Assembly (NCBI RefSeq): GCF_900148835.1
Contig: NZ_FRYK01000002.1
Coordinates: 62,001 to 126,000, forward strand
Reading direction: 5' to 3'
Source of the DNA: Flavobacterium cucumis
Lineage (GTDB): Bacteria > Bacteroidota > Bacteroidia > Flavobacteriales > Flavobacteriaceae
Length of the DNA stretch: 64,000 nucleotides
Under the pieces are notes generated by a model. That model had not been told where the DNA came from. It saw only the letters and a program-made list of their open reading frames with translations, and made no database searches. This document shows positions 1 to 64,000 of the stretch, one piece after another (the first letter of the stretch is position 1; each line of letters opens with the position of its first letter). The position numbers were made by a program, and so were the translations under genes.

Positions 1-429
1 TTAAATCATGGAGGTATAAGGGCTATAATTCCACAAGGAAATGTAACAACAAGAACAGCTTTTGAAGTGATGCCTTTTGAGAATAGCTTAATTATTGTAG
101 GATTAAAAGGAAATAAAGTAAAAGAAATGGCCAATTATCTAATAACTGAGAAAAAGCCACATCCTCTTAGTGGTATTAAAATTTTTGTTAACAAAGATAA
201 TTTAAATGTAAATCGTATAGAAATCAACGGAAAAACAGTGAAGGACGATGTAATGTACTATATAGCAACATCAGATTATCTTTCAAATGGAGGCGATAAC
301 ATGACTTTCTTTAAAGAGAGTGAAATAAAATATGACATGGACTACAAATTAAGAAATATGCTAATTGATTATTTCAAAAAAGTTGACAGCATTCCTATCA
401 TAACAGATGAAAAAATTATCCTTGAATAA
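1..429 (+). CDS. 5'-nucleotidase C-terminal domain protein (5' end missing)
   Basis: The reading frame is open from base 1, so the gene begins outside the window; only the last 142 codons are here. The start reads LNHGGIRA, followed by VMPFEN, which matches the substrate-binding C-terminal domain of UshA-type 5'-nucleotidases (N-x-GGIR and PF-x-N motifs). In this family the domain binds the nucleotide base, while catalysis sits in a separate metallophosphatase domain. That catalytic domain is encoded by the next gene, 14 bases downstream on the same strand, so the two proteins probably form one periplasmic nucleotidase. The end YYIATSDYLSNGGDNM is also typical of the family. An internal GTG-ATG at 67-72 is not the true start, because the conserved motif lies upstream of it. 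Confidence 0.85.
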   Translation, partial: LNHGGIRAIIPQGNVTTRTAFEVMPFENSLIIVGLKGNKVKEMANYLITEKKPHPLSGIKIFVNKDNLNVNRIEINGKTVKDDVMYYIATSDYLSNGGDNMTFFKESEIKYDMDYKLRNMLIDYFKKVDSIPIITDEKIILE

Positions 430-443
430 CACAATCCTAAAAA

Positions 444-1353
444 ATGAAAAGAAGAGATTTTATACAGAAAACAGCAGCTAGTTCAACGCTATTAGGATTA
501 TCCAACTTTAGTCTTAACACTATACTTTCACCTGAATCAAAAAAAATAACAATTCTCCATACAAACGACGTACACAGTCATATTGATCCTTTTCCTGCTG
601 ATCACCCTAGAAATCCTAACATGGGGGGCGCAGCTAGGAGAGCAGCCATAATTGAAAACATCAGAAAAGAAGAAGAAAATGTCTTGTTATTAGATGCAGG
701 AGACATATTTCAGGGTACTCCCTATTTTAATTATTATGGTGGAGAACTTGAATTTAAATTAATGAGCATGATGCAATATGATTTAGCCACAATGGGAAAT
801 CATGATTTTGACAATGGAATCGATGGATTTTATTCTCAATTACCACATGCGAAATTTGATTTTGTTTCAGCAAATTATGATTTTAAAAACACCATACTCG
901 ATACGATCATAAAACCCTATAAAATATTCAAAAAAGAAGGAATTAAAATAGGTGTTTTCGGACTTGGTGTTGAACTTGATGGTTTGGTAGATAAAAAATT
1001 ATATAAAGAAACTATCTATAATAATCCTGTAGAAGTTGCACAAGACATGGCAAGAATCTTAAAAGAAGAAAAAAAATGCGACTTAGTAATTTGCCTATCT
1101 CATCTTGGATTTAAATATAAAGATGATTTAGAAAAACCTAGTGATATCAATTTAGCAAGAAAAACAAAAAATATCGATCTCATTATTGGTGGCCACTCCC
1201 ATACTTTCTTAGACAAACCCGTGATTGAAAAAAACAGCGATGGAAAGGAAGTCCTAATAAATCAAGTAGGTTGTTTTGGCATAAATTTAGGACGAATCGA
1301 TTTTTATTTTTCTAATGACAATACTTTAAAAAACAAAGGAAAAAACATTGTAG

Positions 1354-1361
<8 letters not shown>
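444..1361 (+). CDS. Periplasmic metallophosphatase, 5'-nucleotidase catalytic domain
   Basis: A 305-residue calcineurin-like phosphoesterase of the UshA/5'-nucleotidase type. Metal-binding motifs are all present: TNDVHSH (Asp42, His44), DAGD (Asp84, Asp87), GNHD (residues 118-121), SHLG (His220) and GGHSH (residues 249-253). The N-terminus MKRRDFIQK with a following hydrophobic stretch is a twin-arginine (Tat) signal, so the protein is probably exported folded with its metals. The length covers only the catalytic domain; the nucleotide-binding C-terminal domain is the separate upstream gene. The likely role is dephosphorylation of nucleotides or related phosphoesters in the periplasm. Its end overlaps the convergent gene at 1354 by 8 bases. 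Confidence 0.9.
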
Positions 1362-4551
<3,190 letters not shown>

Positions 4552-4574
4552 GTAGTAATTTTATAAAGTAAAGA

Positions 4575-4604
4575 TAAAAAAAAAGCCCCGATAAAATCGG
4601 AGCT
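4575..4604 (-). terminator. Rho-independent terminator of the rpsF-rpsR-rplI operon
   Basis: On the minus strand the arms AGCTCCGAT and ATCGGGGCT (one G-T pair) enclose a 3-nt loop and are followed by nine T residues. It lies 20 bases after the rplI stop. Confidence 0.9.
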
Positions 4605-4624
4605 AATTTATATTTTAAGAAAAA

Positions 4625-5068
4625 TTATGCTTTTTCACCTACGATTTCGTAAGCTAATTCAACGATAACATCTCTGTGTAATCTAACCGATGCAGTATAT
4701 TTACCTACACGTTTAACAACTCCACTAGTGATGAATTTTTTGTCAATTGAATGTCCATTAGCTTCTAATGCTTCCACAATGTTAGCACTAGTAACAGAAC
4801 CAAATAATTTATCACCACCTGCTTTAGCAGTAATTTTGATTTCTAAAGCTTTTAAAGCTTCAGCTAAAGATTTTGCATCTGCAACAATCTTAGCTTCTTT
4901 GTGCGCTTTTTGCTTTAAATTTTCTGCTAAAACTTTTTTAGCTGATGGAGTAGCTAAAATCGCTAAACCTTGCGGAATTAAATAATTACGACCATATCCG
5001 TTTTTCACAGTTACTACGTCATCTTTAAATCCTAAATTTTGAACGTCTTGTTTTAAGATAAGTTCCAT
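4625..5068 (-). CDS. rplI: 50S ribosomal protein L9
   Basis: A 147-residue L9, normal length. The N-terminal domain that binds 23S rRNA shows the signature GFKDDVVTVKNGYGRNYLIP (about residues 13-32). It is joined by a long, lysine- and alanine-rich helix to a C-terminal globular domain. It is the third gene of the S6-S18-L9 operon, 63 bases after rpsR, and is followed by a strong terminator. Confidence 0.98.
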   Translation of the reverse strand: MELILKQDVQNLGFKDDVVTVKNGYGRNYLIPQGLAILATPSAKKVLAENLKQKAHKEAKIVADAKSLAEALKALEIKITAKAGGDKLFGSVTSANIVEALEANGHSIDKKFITSGVVKRVGKYTASVRLHRDVIVELAYEIVGEKA

Positions 5069-5131
5069 GTTGTTGTCCTTTTAATTAGAAGTTAGCCCGC
5101 TAGTAGCGAAGCAACAACTATTTGTTAATTA

Positions 5132-5428
5132 TTATTTTAATAAATCGGCCACGTATGGCATCAAAGCTAAGTGACGAGCTCTTTTAACAGCTACAGAAAC
5201 TTTTCTTTGGTATTTTAACGAAGTACCTGTTAAACGTCTTGGTAAAATCTTACCTTGCTCGTTAACGAATTTCAATAAAAAATCTGCGTCTTTGTAATCA
5301 ATATATTTAATACCTGATTTTTTGAAACGACAGTACTTTTTAGTTTTGTTTGTATCTATATTTAAAGGCGTAAGATATCTGATATCCCCGTCTTTTTTCC
5401 CTTTTGCAGATTGCTCTAATGTAGACAT
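5132..5428 (-). CDS. rpsR: 30S ribosomal protein S18
   Basis: A 98-residue S18. The core motif [20 protein letters not shown] and the rRNA-binding stretch [19 protein letters not shown] are clear. The N-terminus is somewhat long for the family, with an extra basic and acidic stretch (residues 1-25), as is usual in Bacteroidota. It follows rpsF after 2 bases; S6 and S18 bind each other on the small subunit. Confidence 0.97.
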
Positions 5429-5430
5429 AA

Positions 5431-5772
5431 TTAGTTTGTTTTAGATTTTAATTTTGCTCTTCTTCTTTCTGCCCAAGAAATTGCATGTTTGTCTAAAGAC
5501 ACTGTTAAAAAACGCATAATACGCTCGTCACGACGGAATTCAGTTTCAAATGCAATGATAATTTCAGCTGGCGCTTTGAATTCGAATAAGTGATAAAATC
5601 CACTTTTCTTGTGTTGAATTTCGTAAGCTAATTTTTTTAAGCCCCAATCTTCTTTCGATACCATCTCAGCCCCTTTAGAAGTAAGAAAATCTTCAAACTT
5701 GCTTACTGTTTCCTTTACCTGTTGCTCAGATAAAACGGGATTCAAGATGAAAACAGTTTCATAATGATTCAT
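5431..5772 (-). CDS. rpsF: 30S ribosomal protein S6
   Basis: A 113-residue S6 starting [10 protein letters not shown], with the typical [21 protein letters not shown] strand-helix region (quoted residues 43-62 are the conserved core) and [10 protein letters not shown]. First gene of the S6-S18-L9 operon. A good Bacteroidota promoter lies at 5805-5834, leaving a leader of only about 25 nt, too short for the S6:S18-binding hairpin found in longer leaders of other bacteria. Confidence 0.97.
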
Positions 5773-5804
5773 AATCTTTATATTTATTGTTATAAAATTG
5801 GTTG

Positions 5805-5834
5805 CAAAAATAGTAATTTTATTGAATTAATCAA
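5805..5834 (-). promoter_or_regulatory. Promoter of the rpsF-rpsR-rplI operon
   Basis: Read on the minus strand: TTG at 5834-5832, a spacer of 19 bases, then TATTTTTG at 5812-5805. This matches the Bacteroidota primary sigma consensus (TTG, 17-20 nt, TAnnTTTG). Confidence 0.75.
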
Positions 5835-5870
5835 TATTTATAGCTATATTTTTTTATAACAAATAAAAAC

Positions 5871-5901
5871 TTGCTTAATTACTTTATTTGACATACTTTT
5901 A
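5871..5901 (+). promoter_or_regulatory. Probable promoter of the LytTR regulator
   Basis: TTG at 5871-5873, a spacer of 20 bases, then TACTTTTA at 5894-5901, one mismatch from TAnnTTTG. It lies 20 bases before the start codon at 5922. Confidence 0.45.
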
Positions 5902-5921
5902 TTAAAATAATTAGCTTACCC

Positions 5922-6614
5922 ATGAAGTTGAATAGCATAGTTGTTGACGATAGTGCAATACAAAGAATAACTATAACAAAATTAGTAAATGAATCCACCT
6001 TGTTAAATTTGGTTGGAGATTTTTCTAACGCTTTAGAAGCAAAAAACTGTATCAACAATAACAGAATTGATTTGATTTTTCTTGATATTGAGATGCCTCT
6101 CATTAACGGATTTGATTTGTTAGATGGTTTAAAAACCAAACCACAAATTATTATCATTACATCGAAAGCAGATTATGCAGTCAAAGCTTTTGAATATGAA
6201 GCTACCGATTTTTTACAGAAACCTATACACAGAGAACGTTTCAATAAAGCAATTAAAAAAGCTGTAGAACTTCATTCGCTTCGTTATGACAATGAAGAAC
6301 ATGGTGAGAGTATCATCATAAAAAGTAATTTAAAAAAACTAAAAGTTTTAATCAATAAAATCAAATGGATTGAAGCATATGGGGATTATATTAAGGTAGT
6401 AACTGACGAAGAAAGTCATTTGGTTTTATCAACAATGAAAGGTTTTGAAAAAGAACTTCCTACAGGAAAATTTATTCGTGTTCACAAATCATATATTGTA
6501 AACTTAGATCGAGTAGAAAAATTTAATAGTAAATTTGCCGAAATCGGAAATACTAAAATTCCTTTGAGTCGTAATAAGAAAGAAGAAATTGTAAAAGCCA
6601 TTGAAAACGCTTAA
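5922..6614 (+). CDS. LytTR-family response regulator
   Basis: A 230-residue two-domain regulator. The receiver domain (1-120) has the acidic pair DD (9-10), the phospho-acceptor Asp55 in FLDIEMP and the switch Lys in LQKP. The C-terminal LytTR DNA-binding domain (about 135-230) includes KIKWIEAYGDYIKV and FIRVHKSYIVNL. Such proteins switch on genes after phosphorylation by a LytS-type kinase. No kinase lies nearby, so it is an orphan here. Its stop codon shares the TTAA at 6611-6614 with the stop of the convergent priA. Confidence 0.93.
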   Translation: MKLNSIVVDDSAIQRITITKLVNESTLLNLVGDFSNALEAKNCINNNRIDLIFLDIEMPLINGFDLLDGLKTKPQIIIITSKADYAVKAFEYEATDFLQKPIHRERFNKAIKKAVELHSLRYDNEEHGESIIIKSNLKKLKVLINKIKWIEAYGDYIKVVTDEESHLVLSTMKGFEKELPTGKFIRVHKSYIVNLDRVEKFNSKFAEIGNTKIPLSRNKKEEIVKAIENA

Positions 6615-9061
6615 TACACGTCTACATCAACTTTCACTTTAATAGAACGATATTGCGAAACTGCTTCAAAACTCATGAGCACTCTCGCAATATTTTTTTT
6701 AGTATTACTTAACTGTTTCTCAACAGGTATTTTAACCATGATGGTTCGAATATATTCATTACGAATTCTATTGATAGCAGGTTCTTCAGGACCCAAAACG
6801 GGCATGTCTAAATTTTGAGACAAAACATTATAAATCCACATCGAACCTTCTTTCAATTTATCAAAGTCACGATGCTTTAAAGTAAGCTTTACTAATCGAT
6901 AAAAAGGGGGATATTTGAAGTTCTGACGTTCGTAAACTTGCTCTCGAAACATTCCAATGTAATTATTACCCAAAACTTGCTGTATAGTATTATGATACGG
7001 ACTATATGTCTGTATAACCACTTTTCCTTTTTTCTCTGAACGCCCTGCCCTACCCGAAACTTGCACCATCATTTGATAGGCTCTTTCATAAGCTCTAAAA
7101 TTAGGTTGATTTAATAAATTATCAGCATTTAAAATCCCTACTAAAGTTACGTTATCAAAATCCAATCCTTTGGCTAACATTTGCGTTCCTACCAAAACAT
7201 CAATTTCTCTATTTTTAAAAGAGTCAATGATTTTCTCAAAACCAAATTTTCCACGAGTGGTATCTTGATCCATTCTCCCTATATTATTCTCTGGGAAAAA
7301 CGTCTTCAATTCCATTTCAATTTGTTCAGTCCCAAAACCCTTAGTCGTTAAATCAACAGACTGACAACTGTGACAATGGGTTGGATTAGAGATGGAATGA
7401 CCGCAATAATGGCAACGTAACTGATTTTTAAATTTATAATAGGTCAAACTAACGTCACAACTGGGACAATGAGGTACATGACCGCACGTCATACATTCAA
7501 CATAAGGGGAAAATCCTCTACGATTTTGAAATAAAATAACTTGCTCACCCTTTGATAAAGTTTCCGTAATTTCCTCTAATAATTCATCTGAAAAATGCCC
7601 AGACATTTTCTTTCTAAAATATTTATCCTTTAAATCAACCAACTGAATTTCGGGTAATATTACATTTCCGTAACGTACTTTCAATTCGGTTAAACCGTAC
7701 TTATTGGATTGCACATTATAATAGGTTTCTAAAGATGGCGTGGCACTTCCTAAAACTACCTTTGCTCCGTGTTGTTTAGCTAAAACAATCGCAGCATCGC
7801 GTGCATGATATCTTGGCGCTGGATCATGTTGTTTAAAGGTTTGTTCGTGTTCTTCATCTACAATTATACAGCCTAAATTGGAAAACGGGAGAAACAAAGC
7901 ACTACGAACCCCAATAACAACTTTAGCTTTCGGAGAATTTTCCAAGACTTGATTCCATACTTCAATTCGCTCATTATTAGTATATTTGGAATGAAAAACT
8001 GCGACTTCATTTCCGAAATAAGCTGTTAATCGCTGAACTAATTGAGTTGTAAGAGCTATCTCAGGCAATAAAAATAATACCTGTTTTCCTTCATTTATGT
8101 ATTGTTCTAAAAGTTTAATGTAAATTTCGGTTTTACCCGAAGCTGTAACTCCATGCAATAAACTCACATCAAAAGTTTTAAAATTTTCTTTAATACTATC
8201 AAAAGCTGTTTGTTGCGCTTCACTTAACATGAATTGACAGTCATCTTCTTTATCAAACGCAACTCTATCTTGAGCTATATAATATTCTTCAAAAATCGTT
8301 TTATCTACCAAAGATTTTACTACAGCGGAGGTACTTCCAGAAGTTTCAATTAGCTTTTTCACTGAAATCGGTGCTTTTTCCCTTGCTTGTAGTTGGAAAT
8401 AATGCAAAACCAATTCGCGTTGTTTTTTAGCTTTCGATAAAACTTCTAACAATTCGACTAATCTTTCTTGTTGCAGAAATTCTTCTTGCAATCTGATATA
8501 CCGAACTAACTTGGGTTTGTATTGTTCCGAAATTTCTTCTTGTAAAACCAAAGCACCTTTTGTTAATAATCGATTGATAATTGGGAAAACAGTTTTCTTT
8601 CCTAAAATCTTAATCACCTCTTGAACTGTAATTGAAGATTGACTTTTTAAAGCCTCTAGAATTAGATACTCATCATCTTTTAAGTCATTTAAATCGATTT
8701 TGGTATTTTCTTTGGAAGAAATAATCGTCTCACTTTCCAAAATATATCCTGATGGTAATGCACTTCTAAACACTTCACCAAGCGAACACATATAATAAGA
8801 AGCAATCCATTTCCAATGTTCGATTTGGTGCAAATTCACAACAGGTTTCTCATCTAAAATTTGATGAATCTCTTTTGCTTCGTACAAATGTGGTGGTGTA
8901 TTCGATTTACCTACTACTAAAGCTGTATAAATTTTAGTCTTACCAAATGGAACCGCTACTCGCATTCCAATTTGAATATAATGAAACTCAGCTTCCGAAA
9001 CCTGATATGTAAAGGTTTTGGAAACCGCTAATGGTAAAACGACTTCTATAAAATACAACAT
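6611..9061 (-). CDS. priA: Primosomal protein N' (PriA helicase)
   Basis: PriA restarts stalled replication forks by loading the replicative helicase. I place the start at 9061 (MLYFIEVVLPLAV), giving 816 residues; the frame stays open 16 codons upstream, but family members begin with this motif. The N-terminal fork-binding domain is followed by the superfamily 2 helicase core: Walker A GVTASGKTEIY (about residue 304), DEEH Walker B and the SGRAGR motif near the end. The zinc-binding cysteines are present as paired motifs (CMTCGHVPHCPSC, CHYCGH and CHSC). Monocistronic and convergent with the LytTR gene. Confidence 0.96.
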   Translation of the reverse strand: MLYFIEVVLPLAVSKTFTYQVSEAEFHYIQIGMRVAVPFGKTKIYTALVVGKSNTPPHLYEAKEIHQILDEKPVVNLHQIEHWKWIASYYMCSLGEVFRSALPSGYILESETIISSKENTKIDLNDLKDDEYLILEALKSQSSITVQEVIKILGKKTVFPIINRLLTKGALVLQEEISEQYKPKLVRYIRLQEEFLQQERLVELLEVLSKAKKQRELVLHYFQLQAREKAPISVKKLIETSGSTSAVVKSLVDKTIFEEYYIAQDRVAFDKEDDCQFMLSEAQQTAFDSIKENFKTFDVSLLHGVTASGKTEIYIKLLEQYINEGKQVLFLLPEIALTTQLVQRLTAYFGNEVAVFHSKYTNNERIEVWNQVLENSPKAKVVIGVRSALFLPFSNLGCIIVDEEHEQTFKQHDPAPRYHARDAAIVLAKQHGAKVVLGSATPSLETYYNVQSNKYGLTELKVRYGNVILPEIQLVDLKDKYFRKKMSGHFSDELLEEITETLSKGEQVILFQNRRGFSPYVECMTCGHVPHCPSCDVSLTYYKFKNQLRCHYCGHSISNPTHCHSCQSVDLTTKGFGTEQIEMELKTFFPENNIGRMDQDTTRGKFGFEKIIDSFKNREIDVLVGTQMLAKGLDFDNVTLVGILNADNLLNQPNFRAYERAYQMMVQVSGRAGRSEKKGKVVIQTYSPYHNTIQQVLGNNYIGMFREQVYERQNFKYPPFYRLVKLTLKHRDFDKLKEGSMWIYNVLSQNLDMPVLGPEEPAINRIRNEYIRTIMVKIPVEKQLSNTKKNIARVLMSFEAVSQYRSIKVKVDVDVY

Positions 9062-9107
9062 AGAACAAATATAGTTGGAAAAAAGAGAATTCAAAAAAGA
9101 GAAGTTC

Positions 9108-9138
9108 AAAAAAAAAAGCGCTCTCTGTTGAGAACGCT
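9108..9138 (-). terminator. Rho-independent terminator after the chalcone-isomerase-like gene
   Basis: On the minus strand the arms AGCGTTCTC and GAGAGCGCT enclose a 4-nt loop and run into about ten T residues. It follows the gene ending at 9163. Confidence 0.88.
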
Positions 9139-9162
9139 TAATAATATTGGGTTAAAATAGGA

Positions 9163-9729
9163 CTATTTCCCTAGTAAACTAGATTTTAAACCAGCATCAG
9201 CAGGTTTATCGCATAACCATATTCCAAATAGCGCTTTTTTAAAATCATATCCTTCAATTGTTCCTTTTTTTACACCATTTTTGTAAAAAACAACTCCTTG
9301 AGCAGGATCGTAAACCAAAATAAACTTATCTCCAACTTTAATTTCATCTTTAAAAAACCCTTTGAATTTTGCAATTTTGTCTTTTAAAGGAGCTGTATTG
9401 TTATTAGTAGAATTTACAAGTCCTTCATCCAAAGCAGCCACCATTTTCTTAGAAGTCACCATACCAGATAAAACATCAAGACGAATTGCAATAGCTTCCT
9501 TAGAATTAATAATGTCCTTTGCATTACTCGATTTTTTTTCAACATACAAAGAACCAACATAAAGATCAAACCACATTTTCTCTCTAATTCCAGCACCATT
9601 TAAAACTAAATCTTGTCCTTCAATTGACAATTTAGCATCGAGTTTAATTCCTGAGACTACTTTTTGAGCATGAACTGGAATAAAAGTTAAAAAAGTAAAG
9701 AACAATAATGATAAAAATTGCTTTTTCAT
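9163..9729 (-). CDS. Exported chalcone-isomerase-like protein, copy 1
   Basis: A 188-residue secreted protein with a clear signal peptide ending at VHAQ. The mature part resembles the bacterial chalcone-isomerase-like family: LVLNGAGIREKMWFDLYVGS, then a long middle helix and DFKKALFGIWLCDKPAD. The family shares the fold of plant chalcone isomerase and fatty-acid-binding proteins, but its bacterial substrate is unknown. It is a tandem paralogue of the next gene upstream (9826-10398); the two share the block NGAGIREKMW and the FGIW-CDKPA end. It lies 96 bases after that gene and before a terminator. Confidence 0.82.
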   Translation of the reverse strand: MKKQFLSLLFFTFLTFIPVHAQKVVSGIKLDAKLSIEGQDLVLNGAGIREKMWFDLYVGSLYVEKKSSNAKDIINSKEAIAIRLDVLSGMVTSKKMVAALDEGLVNSTNNNTAPLKDKIAKFKGFFKDEIKVGDKFILVYDPAQGVVFYKNGVKKGTIEGYDFKKALFGIWLCDKPADAGLKSSLLGK

Positions 9730-9825
9730 AGTATTTTAAATTAATTTTTATAAAAATAGACTATTCCTTTAAAATAAAAAAATATTTTTATGATAAATAG
9801 TATGAATAATGAAATTATGAATCTC

Positions 9826-10398
9826 TTAATTTCCTAACATTTTCTCTTTCAATTTCTTACTAGCTGGCTTATCACAAAACCAAATTCCAAAAAAATCTTT
9901 TTTAAAATCTTCTCCATCTATACTTCCAAGATTTAAACCATTCTTGTATATGGTGGTTACTTTTGCAGAAGAATTATAATATAAAATAAACGTGTTTCCC
10001 ACAACAATCTCTTCTTTAAAGAATCCTTTTAAGTAATCGATTTTATCTCTAATTTCATTTGCTTTTCCTTTTGTAGAATTTTCAAAACCAGCTTCAATTG
10101 CTTCAATCAGAACATCTGATGTAATTCTGGGAGACACAATGTCGATTCGCATCAAAAAAGAGTCATTCATCTCATAAAGTTCCTTTTCAGTCTGAATTCG
10201 ATAGGGTACATACAAAGATCCAACGTATAACTCAATCCACATTTTTTCTCTAATTCCAGCACCATTTAAGACTAACTCTTTGTCTTCAAAAGAAATTTTA
10301 TTATCTACAAAAACTCCTGAAACAACTTGTTGTGCAAAATTCTGAAAAAAACACAACAACATTACTATTGGTAAAATTCGCATCATCATATTCTTCAC
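9826..10398 (-). CDS. Exported chalcone-isomerase-like protein, copy 2
   Basis: A 190-residue protein with a signal peptide (MMMRILPIVMLLCFFQNFA, cleavage near QQ) and the same fold as its neighbour: LVLNGAGIREKMWIELYVGS and DFKKDFFGIWFCDKPAS. The two copies differ mainly in the central part, so the duplication is not recent. It follows the YihY-like membrane protein gene after 6 bases and is probably transcribed with it and nadC. Substrate unknown; a fatty-acid or lipid ligand is plausible from the family. Confidence 0.8.
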   Translation of the reverse strand: MKNMMMRILPIVMLLCFFQNFAQQVVSGVFVDNKISFEDKELVLNGAGIREKMWIELYVGSLYVPYRIQTEKELYEMNDSFLMRIDIVSPRITSDVLIEAIEAGFENSTKGKANEIRDKIDYLKGFFKEEIVVGNTFILYYNSSAKVTTIYKNGLNLGSIDGEDFKKDFFGIWFCDKPASKKLKEKMLGN

Positions 10399-10404
10399 TT
10401 TAAA

Positions 10405-11328
10405 TTAAACATATAAATTTTTCCTTTTCAACTTGGATATGGCTGCATTTAATTCAAAACCTAATAACAATACCATACAGTTTATCCAAATGTAAAACAT
10501 TAACACAAGAAGTGTACCAATAGAACCATATAATTCATTATACTTTGCAAATTTAGTAACATAAATACCAAAAATATAAGATGATAATATTATTAAAATG
10601 GTAGTAAAAACAGCCCCATAACTTATGAAAGACATACTTGAAGTTTCTTTTGCTCCAAATTTGTATAAAATTGAAGTGGTAATTAAAATCATTAAAAGAA
10701 TAAAGCCATATCGACTCCATTCAATAACCGAAACATCTGCAACATAGCCTCGTATGTTAATTTTTTGAATCATCACCTCAGCAATAACAATTGCAGCAAC
10801 AGTGATTAACAAAATCATTGATAATACTAAAGAAATAGCGAGTGAAATAAAATACTGTTTAAAGAATCCTCTAGTAATCGTAATATGTGCTGACATTTCG
10901 AATCCGCCCAAAATAGCATTAATTCCATTCGTCATTAATAAAATTGACAAAATAAAACCCGAGGAAAGCAAACCCTCATGACTAGTTCCCATAATATCTT
11001 TTAAAATGGTTTCAATAGCGTCATATGTATTGGGTGGAACTCCTTCTTCTACAAACTCTAAAAAATCAGCCTGAAAGTTTTCTAATGGTATAAAAGGGAT
11101 CAAATTCAAAATAAATAAAGCAAATGGAAATAAAGCCATAAAAAAACTAAACGCAATAGCACTTGCTCTGTATGAAAAAGCACCTTTGAAAATTCCCAAC
11201 ACATAAAGTTCTAAAATATCATAAAGAGATAAACCTTCTAAAGATTTTAACTTTACGGCTTTAGTAAGCAAAACTAAATGCTTAACAATGGGAATTTTAT
11301 TGAGTTTATTTTCTATTTCTTCAGACAT
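10405..11328 (-). CDS. YihY/BrkB-family inner membrane protein
   Basis: A 307-residue protein with about six membrane spans. The family signature is in the first spans: SYRASAIAFSFFMALFPFAL (about residues 58-77), then the polar loop before ILSILLMTNGINAILGGFE and a C-terminal GSIGTLLVLMFYIWINCMVL helix. The family is widespread and was once called ribonuclease BN by mistake; its function is not established, though transport has been suggested. It lies 3 bases after nadC. Confidence 0.88.
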   Translation of the reverse strand: MSEEIENKLNKIPIVKHLVLLTKAVKLKSLEGLSLYDILELYVLGIFKGAFSYRASAIAFSFFMALFPFALFILNLIPFIPLENFQADFLEFVEEGVPPNTYDAIETILKDIMGTSHEGLLSSGFILSILLMTNGINAILGGFEMSAHITITRGFFKQYFISLAISLVLSMILLITVAAIVIAEVMIQKINIRGYVADVSVIEWSRYGFILLMILITTSILYKFGAKETSSMSFISYGAVFTTILIILSSYIFGIYVTKFAKYNELYGSIGTLLVLMFYIWINCMVLLLGFELNAAISKLKRKNLYV

Positions 11329-11331
11329 AGA

Positions 11332-12189
11332 TTACATAGCTTTCAAACTTAAATCCATATTATAAACCGAATGTGTTAAAGCACCCGACGAAATATAATT
11401 CACACCACACTCGGCATAATTACGAATTGTTTTTTCGTTAATATTTCCTGAAGATTCAGTAAAACTTTGATTTCCAATCATTGCTACCGCCTCTTTTGTC
11501 GTTTCATAATCAAAATTATCTAATAAAATTCGATAAACGCCTCCTGCATATAATATTTGTTGTACTTCTTCTAAATCTCTTGCTTCAACAATAATTTTCA
11601 AATCTTTTTTATTATCGGTTAAATATTGCTTTGTTTTAGCAATCGCTTGTTGAATTCCACCAGCAAAATCAATATGATTGTCTTTCAACATAATCATATC
11701 ATACAACGCAAAACGATGATTTTCCCCACCACCAATTTTTACCGCCCATTTTTCGATGGCACGAATTCCCGGTGTGGTTTTTCTTGTATCTAAAATTTTA
11801 GTTTTAGTTCCTTCTAATAGATCAACAAACATTTTAGTTTTAGTTGCGATGGCACTCATACGTTGCATCGAATTCAACACCAAACGCTCAGCTTTTAAAA
11901 TAGATTGTGAACTTCCAGAAACATGAAAAATGACATCACCATGTTTCACTCTTTCGCCATCATTGATAAACGTCTCCACTTTCATCTCTTTGTCTACATA
12001 ATCAAAAATCATTTTAGCAAATGCTACTCCAGCTATAATCCCTTCATCTTTAACTAATAACTTCGCTTTTCCTTGTGCAGAAGCTGGAATACAAGCTAAC
12101 GAACTATGGTCGCCGTCTCCAACATCTTCACGAATGGCATTACTAATGATTAATTCTAATTCTTTTTGAAATTGCGCTTCTGAAATCAT
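11332..12189 (-). CDS. nadC: Quinolinate phosphoribosyltransferase (carboxylating)
   Basis: A 285-residue NadC, typical length. It converts quinolinate and PRPP into nicotinate mononucleotide, carbon dioxide and pyrophosphate in de novo NAD synthesis. Visible motifs are EDVGDGDHSS near the N-terminus, LNSMQRMSAIAT, the substrate-binding KILDTRKTTPGIRAIEKWAV region and GGGENHR. The C-terminal barrel includes KIIVEARDLEE and ISSGALTHS. It leads an operon with the YihY-like gene and a chalcone-isomerase-like gene. nadA and nadB are not in the window. Confidence 0.96.
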   Translation of the reverse strand: MISEAQFQKELELIISNAIREDVGDGDHSSLACIPASAQGKAKLLVKDEGIIAGVAFAKMIFDYVDKEMKVETFINDGERVKHGDVIFHVSGSSQSILKAERLVLNSMQRMSAIATKTKMFVDLLEGTKTKILDTRKTTPGIRAIEKWAVKIGGGENHRFALYDMIMLKDNHIDFAGGIQQAIAKTKQYLTDNKKDLKIIVEARDLEEVQQILYAGGVYRILLDNFDYETTKEAVAMIGNQSFTESSGNINEKTIRNYAECGVNYISSGALTHSVYNMDLSLKAM

Positions 12190-12251
12190 AATACATCTAT
12201 TGGAATGCTAATGTAAGAAATCCTTAGATGTTTAAAAAATATTTAGAAAGA

Positions 12252-12290
12252 TAAAAAAAAACAAAAAACTCCCAGATAAATCTGAGAGTT
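12252..12290 (-). terminator. Rho-independent terminator of sucC
   Basis: On the minus strand AACTCTCAGA and TCTGGGAGTT (one G-T pair) surround a 4-nt loop, followed by a T-rich tract. It separates sucC from nadC. Confidence 0.88.
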
Positions 12291-12316
12291 TCTTTATGAT
12301 TGTATTTTAAATTCGA

Positions 12317-13510
12317 TTAAGACAAAGCTGCTTTTACTTGGTCAGCTGCTTCTTGGAATTGAACTGCAGATAAAATTGGCATACCAGAATTATCAATTAA
12401 TTCTTTAGCAATTTCTGCATTTGTTCCCTGTAAACGAACGATGATTGGCACTTTAATAGCGTCACCCATATTTTTGTAAGCGTCAACAACACCTTGAGCA
12501 ACACGGTCACAACGAACGATACCACCAAAAATGTTAATTAAAATAGCTTTTACGTTTGGATCTTTTAAGATGATACGAAAAGCAGTTTCAACACGCTTCG
12601 CATCAGCAGTTCCACCTACATCTAAGAAGTTAGCGGGTTCAAAACCTGCATATTTAATTAAATCCATAGTAGCCATTGCTAAACCAGCTCCGTTTACCAT
12701 ACAACCTACAGTTCCATCTAAATCTACGTAGTTTAATCCTACTTCTTTAGCTTCTACTTCGATTGGATTTTCTTCTCTAACGTCTCTCATTTCAGCATAT
12801 TTTGCTTGTCTGAACAAAGCGTTATCGTCGATATTAACTTTAGCATCAACTGCTAAGATTTTATTATCAGATGTTTTTAATACTGGGTTGATTTCAAACA
12901 TAGATGAATCAGAACCGATATATGCTTTGTATAAAGCATCAATAAATTTAACCATTTCTTTGAAAGCCTCACCAGATAAGCCTAAATTAAAGGCAATTTT
13001 TCTAGCTTGAAATCCTTGCAATCCATAAGCAGGATCAATCTCTTCTGTAAAAATTAAATGCGGAGTATGCTCAGCAACTTCTTCAATATCCATTCCACCT
13101 TCCGTAGAATACATAATCATATTACGACCAGTTGCTCTATTCAGTAATACAGAAACATAGAATTCAGAAGTTTCGCTTTCACCAGGATAATAAACATCTT
13201 CAGCAATTAAAACTTTGTGAACTGTTTTTCCTTCTGGTGGAGTTTGTGGTGTAATTAACTGCATTCCGATGATTTGCTCAGAAATTTCAGTTACTTGGTC
13301 TAAGTTTTTAGCTAACTTAACTCCTCCACCTTTTCCTCTACCTCCAGCATGGATTTGTGCTTTTACTACGTACCAACTTGTACCTGTTTCAGCAGTTAAT
13401 TGTTTTGCTGCAGCTACCGCTTCAACTGGGCTGTTTGCCACAATTCCACGTTGAACTCGTACTCCATAACTAGCTAGGATTTCTTTACCCTGATATTCGT
13501 GTATGTTCAT
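12317..13510 (-). CDS. sucC: Succinate-CoA ligase (ADP-forming) beta subunit
   Basis: A 397-residue ATP-grasp subunit of the TCA-cycle enzyme that couples succinyl-CoA hydrolysis to ATP formation. I start it at 13510 ([12 protein letters not shown]), the invariant family start; the frame is open 40 codons further upstream, but that part is low in complexity and overlaps the promoter region. The ATP-grasp domain has [18 protein letters not shown], and the C-terminal ligase domain has [13 protein letters not shown] and [13 protein letters not shown]. The alpha subunit gene sucD is not adjacent. A TATTTTTG element at 13554-13547 (minus) may be the -7 box; no TTG sits at the right distance. Confidence 0.97.
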
Positions 13511-13699
13511 AATTGTTATGCGTTTATCTTGTTTAAAAAAGTGCCACAAAAATAGCAAAGTAATTTTTAATGGACTAACTTTTTTTTGTTTAATTTGGGA
13601 ATTTGATATACATATTCTTATAAAAAACACAACTTAAGAAACTTAATAATGTTACAAATAAAACATTTTGTTATTAATTGTTTTAATTTGTTTTAAAAA

Positions 13700-13729
13700 T
13701 TGTATTGATTAAATATTGATTTACTTTTG
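13700..13729 (+). promoter_or_regulatory. Promoter of lysA
   Basis: TTG at 13700-13702, a spacer of 19 bases and TACTTTTG at 13722-13729, a full match to the Bacteroidota consensus, 18 bases before the lysA ATG. Confidence 0.75.
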
Positions 13730-13747
13730 CATTAAATAAAATCAAAA

Positions 13748-14953
13748 ATGAAACCAGAAGTATTACAACAATTAGCAACAGAATTTGGAAGTCCGTTATA
13801 TGTGTATGATGCGGAAAAAATTGCCTTTCAATACAACCGATTACAAAATGCATTTAGCAAAGTAGAACGTTTTAAGGTACATTATGCTGTTAAAGCTTTA
13901 TCGAATGTGTCTGTTTTAAAATACTTAAAAAGTTTAGGTTCTGGATTAGATACCGTTTCTCTACAAGAAGTGCAATTGGGATTACATGCTGGAGTTGCAC
14001 CAAATGACATTATATACACTCCTAATGGGGTTTCCATGGAAGAAATTGAAGAAGTGGCACAATTGGGTGTTCAAATAAATATCGACAATTTATCAATACT
14101 AGAGCAATTCGGTACTAAGCATCCAAATATTCCTGTTTGCATTCGAATCAATCCCCATGTTATGGCGGGAGGAAATGCAAATATTTCAGTAGGACATATA
14201 GATAGTAAATTTGGAATTTCAATTCATCAATTGCCTCATATTTTGAGAATTATTGAAAATACCAAAATGCACATCAATGGAATCCACATGCATACAGGTT
14301 CTGACATCTTAGACGTAGAAGTATTTTTATATGCTGCCGAAATTTTATTCGAAACAGCTAAAAATTTCACAGCACTAGATTTCATCGATTTTGGAAGTGG
14401 ATTTAAAGTACCTTACAAAAAAGGGGATATCGAAACCAATGTGGAAGAATTTGGAAGAAAATTAACAAAACGTTTTTTAACTTTCGAAAAAGAATATGGT
14501 CGTCCATTGACTTTAGCTTTTGAACCTGGAAAATTCTTGGTAAGTGAAGCAGGTTATTTCTTAGCGAAAGTAAATGTAGTAAAACAAACTACTTCAACCG
14601 TTTTTGCAGGAATCGACTCTGGATTTAATCATTTGATTCGTCCGATGTTGTATGGCTCCCAACATCATATTGAAAATATCTCCAATCCAAAAGGAAAAGA
14701 ACGTTACTACTCAGTAGTAGGTTATATCTGTGAAACCGACACTTTTGCAAGCAACCGAAGAATTACTGAAATTCACGAAGGGGACATTTTATGTTTCCGA
14801 AATGCGGGTGCATATTGCTTTTCAATGGCTTCTAACTACAACTCACGACTAAAACCTGCAGAAGTACTTTGGAAAGACGGAAAAGGGCATTTAATCAGAG
14901 AACGCGAAACTTTTGATGATATTTTGAAAAATCAGGTGATGATAGAGGTTTAA
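13748..14953 (+). CDS. lysA: Diaminopimelate decarboxylase
   Basis: A 401-residue fold-III PLP enzyme that makes lysine from meso-diaminopimelate, the last step of lysine synthesis. Lys49 in VHYAVKA is the expected Schiff-base residue. Further family signatures are HTGSD (substrate and PLP phosphate region), FIDFGSGFKVPY, EPGKFLVSEAG and ICETDTF, which carries the active-site Cys supplied to the partner subunit of the dimer. Monocistronic, with its own promoter and a terminator shared with the convergent lipoprotein gene. Confidence 0.95.
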   Translation: MKPEVLQQLATEFGSPLYVYDAEKIAFQYNRLQNAFSKVERFKVHYAVKALSNVSVLKYLKSLGSGLDTVSLQEVQLGLHAGVAPNDIIYTPNGVSMEEIEEVAQLGVQINIDNLSILEQFGTKHPNIPVCIRINPHVMAGGNANISVGHIDSKFGISIHQLPHILRIIENTKMHINGIHMHTGSDILDVEVFLYAAEILFETAKNFTALDFIDFGSGFKVPYKKGDIETNVEEFGRKLTKRFLTFEKEYGRPLTLAFEPGKFLVSEAGYFLAKVNVVKQTTSTVFAGIDSGFNHLIRPMLYGSQHHIENISNPKGKERYYSVVGYICETDTFASNRRITEIHEGDILCFRNAGAYCFSMASNYNSRLKPAEVLWKDGKGHLIRERETFDDILKNQVMIEV

Positions 14954-14972
14954 GGCACGAATTAATACGAAT

Positions 14973-15006
14973 AAAAAAGCATCAAATTTTAGTTTGATGC
15001 TTTTTT
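14973..15006. terminator. Bidirectional terminator between lysA and the convergent lipoprotein gene
   Basis: GCATCAAA (14979-14986) and TTTGATGC (14993-15000) form the stem around a 6-nt loop; AAAAAA precedes and TTTTTT follows, so it can work both ways. The stop codon of the minus-strand gene (14991-14989) lies in the loop. Confidence 0.88.
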
Positions 15007-15501
15007 ATTATACTCGTTTTGTGTATGGTTCTTTAAATTAAAAATATACTTTTCTTCTTCTAATAAAATAGTTTTTGAATTGATTGATTTAACCTTTTCA
15101 TTTTTAAAATAAACCTCCGTTATATTCATATTAGGATAAACAACAAAAATAGAGTCATGAAATTTATGATACTTTCCATCTTCAAAACTATCCCAATCCG
15201 CTTGTACTTTTCTTAAAACTAATTTTTCTATTGAATCAGTTTTTAAGTCAAAATAAACTCTTCTTTCGGAAAAACCTGCTTCTGGATTAAATCTAAATTT
15301 CAAATATTTAAGTTTTGAATCTATAAAAAAACTCTCTTGTGGTACTAAACCATTTTTTAAATATTTAAATTCTTCTGCATTTGTATTGGCAATAGCTGTT
15401 CTAAAAACTTTCTCTAAATCAGAATCTAAAATGTTATTATTTGAATTTTCACATCCAATAAATAAAAACGATAAAAATAGAAGTCTAATAAAAATATTCA
15501 T
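14989..15501 (-). CDS. Small lipoprotein of unknown function
   Basis: A 170-residue protein with a lipoprotein signal: hydrophobic MNIFIRLLFLSFLFIG followed by Cys17. The mature part is mostly beta-strand-like and charged, with no family that I recognise. It lies 8 bases after pafA and is probably co-transcribed with it. Its last codons and stop lie inside the bidirectional terminator. Confidence 0.75.
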   Translation of the reverse strand: MNIFIRLLFLSFLFIGCENSNNNILDSDLEKVFRTAIANTNAEEFKYLKNGLVPQESFFIDSKLKYLKFRFNPEAGFSERRVYFDLKTDSIEKLVLRKVQADWDSFEDGKYHKFHDSIFVVYPNMNITEVYFKNEKVKSINSKTILLEEEKYIFNLKNHTQNEYNKKASN

Positions 15502-15509
15502 AAATAAAT

Positions 15510-17120
15510 TTACTTTCCTAAAACCTCCAACAACACCTTACCATCAGAACTATTTGGCATGGTAATCTTTAGCATTTGAGTTACCGTTGGAGCAATTTGT
15601 GTGATTTCTTTTCTATCATGAGTTTGCCCCTTTTTGATGTTCCAACCAAAGAAAATTAAAGGAACATGTGTATCATATGAATAAGGCGAACCGTGAGTTG
15701 TACCAGTGGAAGAATATTCTACATAACCCGGTTTAAAAATCATGACAAGCTCTCCGTTTTGTGTTGGGTCATATCCTCTTGTGATGAAGTCTAAATAGTA
15801 ATCACTTGGATTTCCATTGGAGATTTCTTCTTCAGTATAAACTCGCTTAATATAGTCTTTTTTGTGTAAATAATCTTTGAAGACTTGTTTTACATCTTGA
15901 AAATTTAAGCCTTTCGCTTTTACTTTTGTTTTATCGAAAAACACATTGTAATTCGAATACTCTAATAGTAAATCTTCACCAAATGTTTTTTCTGAAAACT
16001 CTTTTAAGTCTTTTTGAATGTTTTTATAATTGATGTTATCTACTTTGTATTTATTGTCTTTCAAATACGTTACATTCTCCGCTCCAGCGTGATCTGCCGT
16101 TAAGAAAACCATATAATTTCCTTTTCCAACGGTTTTATCTAAGTAAGTTAAGAAATCAGCAATTGTTTCATCCAATCGTAAATAAGTGTCTTGTAATTCA
16201 ATAGAACGCGGACCTAAAACGTGTCCGATATAATCTGTTGAAGAGAAACTTACGGCTAAAAAATCGGTAATATTATCTTTTCCTAAATTTTCACTTACAA
16301 TGGCTTTTTTAGCAAAATCAACTAATAAATTATTCCCAAAAGGTGTTGAACGTAAAACTCCAGCATCATTGGCATCATACATATCTTGTAAATTGTATGG
16401 CATAAAAGGTGCCTTTTTAAACAATTTCCCTTCGTAGGGATTGTTATCAGTTAAACTCTCATTATAGGTTTCTTTTGACTTTAGTAAATCCCAACCTTTA
16501 TTAACATAATTCAAATAATGCTTTTCAGCATTAAATCGAGTTGCCCAATCTGGTAATTTTTTACCATAATACGTGCTCGAAATAAAAGCTCCGGTTTTAC
16601 TATACCAAAAAGCCCAATCCGCAAAATGTCCTGCAGGCAAAATGGCTCCTCTATCTTTAATACTAATTCCAATCACTTTTCCTTTAAAATTAGTTGATAA
16701 CTTCAATTCGTCTGTGATGGTTGAACTTTGTAAGTTTCTTGGCGACATTTTTCCTTCTTTATCAGAATCATCGCCTAATGTAGAAACTGTTGCATCATCT
16801 GTACAATATTGCTCTTTACCTGTAGCTTTATTAAACCACTCATTTCCAACTATTCCATGAACTGCAGGAGTTGTTCCAGTGTAAACTGAAGCGTGACCTG
16901 GTCCGGTGTACGTTGGCATAAAATTGTAATGTACATTATGAAATGTAAAGCCTTCCCCCATTAATCGTTTAAAACCATTCTCAGAAAAATCATCTGAAAA
17001 ACGGTATAAATATTCCATTTTCATTTGATCAACCACAATTCCAACTACTAATTTTGGCTTCTCTTGTGCTAAATTTGAAAAAGTTAATAGTGATGCAATT
17101 AGTAAAAATATTTTTTTCAT
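15510..17120 (-). CDS. pafA: Alkaline phosphatase PafA
   Basis: A 536-residue secreted zinc phosphomonoesterase of the alkaline phosphatase superfamily, after a signal peptide ending near NLAQ. The residues known from Elizabethkingia PafA are found at a constant offset of 7: metal ligand Asp31, nucleophile Thr72 in PTYTGPGHAS, Asn93, and the Lys155/Arg157 pair in IKDRGA that marks phosphomonoesterases rather than diesterases. TADHAGAE and GTTHGSPYSYDTHVP carry further zinc ligands. PafA supplies phosphate from organic phosphoesters in the periplasm and in flavobacteria is reported to work independently of phosphate level. A small lipoprotein gene follows after 8 bases. Confidence 0.92.
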   Translation of the reverse strand: MKKIFLLIASLLTFSNLAQEKPKLVVGIVVDQMKMEYLYRFSDDFSENGFKRLMGEGFTFHNVHYNFMPTYTGPGHASVYTGTTPAVHGIVGNEWFNKATGKEQYCTDDATVSTLGDDSDKEGKMSPRNLQSSTITDELKLSTNFKGKVIGISIKDRGAILPAGHFADWAFWYSKTGAFISSTYYGKKLPDWATRFNAEKHYLNYVNKGWDLLKSKETYNESLTDNNPYEGKLFKKAPFMPYNLQDMYDANDAGVLRSTPFGNNLLVDFAKKAIVSENLGKDNITDFLAVSFSSTDYIGHVLGPRSIELQDTYLRLDETIADFLTYLDKTVGKGNYMVFLTADHAGAENVTYLKDNKYKVDNINYKNIQKDLKEFSEKTFGEDLLLEYSNYNVFFDKTKVKAKGLNFQDVKQVFKDYLHKKDYIKRVYTEEEISNGNPSDYYLDFITRGYDPTQNGELVMIFKPGYVEYSSTGTTHGSPYSYDTHVPLIFFGWNIKKGQTHDRKEITQIAPTVTQMLKITMPNSSDGKVLLEVLGK

Positions 17121-17180
17121 TTTGATAATTTTATTTTACACAAAAATACGTCATAAAAAAGAAATCCATGTTAAGAAAAC

Positions 17181-17218
17181 AAAAAGACTCCAAGTTAAAA
17201 TCAACTCAGAGTCTTTTT
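17181..17218 (-). terminator. Rho-independent terminator after the gene at 17235-17648
   Basis: AAAAAGACTC and GAGTCTTTTT form a near-symmetric stem with an inner CAAGTT/AACTC extension; on the minus strand it ends in a T tract. Confidence 0.8.
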
Positions 17219-17234
17219 ACTATTTTCTACAATC

Positions 17235-17648
17235 TTAATTTTCCACTTCTTCAATTATATCATAACAGAAAACAAATTCTTTAAAATAAACATATAATTG
17301 TGGCTTATTACCTTGATCCATTCTTGTCATAAAAGATATCTTCACAGGTGTTCCCAACTGGTTTTTGCACAAATAAGAATTGATTTCATCAGTCTTTGTA
17401 ACTTCTTTATCTAAATATTCAACTATTGTATAATGCTGAATCTCTCTTGAATAAATTATGATTTTATTTTTATCATAATCCAAGGTAACATACATTTCAG
17501 ATTTTTGAGGTTTTGACCATTTTCCCCATTTGTTTTTACTATCTTTTTCTAACACGGATAAAGCAGTAGTTTTAAAACGAAATTGTTGCGCAATACTTGA
17601 AAAAGAGGTAATGAAAAGTAAAAATAAAAAAAGTTTGAAAAATTTCAT
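17235..17648 (-). CDS. Exported protein of unknown function
   Basis: A 137-residue protein that I start at 17648, because MKFFKLFLFLLFITSFSSIA is a clear signal peptide; the 16 codons before it lack any such feature. The mature part (QQFRFKTTALSVLEKD onward) is small, polar and beta-rich, with no recognised family. It stands alone, with a terminator behind it and 109 bases to the next gene upstream. Confidence 0.65.
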   Translation of the reverse strand: MKFFKLFLFLLFITSFSSIAQQFRFKTTALSVLEKDSKNKWGKWSKPQKSEMYVTLDYDKNKIIIYSREIQHYTIVEYLDKEVTKTDEINSYLCKNQLGTPVKISFMTRMDQGNKPQLYVYFKEFVFCYDIIEEVEN

Positions 17649-17757
17649 GTATATGTAATTATTAATTAAAAAGTTAAATCTAGTAAGATCTGACAATTAA
17701 ATTATGACTCGTTAGGATAAACCAACAATCAACGATGTTTTTAATTGAACTTGAATT

Positions 17758-18702
17758 CTAAAATTCAAAAGAGCTTATCTCTTTTTTAGCAGTATTAAAT
17801 TCGGTAATAATTTTATCAACGATAGTTTCTGCTGGCAAAATATCCTGAATAAGACCAGCAATTTGACCAATTTCTAACTCCCCTTCTACCAAATCCCCTT
17901 CAAACATACCACGCTTTGCTCTTCGCTTTCCTAATAAGGCTTCTAAATCGTCTCTCGATGGACATTTAGCATATAATTCCTGAACATCATTGTAAAATTT
18001 ATTTTTTATTAAACGAACAGGAGCTAACTCTTTTAATGTTAACTGCGTATCTCCCTCTCCCGTTTCTACAATGGTTCTTTTAAAATCGTCATGTGCAGAA
18101 CTTTCTATTGATGCCGCAAAACGACTTCCCATTTGAACACCATCTGCTCCTAAGGTCATCGCTGCCAACATTCCTCTTCCTGTAGCTATACCTCCCGCAG
18201 CAATTAATGGTATCGAAATTTGCTGACGAACCATAGGAATTAAGGTCAGTGTTGTAGTCTCCTCTCTCCCGTTATGCCCCCCTGCTTCAAAACCCTCAGC
18301 AACTACGGCATCAACTCCTGCTTCTTGTGCTTTTAATGCAAACTTGGAACTACTTACTACATGTACAACCGTAATACCATTTTCTTTTAGAAATGGAGTC
18401 CAAGTTTTTGGATTTCCTGCTGAAGTAAATACAATTTTCACCCCTTCTTCAATCAGAATTTGCATAATTTCCTGTATATTAGGATATAGCATTGGTACAT
18501 TTACTCCAAAAGGCCTATCAGTTGCTTTCTTGCATTTTTGTATGTGTTCTCTTAAGACTTCTGGATACATAGATCCGGCACCAATTAATCCTAAACCTCC
18601 AGCATTACTGACGGCACTTGCTAGCTTATAACCACTATTCCAAATCATACCGCCCTGAATAATAGGGTATTTAATATTGAAAAGCTTTGTGATTTTATTC
18701 AT
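17758..18702 (-). CDS. Nitronate monooxygenase / FabK-like flavoprotein
   Basis: A 314-residue TIM-barrel FMN protein. It begins NKITKLFNIKYPIIQGGM, then GGLGLIGAGSM, the phosphate-binding AAGGIATGRGM (about residues 168-178) and GADGVQMGSRF. These are shared by nitronate monooxygenases, which oxidise toxic alkyl nitronates, and by FabK-type enoyl-ACP reductases. The catalytic HNG motif region EAGGHNGREE favours the nitronate monooxygenase side. It lies 41 bases after mnmA and may be co-transcribed. Confidence 0.85.
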   Translation of the reverse strand: MNKITKLFNIKYPIIQGGMIWNSGYKLASAVSNAGGLGLIGAGSMYPEVLREHIQKCKKATDRPFGVNVPMLYPNIQEIMQILIEEGVKIVFTSAGNPKTWTPFLKENGITVVHVVSSSKFALKAQEAGVDAVVAEGFEAGGHNGREETTTLTLIPMVRQQISIPLIAAGGIATGRGMLAAMTLGADGVQMGSRFAASIESSAHDDFKRTIVETGEGDTQLTLKELAPVRLIKNKFYNDVQELYAKCPSRDDLEALLGKRRAKRGMFEGDLVEGELEIGQIAGLIQDILPAETIVDKIITEFNTAKKEISSFEF

Positions 18703-18743
18703 GATATTTACTTTTTTAATTATGGTATAAGTATCAGATTTAA

Positions 18744-19931
18744 TTAGGCAATGACACCACTTCCTAGAATTTCATCATTCAAATGCCAAGCTACAAATTG
18801 CCCTTCTGTAATAGCCGATTGCGAATTCTCAAAGATCACATACATTCCTTCTTTGAATTGATATAAAGTAGCTTTTTGTAACGGTTGACGGTAACGAATT
18901 CTTGCCATTACTTCCATTTTTTCACCTATTTTTAAAGCTAAATCTTCTCTAATCCAATGAATTTCATCATTACTGATAAATAATGCCTTTTTAAATAATC
19001 CTGGATGCTGATTGCCTTGACCTGTGTATACAATATTCCTTTCAACATCGGTTTCTATAATGAATAAGGGTTCTTTTGTCCCTCCAACATTTAACCCTTT
19101 ACGTTGTCCTTTTGTAAAATAATGAGCACCTTGATGCTTGCCCACAACTTTTCCAGGTACTTTCAAATAATCAATTCTTCTTGATTCAAAAACAAATGCT
19201 TCTTCATCTGAATTAAATTGTGGTTTTTCTTGATGATATATTTCGGCTTCCGCTGGAATTTCGATAATAACCCCTTCTTTTGGTTGTAATTTTTGTTGTA
19301 AAAATTCAGGTAATCTAACTTTACCAATAAAGCAAAGCCCTTGAGAATCTTTTTTCTCCGCAGTAATTAAATTCAATTTAGCTGCTATTTCTCGAACTTC
19401 TGGTTTCGTTAATTCGCCTATAGGAAATAACGCTTTAGAAAGTTGGTCTTGCGATAATTGACATAAAAAATACGATTGGTCTTTATTTCCGTCAACTCCC
19501 GCTAGCAATTGGTATATTTTCTCACCGTCTTTTTCAGTAATTCCTTTTCTACAGTAATGACCAGTTGCTACGTAATCTGCACCTAATGACAAGGCAATCT
19601 TCATAAAAACATCAAACTTAATTTCTCTATTACAAAGTACATCTGGATTTGGTGTTCTACCTTTCTCATATTCACTGAACATATAGTCGACTATTTTCTC
19701 CTTATATTGTTCCGATAAATCTACTGTTTGAAACGGTATACCTAACTTTTCTGCAACAAGTAGAGCATCATTACTATCTTCCAACCATGGACATTCGTTT
19801 GAAATAGTTACAGAATCATCGTGCCAATTTTTCATAAAAAGTCCGATAACCTCATAACCTTGTTCTTTTAATAAATAAGCAGCAACACTTGAATCTACTC
19901 CTCCTGAAAGCCCTACAACCACCCTTTTCAT
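18744..19931 (-). CDS. mnmA: tRNA-specific 2-thiouridylase MnmA
   Basis: A 395-residue enzyme that adds sulfur to U34 of tRNA-Lys, tRNA-Glu and tRNA-Gln. It starts [16 protein letters not shown], which holds the PP-loop ATP-binding motif; I prefer this start at 19931 over an in-frame ATG four codons upstream, which would overlap the preceding gene. The catalytic cysteines are in [11 protein letters not shown] and QGLCFIGKV, and GHYCRKG and KDQSYFL are also family signatures. Two tRNA-Lys(UUU) genes, substrates of this enzyme, lie at 43827 and 43928. Confidence 0.96.
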
Positions 19932-19932
19932 T

Positions 19933-20706
19933 TTATTTTCCACTTTCTTGATCTTTCTTTAATTGTTGAAATGTTTTGGATACTTTTTGTGTATTTCGTT
20001 GTTCAAATTTAATCAATTCTTTAGCAAATTTTGAAGCTTTTACTTCTTTAATTTCCTTCCCTTTTTCAAAAAACTTCCACTTATCAATTTTATTCCCGTC
20101 TTTGTAATAGCCCTCATAAATTTTATTTCCATTACCGTCATAATAAGTAGCTTTCCCTTCAAAACGCCCATTCAAATACATATGTTCGTCTATCAAATCT
20201 CCTTTTTCAGAAAAGGTTTTTGCTATTCCTTCTTTAATTCCATTACTGTAGTTTGTCTCTTCTGCAAGCTGTCCATCTTTATAAAAAATTTTTTTTGCAC
20301 CATGCAGTTTACCGAATTTATAATTTTCAATAGTCATCAATTGAGTAGACTCAAAGTGATAATATTTCCAAATCCCATCTGGACTTTTATCAATTAATTT
20401 ACCTTCACTAACTTTATTTCCTTTTTGATCATAAAAAACAGCATAACAACTACCATCCCCTTTTGAAAAATCTCTTGTAGCTATAATAGAACTAGCTTTG
20501 GTATCATCAAAATACTTGAAAACGCCAATTTCTTTTCCATGATTAAACTCACCTTCATATCGTACTCGATTTGATTCTTTGTGTGTTCCTCTCCATACAC
20601 CGTGACGTTTTCCTTGTTCATCAAACTGATTCACTTTATTTTGACTTAGTAAGATCCCAGATAATGAAACAAAAAACAATAGAAATATTGATTTTACTTT
20701 ATACAT
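19933..20706 (-). CDS. Secreted YwqK-like (MORN-type repeat) protein
   Basis: A 257-residue protein with a signal peptide ([20 protein letters not shown]). The mature part is a run of about seven repeats of roughly 23 residues, each with a G-x-W/K-x-Y/F-x-x-G pattern (for example [24 protein letters not shown] and [12 protein letters not shown]). This is the MORN_2/YwqK repeat. Databases often label such proteins as antitoxins, but nothing here supports a toxin partner. It ends 1 base before the mnmA start, so the two are co-transcribed. Confidence 0.8.
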
Positions 20707-20835
20707 TGTTTAATTTTTTTTTATATTAAAATTTTGATTAATCAAATATTTAAAGGCTTTAAAAAAGTGCATCATCAAACAAAAAATAATTCTGTGTTAA
20801 ATTCACTAGTTAAGGTCAATAATATTTTTTTTATT

Positions 20836-20865
20836 TGTTTAGACTTTTTTAAATTCGCTTAAACA
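20836..20865 (+). promoter_or_regulatory. Putative CarH/LitR-type operator upstream of the fasciclin gene
   Basis: Inverted repeat TGTTTAG (20836-20842), 16-nt spacer, TTAAACA (20859-20865); the outer bases extend the match to TTTGTTTA/TAAACAAA. The start-to-start distance of 23 equals that of the photolyase operon site and is 1 less than at the regulator and crtI promoters. TAAATTCG at 20850-20857, a poor -7 match, ends 1 base before the right arm. It lies 14 bases before the ATG. Confidence 0.55.
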
Positions 20866-20879
20866 AAAAATAATTATCT

Positions 20880-21827
20880 ATGAAAAACTATGCAAAATTA
20901 ATCAAATTAAGTTTAATAGTAGTAACTTCTGCTGTTATGTTTTCGTGCTCTGATGACGACACAAATCCAATTGAAAACAATTCAATTGCTGCAATTGCTT
21001 CTAGAAATGCAGATTTATCAATTCTAGTTGACGCATTGGAAAGAACTGATTTAGTTGGAACTTTAGATCAAACTGGACCTTACACTGTTTTTGCTCCTAC
21101 GAATGCAGCTTTCACAAGTTTTTTATCAGCTAACGGTTTCAGCAATCTTAATGAAGTACCTACCGATGTACTTAGACAAATTTTATTAAATCATGTAGTT
21201 TCTGGTACAAACTTATCTACCAGTCTTTCAACAGGTTATGTAAAAACTTTGGCATTAGGTAGTGCATCAACAACAAACACACTAAGTATGTTCATCAATA
21301 CTTCCTCTGGTGTACGCTTAAATGGTGTTTCTAGTGTTGTTACTGCTGATGTAAGAGCTACTAATGGAGTTGTTCATGTTGTAGATGCAGTAATTGGATT
21401 GCCTACAATTGTTACTCATGCTTTAGCAAATCCAAACTTTTCAAGCCTAGTTGGCGCACTTACTAGTAATGGTCAACCTGATTTTGTTTCAATTTTGTCT
21501 GGTTCAGAAAATTCACCATTCACTGTTTTCGCACCATCAAACACAGCTTTTACTAACTTTGAGACTCAAAACCCAGGAGTTTTAGGTAGTTTAACTGCAG
21601 GTGAATTAACATCAGTGTTAACATACCATGTTGTAACAGGTGCTAATGTACTTTCAAACGCAATTCCTACAACACCAATTACAACCTTTGAAACTGGAAC
21701 TTTCACAATTGCTGGTACTGTAATAACTGACGAAAGATCAAGACAAACTAACATTGTTGCTGTAGATGTACAAGCTGCAAATGGAGTAATTCACGTTTTA
21801 GACAATGTCATATTGCCAAATTTCTAA
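20880..21827 (+). CDS. Fasciclin (FAS1) two-domain lipoprotein
   Basis: A 315-residue lipoprotein: the signal ends at MFSC, with Cys23 as the lipid site, followed by an acidic SDDDTN linker that suits surface export in Bacteroidota. Two FAS1 domains follow (about residues 38-175 and 178-315), each with the H1 motif (GPYTVFAPTNAAF and SPFTVFAPSNTAF) and the H2 motif (NGVVHVVDAVI and NGVIHVLDNVI). FAS1 domains mediate adhesion or bind hydrophobic ligands, carotenoids included in some cases. Its promoter carries the same inverted repeat as the crt and photolyase promoters, so I infer light-linked regulation. A terminator follows. Confidence 0.93.
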   Translation: MKNYAKLIKLSLIVVTSAVMFSCSDDDTNPIENNSIAAIASRNADLSILVDALERTDLVGTLDQTGPYTVFAPTNAAFTSFLSANGFSNLNEVPTDVLRQILLNHVVSGTNLSTSLSTGYVKTLALGSASTTNTLSMFINTSSGVRLNGVSSVVTADVRATNGVVHVVDAVIGLPTIVTHALANPNFSSLVGALTSNGQPDFVSILSGSENSPFTVFAPSNTAFTNFETQNPGVLGSLTAGELTSVLTYHVVTGANVLSNAIPTTPITTFETGTFTIAGTVITDERSRQTNIVAVDVQAANGVIHVLDNVILPNF

Positions 21828-21845
21828 TTTTATATTTTGTTGAGC

Positions 21846-21886
21846 AAAAGGCCATTACAATTGATTTTGTAATGGTCTTTTTTTAT
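21846..21886 (+). terminator. Rho-independent terminator of the fasciclin gene
   Basis: AAAGGCCATTACAA (to 21860) and TTGTAATGGTCTTT (21867-21880) form a long stem with one G-T pair, followed by T residues. Confidence 0.9.
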
Positions 21887-22235
21887 TGCTTAGTAGCAAA
21901 TAGTTTAAACTATCTTTTCAATGGTAATTAAAAAAATCAGAATAAGTCAAACTTCTTAAAACTAAAAACTTTGATATTATTTGAAATAATTATGTTTAAC
22001 ATACCCTACGATTAGAAAAAAAAGGAACATTAAATGCAACTGTATAAAAATTTTATCTATACAATTATAGAAATAGAAGGTGAGAATTCATTTGAATAAA
22101 TTATTACTTCAATCAATAAATGAATCCAAAATAGCTATCGAATCTTATATTACGAAAATCTTTCCAAACTCAATATTTGGAATAGATAGTTAACTACTCT
22201 ACTCAAATTTTAAAAAAAATCATTCAAAAATTAAA
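21887..22235. other. Gene-poor intergenic stretch
   Basis: About 350 bases without an intact gene. It contains a 14-bp perfect palindrome ATAGTTTAAACTAT (21900-21913), a shorter palindrome TATGTTTAACATA (21991-22003) and a possible decayed small gene (22034-22193). I see no RNA gene or promoter of good quality. Confidence 0.6.
22034..22193 (+). pseudogene. Possible frameshifted remnant of a small gene
   Basis: An ATG at 22034 opens a 21-codon frame (MQLYKNFIYTIIEIEGENSF) that stops at 22097. In the next frame a protein-like segment continues from about 22080 to a stop at 22193 (LLLQSINESKIAIESYITKI). Joining both with a one-base shift would give a plausible protein of about 52 residues. No family is recognised, and AT-rich DNA can produce such patterns by chance. 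Confidence 0.2.
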
Positions 22236-22263
22236 TAAAAAAAGCTCGATAAAAACCGAGCTT
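22236..22263 (-). terminator. Rho-independent terminator of the DUF2911 gene
   Basis: On the minus strand AAGCTCG and CGAGCTT surround an 8-nt loop and are followed by a T tract. Confidence 0.85.
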
Positions 22264-22289
22264 CTAAATTCATTGTGTAATAAATAAAA

Positions 22290-23141
22290 TTATTTAGACC
22301 ATTCAGAGATACTATCTTTATTCATTTTTTCGTAATCAGCATTTCCAGCTTTAACGGATAACGCTAAAGACTCTTTTGCTGTAGCTATAGCTCCTTTTTT
22401 ATCTCCTGCTTTTGCTTGAATTAAAGACTTTAATCTTAAATACCAAAAAGGGGTATCATTTCCAGATGGCGTCATTGAAACGGCATTGTTTATCCAAGTT
22501 AGTGCTTTATTCATATCACCGTTAGTTTGATAAAAATATTGTGCCGCAGAAAAATAATCCCCAGCAGAAGGTCCTGCTAAAGTTTTTTCAATACTCTTAA
22601 GTGCTGCCTCTTGAGTTGGTACATTGAATGGAACTGAAACCATAGTACGCTCCCATGATAACTCTAATACCCCTGAATCATTTGACAAATTGTTTAAAAA
22701 TATTGAAAAAGATTCAACTGATTTGTTTAAAGTTTCTGGTTTAACAGTCGTTTTTAATGCAACTTTTGATTCATCCCATTGTGCCGGTAAACCCCAATTA
22801 TTAGTTTCAGTATAGAAGATTACGTCCCAACTATCCGCTCTAGGTGTTGTAAACAATGCATATTTCCCCTTTTTAAGTTGTTTACCTCCGATGGTTACAT
22901 CTTCACTAAAAGAAATTGTTGTATTGGCATTAGCTCCAGTTCTCCAATTTTTACCAAAAGGAACTAAATCACCATAAACAGTTCTTCCTTTTGCACTTGG
23001 TCTTGAGTACTCAATTTGAACATTAGTCATACCAACAACTTGATCAATCTTTGCCAATGGACTTGATTGAGGTGTTTTTACTTGTGCTTCTAAAGCTAAG
23101 TTGGCTAAAACTACTGCCAACAGTGTAATAATTTTTCTCAT
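22290..23141 (-). CDS. Exported DUF2911-domain protein
   Basis: A 283-residue protein with a signal peptide (MRKIITLLAVVLANLALEAQ). The first domain matches DUF2911: IEYSRPSAKGRTVYGDLVPF, KNWRTGANANTTISFS and LKKGKYALFTTP. The C-terminal third (about 200-283) looks helical, with tetratricopeptide-like segments (AQYFYQTNGDMNKALTWINN). The family is common in Bacteroidota and has no known role; the first domain is beta-rich. It is divergent from the photolyase operon, with 137 bases between the starts. Confidence 0.85.
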   Translation of the reverse strand: MRKIITLLAVVLANLALEAQVKTPQSSPLAKIDQVVGMTNVQIEYSRPSAKGRTVYGDLVPFGKNWRTGANANTTISFSEDVTIGGKQLKKGKYALFTTPRADSWDVIFYTETNNWGLPAQWDESKVALKTTVKPETLNKSVESFSIFLNNLSNDSGVLELSWERTMVSVPFNVPTQEAALKSIEKTLAGPSAGDYFSAAQYFYQTNGDMNKALTWINNAVSMTPSGNDTPFWYLRLKSLIQAKAGDKKGAIATAKESLALSVKAGNADYEKMNKDSISEWSK

Positions 23142-23218
23142 AGATTTTAAATTTAGATCTCAAAATTACAAATTGTAAAAGAATGAAATGTTAATATAAA
23201 CTTAAATGAATATTTTTT

Positions 23219-23248
23219 TGTTTAATTATAATTGAAAAAAATTAAACA
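23219..23248 (+). promoter_or_regulatory. Putative CarH/LitR-type operator of the photolyase operon
   Basis: A perfect inverted repeat TGTTTAAT (23219-23226) and ATTAAACA (23241-23248). Measured on the shared core it is TGTTTAA-N16-TTAAACA. A possible promoter overlaps it: TTG at 23232-23234, 19 nt, then TAACTTTA at 23254-23261. The extended right arm ATTAAACATTTT is repeated exactly at 44184-44195, upstream of the CarH-like gene. Confidence 0.6.
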
Positions 23249-23278
23249 TTTTGTAACTTTACAAAAAAAAAATAAAAA

Positions 23279-23746
23279 ATGAAAATTTATAGATTACATA
23301 CTAAGCAAAATTTACCCATTTCAATGGAAAAAGCGTGGGAACTTTTATCAGATCCAAAAAACTTACAATTAATAACTCCTGATTACATGGGATTTAAAAT
23401 ACTATCCGGTGCAGACAGACCAATGTTTCCCGGGCAAATTATTCAATATATAGTAACTCCAGTATTAGGTATTCCAACAACATGGGTTACCGAAATCACT
23501 CATGTGGTGGACAAGCAGTATTTTGTAGATGAACAACGTTTTGGACCTTATGCTTTATGGCATCATAAACATTTCATCAAAGAAATTCCTGGCGGTGTAG
23601 AAATGGAAGATATTGTTGACTATAAAGTTCCTATGGGAATTTTAGGCCAATTGGTTCATCCAATATTAGTGAAACCGAAATTGAACGAAATTTTCGAATA
23701 CCGAAGAAAAAAATTAATCGAACTATTTGGTGAATTTAAAGGATAA
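23279..23746 (+). CDS. SRPBCC-family ligand-binding protein
   Basis: A 155-residue soluble protein of the START/Bet v1-like (SRPBCC) fold: it opens with a strand (KIYRLHTKQNLPIS), then the helix MEKAWELLSDPKN, and ends with a long C-terminal helix (KPKLNEIFEYRRKKLIELFG). Related proteins are often annotated as cell-division inhibitors without proof. It is the first gene of a four-gene operon with an SDR enzyme and two photolyase-family proteins; similar sets occur beside LitR/CarH regulators in other bacteria. Ligand unknown. Confidence 0.8.
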   Translation: MKIYRLHTKQNLPISMEKAWELLSDPKNLQLITPDYMGFKILSGADRPMFPGQIIQYIVTPVLGIPTTWVTEITHVVDKQYFVDEQRFGPYALWHHKHFIKEIPGGVEMEDIVDYKVPMGILGQLVHPILVKPKLNEIFEYRRKKLIELFGEFKG

Positions 23747-23750
23747 CATC

Positions 23751-24449
23751 ATGAAAAACATACTATTAATTGGTGGTTCTTACGGAATTGGACTAGCCAT
23801 AGCAAAAGAACTACAATTTGAAAATAACGTTTATATCGCTTCAAGAAGCAATGAAAACTTAGCTGATGTAAAAGCAACTCATATTGCATTCGATGCGACA
23901 ACTGACACAATTGATACCTCTCAATTACCAACTGTCATTGATGGATTAGTGTATTGTCCGGGAAGTATTAATTTAAGACCTTTTAAAGGATTAAAACCAG
24001 AAGCTTTTGAAACCGATTTACAAATTAATTTCATAAGTTTGGTTAAAGTAATTCAATCTGTTTTGCCTAATTTATTAGTATCGGAACAAGCTAGTATTGT
24101 AACTTTTAGTAGTGTTGCAGCCACTATGGGAATGCCATTTCATACTAGCGTGGCCGCTTCAAAAGGTGCGATTGAAGGTTTTGCAAAAGCATTAGCTGCA
24201 GAATATGCCCCAAAAATTAGAGTGAACGTAATTGCTCCGTCATTAACCGATACACCTTTAGCCGATAAATTCTTGAATAACGAAACAAAACAAGAAAAAT
24301 CAGCAGATCGTCATCCATTAAAAAGATTTGGAAAACCAGAAGACAGTGCACAAATGGCAGCCTTTTTATTAAGTGATAAAAGTAGTTGGATATCGGGACA
24401 AATTTTCCACGTTGATGGCGGAATGTCAACTTTATTAGTAAACGGATAA
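23751..24449 (+). CDS. Short-chain dehydrogenase/reductase
   Basis: A 232-residue SDR that I start at 23751 (MKNILLIGGSYGIGLAIAKE), 4 bases after the SRPBCC stop; the frame is open further up but overlaps that gene. The Rossmann motif GGSYGIG binds NAD(P). In the catalytic region the Ser is in TFSSVAA, but the usual YxxxK appears as SVAASKGA: the catalytic Tyr position holds Val or Ala, while the Lys is kept. The C-terminal SSWISGQIFHVDGGM is typical. Substrate unknown; second gene of the photolyase operon. The missing Tyr makes ordinary alcohol oxidation uncertain. Confidence 0.85.
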   Translation: MKNILLIGGSYGIGLAIAKELQFENNVYIASRSNENLADVKATHIAFDATTDTIDTSQLPTVIDGLVYCPGSINLRPFKGLKPEAFETDLQINFISLVKVIQSVLPNLLVSEQASIVTFSSVAATMGMPFHTSVAASKGAIEGFAKALAAEYAPKIRVNVIAPSLTDTPLADKFLNNETKQEKSADRHPLKRFGKPEDSAQMAAFLLSDKSSWISGQIFHVDGGMSTLLVNG

Positions 24450-24461
24450 TAAAAACAGAAC

Positions 24462-25748
24462 ATGAATATTTTTTGGTTCAGACGCGATTTAAGAGTAGAT
24501 GACAACGTTGGATTTTTTCATGCTTTGAATAGCGATGAAGAAGTACTACCTATTTTCATTTTCGATGAAAATATTCTGTCGCAATTACCAAAAAATGATG
24601 CTCGAGTAACCTTTATCCACGAACAATTAGAAAAGATTCAATCGGAATTTAAGAAATACGGAAAATCATTAGCGGTTTTTCATGGTAAACCAATTGACAT
24701 CTTCGAAAAGTTAATTACTGAAAATAAAATTAATGCGGTTTACACCAATCACGATTACGAACCTTATGGCCGTAAACGTGACAAGGAAATGAATCAGTTG
24801 TTCGTGGCTAATGGAATTCCGTTTTTAACCTCAAAAGATCAAGTAATTTTTGAAAAAAGCGAAGTAGTTAAAGATGACGGAAGTCCTTACGTTGTCTACA
24901 CGCCTTATTCGAAAAAATGGAAAGAAAATTTTAAAAAAATCAAGCTAGCAAACTATCCATCCGAAGAGAAATTGGATAACATAACTAAGCACTCCTACTC
25001 TTTTATATCCCTAGAAGATATTGGTTTTGAAAAATCAGAAATCAAAGTAACATCTTATGATGTTTCGGAAAGTTTAATTCAGAATTACGAAGCTACTAGA
25101 AATTTTCCTGCTTTAAACAAAACTTCTTATTTGGGAATTTATCTCAGATTTGGAGCGGTTTCTATCCGAAAAATGATAGCAAAAGCAATCGCTGAAAAGA
25201 ACGAAACCTTTTGGAATGAGTTAATTTGGCGCGAATTTTTCATGCAAATTCTATGGCATTTCCCTCATACTTCCAACAAAAGTTTCAAAGAAAAATACGA
25301 TGCCATTCAATGGGAAAATAACGAAGAAAAATTCAAAAAATGGTGTCAAGGAAAAACGGGTTATCCATTTGTAGATGCTGGAATGCGCGAACTAAATAAA
25401 ACCGGCCACATGCACAATCGGGTTCGCATGATTGTGGCAAGTTTCCTTTGTAAACATCTCTTAATCGATTGGCGCTGGGGTGAAGCTTATTTTGCGCAAC
25501 ATCTTTTGGACTATGAAATGGCGAGTAATGTTGGAAATTGGCAATGGTCCGCAGGATCTGGTGTGGATGCAGCACCTTATTTCCGGATTTTCAACCCAAC
25601 GGAACAAATCAAGAAGTTTGATAAAGACTTAAAATATATAAAAAAATGGATTCCCGAATTGGAAACTCAATATTATCCAAAACCTATCGTAGACCACAAA
25701 GAAGCACGAGAAAAATGTCTAAAGGTCTACAAAGAAGCAGTTGGATAA
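24462..25748 (+). CDS. phrB: Deoxyribodipyrimidine photolyase
   Basis: A 428-residue photolyase that uses blue light to split pyrimidine dimers in DNA. The N-terminal antenna domain begins MNIFWFRRDLRVDDN. The FAD domain has NELIWREFF (substrate-contact Trp), HNRVRMIVASFL, and the sequence from Trp337 to Trp360. Asn356 and Trp360 match Asn378 and Trp382 of E. coli PhrB, and Trp337 matches Trp359, so the flavin site and the electron-transfer Trp residues there are intact. PYFRIFNP follows. The third gene of the putative CarH-regulated operon, 12 bases after the SDR gene. Confidence 0.94.
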   Translation: MNIFWFRRDLRVDDNVGFFHALNSDEEVLPIFIFDENILSQLPKNDARVTFIHEQLEKIQSEFKKYGKSLAVFHGKPIDIFEKLITENKINAVYTNHDYEPYGRKRDKEMNQLFVANGIPFLTSKDQVIFEKSEVVKDDGSPYVVYTPYSKKWKENFKKIKLANYPSEEKLDNITKHSYSFISLEDIGFEKSEIKVTSYDVSESLIQNYEATRNFPALNKTSYLGIYLRFGAVSIRKMIAKAIAEKNETFWNELIWREFFMQILWHFPHTSNKSFKEKYDAIQWENNEEKFKKWCQGKTGYPFVDAGMRELNKTGHMHNRVRMIVASFLCKHLLIDWRWGEAYFAQHLLDYEMASNVGNWQWSAGSGVDAAPYFRIFNPTEQIKKFDKDLKYIKKWIPELETQYYPKPIVDHKEAREKCLKVYKEAVG

Positions 25749-25783
25749 AATAGCGTTGCCCTAAACACTATAAAACGTAAAAA

Positions 25784-27244
25784 ATGAAAATTGTTTGGTT
25801 CAAGAGAGATTTGCGTTTGCACGATCATGAAGCCTTACATGAAGCCTTATCGACTTCAGGAAAGACTTTATTGCTTTACATTTTCGAACCTTCGTTGATG
25901 AAAGATTATCATTACAGTCAACGCCATTTTGACTTTATCAAACAATCGTTAGAAAGTTTACAAAAAGAGCTTTTAAAATATCACACTCAAATCCTAATTG
26001 TTCAAGGTGAAGCAGTAACGGTTTTTGAAAAACTATCGAAACTTATTTCCATAAAAGCAGTTTATTCACATCAGGAAACCGGAATTAAATTAACTTTTGA
26101 TAGAGATGTAGCTGTCGCCAAACTATTGAAAAATAAAGGAATTATTTGGAACGAATACGTCACAAATGGTGTTATTCGCGGTATGAAAAACCGAAAAAAT
26201 TGGAAAGAAGATTGGTATGATTTTATGGATAAAGATTGTCTGCCGTTTCAACCAACACCCAGAAGTTTTGTCAAATACATTGAGATTGAAGAACTAGAAA
26301 ATCATTTCGAAATACCATCCATTCAAACGGTTCATAATCCCAATTTTCAGAAAGGGGGCGTTCCAACTGCTTTGCGCTACATGAAATCATTTTTTGAAGA
26401 ACGCATTCAAAATTACAGCAGTCATATTTCAAAACCAGAGTTAGCTAGAAAAGGCTGTAGTAGACTTTCACCATATATTGCTTGGGGAAATTTATCCGTT
26501 AGACAAGTGTATACCAAGGCTTGGGAATTGCATCAGCAAGGAAAATTCAAACGTCAGATTTCTAATTTTGCTTCTCGGTTGCGATGGCAAGCGCATTTCA
26601 TTCAGAAATTTGAAATGGAATGCTCGATGGAATTTATCGCAGTTAATAAAGGCTATCGTAAATTGAATCAAAGAGTTAATGAAAAATATCACAAGGCTTG
26701 GATTACAGGAAGAACTGGAGTTCCATTAGTTGATGCTTGTATGCGTTGTTTAAATACAACTGGATATTTAAACTTTAGAATGCGGGCATTAATAGTTTCG
26801 TTCTACACGCATCATTTGTTCCAACCTTGGCAAAATTGTAGTCCGCATTTGGCCCAACAATTTTTAGATTTTGAACCCGGAATACATTATCCTCAAATTC
26901 AAATGCAAGCAGGAGTTACGGGAATCAACACACTACGTGTTTACAATCCTATAAAAAATTCGTACGAACATGATGAAGAAGGAAATTTTATAAAAAAATG
27001 GGTACCTGAATTAGCCAATATTCCAACCGAATTCATCCATGAACCTTGGAAATTAACCCCGATTGAATCCATACTATATGGATTTGAATTGGGAAGAGAT
27101 TATCCACATCCAATTGTAAATTTAGAGGAAGCCAGAAAGTTTTCAAGTGATTTCTTTTGGTCAATGCGAAAAAATGAATCGGTCAAAAAAGATAGCAAAC
27201 GCATTTTAGCGAAACATACGTTACACGATCAAGAAATGAGTTAG
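25784..27244 (+). CDS. Divergent photolyase/cryptochrome-family protein
   Basis: A 486-residue member of the photolyase family, starting [18 protein letters not shown]. It has the antenna-type Rossmann domain and a helical FAD domain. Ungapped alignment to the neighbouring PhrB from Trp349 onward shows His368 in place of the Asn that faces FAD N5, Ile372 in place of the proximal electron-transfer Trp, and Met374 in place of the next Trp. Trp349 itself is kept. [12 protein letters not shown] replaces the usual WREF region. It therefore may not be an ordinary dimer-splitting enzyme; a photoreceptor or another repair role is possible. Last gene of the operon; its end overlaps the convergent HAD gene by 4 bases. 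Confidence 0.85.
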
Positions 27245-27897
27245 TTCAATTGGCACACTTTCTCAAAATTCAATTCGTCAAAGTGTTGAATAATTATATT
27301 GGCTTTTGATAAATCTTGATCTTTCGAATGAAAACTATCATAACCGACACAGAAAATTCCTGCTAAAACCGCAGCTTGAATTCCGTTTGTACTATCTTCA
27401 ATTACGATGCAATTTTCTTTTGGAGCAATCGATAAACTCGCAGCATGTTCAAAAATAGCAGGATGTGGTTTTGACTTCGGAAAATCTTCACCAGAAACGA
27501 TGTGCGTAAAATATTGGTGTAAATTAAAACGAGTAAACACTCTATTAATTGTAACTTTAGAGGCAGAAGATGCCACAATCAACTGAATTCCGTTGGCATG
27601 CAAATCTTTGATTAAGTCTTCAACTCCTTCAATCAAATACAAATCTTCTTTTAAATCAAAAGCTTCATTAAACAATTGACGCTTTCGCAAGATTAAATTT
27701 TCCACGTCTTCCTGCAAATCGAAATGAGTTTTTAATTTTTGAAAAATATTTCTCGTAGAATTTCCTGTAAACGACCGATACATTTCGTCTGAAACTTCAA
27801 TACCTAATTCTTTAAAATGCTGATAATAGGCAAAATGATGCACTGGTTCGGTATCAACAATTACACCATCCATATCAAAAATAACCGTTTGTATCAT
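27241..27897 (-). CDS. HAD-superfamily hydrolase, beta-phosphoglucomutase-like
   Basis: A 218-residue HAD phosphatase. Motif I is [11 protein letters not shown] (nucleophile Asp8, acid Asp10), motif II is IVASSAS, the lysine of motif III is in [12 protein letters not shown] and the motif IV acids are in [14 protein letters not shown]. The cap inserted after motif I is of the helical type found in beta-phosphoglucomutases and sugar-phosphate phosphatases. Substrate not predictable. Single gene, ending inside the photolyase-like gene end. Confidence 0.9.
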
Positions 27898-27996
27898 ATG
27901 CTAAAAGTAAGGTAATTTACAAATTCCATTTAGAAAATTTAAAAAGTAAAATAAGATACTATCAAATGAATTCAAAATAGAATTTCAATTTTAATG

Positions 27997-28028
27997 AAAA
28001 GAAAACCTGTGAGATTTAGGCTCACAGG
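27997..28028 (-). terminator. Rho-independent terminator of lpdA
   Basis: On the minus strand CCTGTGAG and CTCACAGG form a perfect 8-bp stem with a 7-nt loop, followed by TTTTCTTTT. Confidence 0.85.
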
Positions 28029-28052
28029 CTCCATATTTTATTATATTTTTTA

Positions 28053-29456
28053 TTAAACGTGCAATGCTCGGTTATCAGTAGCAGCTAATGCTGCTTCTTT
28101 GATTGCTTCTGCAAAAGTTGGATGAGCGTGAGACATTCTTGAAATATCTTCTGCACTTGCTCTAAATTCCATAGCTGTAACTGCTTCTGCAATTAAATCG
28201 GCACATCTTGCCCCAATCATATGAACTCCTAAAACTTCATCTGTTTTTGCATCGGCTAAGATTTTTACAAATCCGTCAGTATCTCCTCCTGCTCTAGCTC
28301 TACCTAAAGCTTTAAATGGGAAACTTCCTGATTTGTAAGCAATACCGTCTGCTTTTAATTGCTCTTCTGTTTTACCAACAGCAGCAACTTCTGGCCAAGT
28401 GTAAACAACTCCAGGAATTAAATTATAATCAATATGAGGTTTTTGACCTGCTAAAATCTCAGCAACCAATACCCCTTCTTCTTCCGCTTTGTGCGCTAAC
28501 ATAGCCCCGCGAACCACGTCACCTATTGCATAAATATTAGAAACCGAGGTTTGTAAATGCTCATTTACTTCGATTTGACCTCTATCAGTAACTTTAACTC
28601 CCGCTTTTTCTGCATTTAATCCATCTGTATAAGGACGACGACCAACAGAGACTAATGAATAATCACCTTCTAACGTGATGATTTCTCCTTTAGCATTTTC
28701 TGCTTTAACGGTTACTACATCTCCCGCTCTTTCTACTGACTGAACTTTATGAGATGTATAGAATTTCATTCCTTGTTTTTTCAACACTTTTGTCAATTCT
28801 TTTGATAAAGCAGCATCCATTCCAGGAATAATTCGATCCATAAATTCGACTACAGAAACTTGTGCTCCTAAGCGTAAATATACTTGACCTAATTCGATTC
28901 CAATAACACCACCTCCAATAATTACTAGGTGTTTTGGAACTTCTTTCAATTTCAATGCTTCCGTAGAAGTGATGATTCTATCTTTATCTAATTTGATAAA
29001 GGGTAAACTTGATGGTTTTGAACCAGTAGCAATAATAATATTTTTTGATTCTATAATTTCTGAAGACCCATCTTCTTTAGTCACTTTCACTGATGTTGCG
29101 CTTTCAAACGAACCAACTCCATTAAAAACGGTAATATTATTTTTATCCATTAAAAATTTTACACCACCTGAAGTTTGATCTACAACTGCTTGTTTACGAG
29201 CAATCATTTTCTCTAAATTCACTTTTACATCTCCCGAAACTTCAATTCCGTGATCTGCAAAGTGTTGTAATTCTTCATAATGATGAGAAGATGCTAATAA
29301 AGCTTTAGATGGAATACATCCAACATTCAAACACGTTCCTCCTAGGGTTGAATATTTTTCAATAATAGCAGTTTTAAAACCTAATTGTGCACAACGGATT
29401 GCCGAAACATATCCTCCAGGTCCAGAACCTATAATGGTAACATCAAATTGACTCAT
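28053..29456 (-). CDS. lpdA: Dihydrolipoyl dehydrogenase (E3)
   Basis: A 467-residue flavoprotein disulfide reductase, the E3 subunit of 2-oxoacid dehydrogenase complexes and possibly of the glycine cleavage system. FAD binding is at IIGSGPGGYVSAI, the redox-active disulfide at GGTCLNVGCIPSK (about residues 40-52), NAD binding at IIGGGVIGIELG, and the dimer-partner His-Glu pair at HAHPTFAEAI. It oxidises dihydrolipoyl groups with NAD. It stands alone with its own terminator; E1 and E2 genes are not near. TACTTTTG at 29504-29497 (minus) is a possible -7 box, without a TTG at the right distance. Confidence 0.96.
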   Translation of the reverse strand: MSQFDVTIIGSGPGGYVSAIRCAQLGFKTAIIEKYSTLGGTCLNVGCIPSKALLASSHHYEELQHFADHGIEVSGDVKVNLEKMIARKQAVVDQTSGGVKFLMDKNNITVFNGVGSFESATSVKVTKEDGSSEIIESKNIIIATGSKPSSLPFIKLDKDRIITSTEALKLKEVPKHLVIIGGGVIGIELGQVYLRLGAQVSVVEFMDRIIPGMDAALSKELTKVLKKQGMKFYTSHKVQSVERAGDVVTVKAENAKGEIITLEGDYSLVSVGRRPYTDGLNAEKAGVKVTDRGQIEVNEHLQTSVSNIYAIGDVVRGAMLAHKAEEEGVLVAEILAGQKPHIDYNLIPGVVYTWPEVAAVGKTEEQLKADGIAYKSGSFPFKALGRARAGGDTDGFVKILADAKTDEVLGVHMIGARCADLIAEAVTAMEFRASAEDISRMSHAHPTFAEAIKEAALAATDNRALHV

Positions 29457-29598
29457 GATTGTATATAAAGTTTGTTGTTTAACTTGAATTCAAATACAAA
29501 AGTAACGCTTTTTGAATTAATTATTTGTTACTTTTTTGGTAAATTATGACGCATTCAAAATCTTTATCTAATAAAATTTCATATTAAAATCTTCTTTT

Positions 29599-30447
29599 TC
29601 ACATCAAAACAACAGTAATGTTTTTAGTAAAAACTTCGTTTGATTCAAGAAAATTTATCCCTTCTTTCTCATCAATAACACCATTATGCAGCACATTATC
29701 AGCCAAACCACACCAAGGTTCTATACATAAGAAAGGCGCATTGGGTTTTGTCCAGATTCCTAAATAAGGAAATCCATCAAAATGAAGAGAAAAAAGAGGT
29801 TTCTTATTTTTTAAAAGTACGAGCTGATTCGATTTCAAATGTTTAAAAACTAAAGCATCTTTTTCAAATAATGAATAGTCTAAATAAAGTTGTCCATTAG
29901 TTGTAGGAATTTTTTTGAATGAATTATTAAATTGCTCATCTTCTAACTCATACGACAATAATTCTTCTATTTCGTTAAATCGTATAGAATAGTTAGTAAA
30001 ATCATCTGTAATAGCAAATGCTGGATGTGCTCCAATCGAAAAAGGCATGATACGGTTCGTTTTATTTTCAACTGAATATATCATTTTTAGACTAGATCCT
30101 TCCAATTGATATTCCAATCTTAAAAGAAAATTAAATGGATAGCTTTTCAATGTTTCAGCATTACTTTTAAAAATAAAAACTACTGAACTCTCCGTTTTGT
30201 TTTCAATCTCGAATTCAAAATTTCTTGCAAATCCGTGCCTTGGCATTTGATATACGCTATCATTAATGGTATAATTATCATTTTTTAACCTTCCCACAAT
30301 AGGAAATAAAATTGGTGACGTTTTGTTCCAATATGTAGCATCTACTTCCCAAATATAATTTTGGCTGCCTTTTTCCAATCGAATTAACTCAGCACCAAGT
30401 GAATCAATCGATGCTGAAATCTCTTTATTTTTTAAGGTGATTATCAT
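29599..30447 (-). CDS. Aldose 1-epimerase family protein
   Basis: A 282-residue galactose-mutarotase-like protein of the shorter branch. Visible motifs are SLGAELIRLEKG near the N-terminus, MPRHGFARNFEFE (catalytic-site His/Arg region), PFSIGAHPAFAI and CIEPWCGLADN with the Glu that acts as base. It interconverts sugar anomers; the exact sugar is not predictable. It lies 2 bases after the membrane protein gene, last in the GNAT-ABC-membrane protein operon. Confidence 0.88.
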   Translation of the reverse strand: MIITLKNKEISASIDSLGAELIRLEKGSQNYIWEVDATYWNKTSPILFPIVGRLKNDNYTINDSVYQMPRHGFARNFEFEIENKTESSVVFIFKSNAETLKSYPFNFLLRLEYQLEGSSLKMIYSVENKTNRIMPFSIGAHPAFAITDDFTNYSIRFNEIEELLSYELEDEQFNNSFKKIPTTNGQLYLDYSLFEKDALVFKHLKSNQLVLLKNKKPLFSLHFDGFPYLGIWTKPNAPFLCIEPWCGLADNVLHNGVIDEKEGINFLESNEVFTKNITVVLM

Positions 30448-30449
30448 AA

Positions 30450-31991
30450 TTAATTAGCTGCAATTCCTCTCCAATTGCGAAGCAGTTTAGAGGAAAAAAA
30501 TAAAATTGAAATTGAAATTATAATATTAACTAAAAACATTTCTGTTACATTATCTTTTAACCAATAATAAAACGGTGACTCATAATATTCGTACTCGCTA
30601 AATCTATAATAATCCGGCTTATTAGCTTCCATAACTAAAAAATAAAGAATTGGAATAATTGCGCTATAAGACCAAAGGGATAAATTTAAAGCTATACGAC
30701 TCAATTGTATACTTTTTTTATTAAAATAAATCAGAAAAAAATAAAATAATATAGCTAAAATTGTTACGAGTATTAGATAAAAATATAAAGTTCCAAAACC
30801 TGAAATCGCTGTAAATATAACATACACAACATTAATTACTCCAGTAAAAACAACAGCTATTAACCAACTTTTACCAGAAGTAACTCGGAAAGAAAATAGC
30901 AAAAGAGAGATTCCAAATGCACCATATAAAAAAGACAAAAGCATTTCTAAATCTATAAATGCATTTGTATGAGCGTTTGAAACTAGATCATATTTATCCT
31001 TTAATATATCTTGTTGCACATAATATTGAGAATATTTTTTTTCCTCACCTTTCATCGGAACTATTGCCTCATAATCATTATAGCGATAAGAATTGTTAGT
31101 TTCGTAAGCCTTCAAATAAGGTTGAATGTAAAGAAAATCTTTAAAATTAGGAGCCTTGTATGTAATTTCTAACCATTTAGTTGCATCAAAATTAGTGGCC
31201 AAATCATGTTCGCGAATCAGACTCATATACGTTGCCATTAATTTTTTTATTTCATCAACATTTTGATTCTGTAACCAGTTATAAACCTGCAATTTATTCA
31301 TTGAATCTTCTTCTTTATTAATGACAGAAAACTCAAATGTATTTCGATTTAACAATGAAAATTGGTCATACTTTTTTCCGTTAAAAATGACATGATCTTT
31401 ATAATGGTAAGCTGCTGTAACCCTTTCAGCATAATAATCTGGTTTATTTTTATTACTGTTATTTGATTGTTCATCCTTTATAGTATTTCCTAAGCTATCA
31501 ATTAATCCTGAAGCTAGAGAATCTATTTCGGTTTGTCTAAAACTTCCATCAATAAATAGATCAGCGGTACTAATTATTTTACATCTTTCTTTAATTTCAG
31601 CAAAAGAAAAATAACTTTTTTGATGAAATTGTTTTCCTACACTAAATGGAATATAGAATGTTACTAAAAAGAAACAAATAACAAAAATTTGCATCCATTC
31701 AAAAAACAGACTATACTTCGATGTGATGTAAAACGACTTCAAAGCATTGTTCTTAAAATAATTAATAAGCCATAAAATAAAAATAATTATGACCGATAAA
31801 ACACCTATCATAATGGAAAAGGTACCAATATTAATATTTTTTCTATTAGAAAAATCAATAGTACCATCCATATATCCTAGACCAAAAAAGATAAAATGAA
31901 GTAGTAATCCAATAGCTAACAAGGGTACAAATTTGGTATTCCAAAGCAATGGGTATTTTAGTAATAATTTTTTCTGTATGTCTTTAAACAT
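30450..31991 (-). CDS. Multi-span membrane protein, likely partner of the adjacent ABC ATPase
   Basis: A 513-residue protein with about eight to nine membrane spans: three near the N-terminus, a large polar region from about residue 125 to 335 that is probably outside the cytoplasm, and about five spans to the end. I know no family for it. The gene lies 13 bases after an ABC ATPase gene and 2 bases before the epimerase gene. By position it is the best candidate for the permease of that ATPase, an inference only. Confidence 0.65.
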   Translation of the reverse strand: MFKDIQKKLLLKYPLLWNTKFVPLLAIGLLLHFIFFGLGYMDGTIDFSNRKNINIGTFSIMIGVLSVIIIFILWLINYFKNNALKSFYITSKYSLFFEWMQIFVICFFLVTFYIPFSVGKQFHQKSYFSFAEIKERCKIISTADLFIDGSFRQTEIDSLASGLIDSLGNTIKDEQSNNSNKNKPDYYAERVTAAYHYKDHVIFNGKKYDQFSLLNRNTFEFSVINKEEDSMNKLQVYNWLQNQNVDEIKKLMATYMSLIREHDLATNFDATKWLEITYKAPNFKDFLYIQPYLKAYETNNSYRYNDYEAIVPMKGEEKKYSQYYVQQDILKDKYDLVSNAHTNAFIDLEMLLSFLYGAFGISLLLFSFRVTSGKSWLIAVVFTGVINVVYVIFTAISGFGTLYFYLILVTILAILFYFFLIYFNKKSIQLSRIALNLSLWSYSAIIPILYFLVMEANKPDYYRFSEYEYYESPFYYWLKDNVTEMFLVNIIISISILFFSSKLLRNWRGIAAN

Positions 31992-32004
31992 GATTATATT
32001 TTTT

Positions 32005-33147
32005 TTAGTTCACAAAAAAGCGACGCGTTGAATTTGAAATGTTTCGCATGTAAGTCATTGGAATCGATTGGTCAATAACAACTTTTAGAAAATTATTCAT
32101 TTCAATTTTTTCCGGAAAAGTTGCAATAAAAGTTCCTCCATTTTGTTCTAAAGAAATTACTTCTAAAGCGCTAAATGCTTGCTTTAAATCACTTAAATTC
32201 AGCGAACTTTCAAACTCGATAATACATTTTTTTACCAAATCATTCTCGGTATTTAAATTTTTTTGGGAACCACGCTTTAAGAAAACAACTTGATTGGATG
32301 TTTTTTCTACTTCATATAATTGCTGGGAACTTAAAACTATGGCAATCGGTCGAAAAGCCGAATTTGCGATGTTTCTAAAATCGTCTAAAATTGTTTGCTG
32401 TGCTAAAATATCTAAGTTAGCTAAAGGTTCATCAATCAACAAAATTTTAGGTTTACGAAGCAACATTCTAGCCAACTCAAAACGCATTTTATACCCAGAA
32501 GACAAATCATTCCAATAATGTTTTCTATATTTTCGAAGTCCCAATCGCGCTATAACTAAATCAACTACCAAATTATTTTCTTCTGGCAAATAACCATAAC
32601 AACTTGCCGTAAATTCTAAATTTTCATACATAGAACCTCGCCACGTTTCTGTTCGTTGTGGAATATAAACTAATTTTGTTCGTAAATCATAAAAATCATC
32701 AAACGCAAATTGATAATTTATTGACCCAGATGTTGGATGCAATTCTCCACACAAACATCTAAGTAAAGTTGTTTTCCCATTTCCATTTTCTCCCACTAAA
32801 CCAATAATTTCACCCGTTTTGACTTCTAAATTAATTGGGCCTAATAGAAAAGAGGCGTTATACGCTTTTTGGAGATTATTAACCGAAATAATCGTTTGAT
32901 GCCAATGACATTCCTTTTTACTTAAAAACGTATAAAGTTCACCTAATAAATCTTTTAAATACGATTCTTTCTCTTCATCCTCTTTATCATTTTGATCTAA
33001 CCAATCTAGAAATTGAATGGTTTTTCTGTAAAATTCAATATTTTCAGTATCTAGGGTAAAGTCAATTACTCTTTTTATGGTTTGATTGAAATCATTAAAT
33101 TCGAGAAGTTCTTGTACTCCGCGGAATTGCTTTTCAAATTCGGTCAT
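32005..33147 (-). CDS. ABC transporter ATP-binding protein with N-terminal extension
   Basis: A 380-residue ATPase. Walker A is GENGNGKTT (residues 119-127), the signature is LSSGYKMRF and Walker B with the D-loop is ILLIDEPLANLD. The first 80 residues form an extra, charged, probably helical domain (many Asp, Glu and Lys around 50-65) that is not part of the usual ABC fold. The last 80 residues after the ATPase resemble small regulatory domains. It lies 3 bases after a GNAT gene and before a probable permease. Substrate unknown. Confidence 0.9.
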   Translation of the reverse strand: MTEFEKQFRGVQELLEFNDFNQTIKRVIDFTLDTENIEFYRKTIQFLDWLDQNDKEDEEKESYLKDLLGELYTFLSKKECHWHQTIISVNNLQKAYNASFLLGPINLEVKTGEIIGLVGENGNGKTTLLRCLCGELHPTSGSINYQFAFDDFYDLRTKLVYIPQRTETWRGSMYENLEFTASCYGYLPEENNLVVDLVIARLGLRKYRKHYWNDLSSGYKMRFELARMLLRKPKILLIDEPLANLDILAQQTILDDFRNIANSAFRPIAIVLSSQQLYEVEKTSNQVVFLKRGSQKNLNTENDLVKKCIIEFESSLNLSDLKQAFSALEVISLEQNGGTFIATFPEKIEMNNFLKVVIDQSIPMTYMRNISNSTRRFFVN

Positions 33148-33150
33148 ATG

Positions 33151-33711
33151 CTATTTTTTAAAATTTTGCTTTAAAAGGCTGTAAATTACAGTATCCGTAA
33201 ATTCGTTATTGTAGTAAAAATTTTCTTTAAAATGAGCTTCTTTTTCAAAACCATTTTTTAACAAAACTTTTTCAGAAGCAACATGTCTCGAATCTATTAC
33301 AGCTTCTATTGAATGAAAATTTAGTGTATTAAAAGCAAAATCCAATACTACTTTCACAGCTTCTGTTACATAGCCTTTTCCACTTTGTTCAGGTAAAATC
33401 ATGTAGCCTAATTCCGTTCTGAAGTGTTCGGGTTGTGTTCTATAAAAACCTATAATTCCAATACACTTATCACTGTTCTTTTCGGTAATTGCCCAATTGA
33501 TATCAAGGTTTTGATCAATTTTATCGTTAATTATTTTTATATGAGCCAAAGCGCCTTCAATAGCTGTTATTAAAGGTCTTGGAATAAACTTCATAGTTTC
33601 TGGGTTTCCCCTTAACACCAATATATCAGGAGCATCCTCGTTTGTTAGTTTTCTAAAACGTAAATGTTCCGATGTTAGTATTGGAAATGGTGTAAAGCTA
33701 AGTTGTAACAT
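33151..33711 (-). CDS. GNAT N-acetyltransferase, RimJ/RimL-like
   Basis: A 186-residue acetyltransferase. It starts with the typical SEHLRFRKLTNEDAPDILVL, and the acetyl-CoA-binding segment is LGYMILPEQSGKGYVTEAV (Q-x-G-K-G-Y-x-T-E-A). NFHSIEAVIDSRHVASEKVL and KNGFEKEAHF complete the fold. This group acetylates protein N-termini or small molecules; the target is unknown. It leads the operon with the ABC ATPase. Confidence 0.9.
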   Translation of the reverse strand: MLQLSFTPFPILTSEHLRFRKLTNEDAPDILVLRGNPETMKFIPRPLITAIEGALAHIKIINDKIDQNLDINWAITEKNSDKCIGIIGFYRTQPEHFRTELGYMILPEQSGKGYVTEAVKVVLDFAFNTLNFHSIEAVIDSRHVASEKVLLKNGFEKEAHFKENFYYNNEFTDTVIYSLLKQNFKK

Positions 33712-33730
33712 TAGTTTTTATCAAATGTAT

Positions 33731-33762
33731 AAAAAAACACCTAATACTTACGTACTAGGTGT
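33731..33762 (-). terminator. Rho-independent terminator of clpB
   Basis: On the minus strand ACACCTAGTAC and GTATTAGGTGT form an 11-bp stem with a 4-nt loop, followed by seven T residues. Confidence 0.9.
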
Positions 33763-33796
33763 CCAACTAATTAAATCTAATTTATGACAAACGCTT

Positions 33797-36400
33797 TTAC
33801 TTCATCAATTCACTCTGATTTCTAAATACCAAATGCCCGTCGAAACTGTCCAATAAAATAATGCTATCAGTAGTTACCTTACCTGATAATATTTCTTTTG
33901 AAAGTTGATTCAATACTTCGCGCTGAATTACACGTTTTACTGGTCGCGCTCCAAATTGAGGATCGTAACCTTTTTCCGCTAAATACACTACCGCTTCTGG
34001 AGTGGCATCCATGGTAATGTGTTGCTGTGCCAACATTTTAATCACACTCTTCAATTGTAATCCTACAATTTCTTTAATGTTTTTATCAGTCAATGGGGTA
34101 AACATTACAATTTCATCGATACGGTTGATAAACTCAGGCCTTACGGTTTGTTTTAATAAACCAAGAACTTCTGTTTTTGCCGCTTCAGTTGCTGCTTCGA
34201 TTCCACCTTTTAAATTCTCGAATTTCTCTTGAATGATGTGACTTCCCATATTCGAAGTCATAATGATAATCGTATTTTTAAAATCCGCTACACGACCTTT
34301 GTTATCGGTTAATCGACCTTCATCTAATACTTGTAATAAGATATTAAATGTATCAGGATGTGCCTTTTCAATTTCGTCTAACAATACTACTGAATACGGT
34401 TTTCTTCTTACCGCTTCGGTTAATTGTCCACCTTCATCATAGCCTACATATCCTGGAGGTGCACCAACCAATCGGCTTACCGCATGACGTTCTTGATATT
34501 CACTCATATCAATTCGGGTCATTGCGTTTTCATCGTCGAATAGATACTCGGCTAATGCTTTTGCTAATTCGGTTTTACCAACACCAGTTGTCCCTAAGAA
34601 TAAGAACGAACCGATTGGCTTTTTAACATCTTGTAAACCAGCACGACTTCTTCTAACGGCATCACTAATCGCTTCAATAGCTTCTTCTTGACCTACTACT
34701 CTGCGATGTAATTCATCTTCTAATTTGAGTAGTTTTTCTCTTTCGCTTTGCAACATTTTAGTTACCGGAATTCCTGTCCATTTGGCTACCACTTCTGCAA
34801 TATCATCGTGTGTTACTTCCTCTTTTATTAAGGAATTACCAGCTTGATTTTCTGCTAATTGTGTTTGTAAAGCATCTAATCGTTCTTGTGCTTCTTTTAT
34901 TTTTCCGTAACGGATTTCAGCTACTTTTCCGTAATCGCCATTTCTTTCGGCTTGTTCCGCTTCTAATTTGAAATCTTCAATTTCTAATTTTACCGCTTGA
35001 ATATTATCTACAACATCTTTTTCTGATTTCCATTTGGTGAAAATTTCGTTGCGTTCTTCTTTTAAATTCGCTAAATCTAAACCAAGTACTTTTAATTTAG
35101 TTTCGTCATTCTCACGTTTAATGGCTTCGATTTCGATTTCCAATTGCATGATTTTTCTATCCAAAACATCTAGTTCTTCTGGTTTGGAATTGATTTCCAT
35201 ACGCAATTTTGAAGCCGCTTCGTCCATCAAATCGATAGCTTTATCTGGCAGAAATCGATTGGTAATATAACGTTGCGACAATTCAACCGCAGCTATAATA
35301 GCGTCGTCTTTGATACGCACTTTATGATGTGTTTCATATTTTTCTTTAATACCACGTAAAATCGAAATGGCACTTTCGGTATCAGGTTCGTCGATGTTTA
35401 CTTTTTGAAAACGTCTTTCTAACGCTTTGTCTTTTTCGAAATATTTTTGGTATTCATCTAAAGTCGTCGCTCCAATAGCACGTAATTCGCCACGAGCTAA
35501 GGCTGGTTTTAAAATATTGGCTGCGTCCATAGCACCTTCGCCACCGCCAGCACCCACTAAAGTGTGAATTTCGTCAATGAAAAGCACGATATCACCTTCG
35601 GCTGAAGTTACTTCTTTCACTACGGCTTTCAAACGCTCTTCAAATTCTCCTTTGTATTTGGCACCCGCAATTAACGCACCCATATCTAAAGAATAAACAA
35701 TTTTATCTTTTAGATTTTCGGGAACGTCGCCGTCAACAATTCGATGCGCTAAACCTTCTGCAATAGCGGTTTTACCAACACCGGGTTCTCCAATTAACAT
35801 TGGATTGTTTTTGGTTCTACGAGTTAGGATTTGTAGCACTCTACGAATTTCTTCATCGCGACCAATTACTGGGTCTAACTTGCCGTTTCTTGCTAAATCA
35901 TTTAGATTTTTAGCGTATTTATTTAAGGAATTATAGGTTTCTTCTGCAGAAGCTGAAGTTACTCGTTCTCCTTTTCTAATTTCGGAAATTGCTGCTTCCA
36001 AACCTTTTTCGGTAACGCTTTGGTCTTTTAAGATTTGCGCTACTTTACTTTTTGATTTGAAAATAGCTAAAATCAAATGTTCGATAGAAACATATTCATC
36101 GTTCATTTTTTTCGCGACGATTTCCGCTTCGGTAAGCGTTGAAGATGCGCTTCTAGAAAACATTAAATCGCTACCCGTAACTTTTGGAAAACTCTGAATG
36201 GTACTGTCCAATACTTTTTTGAAAAGATCTACATTGACATTCAATTTTTTTAAAATGAAAGGCGTAACGTTTTCGTCTACTTCTAAAATTCCTTTGAATA
36301 TATGTTCGTTTTCAAGCTGTTGGTGCCCAAAACTTTGTGCAATCTGCTGTGCTTGTTGCAAAGCTTCTTGCGATTTGATTGTAAATTTGTTGCTATTCAT
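33797..36400 (-). CDS. clpB: ATP-dependent disaggregase ClpB
   Basis: An 867-residue Hsp100 chaperone of normal length. It has an N-terminal Clp domain (about 1-145), the first AAA+ module with Walker [14 protein letters not shown], the coiled-coil middle domain specific to ClpB (about 400-520) and the second AAA+ module with Walker [14 protein letters not shown] and DEIEKAHPD. It rescues aggregated proteins together with DnaK, whose gene is at 48069. It is monocistronic. Upstream there is no clear TAnnTTTG promoter but a 42-bp tandem repeat with TGTCA/TGACA elements. Confidence 0.98.
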
Positions 36401-36469
36401 ATTCTTAATTAATCCTTTTTAGTGAGTTGTTTGGTAAGGATTATTCAATATATGTTCCAATCTTTAAAA

Positions 36470-36553
36470 GATGTCAAAATGTCTTTATTTTCGGTATTTT
36501 GGAGTTGTTTTGATGTCAAAATGACATTTATAATTGCTTTTTGGAGTTAAAAC
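36470..36553 (-). promoter_or_regulatory. 42-bp tandem repeat with TGTCA/TGACA elements upstream of clpB
   Basis: Two units 42 bp apart share GATGTCAAAATG (36470 and 36512) and TTTTGGAGTT (36497 and 36539). The second unit holds a perfect inverted repeat TGTCAAAATGACA (36514-36526). It lies 70-150 bases before the clpB start. TGACA/TGTCA elements also occur upstream of dnaK, so a heat-shock operator is a fair hypothesis. Confidence 0.45.
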
Positions 36554-36566
36554 ATTTATAAAGTTA

Positions 36567-36598
36567 CAAAAAAAGACAGTATCGCTAAATACTGTCTT
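36567..36598 (-). terminator. Rho-independent terminator of the lipoprotein gene at 36620
   Basis: On the minus strand AAGACAGTAT and ATACTGTCTT form a perfect 10-bp stem with a 6-nt loop, followed by T residues. Confidence 0.9.
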
Positions 36599-36619
36599 CT
36601 TTTAATTAAGTTAAAAAAA

Positions 36620-37801
36620 TTACCTTCTAAACTTATTATTAGTAATAATCCCTTTAAGTTTTATTTTTAAATCTTCACCAGTATCATAAACCATTTGTTC
36701 GTTACTAGGGAACGGAACAGCTCTTCGATCAAAATATTGATAGTAATCTTCTTCACAAGCACGTTTATCTCCGTTATAGTTGGCGTAGATATAATCAAAA
36801 ATAAATTCACTAGTTACAGGAAAAGCATCAATTAATTGATTGGTTCTAAAATCTAAATAATCCACTTTAGCTGTTACTTGGCATGACTTAAATTGTGTAA
36901 ACTCATAAATACTAACTTTAATGGTTTTCATATTATCCACTTTAATTGGATTTCCTAAGCTGTCTTTTACTGCATTTCCATTATTATCTAAAAGGGTTTT
37001 AACACCATCTTTGATTTGCTTTTCTTTAACAAATTGTTTTTCTCTAACTTGTTCAGGAGAAATATTTATTTGTCTAAAATTTACAATCATTCCAAAATCA
37101 TAGTTAATCCCTTTTTGTTTATTGTTATGGTATACCGTCCATTTATCATTAATACCATAAGTACTAAAATCCAACAAATCATCTTGTAAACGAGCTGGAA
37201 TTACCATATTGGTCTCGTTTTTAGTAGATACGTGAACAAAATCAGTTCCTTTTAATTGAGCCTCATCCATCAAAGCACGAACATCTTTGTAGTTAGGATT
37301 TAATTTATCTAAATAGGCCAAATCATCATAAGCTTGTCTGAAATCCATTTTATTTTTGGAAGTCATTAATTTTTTGGCATTAGCATATAAAAATCCCGAA
37401 AGATTATTTTTACTACTAATTATTTCATCCGAATAATCGTCCATCGGAAAAATAGCATTTCTACCTTCTTTCAATAATTGAAGTGGTAAAAGAGGTTTGA
37501 TTCTTTCTTGACGATTATGCAATTGGTTGTAAAGATTAAAGATTCTCTCGTAATTTGTTGGATTATTCTCTTTAATCAACAAATTCAATGACTCTAAATC
37601 TCGTTGTTTCGCTTTTGCGAAAGCTTCCTCAAGTAAATAAACATAATCCTGTTTTCCTTTAGAATTTTTATTGGTTCTTAGTGCATCAATCGCATTATTA
37701 ATAGCACCATCGTAATCACCATTACTTAACATAGACTGGGTCTGTTTTACCCCACAAGAAACAACGAAAAGCGAAAAGATTAATAAAGTAATTTTCTTCA
37801 T
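36620..37801 (-). CDS. Lipoprotein with helical-repeat N-terminus, function unknown
   Basis: A 393-residue lipoprotein; the signal ends at VVSC with Cys16. Residues 20-170 look like tetratricopeptide-type helix pairs (LSNGDYDGAINNAIDALRTN and DFRQAYDDLAYLDKLNPNYK). The C-terminal half (about 190-393) is beta-rich with conserved-looking Trp and Tyr residues and a short linker rich in Asn, Gly and Asp. I recognise no named family. It is monocistronic with its own terminator. Confidence 0.7.
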   Translation of the reverse strand: MKKITLLIFSLFVVSCGVKQTQSMLSNGDYDGAINNAIDALRTNKNSKGKQDYVYLLEEAFAKAKQRDLESLNLLIKENNPTNYERIFNLYNQLHNRQERIKPLLPLQLLKEGRNAIFPMDDYSDEIISSKNNLSGFLYANAKKLMTSKNKMDFRQAYDDLAYLDKLNPNYKDVRALMDEAQLKGTDFVHVSTKNETNMVIPARLQDDLLDFSTYGINDKWTVYHNNKQKGINYDFGMIVNFRQINISPEQVREKQFVKEKQIKDGVKTLLDNNGNAVKDSLGNPIKVDNMKTIKVSIYEFTQFKSCQVTAKVDYLDFRTNQLIDAFPVTSEFIFDYIYANYNGDKRACEEDYYQYFDRRAVPFPSNEQMVYDTGEDLKIKLKGIITNNKFRR

Positions 37802-37863
37802 AAATTGATTATTTTGACAAAGATAAAATTTTTTTATAGCTATTAGCTTTTGTCTGCTTTTAT

Positions 37864-37892
37864 CTTTTTGTTTAGTTGTTCAAAACAAAAAG
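37864..37892. repeat. Perfect inverted repeat upstream of the 36620 gene
   Basis: CTTTTTGTTT (37864-37873) and AAACAAAAAG (37883-37892) form 10-bp arms around 9 bases. It lies 63 bases upstream of the minus-strand lipoprotein start, so it could be an operator; being AT-only in most positions it makes a poor terminator. The arm spacing differs from the CarH-type sites. Confidence 0.4.
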
Positions 37893-37900
37893 AATGCCAT

Positions 37901-37929
37901 AAAAAAATCCGAATGAAATTTCGGATTTT
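37901..37929 (-). terminator. Rho-independent terminator of fahA
   Basis: AAAATCCGAA (37904-37913) and TTCGGATTTT (37920-37929) form a perfect 10-bp stem; on the minus strand it runs into T residues. Confidence 0.88.
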
Positions 37930-37948
37930 AAAACATGGTAAGAAAATA

Positions 37949-39238
37949 CTATTCTATTTTTAAATCAATTGCTGGTAGTAATTTACTAGAGACTTCTCCA
38001 AAACCGATTCTAACTTTATCATTTTTACAAAAACCTCTAATAATAACAGTATCATTGTCGTTAATGAATTTACGTTCAGAACCGTCTTTCATTTTTAGTG
38101 GTTTTTGCCCTCCCCATGTTAATTCTAACATAGAACCAAAAGAATCTTCAGTAGGACCAGATATTGTTCCACTACCCATCATGTCTCCCGAATTTACTCT
38201 ACATCCATTAATGGTATGATGGGCTAATTGTTGCGCCATTGACCAATACATATATTTAAAATTTGAACGAGAAACAACGGTTTCTTCTGAATTTTCAGGT
38301 TTAATTAAAACTTCTAAATTGATATCAAATGCTTTTTCTCCTTTTTGTTGTAAATAAGGTAATGGCACTGGTGATTGCTCCGGTCCTTTTGTTCTAAAAG
38401 GTTTAAGAGCGTCTAAAGTTACAATCCAAGGAGAAATTGAAGAAGCAAAGTTTTTTGCTAAGAATGGCCCAAGTGGCACATACTCCCATTTTTGAATATC
38501 ACGTGCACTCCAATCGTTAAATAGGACCATACCAAAGATATGTTCTTCCGCTTCTTCCACAGGAATTGGTTCCCCCATTAAATTTGCATCAGTAGTTATA
38601 AAGGCTGTTTCCAATTCAAAATCAACTAATCTTGATGGACCAAAAACGGGCATTGTCTCTCCATTTGGCAACGTTTGTCCATAAGGTCTGTGTACTGGAA
38701 TCCCAGAAGGAACAATCGTTGAACTTCTACCGTGATATCCTACTGGAATATGAAGCCAATTTGGCAAGAGAGCATTTTCAGGATCTCTGAACATTTTCCC
38801 CACATTTGTTGCATGCTCTTTTGAGCTATAGAAATCGGTATAATCTCCAATTTGTACTGGTAAAAGCATTTCAATATCTTCTACTTTGAAAATAACAACT
38901 TCTCTATGATCCTTATTATCCCTTAAAAGGGAATTATTTTCATCAAAAAGTTCTGCTAATCGATTTCTTACCAAACGCCAAGTTTTTCTTCCGTCAGAAA
39001 TAAAATCGTTTAAGGTATCTTGCATAAACATATCATCTGTAAGCTCAATGCCATCAAAATAACCTAATTGCTGTAAAGCCCCCATATCGATAGCGCAATT
39101 TCCAATTCTTGTTCCAATAGTGATTACATCCTCCTTGGTAATAAAAACACCAAAAGGTATATTCTGGATAGGAAAGTCACTATTTTCAGGAACTAGAATC
39201 CATGATTTTCTGTTTGGATCGTTTGCTATATTTGGCAT
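37949..39238 (-). CDS. fahA: Fumarylacetoacetase
   Basis: A 429-residue enzyme for the last step of tyrosine breakdown, splitting fumarylacetoacetate into fumarate and acetoacetate. The N-terminal SH3-like domain carries FPIQNIPFGVF. The catalytic C-terminal domain has YHGRSSTIVPSG, DFELETAF (metal ligands), FNDWSARDIQKWEYVPLGPF and GTISGPTEDSFGSMLEL. Length and motifs match the eukaryote-like FAH family. It has its own promoter and terminator and diverges from glyA. Other tyrosine-degradation genes are not nearby. Confidence 0.95.
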   Translation of the reverse strand: MPNIANDPNRKSWILVPENSDFPIQNIPFGVFITKEDVITIGTRIGNCAIDMGALQQLGYFDGIELTDDMFMQDTLNDFISDGRKTWRLVRNRLAELFDENNSLLRDNKDHREVVIFKVEDIEMLLPVQIGDYTDFYSSKEHATNVGKMFRDPENALLPNWLHIPVGYHGRSSTIVPSGIPVHRPYGQTLPNGETMPVFGPSRLVDFELETAFITTDANLMGEPIPVEEAEEHIFGMVLFNDWSARDIQKWEYVPLGPFLAKNFASSISPWIVTLDALKPFRTKGPEQSPVPLPYLQQKGEKAFDINLEVLIKPENSEETVVSRSNFKYMYWSMAQQLAHHTINGCRVNSGDMMGSGTISGPTEDSFGSMLELTWGGQKPLKMKDGSERKFINDNDTVIIRGFCKNDKVRIGFGEVSSKLLPAIDLKIE

Positions 39239-39275
39239 AATTATATTGTTAGTTTATTGTTGAAAAAATCTGAAT

Positions 39276-39305
39276 CAAATATAAAATTATCTAGCAATGT
39301 AACAA
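39276..39305 (-). promoter_or_regulatory. Promoter of fahA
   Basis: On the minus strand: TTG at 39305-39303, a spacer of 19 bases, then TATATTTG at 39283-39276, a full consensus match, 38 bases before the start codon. Confidence 0.75.
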
Positions 39306-39350
39306 ACCTTTTTCGTAATTTTGACCTAATTTTAACGAATATTTATTGCA

Positions 39351-40625
39351 ATGGAACGCGACGAACAAATTTTTGACCTAATTCTTGATGAACAAGACAG
39401 ACAAATTCACGGAATCGAATTAATTGCTTCTGAAAACTTTGTAAGTGACCAGGTGATGGAAGCTGCAGGTTCATGTCTAACAAACAAATATGCTGAAGGA
39501 TATCCTGGCAAAAGATATTATGGAGGTTGTGAAGTAGTAGATATCGTAGAACAAATTGCAATTGACAGAGCTAAAGCTTTGTTTGGTGCCGCATATGTAA
39601 ACGTACAACCTCATTCAGGTTCTCAAGCAAATACAGCTGTTTTTGCAGCTTGCTTAAAACCAGGAGATACGATTTTAGGTTTTGATTTATCACATGGCGG
39701 CCACTTAACACACGGATCTCCCGTTAACTTTTCTGGGAAACTTTATCGTCCAGTTTTTTATGGAGTAGAAGAGCAAACAGGAATTTTGAATTATGATACG
39801 ATCCAAGAAATCGCTTTAAGAGAAAAACCAAAAATGATAATTGCAGGGGCATCGGCTTACTCTCGTGACATGGACTTTAAACGTTTTAGGGAAATTGCAG
39901 ATAGTGTTGGCGCTTTATTATTAGCTGACATTTCTCATCCTGCTGGTTTAATAGCAAAAGGATTATTAAATGACCCTATTCCACACTGTCATATCGTAAC
40001 AACAACAACCCACAAAACATTAAGAGGTCCAAGAGGAGGAATGATAATGATGGGAAAAGATTTCGAAAACCCTTGGGGGTTAACTACTCCAAAAGGAGAA
40101 ATTAGAATGATGTCACATGTTTTAGACATGTCGGTATTCCCAGGAAATCAGGGTGGGCCTTTAATGCATATAATTGCTGCTAAAGCAGTAGCTTTCGGGG
40201 AAGCATTGACCGATGAGTTTTTCCGCTATGCGATGCAAGTGAAGAAAAATGCCCAAGCAATGGCAGATGCTTTTAACAAAAGAGGCTATAAATTAATTTC
40301 AGGAGGTACTGATAATCACATGATGTTAATTGATTTAAGAAACAAAGGGATTTCCGGAAAAGATGCTGAAAATGCATTAGTAAAAGCTGAAATTACAGTG
40401 AATAAAAATATGGTACCATTTGATGACAAATCACCTTTTATCACTTCTGGTATTCGCGTTGGAACTCCTGCAATTACTACAAGAGGCTTAGTAGAAGAAG
40501 ACATGGAAACAGTAGTCGCTTTGATTGATAAAGTATTAATGAATCATACAGATGAATCTGTTTTAGAACAAGTAGCTGAAGAAGTAAATGATTTGATGAG
40601 TGAAAGAGCTATGTTTGTTTTTTAA
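39351..40625 (+). CDS. glyA: Serine hydroxymethyltransferase
   Basis: A 424-residue PLP enzyme that interconverts serine and glycine with tetrahydrofolate. Visible are [28 protein letters not shown], the folate and PLP region [11 protein letters not shown], and the PLP lysine in [15 protein letters not shown]. Full length for the family. TAATTTTG at 39316-39323 may be the -7 element, without a TTG at the usual distance. It ends before a strong bidirectional terminator. Confidence 0.98.
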
Positions 40626-40641
40626 AATCATAATATAAAAT

Positions 40642-40679
40642 AAAATAGGGTTTGCATTAAAAAATGCAAACCCTATTTT
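40642..40679. terminator. Bidirectional terminator between glyA and the FKBP-like gene
   Basis: AAAATAGGGTTTGCAT (40642-40657) and ATGCAAACCCTATTTT (40664-40679) are perfect 16-bp arms with a 6-nt loop, with A and T tracts on either side. Confidence 0.93.
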
Positions 40680-40697
40680 ATTTTCAATCGTTAACTA

Positions 40698-41648
40698 TTA
40701 ATTACAACTTGAATCCAAATGCTTTTTCATGGAACTATTTGGACATGTCGGAATTAAATCAAATGGATAATAGGTAATCACACCATTAGTATTGATTTGT
40801 ATCTCTCGTTTAGTCAAAAAACCATCTGCATCATCGTCCATATCTAGAAAATCTGGAATTTTATCGCCATCAGTATCATCATTGAAATAATCATTATCGT
40901 TATTTAAATCCTCATATTTACTCAAAACTTTATCACCGTCATGATCACGTTCCCTTACACTAAAAAGTTTAATTTGAAATACAATAGGAGAATAAGCAGG
41001 TATATTAGTTCTCGATGCAGAAAAATAAGCCAATCCTGAAGGAATAAAAACAATAATATTTCCAAAATCATTTCTAGTAACAGAGCCGTCAGGATTTACC
41101 GTATTAGAAACTTCTGTGCTAATTTCTTTTAATATTTGCCTGAATCCCGAAATTGAAGAATTTGGATTGGGATATGAAAACCAAGTACCAGATTGGTTTT
41201 CGTCAAAAACTACATTTGACATGTTCCATCCTCTATAAGCAACTAAAGTAGAATCGACACTTTTAGGTGTCACCCCCCCGCCTTGATTTAATTTAATGTA
41301 AAATAATTTATAATCTACTTCATCATCAACCCTACCGTCTGTTGCTAAAGAAACCCTAGCATCATTCTTAACTGTTATTGATGGAAAAGTAAGCCCACCA
41401 TCAGGTGAGTATTGATCCCAAATAGAGGTTTGTGTTCCTCCTTCTGGTATTTTAGTAACTGTTGCATTATTATCAGCATCAAATTCTATGTAATTCGTTT
41501 TTAAATAATTTACGATTTCGGTCTCATCTTCCTCGTAAACCTCAGGAAATGGCCTATTCTCTATAACAGTGGTGTTATCATCTGGACGACAAGATGTTAA
41601 AAAAGAAAAAAATGTTGTAAAAAAAATTATTTTTAAAAGACTTCTCAT
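40698..41648 (-). CDS. FKBP-like peptidyl-prolyl isomerase lipoprotein
   Basis: A 316-residue lipoprotein. I start it at 41648, where MRSLLKIIFFTTFFSFLTSC gives a clear lipoprotein signal; 13 more codons are open upstream. Residues about 120-245 follow the FKBP pattern (VAYRGW, VVFDENQSGTW, ISGFRQILKEIS, FIPSGLAYFSA, IVFQIKLFSV). A run of acidic Asp/Asn-Gly calcium-binding motifs follows (DHDGDKVLSKYEDLNND and DTDGDKIPDFLDMDDDADG), as in thrombospondin type 3 repeats. It is probably a folding catalyst or surface protein anchored in the outer membrane; several FKBP active-site aromatics are changed, so activity is uncertain. Confidence 0.8.
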   Translation of the reverse strand: MRSLLKIIFFTTFFSFLTSCRPDDNTTVIENRPFPEVYEEDETEIVNYLKTNYIEFDADNNATVTKIPEGGTQTSIWDQYSPDGGLTFPSITVKNDARVSLATDGRVDDEVDYKLFYIKLNQGGGVTPKSVDSTLVAYRGWNMSNVVFDENQSGTWFSYPNPNSSISGFRQILKEISTEVSNTVNPDGSVTRNDFGNIIVFIPSGLAYFSASRTNIPAYSPIVFQIKLFSVRERDHDGDKVLSKYEDLNNDNDYFNDDTDGDKIPDFLDMDDDADGFLTKREIQINTNGVITYYPFDLIPTCPNSSMKKHLDSSCN

Positions 41649-41729
41649 TATTCGTATAAATTTATGGGTGCAAGATACAATTTTCATTTATTTTTGTATT
41701 GATATTAACATGGATTTTTGAATTATATT

Positions 41730-42119
41730 ATGCGAATAGATAAAATTTTATGGTGTTTACGATATTATAAGACCAGAAGTATAGCTACAGAAGCCGTAAA
41801 AAAAGGACACATAACGGTGAATGGTCAAACAGCAAAGGCTTCTAGAGAAGTATTTCCTTCAGACAAAATCACATTACGCAAGGACCAAATCAATTATAAA
41901 CTAACTATTTTAGAGGTTCCACAAAGCCGTCTGGGAGCAAAATTATTAGACATTTATCGCAAAGACGAAACTCCGAAAGAGGCTTTTGAACATTTAGAAT
42001 TGCTAAAATTATCAAAAGAGCATTACAGAGCAAACGGAACTGGTCGTCCCACTAAAAAAGAAAGAAGAGATATCGATGATTATTTAGATGACAATATCGA
42101 AACGGAAGAATTTGAATAA
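41730..42119 (+). CDS. S4-domain RNA-binding protein (Hsp15-like)
   Basis: A 129-residue basic protein that I start at 41730 (MRIDKILWCLRYYKTRS), the usual start of the family. The S4 domain covers about residues 1-65, with KGHITVNGQTAKASREVF, and a positively charged tail follows (GTGRPTKKERRDIDDY). Hsp15 recycles 50S subunits that carry stalled nascent chains. It overlaps nothing and is followed after 1 base by a methyltransferase gene. Confidence 0.9.
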   Translation: MRIDKILWCLRYYKTRSIATEAVKKGHITVNGQTAKASREVFPSDKITLRKDQINYKLTILEVPQSRLGAKLLDIYRKDETPKEAFEHLELLKLSKEHYRANGTGRPTKKERRDIDDYLDDNIETEEFE

Positions 42120-42120
42120 G

Positions 42121-42687
42121 ATGAATTACTGGGAAGAACGCTATCAAAAAGGAGAAACAGGTTGGGATACCGGCTCGATTACAACTCCTCTAAAAGAATA
42201 CATTGACCAATTAACCGATACGAATTTAAAAATTTTAATTCCAGGTGCAGGAAATGGTTATGAATTTGATTATTTAATTGAAAAAGGATTTCAAAATGTT
42301 TTTGTGATTGATATTGCAGAAACGCCACTAAATAATATCAAATTTAGAAAACCAGAATTTGCTTCACATTTAATCCATTCCGATTTTTTTGCCTTAGATA
42401 CAACTTTCGATTTAATCTTAGAACAAACGTTTTTCTGTGCCTTACCATCTGCAATGCGTCCAAAATATGTAACTAAAATGGCTTCACTTTTAAATCCGAA
42501 AGGAAAATTAGCGGGACTATTATTTGACTTTCCATTAACAACAGAAGGTCCGCCATTTGGAGGTTCTGTAACCGAATATTTGAATCTATTTTCAGATAAA
42601 TTCAACATAAAAACACTAGAAAAAGCTCATAATTCAATAAAGCCACGAAAAAATAAAGAACTCTTTTTTATCTTTGAAGTCAAATAA
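42121..42687 (+). CDS. SAM-dependent methyltransferase, thiopurine-methyltransferase-like
   Basis: A 188-residue class I methyltransferase. I start it at 42121 (MNYWEERYQKGETGWDTG), 1 base after the S4 gene stop; the open frame upstream overlaps that gene. The SAM-binding motif is LKILIPGAGNGYEFDYLI, followed by FVIDIAETPL and DLILEQTFFCALP, typical for the TPMT family. Such enzymes methylate thiols, selenols or halides; the substrate is not predictable. It lies in a row of short, tightly spaced genes. Confidence 0.88.
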   Translation: MNYWEERYQKGETGWDTGSITTPLKEYIDQLTDTNLKILIPGAGNGYEFDYLIEKGFQNVFVIDIAETPLNNIKFRKPEFASHLIHSDFFALDTTFDLILEQTFFCALPSAMRPKYVTKMASLLNPKGKLAGLLFDFPLTTEGPPFGGSVTEYLNLFSDKFNIKTLEKAHNSIKPRKNKELFFIFEVK

Positions 42688-42695
42688 CAACACTA

Positions 42696-43190
42696 ATGGA
42701 AAATATCATTTTAACACACGAAGAAATCAAACACAAAACCAAACGTATTGCTTACCAAATTTACGAAACCTTCGTTAATGAAGAGGAAGTAATTTTGGCT
42801 GGAATTGCTAACAACGGATTTATCTTTGCTGAAAAAATAGCTGCAGAATTAGCTTTAATTTCGGATTTGAATGTAACACTTTGTGAAGTTAAAATCAACA
42901 AACAACAGCCACAAGATGCTGTAACAACTTCTATAACTCCAGAAGACTATAAAAACAAAGCCTTAGTCTTAATTGACGATGTTTTGAGTTCTGGAACTAC
43001 CTTAATTTATGGCGTAAAACACTTTTTAGAAGTACCTCTAAGTAAATTCAAAACAGCTGTTTTAGTGGATAGAAATCATAAAAAATACCCTGTAAAAGCA
43101 GATTTTAAAGGATTATCACTGTCAACTTCCCTACAAGAACACATCCAAGTAGTTTTTGAAGAAAACAACTCATATGCTTATTTAAGCTAA
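42696..43190 (+). CDS. Phosphoribosyltransferase-family protein (PyrR-like)
   Basis: A 164-residue type I phosphoribosyltransferase. The PRPP-binding loop is ALVLIDDVLSSGTTLIYGV (about residues 88-106), and GIANNGFIFAEKIAAEL and CEVKINKQQPQ match PyrR/purine-type enzymes. It may be a uracil or hypoxanthine transferase or a pyr regulator; no attenuator is visible. It lies 8 bases after the methyltransferase gene, and its 3' end overlaps the convergent aroK by 9 bases. Confidence 0.85.
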   Translation: MENIILTHEEIKHKTKRIAYQIYETFVNEEEVILAGIANNGFIFAEKIAAELALISDLNVTLCEVKINKQQPQDAVTTSITPEDYKNKALVLIDDVLSSGTTLIYGVKHFLEVPLSKFKTAVLVDRNHKKYPVKADFKGLSLSTSLQEHIQVVFEENNSYAYLS

Positions 43191-43697
43191 TAAAGCCTGA
43201 ATTTCATTTGCAATTTGCTCGACCGACTTATCATCTACATTGACTATTTTCGTTGCTTGATGATAATAAAAGTTTCGGTCGAATAAATGTTTATTGATAA
43301 AATCTTTTAAATTAACTTCATCTTGATTGTGAAGCAATGGACGTTGGGCTTTCTCTTTTATCAATCGACTTACTAATGTAGCAACTGATGCTTTTAAATA
43401 AATTGAAAACACCCCTTCCTGACGTAAAAGTTCGTGATTGTTATAATAACATGGCGTACCTCCTCCTAAACTCAAAATAAAGTGTTCTTTTTTATCCAAA
43501 AAGTTATTCAATGTATCATTCTCTTTTTTTCGAAAATATATTTCACCTCTAGTTTGGAACAATTCAGAAATCGAAATTTGAGTTTCTTTTTCTATTTCTT
43601 GATCCAAATCATAAAAAGGAATTTGTAGCTTCTCAGCCAAAAAAGCACCTATTACCGACTTACCACAACCCATGTAACCTAATAAAACTATTTTCAT
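43182..43697 (-). CDS. aroK: Shikimate kinase
   Basis: A 171-residue P-loop kinase of the aromatic amino acid pathway. Walker A is GYMGCGKS (residues 7-14), the shikimate-binding Asp is in FYDLDQEIE, RGEIYFRKKE follows and LGGGTPCY is the binding GGG motif. The lid has the KEKAQRPLL pattern. Normal length. It converges with the phosphoribosyltransferase gene, overlapping it by 9 bases. Confidence 0.95.
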   Translation of the reverse strand: MKIVLLGYMGCGKSVIGAFLAEKLQIPFYDLDQEIEKETQISISELFQTRGEIYFRKKENDTLNNFLDKKEHFILSLGGGTPCYYNNHELLRQEGVFSIYLKASVATLVSRLIKEKAQRPLLHNQDEVNLKDFINKHLFDRNFYYHQATKIVNVDDKSVEQIANEIQALLA

Positions 43698-43772
43698 AAA
43701 TAAATAATCCCTTATAAATTAAAGGGTTAAGAAATTAATTGTAAAAAAATACAAATTTATAAGAAATTCCCA

Positions 43773-43802
43773 TTGCAAAATAAATAAATGTTTATATATT
43801 TG
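43773..43802 (+). promoter_or_regulatory. Promoter of the tRNA cluster
   Basis: TTG at 43773-43775, a spacer of 19 bases, TATATTTG at 43795-43802: a full consensus match, 25 bases upstream of the first tRNA. Confidence 0.78.
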
Positions 43803-43826
43803 CACCCGCATTCAAGGAAATAAAAT

Positions 43827-43899
43827 GACTTGGTAGCTCAGCTGGTAGAGCACATCACTTTTAATGATGGGGTCCTGGGTTCGAATCCCAGCCAGGTCA
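43827..43899 (+). tRNA. tRNA-Lys (UUU), copy 1
   Basis: A 73-nt cloverleaf: acceptor arms GACTTGG and CCAGGTC with discriminator A, D-loop with AGCTCAGCTGGTAGAGC, anticodon loop with TTT, and T-arm GGGTTCGAATCCC. CCA is not encoded. Identical to copy 2. Confidence 0.97.
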
Positions 43900-43927
43900 C
43901 TACAAAATCTTATTTTTTGAATGCACC

Positions 43928-44000
43928 GACTTGGTAGCTCAGCTGGTAGAGCACATCACTTTTAATGATGGGGTCCTGGGTTCGAATCCCAGCCAGGTCA
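43928..44000 (+). tRNA. tRNA-Lys (UUU), copy 2
   Basis: Identical over all 73 nt to the copy at 43827, starting 101 bases later; 28 bases lie between the two. It is probably in the same transcript. Confidence 0.97.
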
Positions 44001-44045
44001 CAAAAATTATTCAAGACGTTGCAATGCAACGTCTTTGTTATTTAA

Positions 44046-44128
44046 GGCCAAGTGGAGAAACGGTAGACTCGCCATCTTGAGGGGGTGGTGCTCGTAAGGG
44101 CGTGAGGGTTCAAATCCCTCCTTGGTCA
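44046..44128 (+). tRNA. tRNA-Leu (GAG)
   Basis: An 83-nt class II tRNA: acceptor arms GGCCAAG and CTTGGTC, anticodon stem CCATC/GGTGG with loop TTGAGGG (anticodon GAG), a long variable arm (about TGCTCGTAAGGGCG) and T-arm AGGGTTCAAATCCCT. CCA is not encoded. Confidence 0.95.
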
Positions 44129-44213
44129 CAAAAAATCTATTTTTAAACTCCATCCTTTTTTGTCTAACTAAAACAAAAAAATCATTAAACATTTTTTAAT
44201 GTAAAAATTTTTT

Positions 44214-44244
44214 TGTTCGATTTTTTTATTACTTTTGTTAAACA
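44214..44244 (+). promoter_or_regulatory. Putative CarH/LitR-type operator of the MerR regulator's own gene
   Basis: TGTTCGA (44214-44220, two mismatches from TGTTTAA), 17 nt, TTAAACA (44238-44244). The right half is also part of a perfect palindrome TTTTGTTAAACAAAA (44233-44247). The -7 element TACTTTTG (44230-44237) directly abuts the right half. A further ATTAAACA lies at 44184-44191. Confidence 0.55.
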
Positions 44245-44258
44245 AAAATAAATGAAAG

Positions 44259-45158
44259 ATGAACAATGTTAAAAATGTTTTCAGTATCAAAGATTTAGAA
44301 AATCTTTCAGGAATAAAAGCACATACTATTCGTATCTGGGAAAAAAGATATGATGTTTTGGAACCAATGCGATCAGATACTAATATCCGTTCATACGACA
44401 TCAAAAACTTACAGAAACTTTTAAACATCGTATTACTTCATAATTACGGCTATAAGATTTCAAAAATTTCTCAATTAACACAAACCGAGTTAAATAAGTT
44501 AGTCAATGAAATTATATCTGAAAAAAGTGCTAAAAATCACGCAATAAGCACTTTTAAAATGGCAATGATGAATTTTGATCAAGCCCTTTTCTTTAACACT
44601 TATAATAATCTTCTAAGTGAAAAATCATTTAAAGAAGTCTTTTACACAGTATTCATACCTTTAATGCAAGAAATTGGTTTTCTATGGCAAACAGATACTA
44701 TTTCTCCAGCTCACGAACATTTTATTTCATACTTAATCAAACAAAAATTATTAATTAATACGGAAAAAGTTCAAATTTTAGAACCAACAAAAAGCGATAA
44801 AGTCTTTGTACTTTTTTTACCATCTAATGAAATCCACGAATTAGGATTAATGTATTTGAATTATGAAATTTTACTCAATGGATATCAAAGTATTTATTTA
44901 GGAGAGAGCGTACCTGTAGACAGTTTAATCGACTTAAAAAACTATTTTGAAAAAATAACATTTGTTAGTTATTTTACTGTCGAACCAAAACAAGACGAAA
45001 TAAATGACTACATAAAAGAGTTTCATGAAAAAATAATAAAAGACTCCCAACACGAAGCTTTTTTGATAGGCAGAATGACCGAATATATTGACCAAAAATC
45101 CTTAAACGAAAATGTTAAAGTCTTTAAAAGTATTGAAGAATTAACATATATGCTTTAA
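44259..45158 (+). CDS. CarH/LitR-like MerR-family regulator with cobalamin-binding domain
   Basis: A 299-residue regulator. The MerR winged-helix domain (about 7-75) has FSIKDLENLSGIKAHTIRIW and EKRYDVLEP. A four-helix cap and Rossmann-type B12-binding domain follow. Residues matching Thermus CarH are Trp143, Glu153 and His154 (same 10-residue spacing as Trp131-Glu141-His142) and the lower-ligand His193 in EIHELG. The residue after Trp143 is Gln, where CarH has His132 that binds cobalt after light exposure. CarH represses carotenoid genes in the dark using adenosylcobalamin. It lies 54 bases upstream of crtI and its own promoter holds the shared inverted repeat, so autoregulation is likely. 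Confidence 0.9.
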   Translation: MNNVKNVFSIKDLENLSGIKAHTIRIWEKRYDVLEPMRSDTNIRSYDIKNLQKLLNIVLLHNYGYKISKISQLTQTELNKLVNEIISEKSAKNHAISTFKMAMMNFDQALFFNTYNNLLSEKSFKEVFYTVFIPLMQEIGFLWQTDTISPAHEHFISYLIKQKLLINTEKVQILEPTKSDKVFVLFLPSNEIHELGLMYLNYEILLNGYQSIYLGESVPVDSLIDLKNYFEKITFVSYFTVEPKQDEINDYIKEFHEKIIKDSQHEAFLIGRMTEYIDQKSLNENVKVFKSIEELTYML

Positions 45159-45169
45159 AATATTTTTTT

Positions 45170-45200
45170 TGTTTAATTTTTTTTATATATTTGTTAAACA
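45170..45200 (+). promoter_or_regulatory. Putative CarH/LitR-type operator of the crt operon
   Basis: Perfect TGTTTAA (45170-45176), 17 nt, TTAAACA (45194-45200), extending to TTGTTTAA/TTAAACAA. The -7 element TATATTTG (45186-45193) directly abuts the right half. The crtI GTG is 12 bases downstream. Confidence 0.65.
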
Positions 45201-45212
45201 AAAATAAGAATC

Positions 45213-46673
45213 GTGTCAAAAAAAATAGCAATTATAGGCTCAGGATTTTCCTCACTAGCTGCATCCTGTTATCTTGCAAAAGCGGGTAACGAGGTAACCA
45301 TTTATGAAAAAAACGAAACAATAGGCGGCAGAGCGCGTCAACTTAAGAAAGAGGGATTTGTTTTTGACATTGGTCCAACATGGTATTGGATGCCAGATGT
45401 TTTTGAAAGGTTTTTTGGGGATTTTAACAAAAAACCTTCTGATTATTTTGAATTAATCAAATTATCACCTGCATATCAAGTTTATTTTAATACTTTAGAT
45501 TTTGTAACGATTGCCGACAACTTACCCCAAATAATAACAACTTTTGAATCTATAGAAAAAGGAAGTGGTAAACAATTGGAACAATTCATGTCTGAAGCAA
45601 AAAGCAATTATGATATAGCTATTAAAGATTTAGTTTACAGACCAGGTGAATCTCCTTTAGAGTTAATAACTTTTGAAACGGCTCAAAAAGTAAATCAGTT
45701 TTTCAGTAATATATCGAAAGATGTAAGAAAACGATTCAAAAATAAAAAATTAGTTCAAATCTTAGAATTTCCTGTTTTATTTCTTGGTGCTAAACCAAGT
45801 GATACACCTTCTTTTTATAGTTTCATGAACTTTGCCGATTTTGGTTTGGGAACATGGCATCCAAAAAATGGCATGTATTCTGTCGTACTAGCGATGGAAA
45901 AATTAGCAAAAGAACTAGGCGTAAAAATAGAAACAAATGCTAATGTAGAAAAAATTGACATTACAAACGGAAAAGCAACAGGTATTCTTGTAAACAATAA
46001 AATCACGTTGGCAGATATTGTCTTAAGTGGAGCAGATTACCATCATTCTGAATCATTATTAGATGAAAATTATAGACAATATTCTGAAAACTATTGGTCT
46101 AAAAAAACTTTTGCACCATCATCGCTTTTATTTTATGTAGGGTTTGATAAAAAATTGAATAACGTAGAACATCACTCATTATTCTTTGATGTTGATTTTG
46201 ATATTCATGCTGAGGCTATTTATGACAACCCAAAGTGGCCAAAAGATCCATTATTTTATGCAAGTTTTCCATCAAAGACAGACGCAAATGCAGCTCCAGA
46301 AGGAAAAGAAGCTGGAATTTTCTTGATTCCTATAGCACCTGGCATTGAAGACACTACTGCTTTAAGAGAAGAATATTTTGAAAAAATAATTACTAGATTT
46401 GAAAAACTTACGAATCAGGAAGTCAAAAAAAGTATTATCTTTAAAGAATCATTTTGTGTTAACGATTTTATTAAAGAATACAATTCTTATAAAGGCAATG
46501 CTTATGGCATGGCAAACACACTATTACAAACTGCATTTTTAAGACCAAAATTGAAAAGTAAAAAAGTTAAAAACTTATATTTCACAGGTCAATTAACGGT
46601 GCCAGGCCCAGGTGTTCCCCCTGCTCTAATTTCGGGTAAATTAGTTTCAGATTTAATTGAAAAGTATAAATAG
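45213..46673 (+). CDS. crtI: Phytoene desaturase
   Basis: A 486-residue FAD enzyme that turns phytoene into lycopene. The N-terminal dinucleotide-binding motif is IIGSGFSSLAASCYLAKAG, followed by EKNETIGGRARQ and DIGPTWYWMPDVF. The C-terminal family signature is NLYFTGQLTVPGPGVPPALI. Start is GTG at 45213; there is no upstream alternative because of the promoter. crtB follows after 7 bases. Transcription probably depends on the operator at 45170-45200. Confidence 0.96.
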   Translation: MSKKIAIIGSGFSSLAASCYLAKAGNEVTIYEKNETIGGRARQLKKEGFVFDIGPTWYWMPDVFERFFGDFNKKPSDYFELIKLSPAYQVYFNTLDFVTIADNLPQIITTFESIEKGSGKQLEQFMSEAKSNYDIAIKDLVYRPGESPLELITFETAQKVNQFFSNISKDVRKRFKNKKLVQILEFPVLFLGAKPSDTPSFYSFMNFADFGLGTWHPKNGMYSVVLAMEKLAKELGVKIETNANVEKIDITNGKATGILVNNKITLADIVLSGADYHHSESLLDENYRQYSENYWSKKTFAPSSLLFYVGFDKKLNNVEHHSLFFDVDFDIHAEAIYDNPKWPKDPLFYASFPSKTDANAAPEGKEAGIFLIPIAPGIEDTTALREEYFEKIITRFEKLTNQEVKKSIIFKESFCVNDFIKEYNSYKGNAYGMANTLLQTAFLRPKLKSKKVKNLYFTGQLTVPGPGVPPALISGKLVSDLIEKYK

Positions 46674-46680
46674 TATAAAC

Positions 46681-47520
46681 ATGAAATCGATTTTTGACCA
46701 CGTATCTTTTGATTGTAGCGTTAAAGTTACAAAAGCATACAGCACTTCCTTTTCTTCTGCTGTAAAAATGTTGGCGCCAAGTATCCGACAAGATATCTAT
46801 AACATTTATGGATTTGTTCGTTTTGCCGATGAAATTGTTGATACTTTTCACGATTATGATAAAGAAGCCTTATTCAATCAATTCGAAAATGATTTGAAGC
46901 TAGCCATTTCACAAAAGATTAGCCTAAATCCAATTTTAAATTCATTTCAAAATACTGTTCATAAATACGATATTCCTAATGAGCTAATAGAAGCTTTTAT
47001 GAAAAGTATGAAATTAGATTTGTTTAAAACTAAATACACAACGGTAGAGGAATATAATGAATACATTTACGGTTCAGCAGATGTTGTTGGATTGATGTGT
47101 TTGAAAGTATTTGTAAACGGAGACACTGATAAATACGAAGAACTAAAACATGCTGCAATGCGATTAGGATCTGCTTTCCAAAAAGTAAATTTCCTGAGAG
47201 ACTTAAAAGCAGATTTTGAAGATTTAAGTAGAACCTATTTTCCAAATACCGATCTTACAAAATTAGATGAAACAAGCAAGCACCAAATTATTGCTGAAAT
47301 TGAAGAGGATTTTAATGCTGGCTTTTTAGGAATTCAAAAATTACCGTTAGAGGCTAAGTTTGGAGTATATACAGCGTATATTTATTATAAAAAATTATTA
47401 AGCAAATTAAAAAAAACACCTTCTTTAGAAATAAAAAATACTCGAATAAGAGTTCCAGATTATCAAAAAGTTGGGCTTTTAGCCAAATGTTATCTTAATT
47501 ACAGATTAAACATTTTATAA
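46681..47520 (+). CDS. crtB: Phytoene synthase
   Basis: A 279-residue squalene/phytoene synthase-type enzyme that joins two geranylgeranyl diphosphates to phytoene, the first carotenoid step. The start is at 46681 (MKSIFDHVSFDCS); the frame is open eight codons further up but this lies inside crtI. The two Asp-rich magnesium motifs are DEIVD (after YGFVRFA) and the DLKADFED region. KAYSTSFSSA near the N-terminus is also conserved. Second gene of the crt operon. Confidence 0.95.
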   Translation: MKSIFDHVSFDCSVKVTKAYSTSFSSAVKMLAPSIRQDIYNIYGFVRFADEIVDTFHDYDKEALFNQFENDLKLAISQKISLNPILNSFQNTVHKYDIPNELIEAFMKSMKLDLFKTKYTTVEEYNEYIYGSADVVGLMCLKVFVNGDTDKYEELKHAAMRLGSAFQKVNFLRDLKADFEDLSRTYFPNTDLTKLDETSKHQIIAEIEEDFNAGFLGIQKLPLEAKFGVYTAYIYYKKLLSKLKKTPSLEIKNTRIRVPDYQKVGLLAKCYLNYRLNIL

Positions 47521-47555
47521 TTAAAACTATTTCTAAATTAAATTTAAAAAATATT

Positions 47556-47999
47556 ATGTGGATTCACTTTTTAGTTTTCATTGTTACCTTCTGTTTTATG
47601 GAATTCATGGCATGGTTTAGTCATAAATATATCATGCATGGTTTCTTATGGAGTTTACATGCAGATCATCATAAAAAAGATCATGATTCATGGTTTGAAC
47701 GTAACGATGCTTTTTTTATTTTTTATGCAGTGGTAAGCATTGGCTGTTTCTTATTATGGCAAAAAAACATTTTAGAGATTGGCCTAGCCATAGGTCTAGG
47801 AATTTTCGCTTATGGTTTGGCTTATTTTCTTGTACACGACATATTCATACATCAACGGTTTAAATTGTTTAGAAATGCGAACAACAGATACGCAAAAGCA
47901 GTAAGAAGAGCCCACAAAATGCATCACAAGCACATAGGAAAAGAAGATGGAGAATGTTTTGGAATGCTAATAGTTCCTCTAAAATATTTCAAAAAATAA
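47556..47999 (+). CDS. crtZ: Beta-carotene hydroxylase
   Basis: A 147-residue membrane di-iron enzyme that hydroxylates beta-carotene to zeaxanthin. The four His motifs are present: HKYIMHG, HADHHKKDH, HDIFIHQR and RRAHKMHHKH. About four membrane spans. It lies 35 bases after crtB. A lycopene cyclase gene, needed to make its substrate, is not found here; the operon ends with a terminator. Confidence 0.94.
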   Translation: MWIHFLVFIVTFCFMEFMAWFSHKYIMHGFLWSLHADHHKKDHDSWFERNDAFFIFYAVVSIGCFLLWQKNILEIGLAIGLGIFAYGLAYFLVHDIFIHQRFKLFRNANNRYAKAVRRAHKMHHKHIGKEDGECFGMLIVPLKYFKK

Positions 48000-48016
48000 T
48001 TTTAATTTTAAAAATT

Positions 48017-48049
48017 AAAACCGAATCAATTACTTGATTCGGTTTTTTT
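48017..48049. terminator. Terminator between crtZ and dnaK
   Basis: AAAACCGAATCAA (48017-48029) and TTGATTCGGTTTT (48034-48046) form a perfect 13-bp stem with a 4-nt loop, followed by T residues. It ends the crt operon and may also serve dnaK on the other strand. Confidence 0.92.
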
Positions 48050-48068
48050 ATAAAGAAACTATATTATT

Positions 48069-49955
48069 TTATTTCACTTCTTCAAAATCTACATCTTGAG
48101 TTTGATCTCCCGAAGCGTTTGCTTGTGGTTCTGCTTGTGCTGCTCCACCTTCTGCTTGAGCTTTGTACATTTCCTCAGAAGCATTTTTCCAAGCCTCATT
48201 TATTTTATCTAAAGCTGGTTGAATCGTTGCTACTTCTTTTGTTTCATAAGCCGCTTTTAATTCTGTCAAAGCACTTTCAATAGTATTTTTATTCGCTTCA
48301 GATAATTTATCACCAAACTCACCTAATTGCTTTTCCGTTTGGAAAATCATGGAATCAGCTTCATTTAATTTATCAACTTTCTCTTTAGCTAAACGATCTG
48401 CTTCTGCATTCATTTCAGCATCTTTTTTCATTCTTTCGATTTCTTCTGGAGTTAATCCTGAAGAAGCCTCTATACGAATATCATGAGATTTTCCTGTTCC
48501 TTTGTCTGTTGCTGATACCTTAATAATTCCATTGGCATCTATATCAAATGTTACTTCAATTTGAGGAACTCCTCTTGGTGCTGGTGGAATACCATCTAAA
48601 TGGAAACGACCAATTGTTTTGTTATCGTTTGCCATTGGTCTTTCTCCTTGTAATACATGGATTTCTACCGATGGTTGGTTATCAGCTGCTGTTGAGAAAA
48701 CTTGAGATTTTCTAGTTGGGATTGTTGTATTCGATTCAATCAATTTTGTCATTACACTTCCCATAGTTTCAATACCTAATGAAAGTGGCGTAACATCTAA
48801 CAACAATACATCCTTAACATCTCCAGTTAAAACCCCACCTTGAATTGCAGCTCCAATTGCTACCACTTCATCAGGATTAACTCCTTTTGATGGTTTTTTA
48901 CCAAAGAATTTTTCTACTTGTTCTTGGATAACAGGGATACGAGTCGAACCTCCCACTAAGATTACCTCATCAATATCAGAAACTGATAAACCTGCATCTT
49001 TCAAAGCTTTAGCAACTGGCTCCATAGAACGTTTTACTAAAGATTCAGCTAATTGTTCAAATTTAGCTCTTGTTAATGTTTGAACTAAGTGTTTTGGTCC
49101 AGAAGCCGTAGCTGTTACGTATGGCAAGTTGATTTCTGTTTGAGCAGAAGCTGATAATTCAATTTTAGCTTTCTCAGCTGCTTCTTTTAAACGTTGTAAT
49201 GCCATTGGATCTTTACGTAAATCAACACCTTCAGCAGCATTGAAATCGTTAGCTAACCAATCGATAATTACTTGGTCAAAATCATCTCCACCTAAGTGTG
49301 TATCTCCGTTTGTAGATAATACTTCGAAAACTCCGTCTCCTAATTCTAAGATAGAAATATCAAAAGTACCACCTCCTAAATCGTAAACTGCGATTTTTTG
49401 GTCTTTTCCTTGTTTGTCTAATCCATAAGCTAAAGCTGCTGCCGTTGGCTCATTGATAATACGCATAACCTTTAAACCAGCAATTTCACCAGCTTCTTTT
49501 GTAGCCTGACGTTGTGCATCATTAAAGTAAGCTGGAACAGTAATAACGGCTTCAGAAACTGAATGACCTAAATAATCTTCAGCTGTTTTTTTCATTTTTT
49601 GAAGTGTCATTGCAGACAATTCTTGTGGTGTATATAAACGACCATCGATATCAACACGAGGTGTATCGTTGTCTCCTTTTACCACTTTATAAGCTACTGT
49701 TGAAGCTTCTTTTGCACTTTCAGTGTACTTGTTACCCATAAAACGTTTTACCGAAGCAATCGTTTTTGTTGGGTTGGTTACTGCTTGTCTTTTTGCCGGA
49801 TCTCCAACTTTAATTTCTCCACCTTCTACAAATGCAATTACAGATGGCGTTGTTCTTTTACCTTCTGCGTTTGCAATTACAACAGGTTCTCCACCTTCCA
49901 TTACAGCCACACATGAGTTGGTTGTTCCTAAGTCGATTCCAATAATTTTACTCAT
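48069..49955 (-). CDS. dnaK: Molecular chaperone DnaK (Hsp70)
   Basis: A 628-residue Hsp70 beginning [20 protein letters not shown]. ATPase motifs [15 protein letters not shown] and [14 protein letters not shown] are clear. The substrate domain follows the [15 protein letters not shown] linker. The C-terminal tail is rich in Ala, Gln and Glu and ends in EEVK. It is monocistronic; grpE and dnaJ are not in the window. Upstream lies an array of TGACA/TGTCA elements rather than a TAnnTTTG promoter. Confidence 0.98.
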
Positions 49956-50041
49956 TTTTATACTTGTTAAATTTTAAATTTCAATTTTAAACTCGATAAT
50001 CCTAATTCAATGATTATGCCATTACTAAAAAAAAGAGGATT

Positions 50042-50092
50042 TGACAGAAATCAGCTTTTGTCAGGTTTAAAAAACTGACAACATGACAGAAA
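50042..50092 (-). promoter_or_regulatory. TGACA/TGTCA array upstream of dnaK
   Basis: Four elements: TGACA (50042), TGTCA (50059), TGACA (50076) and TGACA (50084). TTGTCAG (50058-50064) and CTGACAA (50075-50081) form a perfect inverted repeat with 10 bases between. TGACAGAAA is repeated at 50042 and 50084, 42 bp apart, the same distance as in the clpB upstream repeat. It lies 87-137 bases before the dnaK start, in the gap that separates dnaK from the divergent sdaA. Confidence 0.45.
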
Positions 50093-50228
50093 AAGTTTTT
50101 TTATACCTGCTATTAATTAATCTAACTTAGCATAGAAACAAAAGATTGTTAAAGAAATTTGTTATAAAATCAAATTCAACAACCCATTTTACCAAATCTA
50201 ATTATATTTGTATTACTAAATTTTAGAT

Positions 50229-51644
50229 ATGGAATGTATATCCGTTTTTGATATGTTAAAAATTGGTGTTGGGCCATCAAGTTCTCACACCCTTGGACCT
50301 TGGCGTGCAGCAGAACAATTTTTAAAAGAATTACGCAATCGAAATCTAATTGATAATATTATTAGTGTTAAAGTAGATTTATATGGGTCTTTATCATTAA
50401 CTGGCAAGGGGCACGCAACTGATCTAGCGGTAATGTTAGGTTTGAGTGGTGCTGATCCAGAATATATTCCTGTGGAAAGTATTGATGTAATTATTACAGC
50501 TATCAAAAATAAAAAAGAAATTTTCTTAGGGAATGAAATCTTAATTCCGTTTTGTTTTGAAACCGATATTGTTTTCAACAGAAACTTTTTACCTTTTCAT
50601 GCCAACGGATTAACTTTTACAGCTAAAACCGATACCGAAACTTATTCGGAAACCTATTATTCTATTGGTGGCGGATTTGTTGTGAAGGAAAAAGAGGATC
50701 ATCATAAAGAAGAAATTTTACATACTTTTCCATTTCCTGTTGAAAAAGCAGCAGAACTTTTAGCATATTGTACAGCAGAAAATAAGAAGATTTCGGAAAT
50801 CGTTTACGAAAACGAAAAAACCATGCGAAGTGAAGAAGAAATTCACAACGAATTACTTCGTATCTGGGATACCATGTTAGAATGCATGTACATTGGATGT
50901 CATTCAGAAGGCATTCTTCCTGGTGGACTTAATGTGCGAAGAAGAGCATATGACATGCACAAAAACTTAATTGGTGTTTTACCTTATGAAGATCCATATT
51001 CGTGGTTACAAATCATCAGACAAACCGAAGTTAAATTCCGTCAGATATTAAAATGGGTAAGTTGTTTTGCATTAGCAGTAAATGAAGTTAATGCTTCATT
51101 AGGCCGAGTAGTTACAGCTCCTACTAACGGAAGTGCTGGCGTTATCCCTGCTGTTTTGATGTATTATTTAGTGATTGAAAATCATGAAGCGGGTGAAAAA
51201 GAAATCAAACAATTTTTAATGGTAGCAGGCGAAATCGGTTCTATATTTAAAAAAGGAGCTACAATATCTGCAGCTATGGGCGGTTGTCAGGCAGAAATTG
51301 GTGTTTCGAGTGCTATGGCAGCAGCAGCTTTGTGTGAATTAATGGGTGGAACCCCAGCTCAAGTTACTATGGCAGCTGAAATTGCAATGGAGCATCACTT
51401 AGGATTGACATGTGACCCAATTGGTGGTTTGGTACAAATTCCTTGTATTGAAAGAAATACTATGGGGGCAATTAAAGCCATAAATGCAGCAGAATTAGCC
51501 TTAGAAACCGATGCTTTAAATGCAAAAGTGCCATTAGACAAAGTAATCAACACCATGTGGGAAACTGCTAAAGACATGAATACCAAATACAAAGAAACTT
51601 CTGAAGGTGGTTTGGCTGTGGCGGTTGGATTAGCAGATTGTTAA
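50229..51644 (+). CDS. sdaA: L-serine ammonia-lyase (single-chain, iron-sulfur type)
   Basis: A 471-residue enzyme that deaminates serine to pyruvate. The start [20 protein letters not shown] shows the beta-domain signature [13 protein letters not shown]. The alpha domain carries [13 protein letters not shown] and [14 protein letters not shown]; conserved cysteines lie in [33 protein letters not shown], as expected for a 4Fe-4S cluster. Both domains are on one chain. The next gene starts within its stop codon. TATATTTG near 50210 could be a -7 box, without a TTG at the usual distance. Confidence 0.95.
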
Positions 51645-52024
51645 TGAAAAGTAATCGACAAAATTATTTTATCTCTATTATCTCGGTTTTGATACTTGGA
51701 ATACTTTCAAGGAGAATATCGGGCATTCCGTTATTTATTGGTGACATTTTATATGCAGTTTTGATTTATTTTGGGTTTCGATTTTTAGCTGCTGATTCGA
51801 AAAAATCAGTTACCCTCCTACTGAGTTTACTTTTTTGTTTTAGTGTTGAAATACTACAATTGGCACAAATCGATTGGTTAATAGCTATTAGAAAAACCAC
51901 TTTAGGTCATTATATTTTGGGTGAAGGTTTCCTTTGGTTGGATTTACTTTGTTATATAATGGGAAATTTGATGGCTTTTCTAATAGATGAGAAACTTATT
52001 AAAACTCAAAACTTAAACTTGTAG
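51644..52024 (+). CDS. DUF2809-family small membrane protein
   Basis: A 126-residue protein with about four membrane spans. The start at 51644 overlaps the sdaA stop (TAATG), a sign of translational coupling. The pattern LGILSRRISGIPLFIGDILYAVLIYF, a region near EILQLAQIDWL and the end GEGFLWLDLLCYIMGN are typical of DUF2809. Function unknown. Its last 26 bases overlap the convergent porin gene. Confidence 0.85.
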   Translation: MKSNRQNYFISIISVLILGILSRRISGIPLFIGDILYAVLIYFGFRFLAADSKKSVTLLLSLLFCFSVEILQLAQIDWLIAIRKTTLGHYILGEGFLWLDLLCYIMGNLMAFLIDEKLIKTQNLNL

Positions 52025-53054
52025 TAACAAAAAAGTTATTGGATTTATTATCAAAGAAAATTGCTTCTTTAGAATCTAAATATCGCGCTTCGGTTCTTAA
52101 TTTTACTTTTGAGTTGGGTAAATAATCTAAATTTATAGAAGCTCCAGAGGTTTTGAAAGCATTAGAAGTAGCAACAATCACATTGTTTTCATCTTGATAA
52201 TATTCAAATCGAAAAGCGGTCTGCCATTTTGTATTTATCGAATATTGCGCAATCAAAACGGGACTCATCCAAAACAAATGCTTATCATTCAACGAAGAGC
52301 TATCTTGAATTCCAAAATCAAATCCTAAAATGGTACGCCATTTCGAATTCCATGTGTTATCCCAATACAAATTATTGAAATAACGCATTGCTAATTCAGT
52401 TCCATAAAATTCTTTTCCTATAAAAGTACTCCAATTCAATGTGGATTTTTCAGAAGGTTTGAATACAATTTGCGTTCCTAAAGCTGGAGCAACGTCTTTT
52501 TGAGGTTTGTTGATGCGTTGCCAACCATTCGTTACTAATCCTGAAAAACTCCATTTGTCATTTGGTTTGTAATTATACTTGACTCCCGTCATAAAATAGG
52601 GCGAATTTTCCGCTAAAATAGAACGCGTTAAAGTCAAATTAGAAGCCGTAGTGGCCGATTCAAATCCGATGTAACTTGGCATAATTCCGACTTCAATGGA
52701 TGCTTTTTTGGTATCATTTAAATACAATCCTACATAGGCTTCGCTTAGCAATTTTATATCTTCCGAAGCATAATTATCATCTACATACGTTCCTGCATGA
52801 ACTGCAATTGATGCGTAAGTATTTCCGTATTGCAATTGCGTACGAATTAATCCATTGTTCACATTAAACTCATTGTGACGGTTGTAATTGTACATAAATG
52901 GAAGTTTAGTTTCTGTAGTTGGATTAGTAAAATCATACGCATAATACGTTTCTAAAAAACCAGAGACTTTAATTTTTAAAGAATCTTTTTCTTGAGCATT
53001 TCCTAAAAAGGATAAAAGCAGTACACTACACAGCCAAATCTGTTTCATTTTCAA
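51999..53054 (-). CDS. Outer-membrane porin
   Basis: A 351-residue beta-barrel protein with a signal peptide ending near GNAQ. The mature part is built of alternating strands with aromatic girdles (for example GFLETYYAYDF and WRTILGFDFGIQ) and ends with a Phe (TSLSFEF), the outer-membrane assembly signal. It resembles the Bacteroidota porins annotated as DUF1597/BBP2-like. Its start overlaps the end of the TrkH gene by 29 bases, so it belongs to the potassium operon; passage of ions is a reasonable guess. Confidence 0.85.
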   Translation of the reverse strand: MKMKQIWLCSVLLLSFLGNAQEKDSLKIKVSGFLETYYAYDFTNPTTETKLPFMYNYNRHNEFNVNNGLIRTQLQYGNTYASIAVHAGTYVDDNYASEDIKLLSEAYVGLYLNDTKKASIEVGIMPSYIGFESATTASNLTLTRSILAENSPYFMTGVKYNYKPNDKWSFSGLVTNGWQRINKPQKDVAPALGTQIVFKPSEKSTLNWSTFIGKEFYGTELAMRYFNNLYWDNTWNSKWRTILGFDFGIQDSSSLNDKHLFWMSPVLIAQYSINTKWQTAFRFEYYQDENNVIVATSNAFKTSGASINLDYLPNSKVKLRTEARYLDSKEAIFFDNKSNNFFVTTSLSFEF

Positions 53055-54378
53055 TTTTTTTATGTTGTTTTTTAGCTAAAATCGCTAATCCAAAAGTAAT
53101 CACGCCTACCCTTCCAATAAACATGATGCTAATTAAAATTATTTTTCCCCAAACCGATAAACTTCCGGTAATTCCCATACTTAAACCAACGGTTCCAATG
53201 GCTGAAGTAGCTTCAAATAGCAACTTTTCTAAAGAATGATTTTCTGTAAAGCTCAACAAAAATACACTAAAAAATAAAATTGCTGTATAAAAAATAAAGG
53301 TCGAAACTGCCATTTCTAGTCGGTCAGCTGGGATTTTTTTACCTAAATAAGTCACTTTTGCTTGATTTCTTACTTTGCTCTTTACAATAGCAATTACTGC
53401 AGTTAAAGTTGTAATTTTCATACCACCACCCGTACTTGAAGGTGCTGCTCCAACGTACATTAGAAAAATAATTGTAAGTAAAACACCTAAAGTTAAATTA
53501 CTTAACGGAATTGAATTGTATCCGGCAGTTGAAATAGCATTAACTGTTTGAAAAGAAGCAATTTCTAATCGTTCAAAAACTGGATAATGTTGTATAGTAC
53601 TTTCTCCAAAAAAAGTAATTGCAGTTGCAATAAATAATACTCCAAAAAACGATAAAGTAATCATTTTTGTAGTAAACGAAATGGAATTCGATTTTTTTGA
53701 AAAATAATACCAAATATCGGTTACAACAATAAACCCTAATCCTCCAGAAATAGTTAAAAAGAGTACAATTCCATTTAAAAAAGTATTGGTTGCATAAGCT
53801 TCAAAACTGGTATTATACAAACTAAATCCTGCAGTACAAAAAGAGGAAACACTATGAAAAATACTGGTCCAAATGGTAAAAAAAGTATCGAAATGAATAG
53901 GCTTAAAAGCGAAATAAAATAAAACAGCTCCAATGATTTCTATAATAAATGTAAATACGATAACCGATTTTAAGAAATCCTGAATCTTAAATTCTTTTGG
54001 CATGGTAAACTCGTTATGCATAATTTTTTTATGCCAATGCGTAATTTGTTTTGTGGTAGAAAGTAAAATATAAGTCGTTAACGTCATATAACCAATTCCA
54101 CCAATTTGAATCAATGTTAGAATTATAAATTGTCCAAAAAAGGTATAATTATCAAACGTACTCACCGTTGCTAATCCTGTGGTAGAAAGTGCTGATGTGG
54201 ATGTAAAAAGTGTGTCAATGAAATCTGTTGGGATTTTCTGAGAAAAGGGCAAGGATAGAAAAATCCAACCCAAGACCATGTACATGAAAAATCCAAAAAA
54301 CAAACTCTGTTGTGGATTTAATCGCAAATGAAATTTTAAGTATTCGCGTCTTACGGTTTGAAATAAAGTTTTAGGCAT
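53026..54378 (-). CDS. TrkH/KtrB-family potassium transporter
   Basis: A 450-residue potassium translocating subunit with about ten membrane segments and four pore loops. The filter glycines are in ALSTTGLATV, SFCTAGFSLY, ISTAGYNSIP and AIGTVGLSMG. The length fits KtrB more than TrkH. The regulatory RCK subunit (TrkA/KtrA) is not in the window. The gene lies in an operon with a KdpE-like regulator, a KdpD-like kinase and a porin, which suggests that the two-component pair controls this transporter instead of kdpFABC. Confidence 0.92.
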   Translation of the reverse strand: MPKTLFQTVRREYLKFHLRLNPQQSLFFGFFMYMVLGWIFLSLPFSQKIPTDFIDTLFTSTSALSTTGLATVSTFDNYTFFGQFIILTLIQIGGIGYMTLTTYILLSTTKQITHWHKKIMHNEFTMPKEFKIQDFLKSVIVFTFIIEIIGAVLFYFAFKPIHFDTFFTIWTSIFHSVSSFCTAGFSLYNTSFEAYATNTFLNGIVLFLTISGGLGFIVVTDIWYYFSKKSNSISFTTKMITLSFFGVLFIATAITFFGESTIQHYPVFERLEIASFQTVNAISTAGYNSIPLSNLTLGVLLTIIFLMYVGAAPSSTGGGMKITTLTAVIAIVKSKVRNQAKVTYLGKKIPADRLEMAVSTFIFYTAILFFSVFLLSFTENHSLEKLLFEATSAIGTVGLSMGITGSLSVWGKIILISIMFIGRVGVITFGLAILAKKQHKKIENETDLAV

Positions 54379-54380
54379 TA

Positions 54381-54641
54381 TTATTTTTCAATTTTAAATT
54401 TATAATAGTTTTTAATAAAGTGCGAAGCATGGACTAATCCGAGTTTTTCGGCAACTAAACTCAAATCATTGAGTTGATTTTCTAAGGCGTCTTCTCGTTG
54501 TGGACATTGATTAATTTTGATAAACTCTCGAAGCCAATAATCTGAATTTGAATTAGATTGTAGTGTACAAATTGCGCTATTTAAAGACAAACTATCGCTG
54601 TTGCTTGGCACATTAGCTGTGTTGCTGTCTGAATTTTCCAT
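54381..54641 (-). CDS. Small protein between kdpE and trkH
   Basis: An 86-residue protein. The first 25 residues are low-complexity Ser and Asn; a short helical part follows (LENQLNDLSLVAEKLGLVHA). No family, signal or membrane span is recognised. It lies 2 bases before the TrkH gene and 13 after kdpE, so it is almost certainly co-transcribed. It may be a real small protein or partly spurious N-terminus; an internal start is possible. Confidence 0.5.
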   Translation of the reverse strand: MENSDSNTANVPSNSDSLSLNSAICTLQSNSNSDYWLREFIKINQCPQREDALENQLNDLSLVAEKLGLVHASHFIKNYYKFKIEK

Positions 54642-54654
54642 ATGTAATGATTTT

Positions 54655-55338
54655 TTATGTCAGAATAAATCGATAACCAATTCCGCTTTCGGTGAGAATC
54701 ATTTCGGGATGATTGGCATCTTTCTCAATTTTCTTTCTTAATTGTGCTACAAACACACGTAGATATTGGGTTTGGTCGTTATAACTTTTTCCCCAAATTT
54801 CTTTTAATAAGTATTGATGTGTTAATACTTTTCCTTCGTTTTTTGCCAAAATGGCTAATAAATTAAACTCGGTTTGCGTTAGTTTAACTTCTTCATTACT
54901 CACTTTTACAATTCGAGCTACCAAATCAATTGAAAAATTAGATGAACTAATTATTGGTTCTGAAGCTTCTTTAATGTGATTTCTAATGTGAGAACGCACT
55001 CTTGCTAATAATTCCTGTATTCTAAAAGGCTTTATCAAATAATCATTTGCTCCATTATCCAACGCTTTTACAATTTCTGATTCTTCACTTTTAACAGATA
55101 AAATCATAATGGGATTCAAATACCATTCGCGCAATTGTTGTAGCACTTTCTGTCCGTCAACATCGGGTAAACCGAGGTCAAGCATAATTAAATCGGGTTG
55201 AAAAGTGGCTGCAAAACGAATACCTTCTAATCCATTTTCGGCTAATTTTACCTCAAAATCATTCGTACTTAAAGTAATTTCTAAAAGTTTTCTGATTTGC
55301 GATTCATCATCTATGACTAAAATTTGGCGCTTATTCAT
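54655..55338 (-). CDS. kdpE: KdpE-like OmpR-family response regulator
   Basis: A 227-residue regulator. The receiver domain (1-120) has DDE at 10-12, the phospho-acceptor Asp54 in IMLDLGLPD and the switch Lys in LIKPF. The C-terminal winged helix (about 130-227) has LTQTEFNLLAILAKNEGKVL and the end GIGYRF. It is close to KdpE, which in other bacteria activates kdpFABC when potassium is low. The gene overlaps the upstream kinase by 8 bases. No kdp ATPase genes are found nearby. Confidence 0.85.
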   Translation of the reverse strand: MNKRQILVIDDESQIRKLLEITLSTNDFEVKLAENGLEGIRFAATFQPDLIMLDLGLPDVDGQKVLQQLREWYLNPIMILSVKSEESEIVKALDNGANDYLIKPFRIQELLARVRSHIRNHIKEASEPIISSSNFSIDLVARIVKVSNEEVKLTQTEFNLLAILAKNEGKVLTHQYLLKEIWGKSYNDQTQYLRVFVAQLRKKIEKDANHPEMILTESGIGYRFILT

Positions 55339-56401
55339 TTTCTGTCGGATTAAATTTTGAAACTTCAGTTTTAATTTTGATTATGAATTTTGCTCCACCT
55401 TCTACTCTATTTTCTAAAGTTACAGTCCCATTTTGTGCTTCTATAAAACCTTTCACAATGGATAATCCTAAACCAGAACCACCAGGTCGCGAATTTTTAA
55501 GTCGGTAAAATTTATCAAAAACAAGAGCAATTTCATCTTCTGGAAAACCATTTCCTTGGTCTAAAATTGCAATTTGTAATGTATCATCAGTATATGATAA
55601 ATTGATTGTTATTGTACTTTTTTGCGGCGTATAGATTATGGCATTATTCAATAGATTATAGATTACATGCTCTATCAAACCGTAATCCAATTTAAAAAGA
55701 GGTAAATTTTCAGATACATTGACAACTATTTTTTGTGAATACGATTTAATTTTCAGCGCTCTAATTACCTCATATACAATTTCATTCAAATCAACCCAAT
55801 CCATTTTTGAAACAATAACACCCGATTCTAATCGTGACATATTCAATAAATTTTCAACTTGATTATTGAGTCGTAAAGAAGCAATTGAAATTTCTTCTAG
55901 TAATTTTTCTTTCTGATTTTCGGTCATTATTGTATTGCTTTGGAGTGCATCGGTTGAACCAATAATGGCTGCAATAGGCGTTTTTAATTCGTGTGATAAA
56001 CTATCTAAAAGAGTGTTATAGAGTTTTATAGATTTTAATTTCGACTCTTTTTCATTTGCAATTCGTTCAATTTGTCTTATTTTAAAGGTTAAAACAGCAT
56101 TAATTAACGCAATAACAAAATACATAAAGAACATAAATTGGTCTTCTGTATTTCCGATATGAAACGTAAAATAAGGTTTGATAAAAAAGAAATTCCAAAT
56201 TAAAGCACTCAAAACAGCAGCTAATAATGTAGGAACAATTCTATAAAACATGGCTACAAACGAAACGGTAACCAAAAGAATAAAAGCAATAACCTTATAT
56301 CCAATAATTTCTTTAAATGCAAAGCATGCAAGCGAAACCAGCACAACCAATATTATGCTGAAAATATATTGATTATTAAGATTTGATGTTCTACTAAACA
56401 C
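55331..56401 (-). CDS. KdpD-like sensor histidine kinase lacking the KdpD and USP domains
   Basis: A 356-residue kinase. Four membrane spans (about 13-110) of the DUF4118 type, as in KdpD, include LSALIWNFFFIKPYFTF. The His box is SHELKTPIAAIIG (His137), followed by N, G1 and G2 boxes (VIYNLLNNAIIYTP, GNGFPEDE, GGSGLGLSIVKG). Full KdpD has about 900 residues with N-terminal KdpD and USP sensor domains; these are absent here, so the signal is probably sensed through the membrane part. TATCTTTG at 56439-56432 (minus) is a possible -7 box. Confidence 0.85.
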   Translation of the reverse strand: MFSRTSNLNNQYIFSIILVVLVSLACFAFKEIIGYKVIAFILLVTVSFVAMFYRIVPTLLAAVLSALIWNFFFIKPYFTFHIGNTEDQFMFFMYFVIALINAVLTFKIRQIERIANEKESKLKSIKLYNTLLDSLSHELKTPIAAIIGSTDALQSNTIMTENQKEKLLEEISIASLRLNNQVENLLNMSRLESGVIVSKMDWVDLNEIVYEVIRALKIKSYSQKIVVNVSENLPLFKLDYGLIEHVIYNLLNNAIIYTPQKSTITINLSYTDDTLQIAILDQGNGFPEDEIALVFDKFYRLKNSRPGGSGLGLSIVKGFIEAQNGTVTLENRVEGGAKFIIKIKTEVSKFNPTENE

Positions 56402-56491
56402 GCTTTAAAACTTTACCATTGAATTACTTGGCAAAGATAAGTTGGGTTTTATAAATAGCGTATAAAAGAAGTGCTAATAAGTATAAAGATT

Positions 56492-56932
56492 TTATAAAGA
56501 TTTCTTTCTCCTCGTATCAATTAGATGAATAATTTGCCATTTCCCGTTGTCATTATACAAAGTAAAAGCGTTTGCACCAATGTGACTTAGCTTATCGTTT
56601 ACGTAAAACTCATAAGGAGTCCAAACGTGTGCTAAGTTGCCATCAATTTCTACTTTATAATCGATAAGTTTTTCAAAAATCTTCAAATTCGCAGGAATTG
56701 TTGCAATTGAATTTAAAAATTTATCAAACTTTTCGTCTTTTAATTTATAACCTTCTTTTGTATTGGCAACTGTTCGCATTACAATTTCAGAATGGCATAA
56801 TTCTCTTAAAACAACTGTATCTTTTGCATGAAAAGCTGTAAAAAAATCATCTACCACTTTTTTTGGATTGGAATCTTGAGCAAAAATTGAACATGATAAA
56901 CTAAAAAGTATCAGAAAGAATAGCGGTTTCAT
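56492..56932 (-). CDS. Exported NTF2/SnoaL-like protein
   Basis: A 146-residue protein with a signal peptide ending near IFAQ. The mature part has the NTF2-like fold: VDDFFTAFHAKDTVVLRELC, the strand HVWTPYEFYV, and the end DNGKWQIIHLIDTRR. Such small cone-shaped domains bind ligands or act as enzymes of many kinds; function unknown. It lies 11 bases after nhaD and is probably co-transcribed. Confidence 0.78.
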   Translation of the reverse strand: MKPLFFLILFSLSCSIFAQDSNPKKVVDDFFTAFHAKDTVVLRELCHSEIVMRTVANTKEGYKLKDEKFDKFLNSIATIPANLKIFEKLIDYKVEIDGNLAHVWTPYEFYVNDKLSHIGANAFTLYNDNGKWQIIHLIDTRRKKSL

Positions 56933-56943
56933 ATTAATTCATT

Positions 56944-58230
56944 TTAATGTATTAGAAGCAATTGAATTAAATATGTTACAATTCCTGCAATATAACCCGC
57001 TATTGCTAATGGTGTGATTTTCTTTAAATACCACATAAAAGTAATTTTTTCTTTCTCCATTACAGCAATTCCTGCGGCAGAACCAATTACTAACATGCTA
57101 CCACCAGTTCCAGCACACAGAGCAATGAACTCCCATAAGGAATGATCCATTGGATAGTCTGTCAAAGAAAACATCCCTTGTGTTGCAGCGACTAAACTTC
57201 CGTTATCGACAATTGAAGATAAAACTCCAATTACTACAATCATAGCGTTTGTATTTGGTAAGGTTTCAATTAAGAAATCAGCCATTTCTCTCAAAACACC
57301 TACTTCTTGCAAAGCAAAGACCATTAATAAAATTCCCATGAAATAAAGAATAGAACTAATATCTACTTTTGTTAATGCATATGCTACCGAGAATTTATCT
57401 TTTTCTTCTTGGGTCTTCTTTCTGTGATACATAATAGATACTAAAGAAACCATGGATAACGAAATTAAAACACCAATAAAAGGTGGTAATCCAGTTAACG
57501 TTTTTATTACTGGAACCATTACTAAACCGAAAACTCCCGCGATAAAAACACTCATACTTCCTCGCATTTTTTCTTCCTGACGCACTTGAGCCATAGAAAT
57601 TTGAGCACGAAGAACTGCAAAACCTTTCATTCTAAAACTTGCAACAACAACCGGAACCAATAATACCATAATTGAAGGTAATATCAATGCCTTTACAATT
57701 CCAAAAGAACTAACCTGTCCACCAATCCACAATAAAGTTGTAGTCACGTCTCCTATCGGACTAAAAGCTCCTCCTGCATTAGCTGCAATCACAACTATAC
57801 CAATCAATTCCATTCTAATCTCTCCTTTTGGCATTAATTTTCTAAGCAGTGTAACCATGATAATTGCTGTTGCTAAATTATCTAACAACGCAGATAAAAT
57901 AAATGTAACAAAAGCAACTATCCATAATAATCTTAAAACCGATGTAGTCCTAATTCTTCTGGTAATTACAGTAAAACCTTTATGTATATCAATTAATTCA
58001 ACAATTGTCATGGCACCCATTAGAAAAATAAGTAAGCCGGAAATCTCTCCAAAGTATCCCATTAACTTTTCAGTTATTAGATGCTGATGATCATAACCAA
58101 AAATTGCAATTACGACCCAACAAATTGTTCCTGTAAGCAATGCTGTAATTGTCTTGTTTATTTTGATGGGAGATTCAAAAATCACCATTGAATATCCTAC
58201 AATAGCTACTAAAAGAAGTATAAAAATCAT
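56944..58230 (-). CDS. nhaD: Sodium/proton antiporter NhaD
   Basis: A 428-residue ion-transporter-superfamily protein with about 12 membrane spans. The NhaD pattern is visible in LIFLMGAMTIVELIDIHKGF, LDNLATAIIMVTLLRKL, AANAGGAFSPIGDVTTTLLW, SSIVDNGSLVAA and GTGGSMLVIGSAAG. It exports sodium or lithium in exchange for protons and supports life in salty or alkaline conditions. First gene of a pair with the NTF2-like protein. Confidence 0.9.
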   Translation of the reverse strand: MIFILLLVAIVGYSMVIFESPIKINKTITALLTGTICWVVIAIFGYDHQHLITEKLMGYFGEISGLLIFLMGAMTIVELIDIHKGFTVITRRIRTTSVLRLLWIVAFVTFILSALLDNLATAIIMVTLLRKLMPKGEIRMELIGIVVIAANAGGAFSPIGDVTTTLLWIGGQVSSFGIVKALILPSIMVLLVPVVVASFRMKGFAVLRAQISMAQVRQEEKMRGSMSVFIAGVFGLVMVPVIKTLTGLPPFIGVLISLSMVSLVSIMYHRKKTQEEKDKFSVAYALTKVDISSILYFMGILLMVFALQEVGVLREMADFLIETLPNTNAMIVVIGVLSSIVDNGSLVAATQGMFSLTDYPMDHSLWEFIALCAGTGGSMLVIGSAAGIAVMEKEKITFMWYLKKITPLAIAGYIAGIVTYLIQLLLIH

Positions 58231-58358
58231 TTTTTTTAATTAAACGGCACTAAATTAAAATATTAAATTAACATTAATTTAATATTTGATAAATATTTTA
58301 GGTTACTAAGTAAAAGAAACTAACATTTATTACCTTTGTTTTTTTAATAACTCAAAAC

Positions 58359-59177
58359 ATGTCAGTAGCAAAGAAAGATTACAAAAGAATTACAACAAGA
58401 ACTTTAATTGATATGAAAGAAAATGGAGAAAAAATATCCATGTTAACTTCATATGATTTTACAATGGCAAAAATTGTTGATTCTGCAGGAGTTGATGTCA
58501 TTTTAGTTGGGGATTCTGCAAGTAATGTTATGGCGGGACATGAGACTACTCTCCCTATTACGTTAGACCAAATGATTTATCATGCTTCAAGTGTTGTTAG
58601 AGCGTGCGAAAGAGCTTTAGTCGTTGTAGATTTACCTTTTGGAAGTTATCAATCCGATTCTAAAGAAGCATTACGCTCTGCCATTCGAATTATGAAAGAA
58701 AGCGGAGGACATGCTGTAAAACTTGAAGGAGGAAGTGAAATTAAAGACTCTATCAAGAAAATTTTAAATGCAGGAATTCCTGTAATGGGACATTTAGGGT
58801 TAACGCCACAATCAATCTATAAATTCGGTACTTATACAGTGCGAGCAAAAGAAGATGCTGAAGCAGAAAAATTAATTGAAGATGCTAAAATGTTAGAGCG
58901 ACTAGGATGTTTTGCATTAGTTTTAGAAAAAATACCCGCTACATTAGCTGAAAAAGTAGCGAAAAGCATTTCCATTCCTGTTATTGGAATCGGAGCAGGC
59001 AGTGGTGTAGATGGACAAGTATTAGTCATTCACGACATGTTAGGGATGAATAATGAATTTAGCCCAAGATTTTTGCGTCGTTACTTAGATTTATATGAGC
59101 AAATGACTCAAGCCATTGGTCAATATGTTACAGATGTAAAATCGCAAGATTTTCCTAATGCGAACGAACAATATTAA
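58359..59177 (+). CDS. panB: 3-methyl-2-oxobutanoate hydroxymethyltransferase
   Basis: A 272-residue enzyme for the first step of pantothenate (coenzyme A) synthesis, adding a hydroxymethyl group from methylene-THF. Signatures are [57 protein letters not shown] and the Mg-binding Asp and Glu residues in DSA and KLEGG. Full length. TACCTTTG at 58331-58338 is a likely -7 box. The pseudouridine synthase gene follows after 2 bases. Confidence 0.96.
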
Positions 59178-59179
59178 TA

Positions 59180-59878
59180 GTGTCTACTAAAGAAATCTCA
59201 ACTAAAGATAATCTCCAAATTATTCACGAAGACAATCACATCATTGTCATCAATAAGCGTGTGGGCGACATTGTTCAAGGTGATAAAACGGGAGACAAAC
59301 CTCTTTCTGATGTAGTAAAAGAATATATTAAAGAAAAATATAACAAACCTGGAGATGTTTTTTTGGGAGTTGTACATCGTTTAGACAGGCCAACCACCGG
59401 AATTGTTATATTTGCAAAAACTTCAAAAGCCCTATCCCGTTTAAACGAAACATTCAAAAACAGAGAAACTCAAAAAACCTATTGGGCTGTAGTTAAAAAT
59501 TGTCCTCCCAAAGAAAAAGATACTTTAATTCATTTTCTCAAAAGAAATACTAAAAATAATACTTCAAAAGCACATTTAAAAGAAGTTCCCGATAGCAAAA
59601 AAGCAAGTTTAAGTTATCAAATTATCAAAAAACTAGATCATTATTTTGTTTTAGAAATTGACTTACACACGGGAAGACACCATCAAATTAGAGCACAACT
59701 TCAAGCAATTGGTTGTCCGATTAAAGGAGATTTAAAATATGGGTTCGACAGAAGTAATACTGATGGAGGGATTCATTTGCATGCAAGAAAAATAATTTTA
59801 AACCATCCCGTGACTAAAGTTTCGATGATATTTGTGGCAATAACACCACAAGACTCTATTTGGAGTTCAATGATTTAA
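59180..59878 (+). CDS. RluA-family RNA pseudouridine synthase
   Basis: A 232-residue enzyme starting at a GTG 2 bases after panB. The RluA core motif with the catalytic Asp is VVHRLDRPTTGIVIFAKTSK, followed by KTYWAVV and the LHTGRHHQIRAQL motif. There is no S4 domain, and the length fits the small RluA/RluC type enzymes without it. It converts uridine to pseudouridine in rRNA or tRNA; the target site is unknown. Linked to panB by position only. Confidence 0.93.
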   Translation: MSTKEISTKDNLQIIHEDNHIIVINKRVGDIVQGDKTGDKPLSDVVKEYIKEKYNKPGDVFLGVVHRLDRPTTGIVIFAKTSKALSRLNETFKNRETQKTYWAVVKNCPPKEKDTLIHFLKRNTKNNTSKAHLKEVPDSKKASLSYQIIKKLDHYFVLEIDLHTGRHHQIRAQLQAIGCPIKGDLKYGFDRSNTDGGIHLHARKIILNHPVTKVSMIFVAITPQDSIWSSMI

Positions 59879-59937
59879 GATTTTTTTTGAATTTTTAATT
59901 AATTTTTATTAAATTTATTGCAATCAAAACCAGTGCA

Positions 59938-61941
59938 ATGAATGATTTTTCAAATTCACTTTTCGATGCGCAACAAAAAATCAAATCCCTTGAAGTAGAA
60001 TTAGCGTATTATAAAAATAGAGATGCACTACAACAAAACTTTGAGTATTTCTTCAATGAAACAACAGATTTAATTTGCATTGCCAATCTTGACGGATATT
60101 TTCTGAAGATTAACAATGCATTTACAAACACTTTAGGTTATTCTGAAACTGAACTTATTTCCGAGAAGTTCATTCGCTATGTTCATCCAGACGATGTTGA
60201 TAAAACGTTGTCTGAACTGAGGAACTTAAAAGAAGGCATTAACACCATTAATTTCAAAAATCGTTATCAAAAAAAAGATGGGAGTAACATATGGCTTCAA
60301 TGGATTTCAACTGTCAATAAAGAAACAAAAATAATTTTTGCTATAGCAAGAGATGTAACTGAAATAATCACAACTCAAGAAAAATTAACTCAAAGTGAAA
60401 AATTACTTAATGAATCCCAAAAAATGGCTAAAATCGGAAGTTGGGAATTCGACTTAAATACAAACGAACTTTATTGGTCTGACGAACTTTATAATATTTT
60501 TGAAATAAACAAAAATATCAAAAAAGACCTATCGGACGTTTACATGAATAAAATACCTGTTGAAGACAAAAAGAAATTAATTGAATTGGCTGAAAAATCT
60601 ATCCTTGAAAAAAAATCTTACGAGGTTGAACATCGCTTTGTAACAACTGATAATAAAACTAAATGGTTACTCGGTTTTGGGGAACCCATTTTAAATAAAG
60701 ATCGAGAAGTAATCAAATTAAGAGGTATAGCAAAAGACATCACTGAAAAAAAAGAAATAGATGCAGCTATAAAAGCAAAAGAGTTTGCTGAACTTGCAAA
60801 TCGAGCAAAATCAGAGTTTTTAGCCAACATGAGTCACGAAATCAGAACCCCTTTAAATGGTGTAATTGGATTTTCAGATTTATTGTTAAAAACAAAACTT
60901 GATGCAAACCAAACCATCTACATGAATAACGTTAATCATTCAGCTAATTTATTACTTGATATCATTAATGATATTTTAGACTTTTCAAAAATTGAATCTG
61001 GAAAATTTGAATTATTTCCTGAGCCTGTAAACATTCGGCTATTATCGCAACAAGTAATTGATTTATTTAAAACTCACATTATCAATAAAAAAATCGATTT
61101 AACCCTTCTTATATCGGAAAAAGTACCTGAATTTATCTTTGCCGATATCGTAAAATTAAAACAAGTGTTGGTGAACTTAATAGGAAATGCAGTAAAGTTC
61201 ACTAATTTTGGTGAAGTTGTACTTCAAATAGAAGAAATTAAAAACTTTAAAAATAAATTTACTACTTTACGTTTTTCTGTCATCGATACTGGAATTGGAA
61301 TAAAAAAAGAAAACTTAAATAAAATTTTTCAATCTTTCGTTCAAGAAGATGCCTCTAACAATAAAAAATTTGGAGGTACAGGTCTTGGTTTATCTATTTC
61401 TAACAGAATATTGGAAAAGTGCAACAGTAAGATTGAAGTAAATAGTGTACATGGGGAGGGAAGCGATTTTAATTTCAAAGTAACATTTAAAATATTTCCG
61501 TCTTTTAAATTGGAAAATCAAGATTTAGATCTACATACCCAAACAAAAATTGAACATAAAAATGAATATAATCAAAAATCAAACATTCTAATTGTAGAAG
61601 ATAATAAAATAAACATGTTACTCTGCAAAAAAATGATAAAGTTTATTTCTCCAAATTGCACTATATTTGAAGTTGAAAATGGTCAGGAGGCATTAGAATT
61701 ATTAGAAAAAACAAAAGTAGATTTAATTCTTTTAGACATCCAAATGCCCATAAAAAATGGTTATGAAACTACGATTGAAATTAGAAAAAACAATAAATTA
61801 AAAAATTTACCTATTATCGCGCTCACTGCTGGAATTATGGTAGGAGAAAAAGAAAAATGTTTCGATTCTGGCATGAATGACTATATCTCTAAACCTTTTA
61901 AACTATCAGAATTACAAACTGTTATTAACAAGTATACTTAA
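59938..61941 (+). CDS. Hybrid sensor histidine kinase/response regulator with two PAS domains
   Basis: A 667-residue cytoplasmic protein without membrane spans. Order: a short coiled coil (1-30), PAS 1 (about 35-145, with GYFLKINNAFTNTLGYSE), PAS 2 (about 160-275), the His box MSHEIRTPLNGVIGF (His300), an ATPase domain (N box NLIGNAVKFTNFGEV, G1 DTGIGI, G2 GGTGLGLSI), and a receiver domain with Asp600 in LLDIQMP. It senses an internal signal and passes phosphate to its own receiver. No output gene is next to it; the DUF5723 gene follows after 5 bases. Confidence 0.93.
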   Translation: MNDFSNSLFDAQQKIKSLEVELAYYKNRDALQQNFEYFFNETTDLICIANLDGYFLKINNAFTNTLGYSETELISEKFIRYVHPDDVDKTLSELRNLKEGINTINFKNRYQKKDGSNIWLQWISTVNKETKIIFAIARDVTEIITTQEKLTQSEKLLNESQKMAKIGSWEFDLNTNELYWSDELYNIFEINKNIKKDLSDVYMNKIPVEDKKKLIELAEKSILEKKSYEVEHRFVTTDNKTKWLLGFGEPILNKDREVIKLRGIAKDITEKKEIDAAIKAKEFAELANRAKSEFLANMSHEIRTPLNGVIGFSDLLLKTKLDANQTIYMNNVNHSANLLLDIINDILDFSKIESGKFELFPEPVNIRLLSQQVIDLFKTHIINKKIDLTLLISEKVPEFIFADIVKLKQVLVNLIGNAVKFTNFGEVVLQIEEIKNFKNKFTTLRFSVIDTGIGIKKENLNKIFQSFVQEDASNNKKFGGTGLGLSISNRILEKCNSKIEVNSVHGEGSDFNFKVTFKIFPSFKLENQDLDLHTQTKIEHKNEYNQKSNILIVEDNKINMLLCKKMIKFISPNCTIFEVENGQEALELLEKTKVDLILLDIQMPIKNGYETTIEIRKNNKLKNLPIIALTAGIMVGEKEKCFDSGMNDYISKPFKLSELQTVINKYT

Positions 61942-61946
61942 ATTAC

Positions 61947-63302
61947 ATGAGAATCATTACCTCTATTTTAGTCTTTGGTTTAATGGCCAATTCTATTTTT
62001 TCACAGGAACACTTTAGTGGTATTTCTACTTCTAAAAGAGGCGGTCTTTTGAATGCCAACAATAATGCCGCTGAATTGCTAAATATGAACTCAAAATTTG
62101 AGGCAAATATTTTCAACTTCTCTCTTGGAATGGCAAACAATAAACTATCATTCAACGATTTAATTGATGGGAACAACCTTGAAGATAAAATTTTTGAAGG
62201 TAATGAAGCTGTTAATTTAAGATTGGATGCTCAAATACTAGGCCCTTCTTTTGCAATGAAGTACAAAAAATGGGGGTTTGGAATTACTTCTTTGGCTAAT
62301 ATTAAAGCTAATGTGATTAACGTTGATTCAAAACTTGGAGATGCACTTCAAAATGGCAGCCTAAGTGATATATTTTCTCAAACAGTTGTTTCTTCCAGTG
62401 AAAATCAAAGATTAAACGCTACAACATGGGGTGAACTCGGATTTACTGTCGCAAGAAATGTAGTAGATTTACCCAAACACAAAATTAACGTTGGAACTAA
62501 TTTAAGATTGTTGTTCCCAGGAGCATATGCTAATTTCTCTGCAAATAACTTAAGCGGTACAATCGTAAATACCTTTGGTGATGTTTCATTAGTAGACGCA
62601 TCCGCAAACATTAACATTGCCTATGCAGGAGTTTTAGCAGATAATTTTAATGATCAAGGTAATTATAACGATTTTTTTTCTCAAGGAGTAAATGGCTTTG
62701 CTGCTGATATTGCCCTAAATTATAGATGGAAAGATGAGAACGACGCAAATAGTTATCGCCTAAATGCGGGTCTTTCTGTTAAGAACATTGGGGCAATGAC
62801 TTTTAAATCTGATAACAATCTCAGTAAAAACTATGTCTTGAATGTTGATAATCTAGAAAGTTTAGACTTAAATCAATTTGAGGATGTTGAGAGTTTTAGT
62901 CAATTAGAAGCAATATTAAACGACCCTGCAAATGCAGCTTATTTTCAGTCAACCTCAAGCACAGCGGATTATTCCATACAATTACCTACCGTAATTAACG
63001 CCTATGCAGATGTTAGAATAACGAAAAAGTGGTTTGTTACAGGAAGCATAAATCAGAAAGTGAATGATGATAGCGAAAATGACAGGGTTACCAGCCAAAA
63101 TTCATACACCTTAATTCCTAGATTTACAACAAAATGGTTTGAAGCATTTGCACCATTGGCATCTAACGAAATATCTGGATTCACTAGTGGTATCGGATTT
63201 AGATTTTCAGGCTTTTTCATAGGGTCAAATAGTATCTTTACAGCATTAGCTGATAGTGGAAAACAAGCCGATTTATATTTGGGAGTTCGTTTTGGATTTT
63301 AA
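61947..63302 (+). CDS. Outer-membrane protein, DUF5723-like
   Basis: A 451-residue protein with a signal peptide ending near IFSQ. The mature part has many beta strands, with the repeated outer-membrane pattern of alternating hydrophobic residues (KKWGFGITSLANIKANVINV and FAADIALNYRWKD) and a terminal LGVRFGF ending in Phe, the insertion signal. It resembles DUF5723 proteins of Bacteroidota, whose role is unknown. It follows the hybrid kinase gene after 5 bases. Confidence 0.75.
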   Translation: MRIITSILVFGLMANSIFSQEHFSGISTSKRGGLLNANNNAAELLNMNSKFEANIFNFSLGMANNKLSFNDLIDGNNLEDKIFEGNEAVNLRLDAQILGPSFAMKYKKWGFGITSLANIKANVINVDSKLGDALQNGSLSDIFSQTVVSSSENQRLNATTWGELGFTVARNVVDLPKHKINVGTNLRLLFPGAYANFSANNLSGTIVNTFGDVSLVDASANINIAYAGVLADNFNDQGNYNDFFSQGVNGFAADIALNYRWKDENDANSYRLNAGLSVKNIGAMTFKSDNNLSKNYVLNVDNLESLDLNQFEDVESFSQLEAILNDPANAAYFQSTSSTADYSIQLPTVINAYADVRITKKWFVTGSINQKVNDDSENDRVTSQNSYTLIPRFTTKWFEAFAPLASNEISGFTSGIGFRFSGFFIGSNSIFTALADSGKQADLYLGVRFGF

Positions 63303-63322
63303 TAATTTTAAAGGTATAACTT

Positions 63323-64000
63323 ATGAAATGGAAAGGTAGACGTCAAAGTGATAACGTTGAAGACAGAAGAGGAATGTCGGGCAGTGGTAAAGTTATTGCT
63401 GGTGGAGGTATAATTGGTATCATAATCTTACTGTTAAATATATTTGGCGGTGAAAATGCCAAAATGATAACACCAATGTTGGAACAAATAAATCAAAGCC
63501 AATCTACTACTCCAACAGAGCAAAGAGAACTTACTGCAGAAGAAAAGGAAATGGGAGAATTTGTAGCTACCGTTTTTGCAGACACGGAAGATGTTTGGAT
63601 AAAAATTTTCAACGAAAATAATTTAGGCACCTATCAACAACCTAAGATGGTATTATTCTCTGGCGCTGTTGAAACTGCCTGTGGTGGTGCAAGTTCGGCT
63701 TCAGGTCCATTTTATTGTCCTGGAGATCAAAAGGTATACATGGATTTGACTTTTTTTGAAGAACTGCGTACTAGATTTGGTGCAAAAGGAGGCGATTTTG
63801 CTATTGCTTATGTTATTGCACATGAAGTAGGACATCATGTACAAACTATATTAGGAACTTCTGGTAAAGTCAGAAAACTTCAACAATCAAGAAGCGATTT
63901 AGAAGCAAACAAATTATCGGTTTGTTTAGAACTTCAAGCAGACTTTTATGGTGGCCTATGGGCGCATTACAACCAAAAATATTTGGAAGAAGGCGATATT
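63323..64000 (+). CDS. Neutral zinc metallopeptidase, YpfJ family (3' end missing)
   Basis: The gene runs off the right edge; the first 226 codons are here. It begins MKWKGRRQSDNVEDRRGMSG, then a single membrane span (about residues 24-41, GGGIIGIIILLLN), a linker rich in Ser, Thr and Glu, and the peptidase domain with the zinc motif HEVGHH (after AIAYVI) and a later Glu in LELQADFYGG. ACGGASSASGPFYCPGDQKVY is also typical of the YpfJ family, whose substrate is unknown. The 20-base gap to the previous gene suggests possible co-transcription. Confidence 0.92.
   Translation, partial: MKWKGRRQSDNVEDRRGMSGSGKVIAGGGIIGIIILLLNIFGGENAKMITPMLEQINQSQSTTPTEQRELTAEEKEMGEFVATVFADTEDVWIKIFNENNLGTYQQPKMVLFSGAVETACGGASSASGPFYCPGDQKVYMDLTFFEELRTRFGAKGGDFAIAYVIAHEVGHHVQTILGTSGKVRKLQQSRSDLEANKLSVCLELQADFYGGLWAHYNQKYLEEGDI

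Follow-up and report, generated by a model that had tools for sequence, protein, structure and literature searches.

CarH and its paralogue CarA share, as described in PMC9304148, the recognition-helix motif RxWERRY; the same source gives CarH operators as tandem 11-bp direct repeats of the form nnnnTnnACAn and places an Arg-Asp salt bridge at the CarH dimer interface. The need for bis-His ligation of cobalt in the release of CarH from DNA is disputed, since reports on the H132A variant of Thermus thermophilus CarH disagree: according to one group, and against an earlier report, it is mostly still tetrameric in light (PMC10442372). Other B12 photoreceptors carry a different residue at the His132 place. 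CtMerR, with Arg, is reported to dissociate from tetramers into monomers on illumination without forming a bis-His state, the Glu of its EH pair turning toward cobalt (PMC11796333). The photocobilins SasPcob (Gln) and AbDPcob (Tyr) are described as losing the adenosyl group in light to leave hydroxo- or water-ligated cobalamin, and as keeping their oligomer state unchanged in light when biliverdin is absent (PMC11796333, PMC10979010). All three respond to light, which shows that His132, although present in many CarH proteins, is missing from some functional B12 photoreceptors. For crtI-crtB-crtZ, a cluster that includes a MerR gene has been described (PMC5887021), and earlier flavobacterial work, in the accounts we draw on, treats the MerR gene of the carotenoid cluster as a putative regulator and gives no sensed signal. 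Our literature searches, which combined CarH, LitR or MerR with Flavobacteria or Bacteroidetes, carotenoids, cobalamin and light, found no study of this clade's sensing.

We analysed a 64,000-nucleotide stretch of the Flavobacterium cucumis genome (the window), in which a CarH-like merR gene lies immediately upstream of crtI-crtB-crtZ (Table 1). From its N-terminus, the 299-residue product comprises a MerR DNA-binding domain, a helical B12 cap and a divergent Rossmann B12-binding part. Its recognition helix reads RIWEKRY, which fits RxWERRY except for Lys in place of the second Arg. The closest PDB entries by sequence are Thermus CarH/LitR (E 3e-11), and the CarH equivalog NF052513 is the top NCBIfam model for the protein despite a score of 64.9 bits against a cut-off of 400. 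The Pfam model of the Rossmann B12 domain, PF02310, gave no match in the regulator at E values up to 1. This model matches 21 of 38 diverse relatives, the window's protein not among them, and the Rossmann part is therefore better regarded as a diverged B12 domain than as a different one. A loss of B12 binding deduced from the missing PF02310 match was considered, and is weakened by those 21 relatives and by the first rank of CarH in the fold search described below. As far as sequence can tell, the regulator would work like CarH; it is not filed here as a CarH equivalog, because several defining features of CarH that we looked for are absent from it.

Table 1. Features of the merR-crtI-crtB-crtZ locus, with positions counted from the first nucleotide of the window.
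Feature	Position	Strand	Remarks
Two tandem tRNA-Lys(TTT) genes, then tRNA-Leu(GAG)	43827-44129		just upstream of merR
Proposed merR operator, TTTGTTCGA-N13-TTTGTTAAAC	44212..44243	+	half-sites 22 bp apart
-7 element of merR, TACTTTTG	44230..44237	+	overlapped by proposed operator
merR, CarH-like MerR regulator, 299 aa	44259..45158	+	ATG start; ORF listing, Pfam, AF2 model
MerR HTH domain, aa 8-75	44280..44483	+	Pfam MerR_1, E 3.1e-13
Helical B12 cap, aa 98-164	44550..44750	+	Pfam B12-binding_2, E 1.2e-8
W143 (= CarH W131, adenosyl-stacking) and Q144 (= CarH H132, upper cobalt ligand after light)	44685..44690	+	alignments
E153-H154 (= CarH E141-H142)	44715..44720	+	Wx9EH motif together with W143; alignments
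H193 (= CarH H177, lower cobalt ligand)	44835..44837	+	within E-I-H-E-L-G; alignments, hhalign
Proposed crtI operator, TTTGTTTAA-N13-TTTGTTAAAC	45168..45199	+	half-sites 22 bp apart
-7 element of crtI, TATATTTG	45186..45193	+	overlapped by proposed operator
crtI, phytoene desaturase	45213..46673	+	GTG start; above NCBIfam NF058655 cut-off
crtB, phytoene/squalene synthase family	46657..47520	+	TTG start as listed, first ATG 46681; family matches, all below equivalog cut-offs
crtZ-like carotene hydroxylase	47556..47999	+	named from sequence reading and cluster position; no NCBIfam match

An earlier note on this DNA had matched four pocket residues of the regulator to Thermus CarH and placed Gln where CarH has His132. 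We took T. thermophilus CarH as the reference (L087, annotated carH, with phytoene synthase and photolyase genes nearby), and the L-INS-i alignment returned exactly this pairing: W131 with W143, H132 with Q144, E141 with E153, H142 with H154, and H177 with H193. A profile of 49 close sequences aligned to CarH by hhalign falls in the identical register (prob. 97.8, E 6.9e-13). Our close set consists of the window and 80 loci, the best 80 of 323 relatives, at 68-81% identity and from records mostly titled Flavobacterium or Flavobacteriaceae. Each of W143, Q144, E153, H154 and H193 is present in 81/81 of these sequences, as are intact Wx9EH and ExHxxG motifs, so the Gln at 144 is real and fixed in the close family; the 81/81 by itself says little, as 105 of the 299 columns are at least 98.5% conserved in that set. 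Some Flavobacterium-like loci (L041, L047, L059, L064, L072, L074 and L076) stand under the titles Sphingobacterium, Bifidobacterium, Chitinophaga or Rhizobium, and these are probably wrong record titles or mixed bins.

Around these residues the cobalamin site is partly remodelled. The lower-ligand motif D/ExHx2G/P is present as E191-I-H193-E-L-G196, and the remainder of the B12 motif, SxT/V...GG, is replaced by S237-Y-F239 and I270-G271. S237 falls on the CarH Ser in hhalign and one column off in MAFFT; the first Gly of GG and the T/V are gone, and the second Gly is kept in the window's protein and at least 90% conserved in the 38 diverse homologues. A total loss of the tail-binding GG motif is ruled out by this near-fixed second Gly together with the hhalign position of S237. 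CarH positions 176 and 201, which we take to be the Arg-Asp pair of the dimer interface, align with I192 and S217, and the pair is thus not kept. Elsewhere, CarH Gly160 corresponds to Gln172 and Gly174 to Asn190, and Gly192 is kept as Gly208. Of the SignatureFinder light signature (GxxW, EH, GxxH, GxxxP), the protein contains GFLW, EH and GESVP, with NEIH replacing GxxH, so that the set is incomplete. The first position of GxxH is Asn in 80/80 close loci (best 80 of 323); outside the family, the 34 homologues that keep the pocket have Gly there in 19 cases and Asn in 9. The published signature search would probably miss the flavobacterial proteins, because they carry NxxH and the window's protein has no Pfam B12 match to PF02310.

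The AlphaFold2 model of the regulator, built from 49 sequences, has a mean pLDDT of 88.8 and a pTM of 0.82, and its top Foldseek match is CarH (E 4e-13). In VIA-align, most CarH cobalamin domains superimpose with Z scores of 16.5-18 (2.4-2.8 A, about 195 residues); the scores are 14.6 for light-exposed full-length CarH and 14.4 for LitR (3whp). CtMerR and SasPcob, at 16.6-17.1, are tied with CarH, and MetH (14-15), AerR (13.6) and AppA (13.4) score lower. The predicted overall fold is thus of the CarH type and fits B12 photoreceptors best, and fold alone shows no function.

The reading in the earlier note also depends on the lack of another His on the upper face of the cobalamin, and the homologues were compared for conserved His residues. 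In the 38 diverse homologues H193 is the sole invariant His and H154 the only further one present in at least 90%, and no other cap His is therefore conserved at the phylum level. H94 and H152 are common His positions in the close set that are mostly replaced outside the family. H152, which sits beside E153, could act as a substitute upper ligand, swinging to cobalt after photolysis and producing a bis-His state by another route. Its presence as His in 79/81 close sequences (best 80 of 323 plus the window) would suit such a role, as would the light-driven movement of the neighbouring Glu toward cobalt reported for CtMerR (PMC11796333). H152 aligns with CarH E140, however, and among the 34 intact homologues outside the family the column holds Gln in 23 and His in 9, which makes this route very unlikely indeed.

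The conservation of the pocket was then assessed across the phylum. A profile search of 296 Bacteroidota genomes found a match in 85 of them, giving 100 rows, and the 70 strongest of the 100, window included, were aligned with the 30 weakest left out. Trp, Glu, His and the lower His are all kept in 62 of the 69 sampled homologues, and a His after the Trp occurs in 0/69, the 7 without an intact pocket included. In the 62 intact proteins the residue following the Trp (W+1) is Gln in 37, Leu in 7 and Arg in 3; Gly, Ile, Met, Val and Thr are found twice each, and Ser, Ala, Asp, Asn and Lys once each. Within the window's own family it is Gln in 28 of 29. That Gln144 is a rare or private change is ruled out by the 81/81 in the close set and the absence of His in the 69 sampled homologues.

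For an extra comparison we added seven plasmid homologues from elsewhere, two of them from Bacteroidota (Persicobacter). Among those with an intact pocket, W+1 is His in two Thermus proteins, Ala in those of Rhizobium (L090) and Comamonas (L091), and Arg in that of Caballeronia (L093). Because these last three lack the His yet have an intact pocket, its absence is not confined to Bacteroidota. Of the two Persicobacter proteins, the one with His at W+1 has lost three of the four pocket residues and the one with Gly has lost two; one Bacteroidota protein beyond the 69 thus has a His after the Trp, without the pocket.

A quick tree of 77 rows, built without the W+1 column, requires a minimum of 22 changes at this position among the 70 rows whose pocket is intact, five of which are outgroup rows. 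The pocket residues, counted on all 77 rows, show no change at E153, 3 at W143, and 5 each at H154 and H193. What the tree firmly shows is that the residues on the adenosyl side and the lower ligand are conserved, with the bis-His position free to vary. The window falls within a group of 68 rows, all from Bacteroidota, and four further Bacteroidota rows (L159 and L161-L163, with Asn, Arg, Arg and Lys at W+1) lie outside it, beside the Rhizobium row. The deep order of the tree is unsure, since no branch separates the outgroup from the other rows and several are long.

Carotenoid genes accompany the regulator well beyond the window. The crtI product scores 732 bits against a cut-off of 640 for NF058655, the model of the bifunctional phytoene desaturase/3,4-desaturase CrtID, so that the product may be 3,4-desaturated and not lycopene alone. 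By tblastn, crt genes are present in the fetched flanks of 78 of the 80 close loci (best 80 of 323), and near 46 of the 62 intact sampled homologues versus 1 of the 7 without an intact pocket (one-sided Fisher p 0.0034, uncorrected for kinship or flank length and resting on 7 pocket-less loci). Flanks reached up to 6 kb for the close loci and about 1.5 to 4 kb for the sample, and because of this difference the absence of crt genes is weak evidence.

Several homologues (L141, L145, L154 and L158, also L157 and L160) have lost at least one pocket residue, for example with Tyr in place of the Trp, or with Ala, Ser or Gln where the lower His should be. On the tree, L141, L145, L154 and L158 cluster, and several of these proteins share a genome with a second, intact copy. 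Judged by their sequences, they look like B12-independent paralogues, parallel to Myxococcus CarA. The window's regulator could itself be of this kind, its cobalamin domain persisting as a relic or as a dimer or partner-binding platform, and the divergent Rossmann part without a PF02310 match, IG for GG, the lost Arg-Asp pair and the existence of these pocket-less relatives are all compatible with this. We give the idea a small chance of being correct: CarA lacks the Trp of the Wx9EH motif that is complete throughout the close set, the four pocket residues persist in most of the phylum-wide sample, and crt linkage follows the intact pocket, a contrast that rests on 7 loci.

Upstream of merR and crtI we found a paired element. 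The pattern TTTGTT-N16-TTTGTTNAAC has two matches in the 2.85-Mb genome, one before merR and one before crtI; neither the other strand nor the reversed control gives any across the whole genome. A related pattern with one mismatch allowed has three matches in the window where 0.23 are expected, a number reached by 2 of 100 shuffles; the third match lies on the other strand and overlaps the crtI site. From start to start the half-sites are 22 bp apart, equal to two 11-bp CarH repeat steps. On the minus strand, TnnACA can be read in both half-sites before crtI and in one of the two before merR, with no clear middle repeat. The Bacteroidota -7 consensus is given in PMC6847099 as TANNTTTG/TAHHTTTG, and both copies place the end of the upstream TTTG 14 nt ahead of TAnnTTTG, a distance shorter than the -33/-7 numbering implies. 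An ordinary promoter as the sole explanation of the element is ruled out by this short spacing, by the extension past the -7 element and by the uniqueness in the genome.

The element recurs in close relatives. In the best 80 of 323 relatives, the pair is present at 22 bp in 27/80 crtI-side and 18/80 merR-side regions and at 21 bp in 15/80 and 2/80; no region has it at 20 bp, and a 23-bp spacing is seen in 0 crtI-side regions and 1 merR-side region. These counts are not independent because the loci are close kin and the pattern was first defined on the window. Shuffled versions of these 80 loci (30 shuffles per set) gave at most 1 pair and none at 22 bp, and about half of the 80 crtI-side regions have no pair at 21-22 bp. 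In the wider sample, allowing 21 or 22 bp, the pair occurs within 103 bp after merR in 13 of 69 loci, 12 of these in the family, and before merR in 0/69. Nearly all sampled loci outside the family lack the pair, and the element is therefore a feature of the flavobacterial branch rather than a general one. Upstream of one homologue (L122), a possible inverted form, TTTTGTTCT...AGAACAAAA, stands instead of the direct pair.

We propose that the paired element is a candidate operator of merR and crtI. The regulator could instead activate the crt genes as classical MerR proteins do, a possibility suggested by its MerR-family DNA-binding domain. We hold this quite improbable, as the element covers the -7 element and extends downstream of it, instead of being limited to the spacer, and the characterised CarH proteins are, to our knowledge, repressors. 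New here are the adjacency of the regulator gene to crtI-crtB-crtZ and the paired TTTGTT element over the -7 elements of merR and crtI.

PduO-type adenosyltransferase makes AdoCbl, the adenosylcobalamin that such a regulator would bind. The enzyme is present in the window's genome, where no BtuR-type match was found and where PF02310 has four matches, three of them above the cut-off and none of them the 299-residue regulator. The PduO-type enzyme occurs in 62/62 genomes holding the 70 aligned homologues versus 159/234 others, a contrast confounded by kinship. Its direction is as expected and it says little, because 221 of the 296 sampled genomes have the gene; of the 75 without it, 17 among the 20 listed belong to one family (f17), which makes the contrast weak evidence.

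The pocket residues, the predicted fold, the gene order, the paired element unique in the genome and the missing upper His in the sampled homologues form the basis of the reading that we find somewhat probable: a repressor of merR itself and of crtI-crtB-crtZ that depends on AdoCbl, is released by light and works without bis-His ligation. AdoCbl binding, the oligomer, the light response and the direction of regulation are all inferred for the window's regulator, as is the role of the paired element as its operator. In the dark, the protein would bind AdoCbl with H193 below the cobalt and W143 and E153 holding the adenosyl group; in this loaded form it would oligomerise and, on the paired operator, cover the -7 elements of merR and crtI. 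Upon illumination the Co-C bond would be cleaved and the adenosyl group would depart. Since Q144 cannot ligate cobalt, the light state would be a water- or hydroxide-ligated cobalamin and not a bis-His one. The loss of adenosyl contacts alone would then weaken the oligomer and free both promoters, so that carotenoids would be made in light.

Without an upper His to lock the open form after photolysis, the protein might alternatively be an AdoCbl-dependent but light-blind B12 sensor that represses the crt genes when AdoCbl is plentiful. The largely tetrameric state of illuminated H132A CarH in one study (PMC10442372) and the unchanged oligomers, without biliverdin, of SasPcob, the one characterised protein with Gln at this place, and of AbDPcob (PMC11796333, PMC10979010) fit such a sensor. 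CtMerR nevertheless becomes monomeric in light with Arg at this place (PMC11796333), and SasPcob, with Gln, is reported both to lose its adenosyl group in light and, with bilin bound, to pass from dimer to monomer (PMC11796333, PMC10979010). The adenosine-stacking Trp, moreover, is nearly fixed, and a carotenoid operon suits light better than B12 supply. We therefore consider a light-blind sensor unlikely.

The earlier note had offered two consequences of the Gln, namely break-up in light without a stable adduct or a switch from photosensor to B12 sensor. The first may well occur, as the AdoCbl-pocket residues are kept and CtMerR, SasPcob and AbDPcob provide precedents; the Gln itself, however, is not a special feature, because W+1 is variable across the sampled phylum. 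The second finds no support here: the position varies, with His in 0/69 sampled homologues, and the carotenoid operon, the proposed operator and the retained Trp and Glu point to ordinary light control. On this sequence evidence, the regulator probably senses light without a His lock.

If the same holds for its relatives, a large Bacteroidota branch of CarH-type regulators would lack any bis-His lock, and much of the phylum would control carotenoids by light through the loss of adenosyl contacts alone, the flavobacterial part with a two-site operator spaced 22 bp apart over -7 elements; we rate this broader possibility slightly below even. On this view, bis-His ligation as seen in Thermus would be an addition of one lineage, and B12 light sensing would at its core do without it. 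Our findings also suggest that pigment in a major group of aquatic bacteria is controlled by light through B12. They provide a natural test set for the disputed role of the bis-His state, consisting of 62 sampled homologues that have an intact pocket without the His, 46 of them beside carotenoid genes, together with a candidate operator.

Set against the described systems, the window's protein resembles Thermus CarH/LitR in architecture (PDB 5c8a, 5c8d-f, 3whp), with a MerR domain, a four-helix B12 cap and a Rossmann domain, and it shares with Thermus CarH the W, E and H residues and the lower His and the adjacent carotenoid genes; its proposed operators may likewise be built on 11-bp steps with TnnACA. 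It differs in having Gln for His132, Asn for Gly174, Ile for Arg176, Ser for Asp201 and IG for GG, in an identity of about 19% over the domain, and in half-sites that lie two repeat steps, or 22 bp, apart. Myxococcus CarA, a B12-independent CarH paralogue, is likewise a MerR carotenoid repressor with a cobalamin-type domain; CarA is reported to be without the Wx9EH Trp and the residues that flank it (PMC9304148), whereas in the window's protein W143 is present and the motif is intact. CtMerR of Chloracidobacterium thermophilum (PDB 8jbs, 8jbt) comes from another phylum, shows 11-13% identity in the fold matches and has Arg rather than Gln, yet it is a B12 photoreceptor of the MerR type whose upper ligand position likewise has no His. 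The photocobilin SasPcob (PDB 8j2w, 8j2x) is no MerR regulator, contains a biliverdin domain and needs bound bilin for its dimer-to-monomer change in light; like the window's protein, it carries Gln at the His132 place, and its light state has water or hydroxide on the cobalt.
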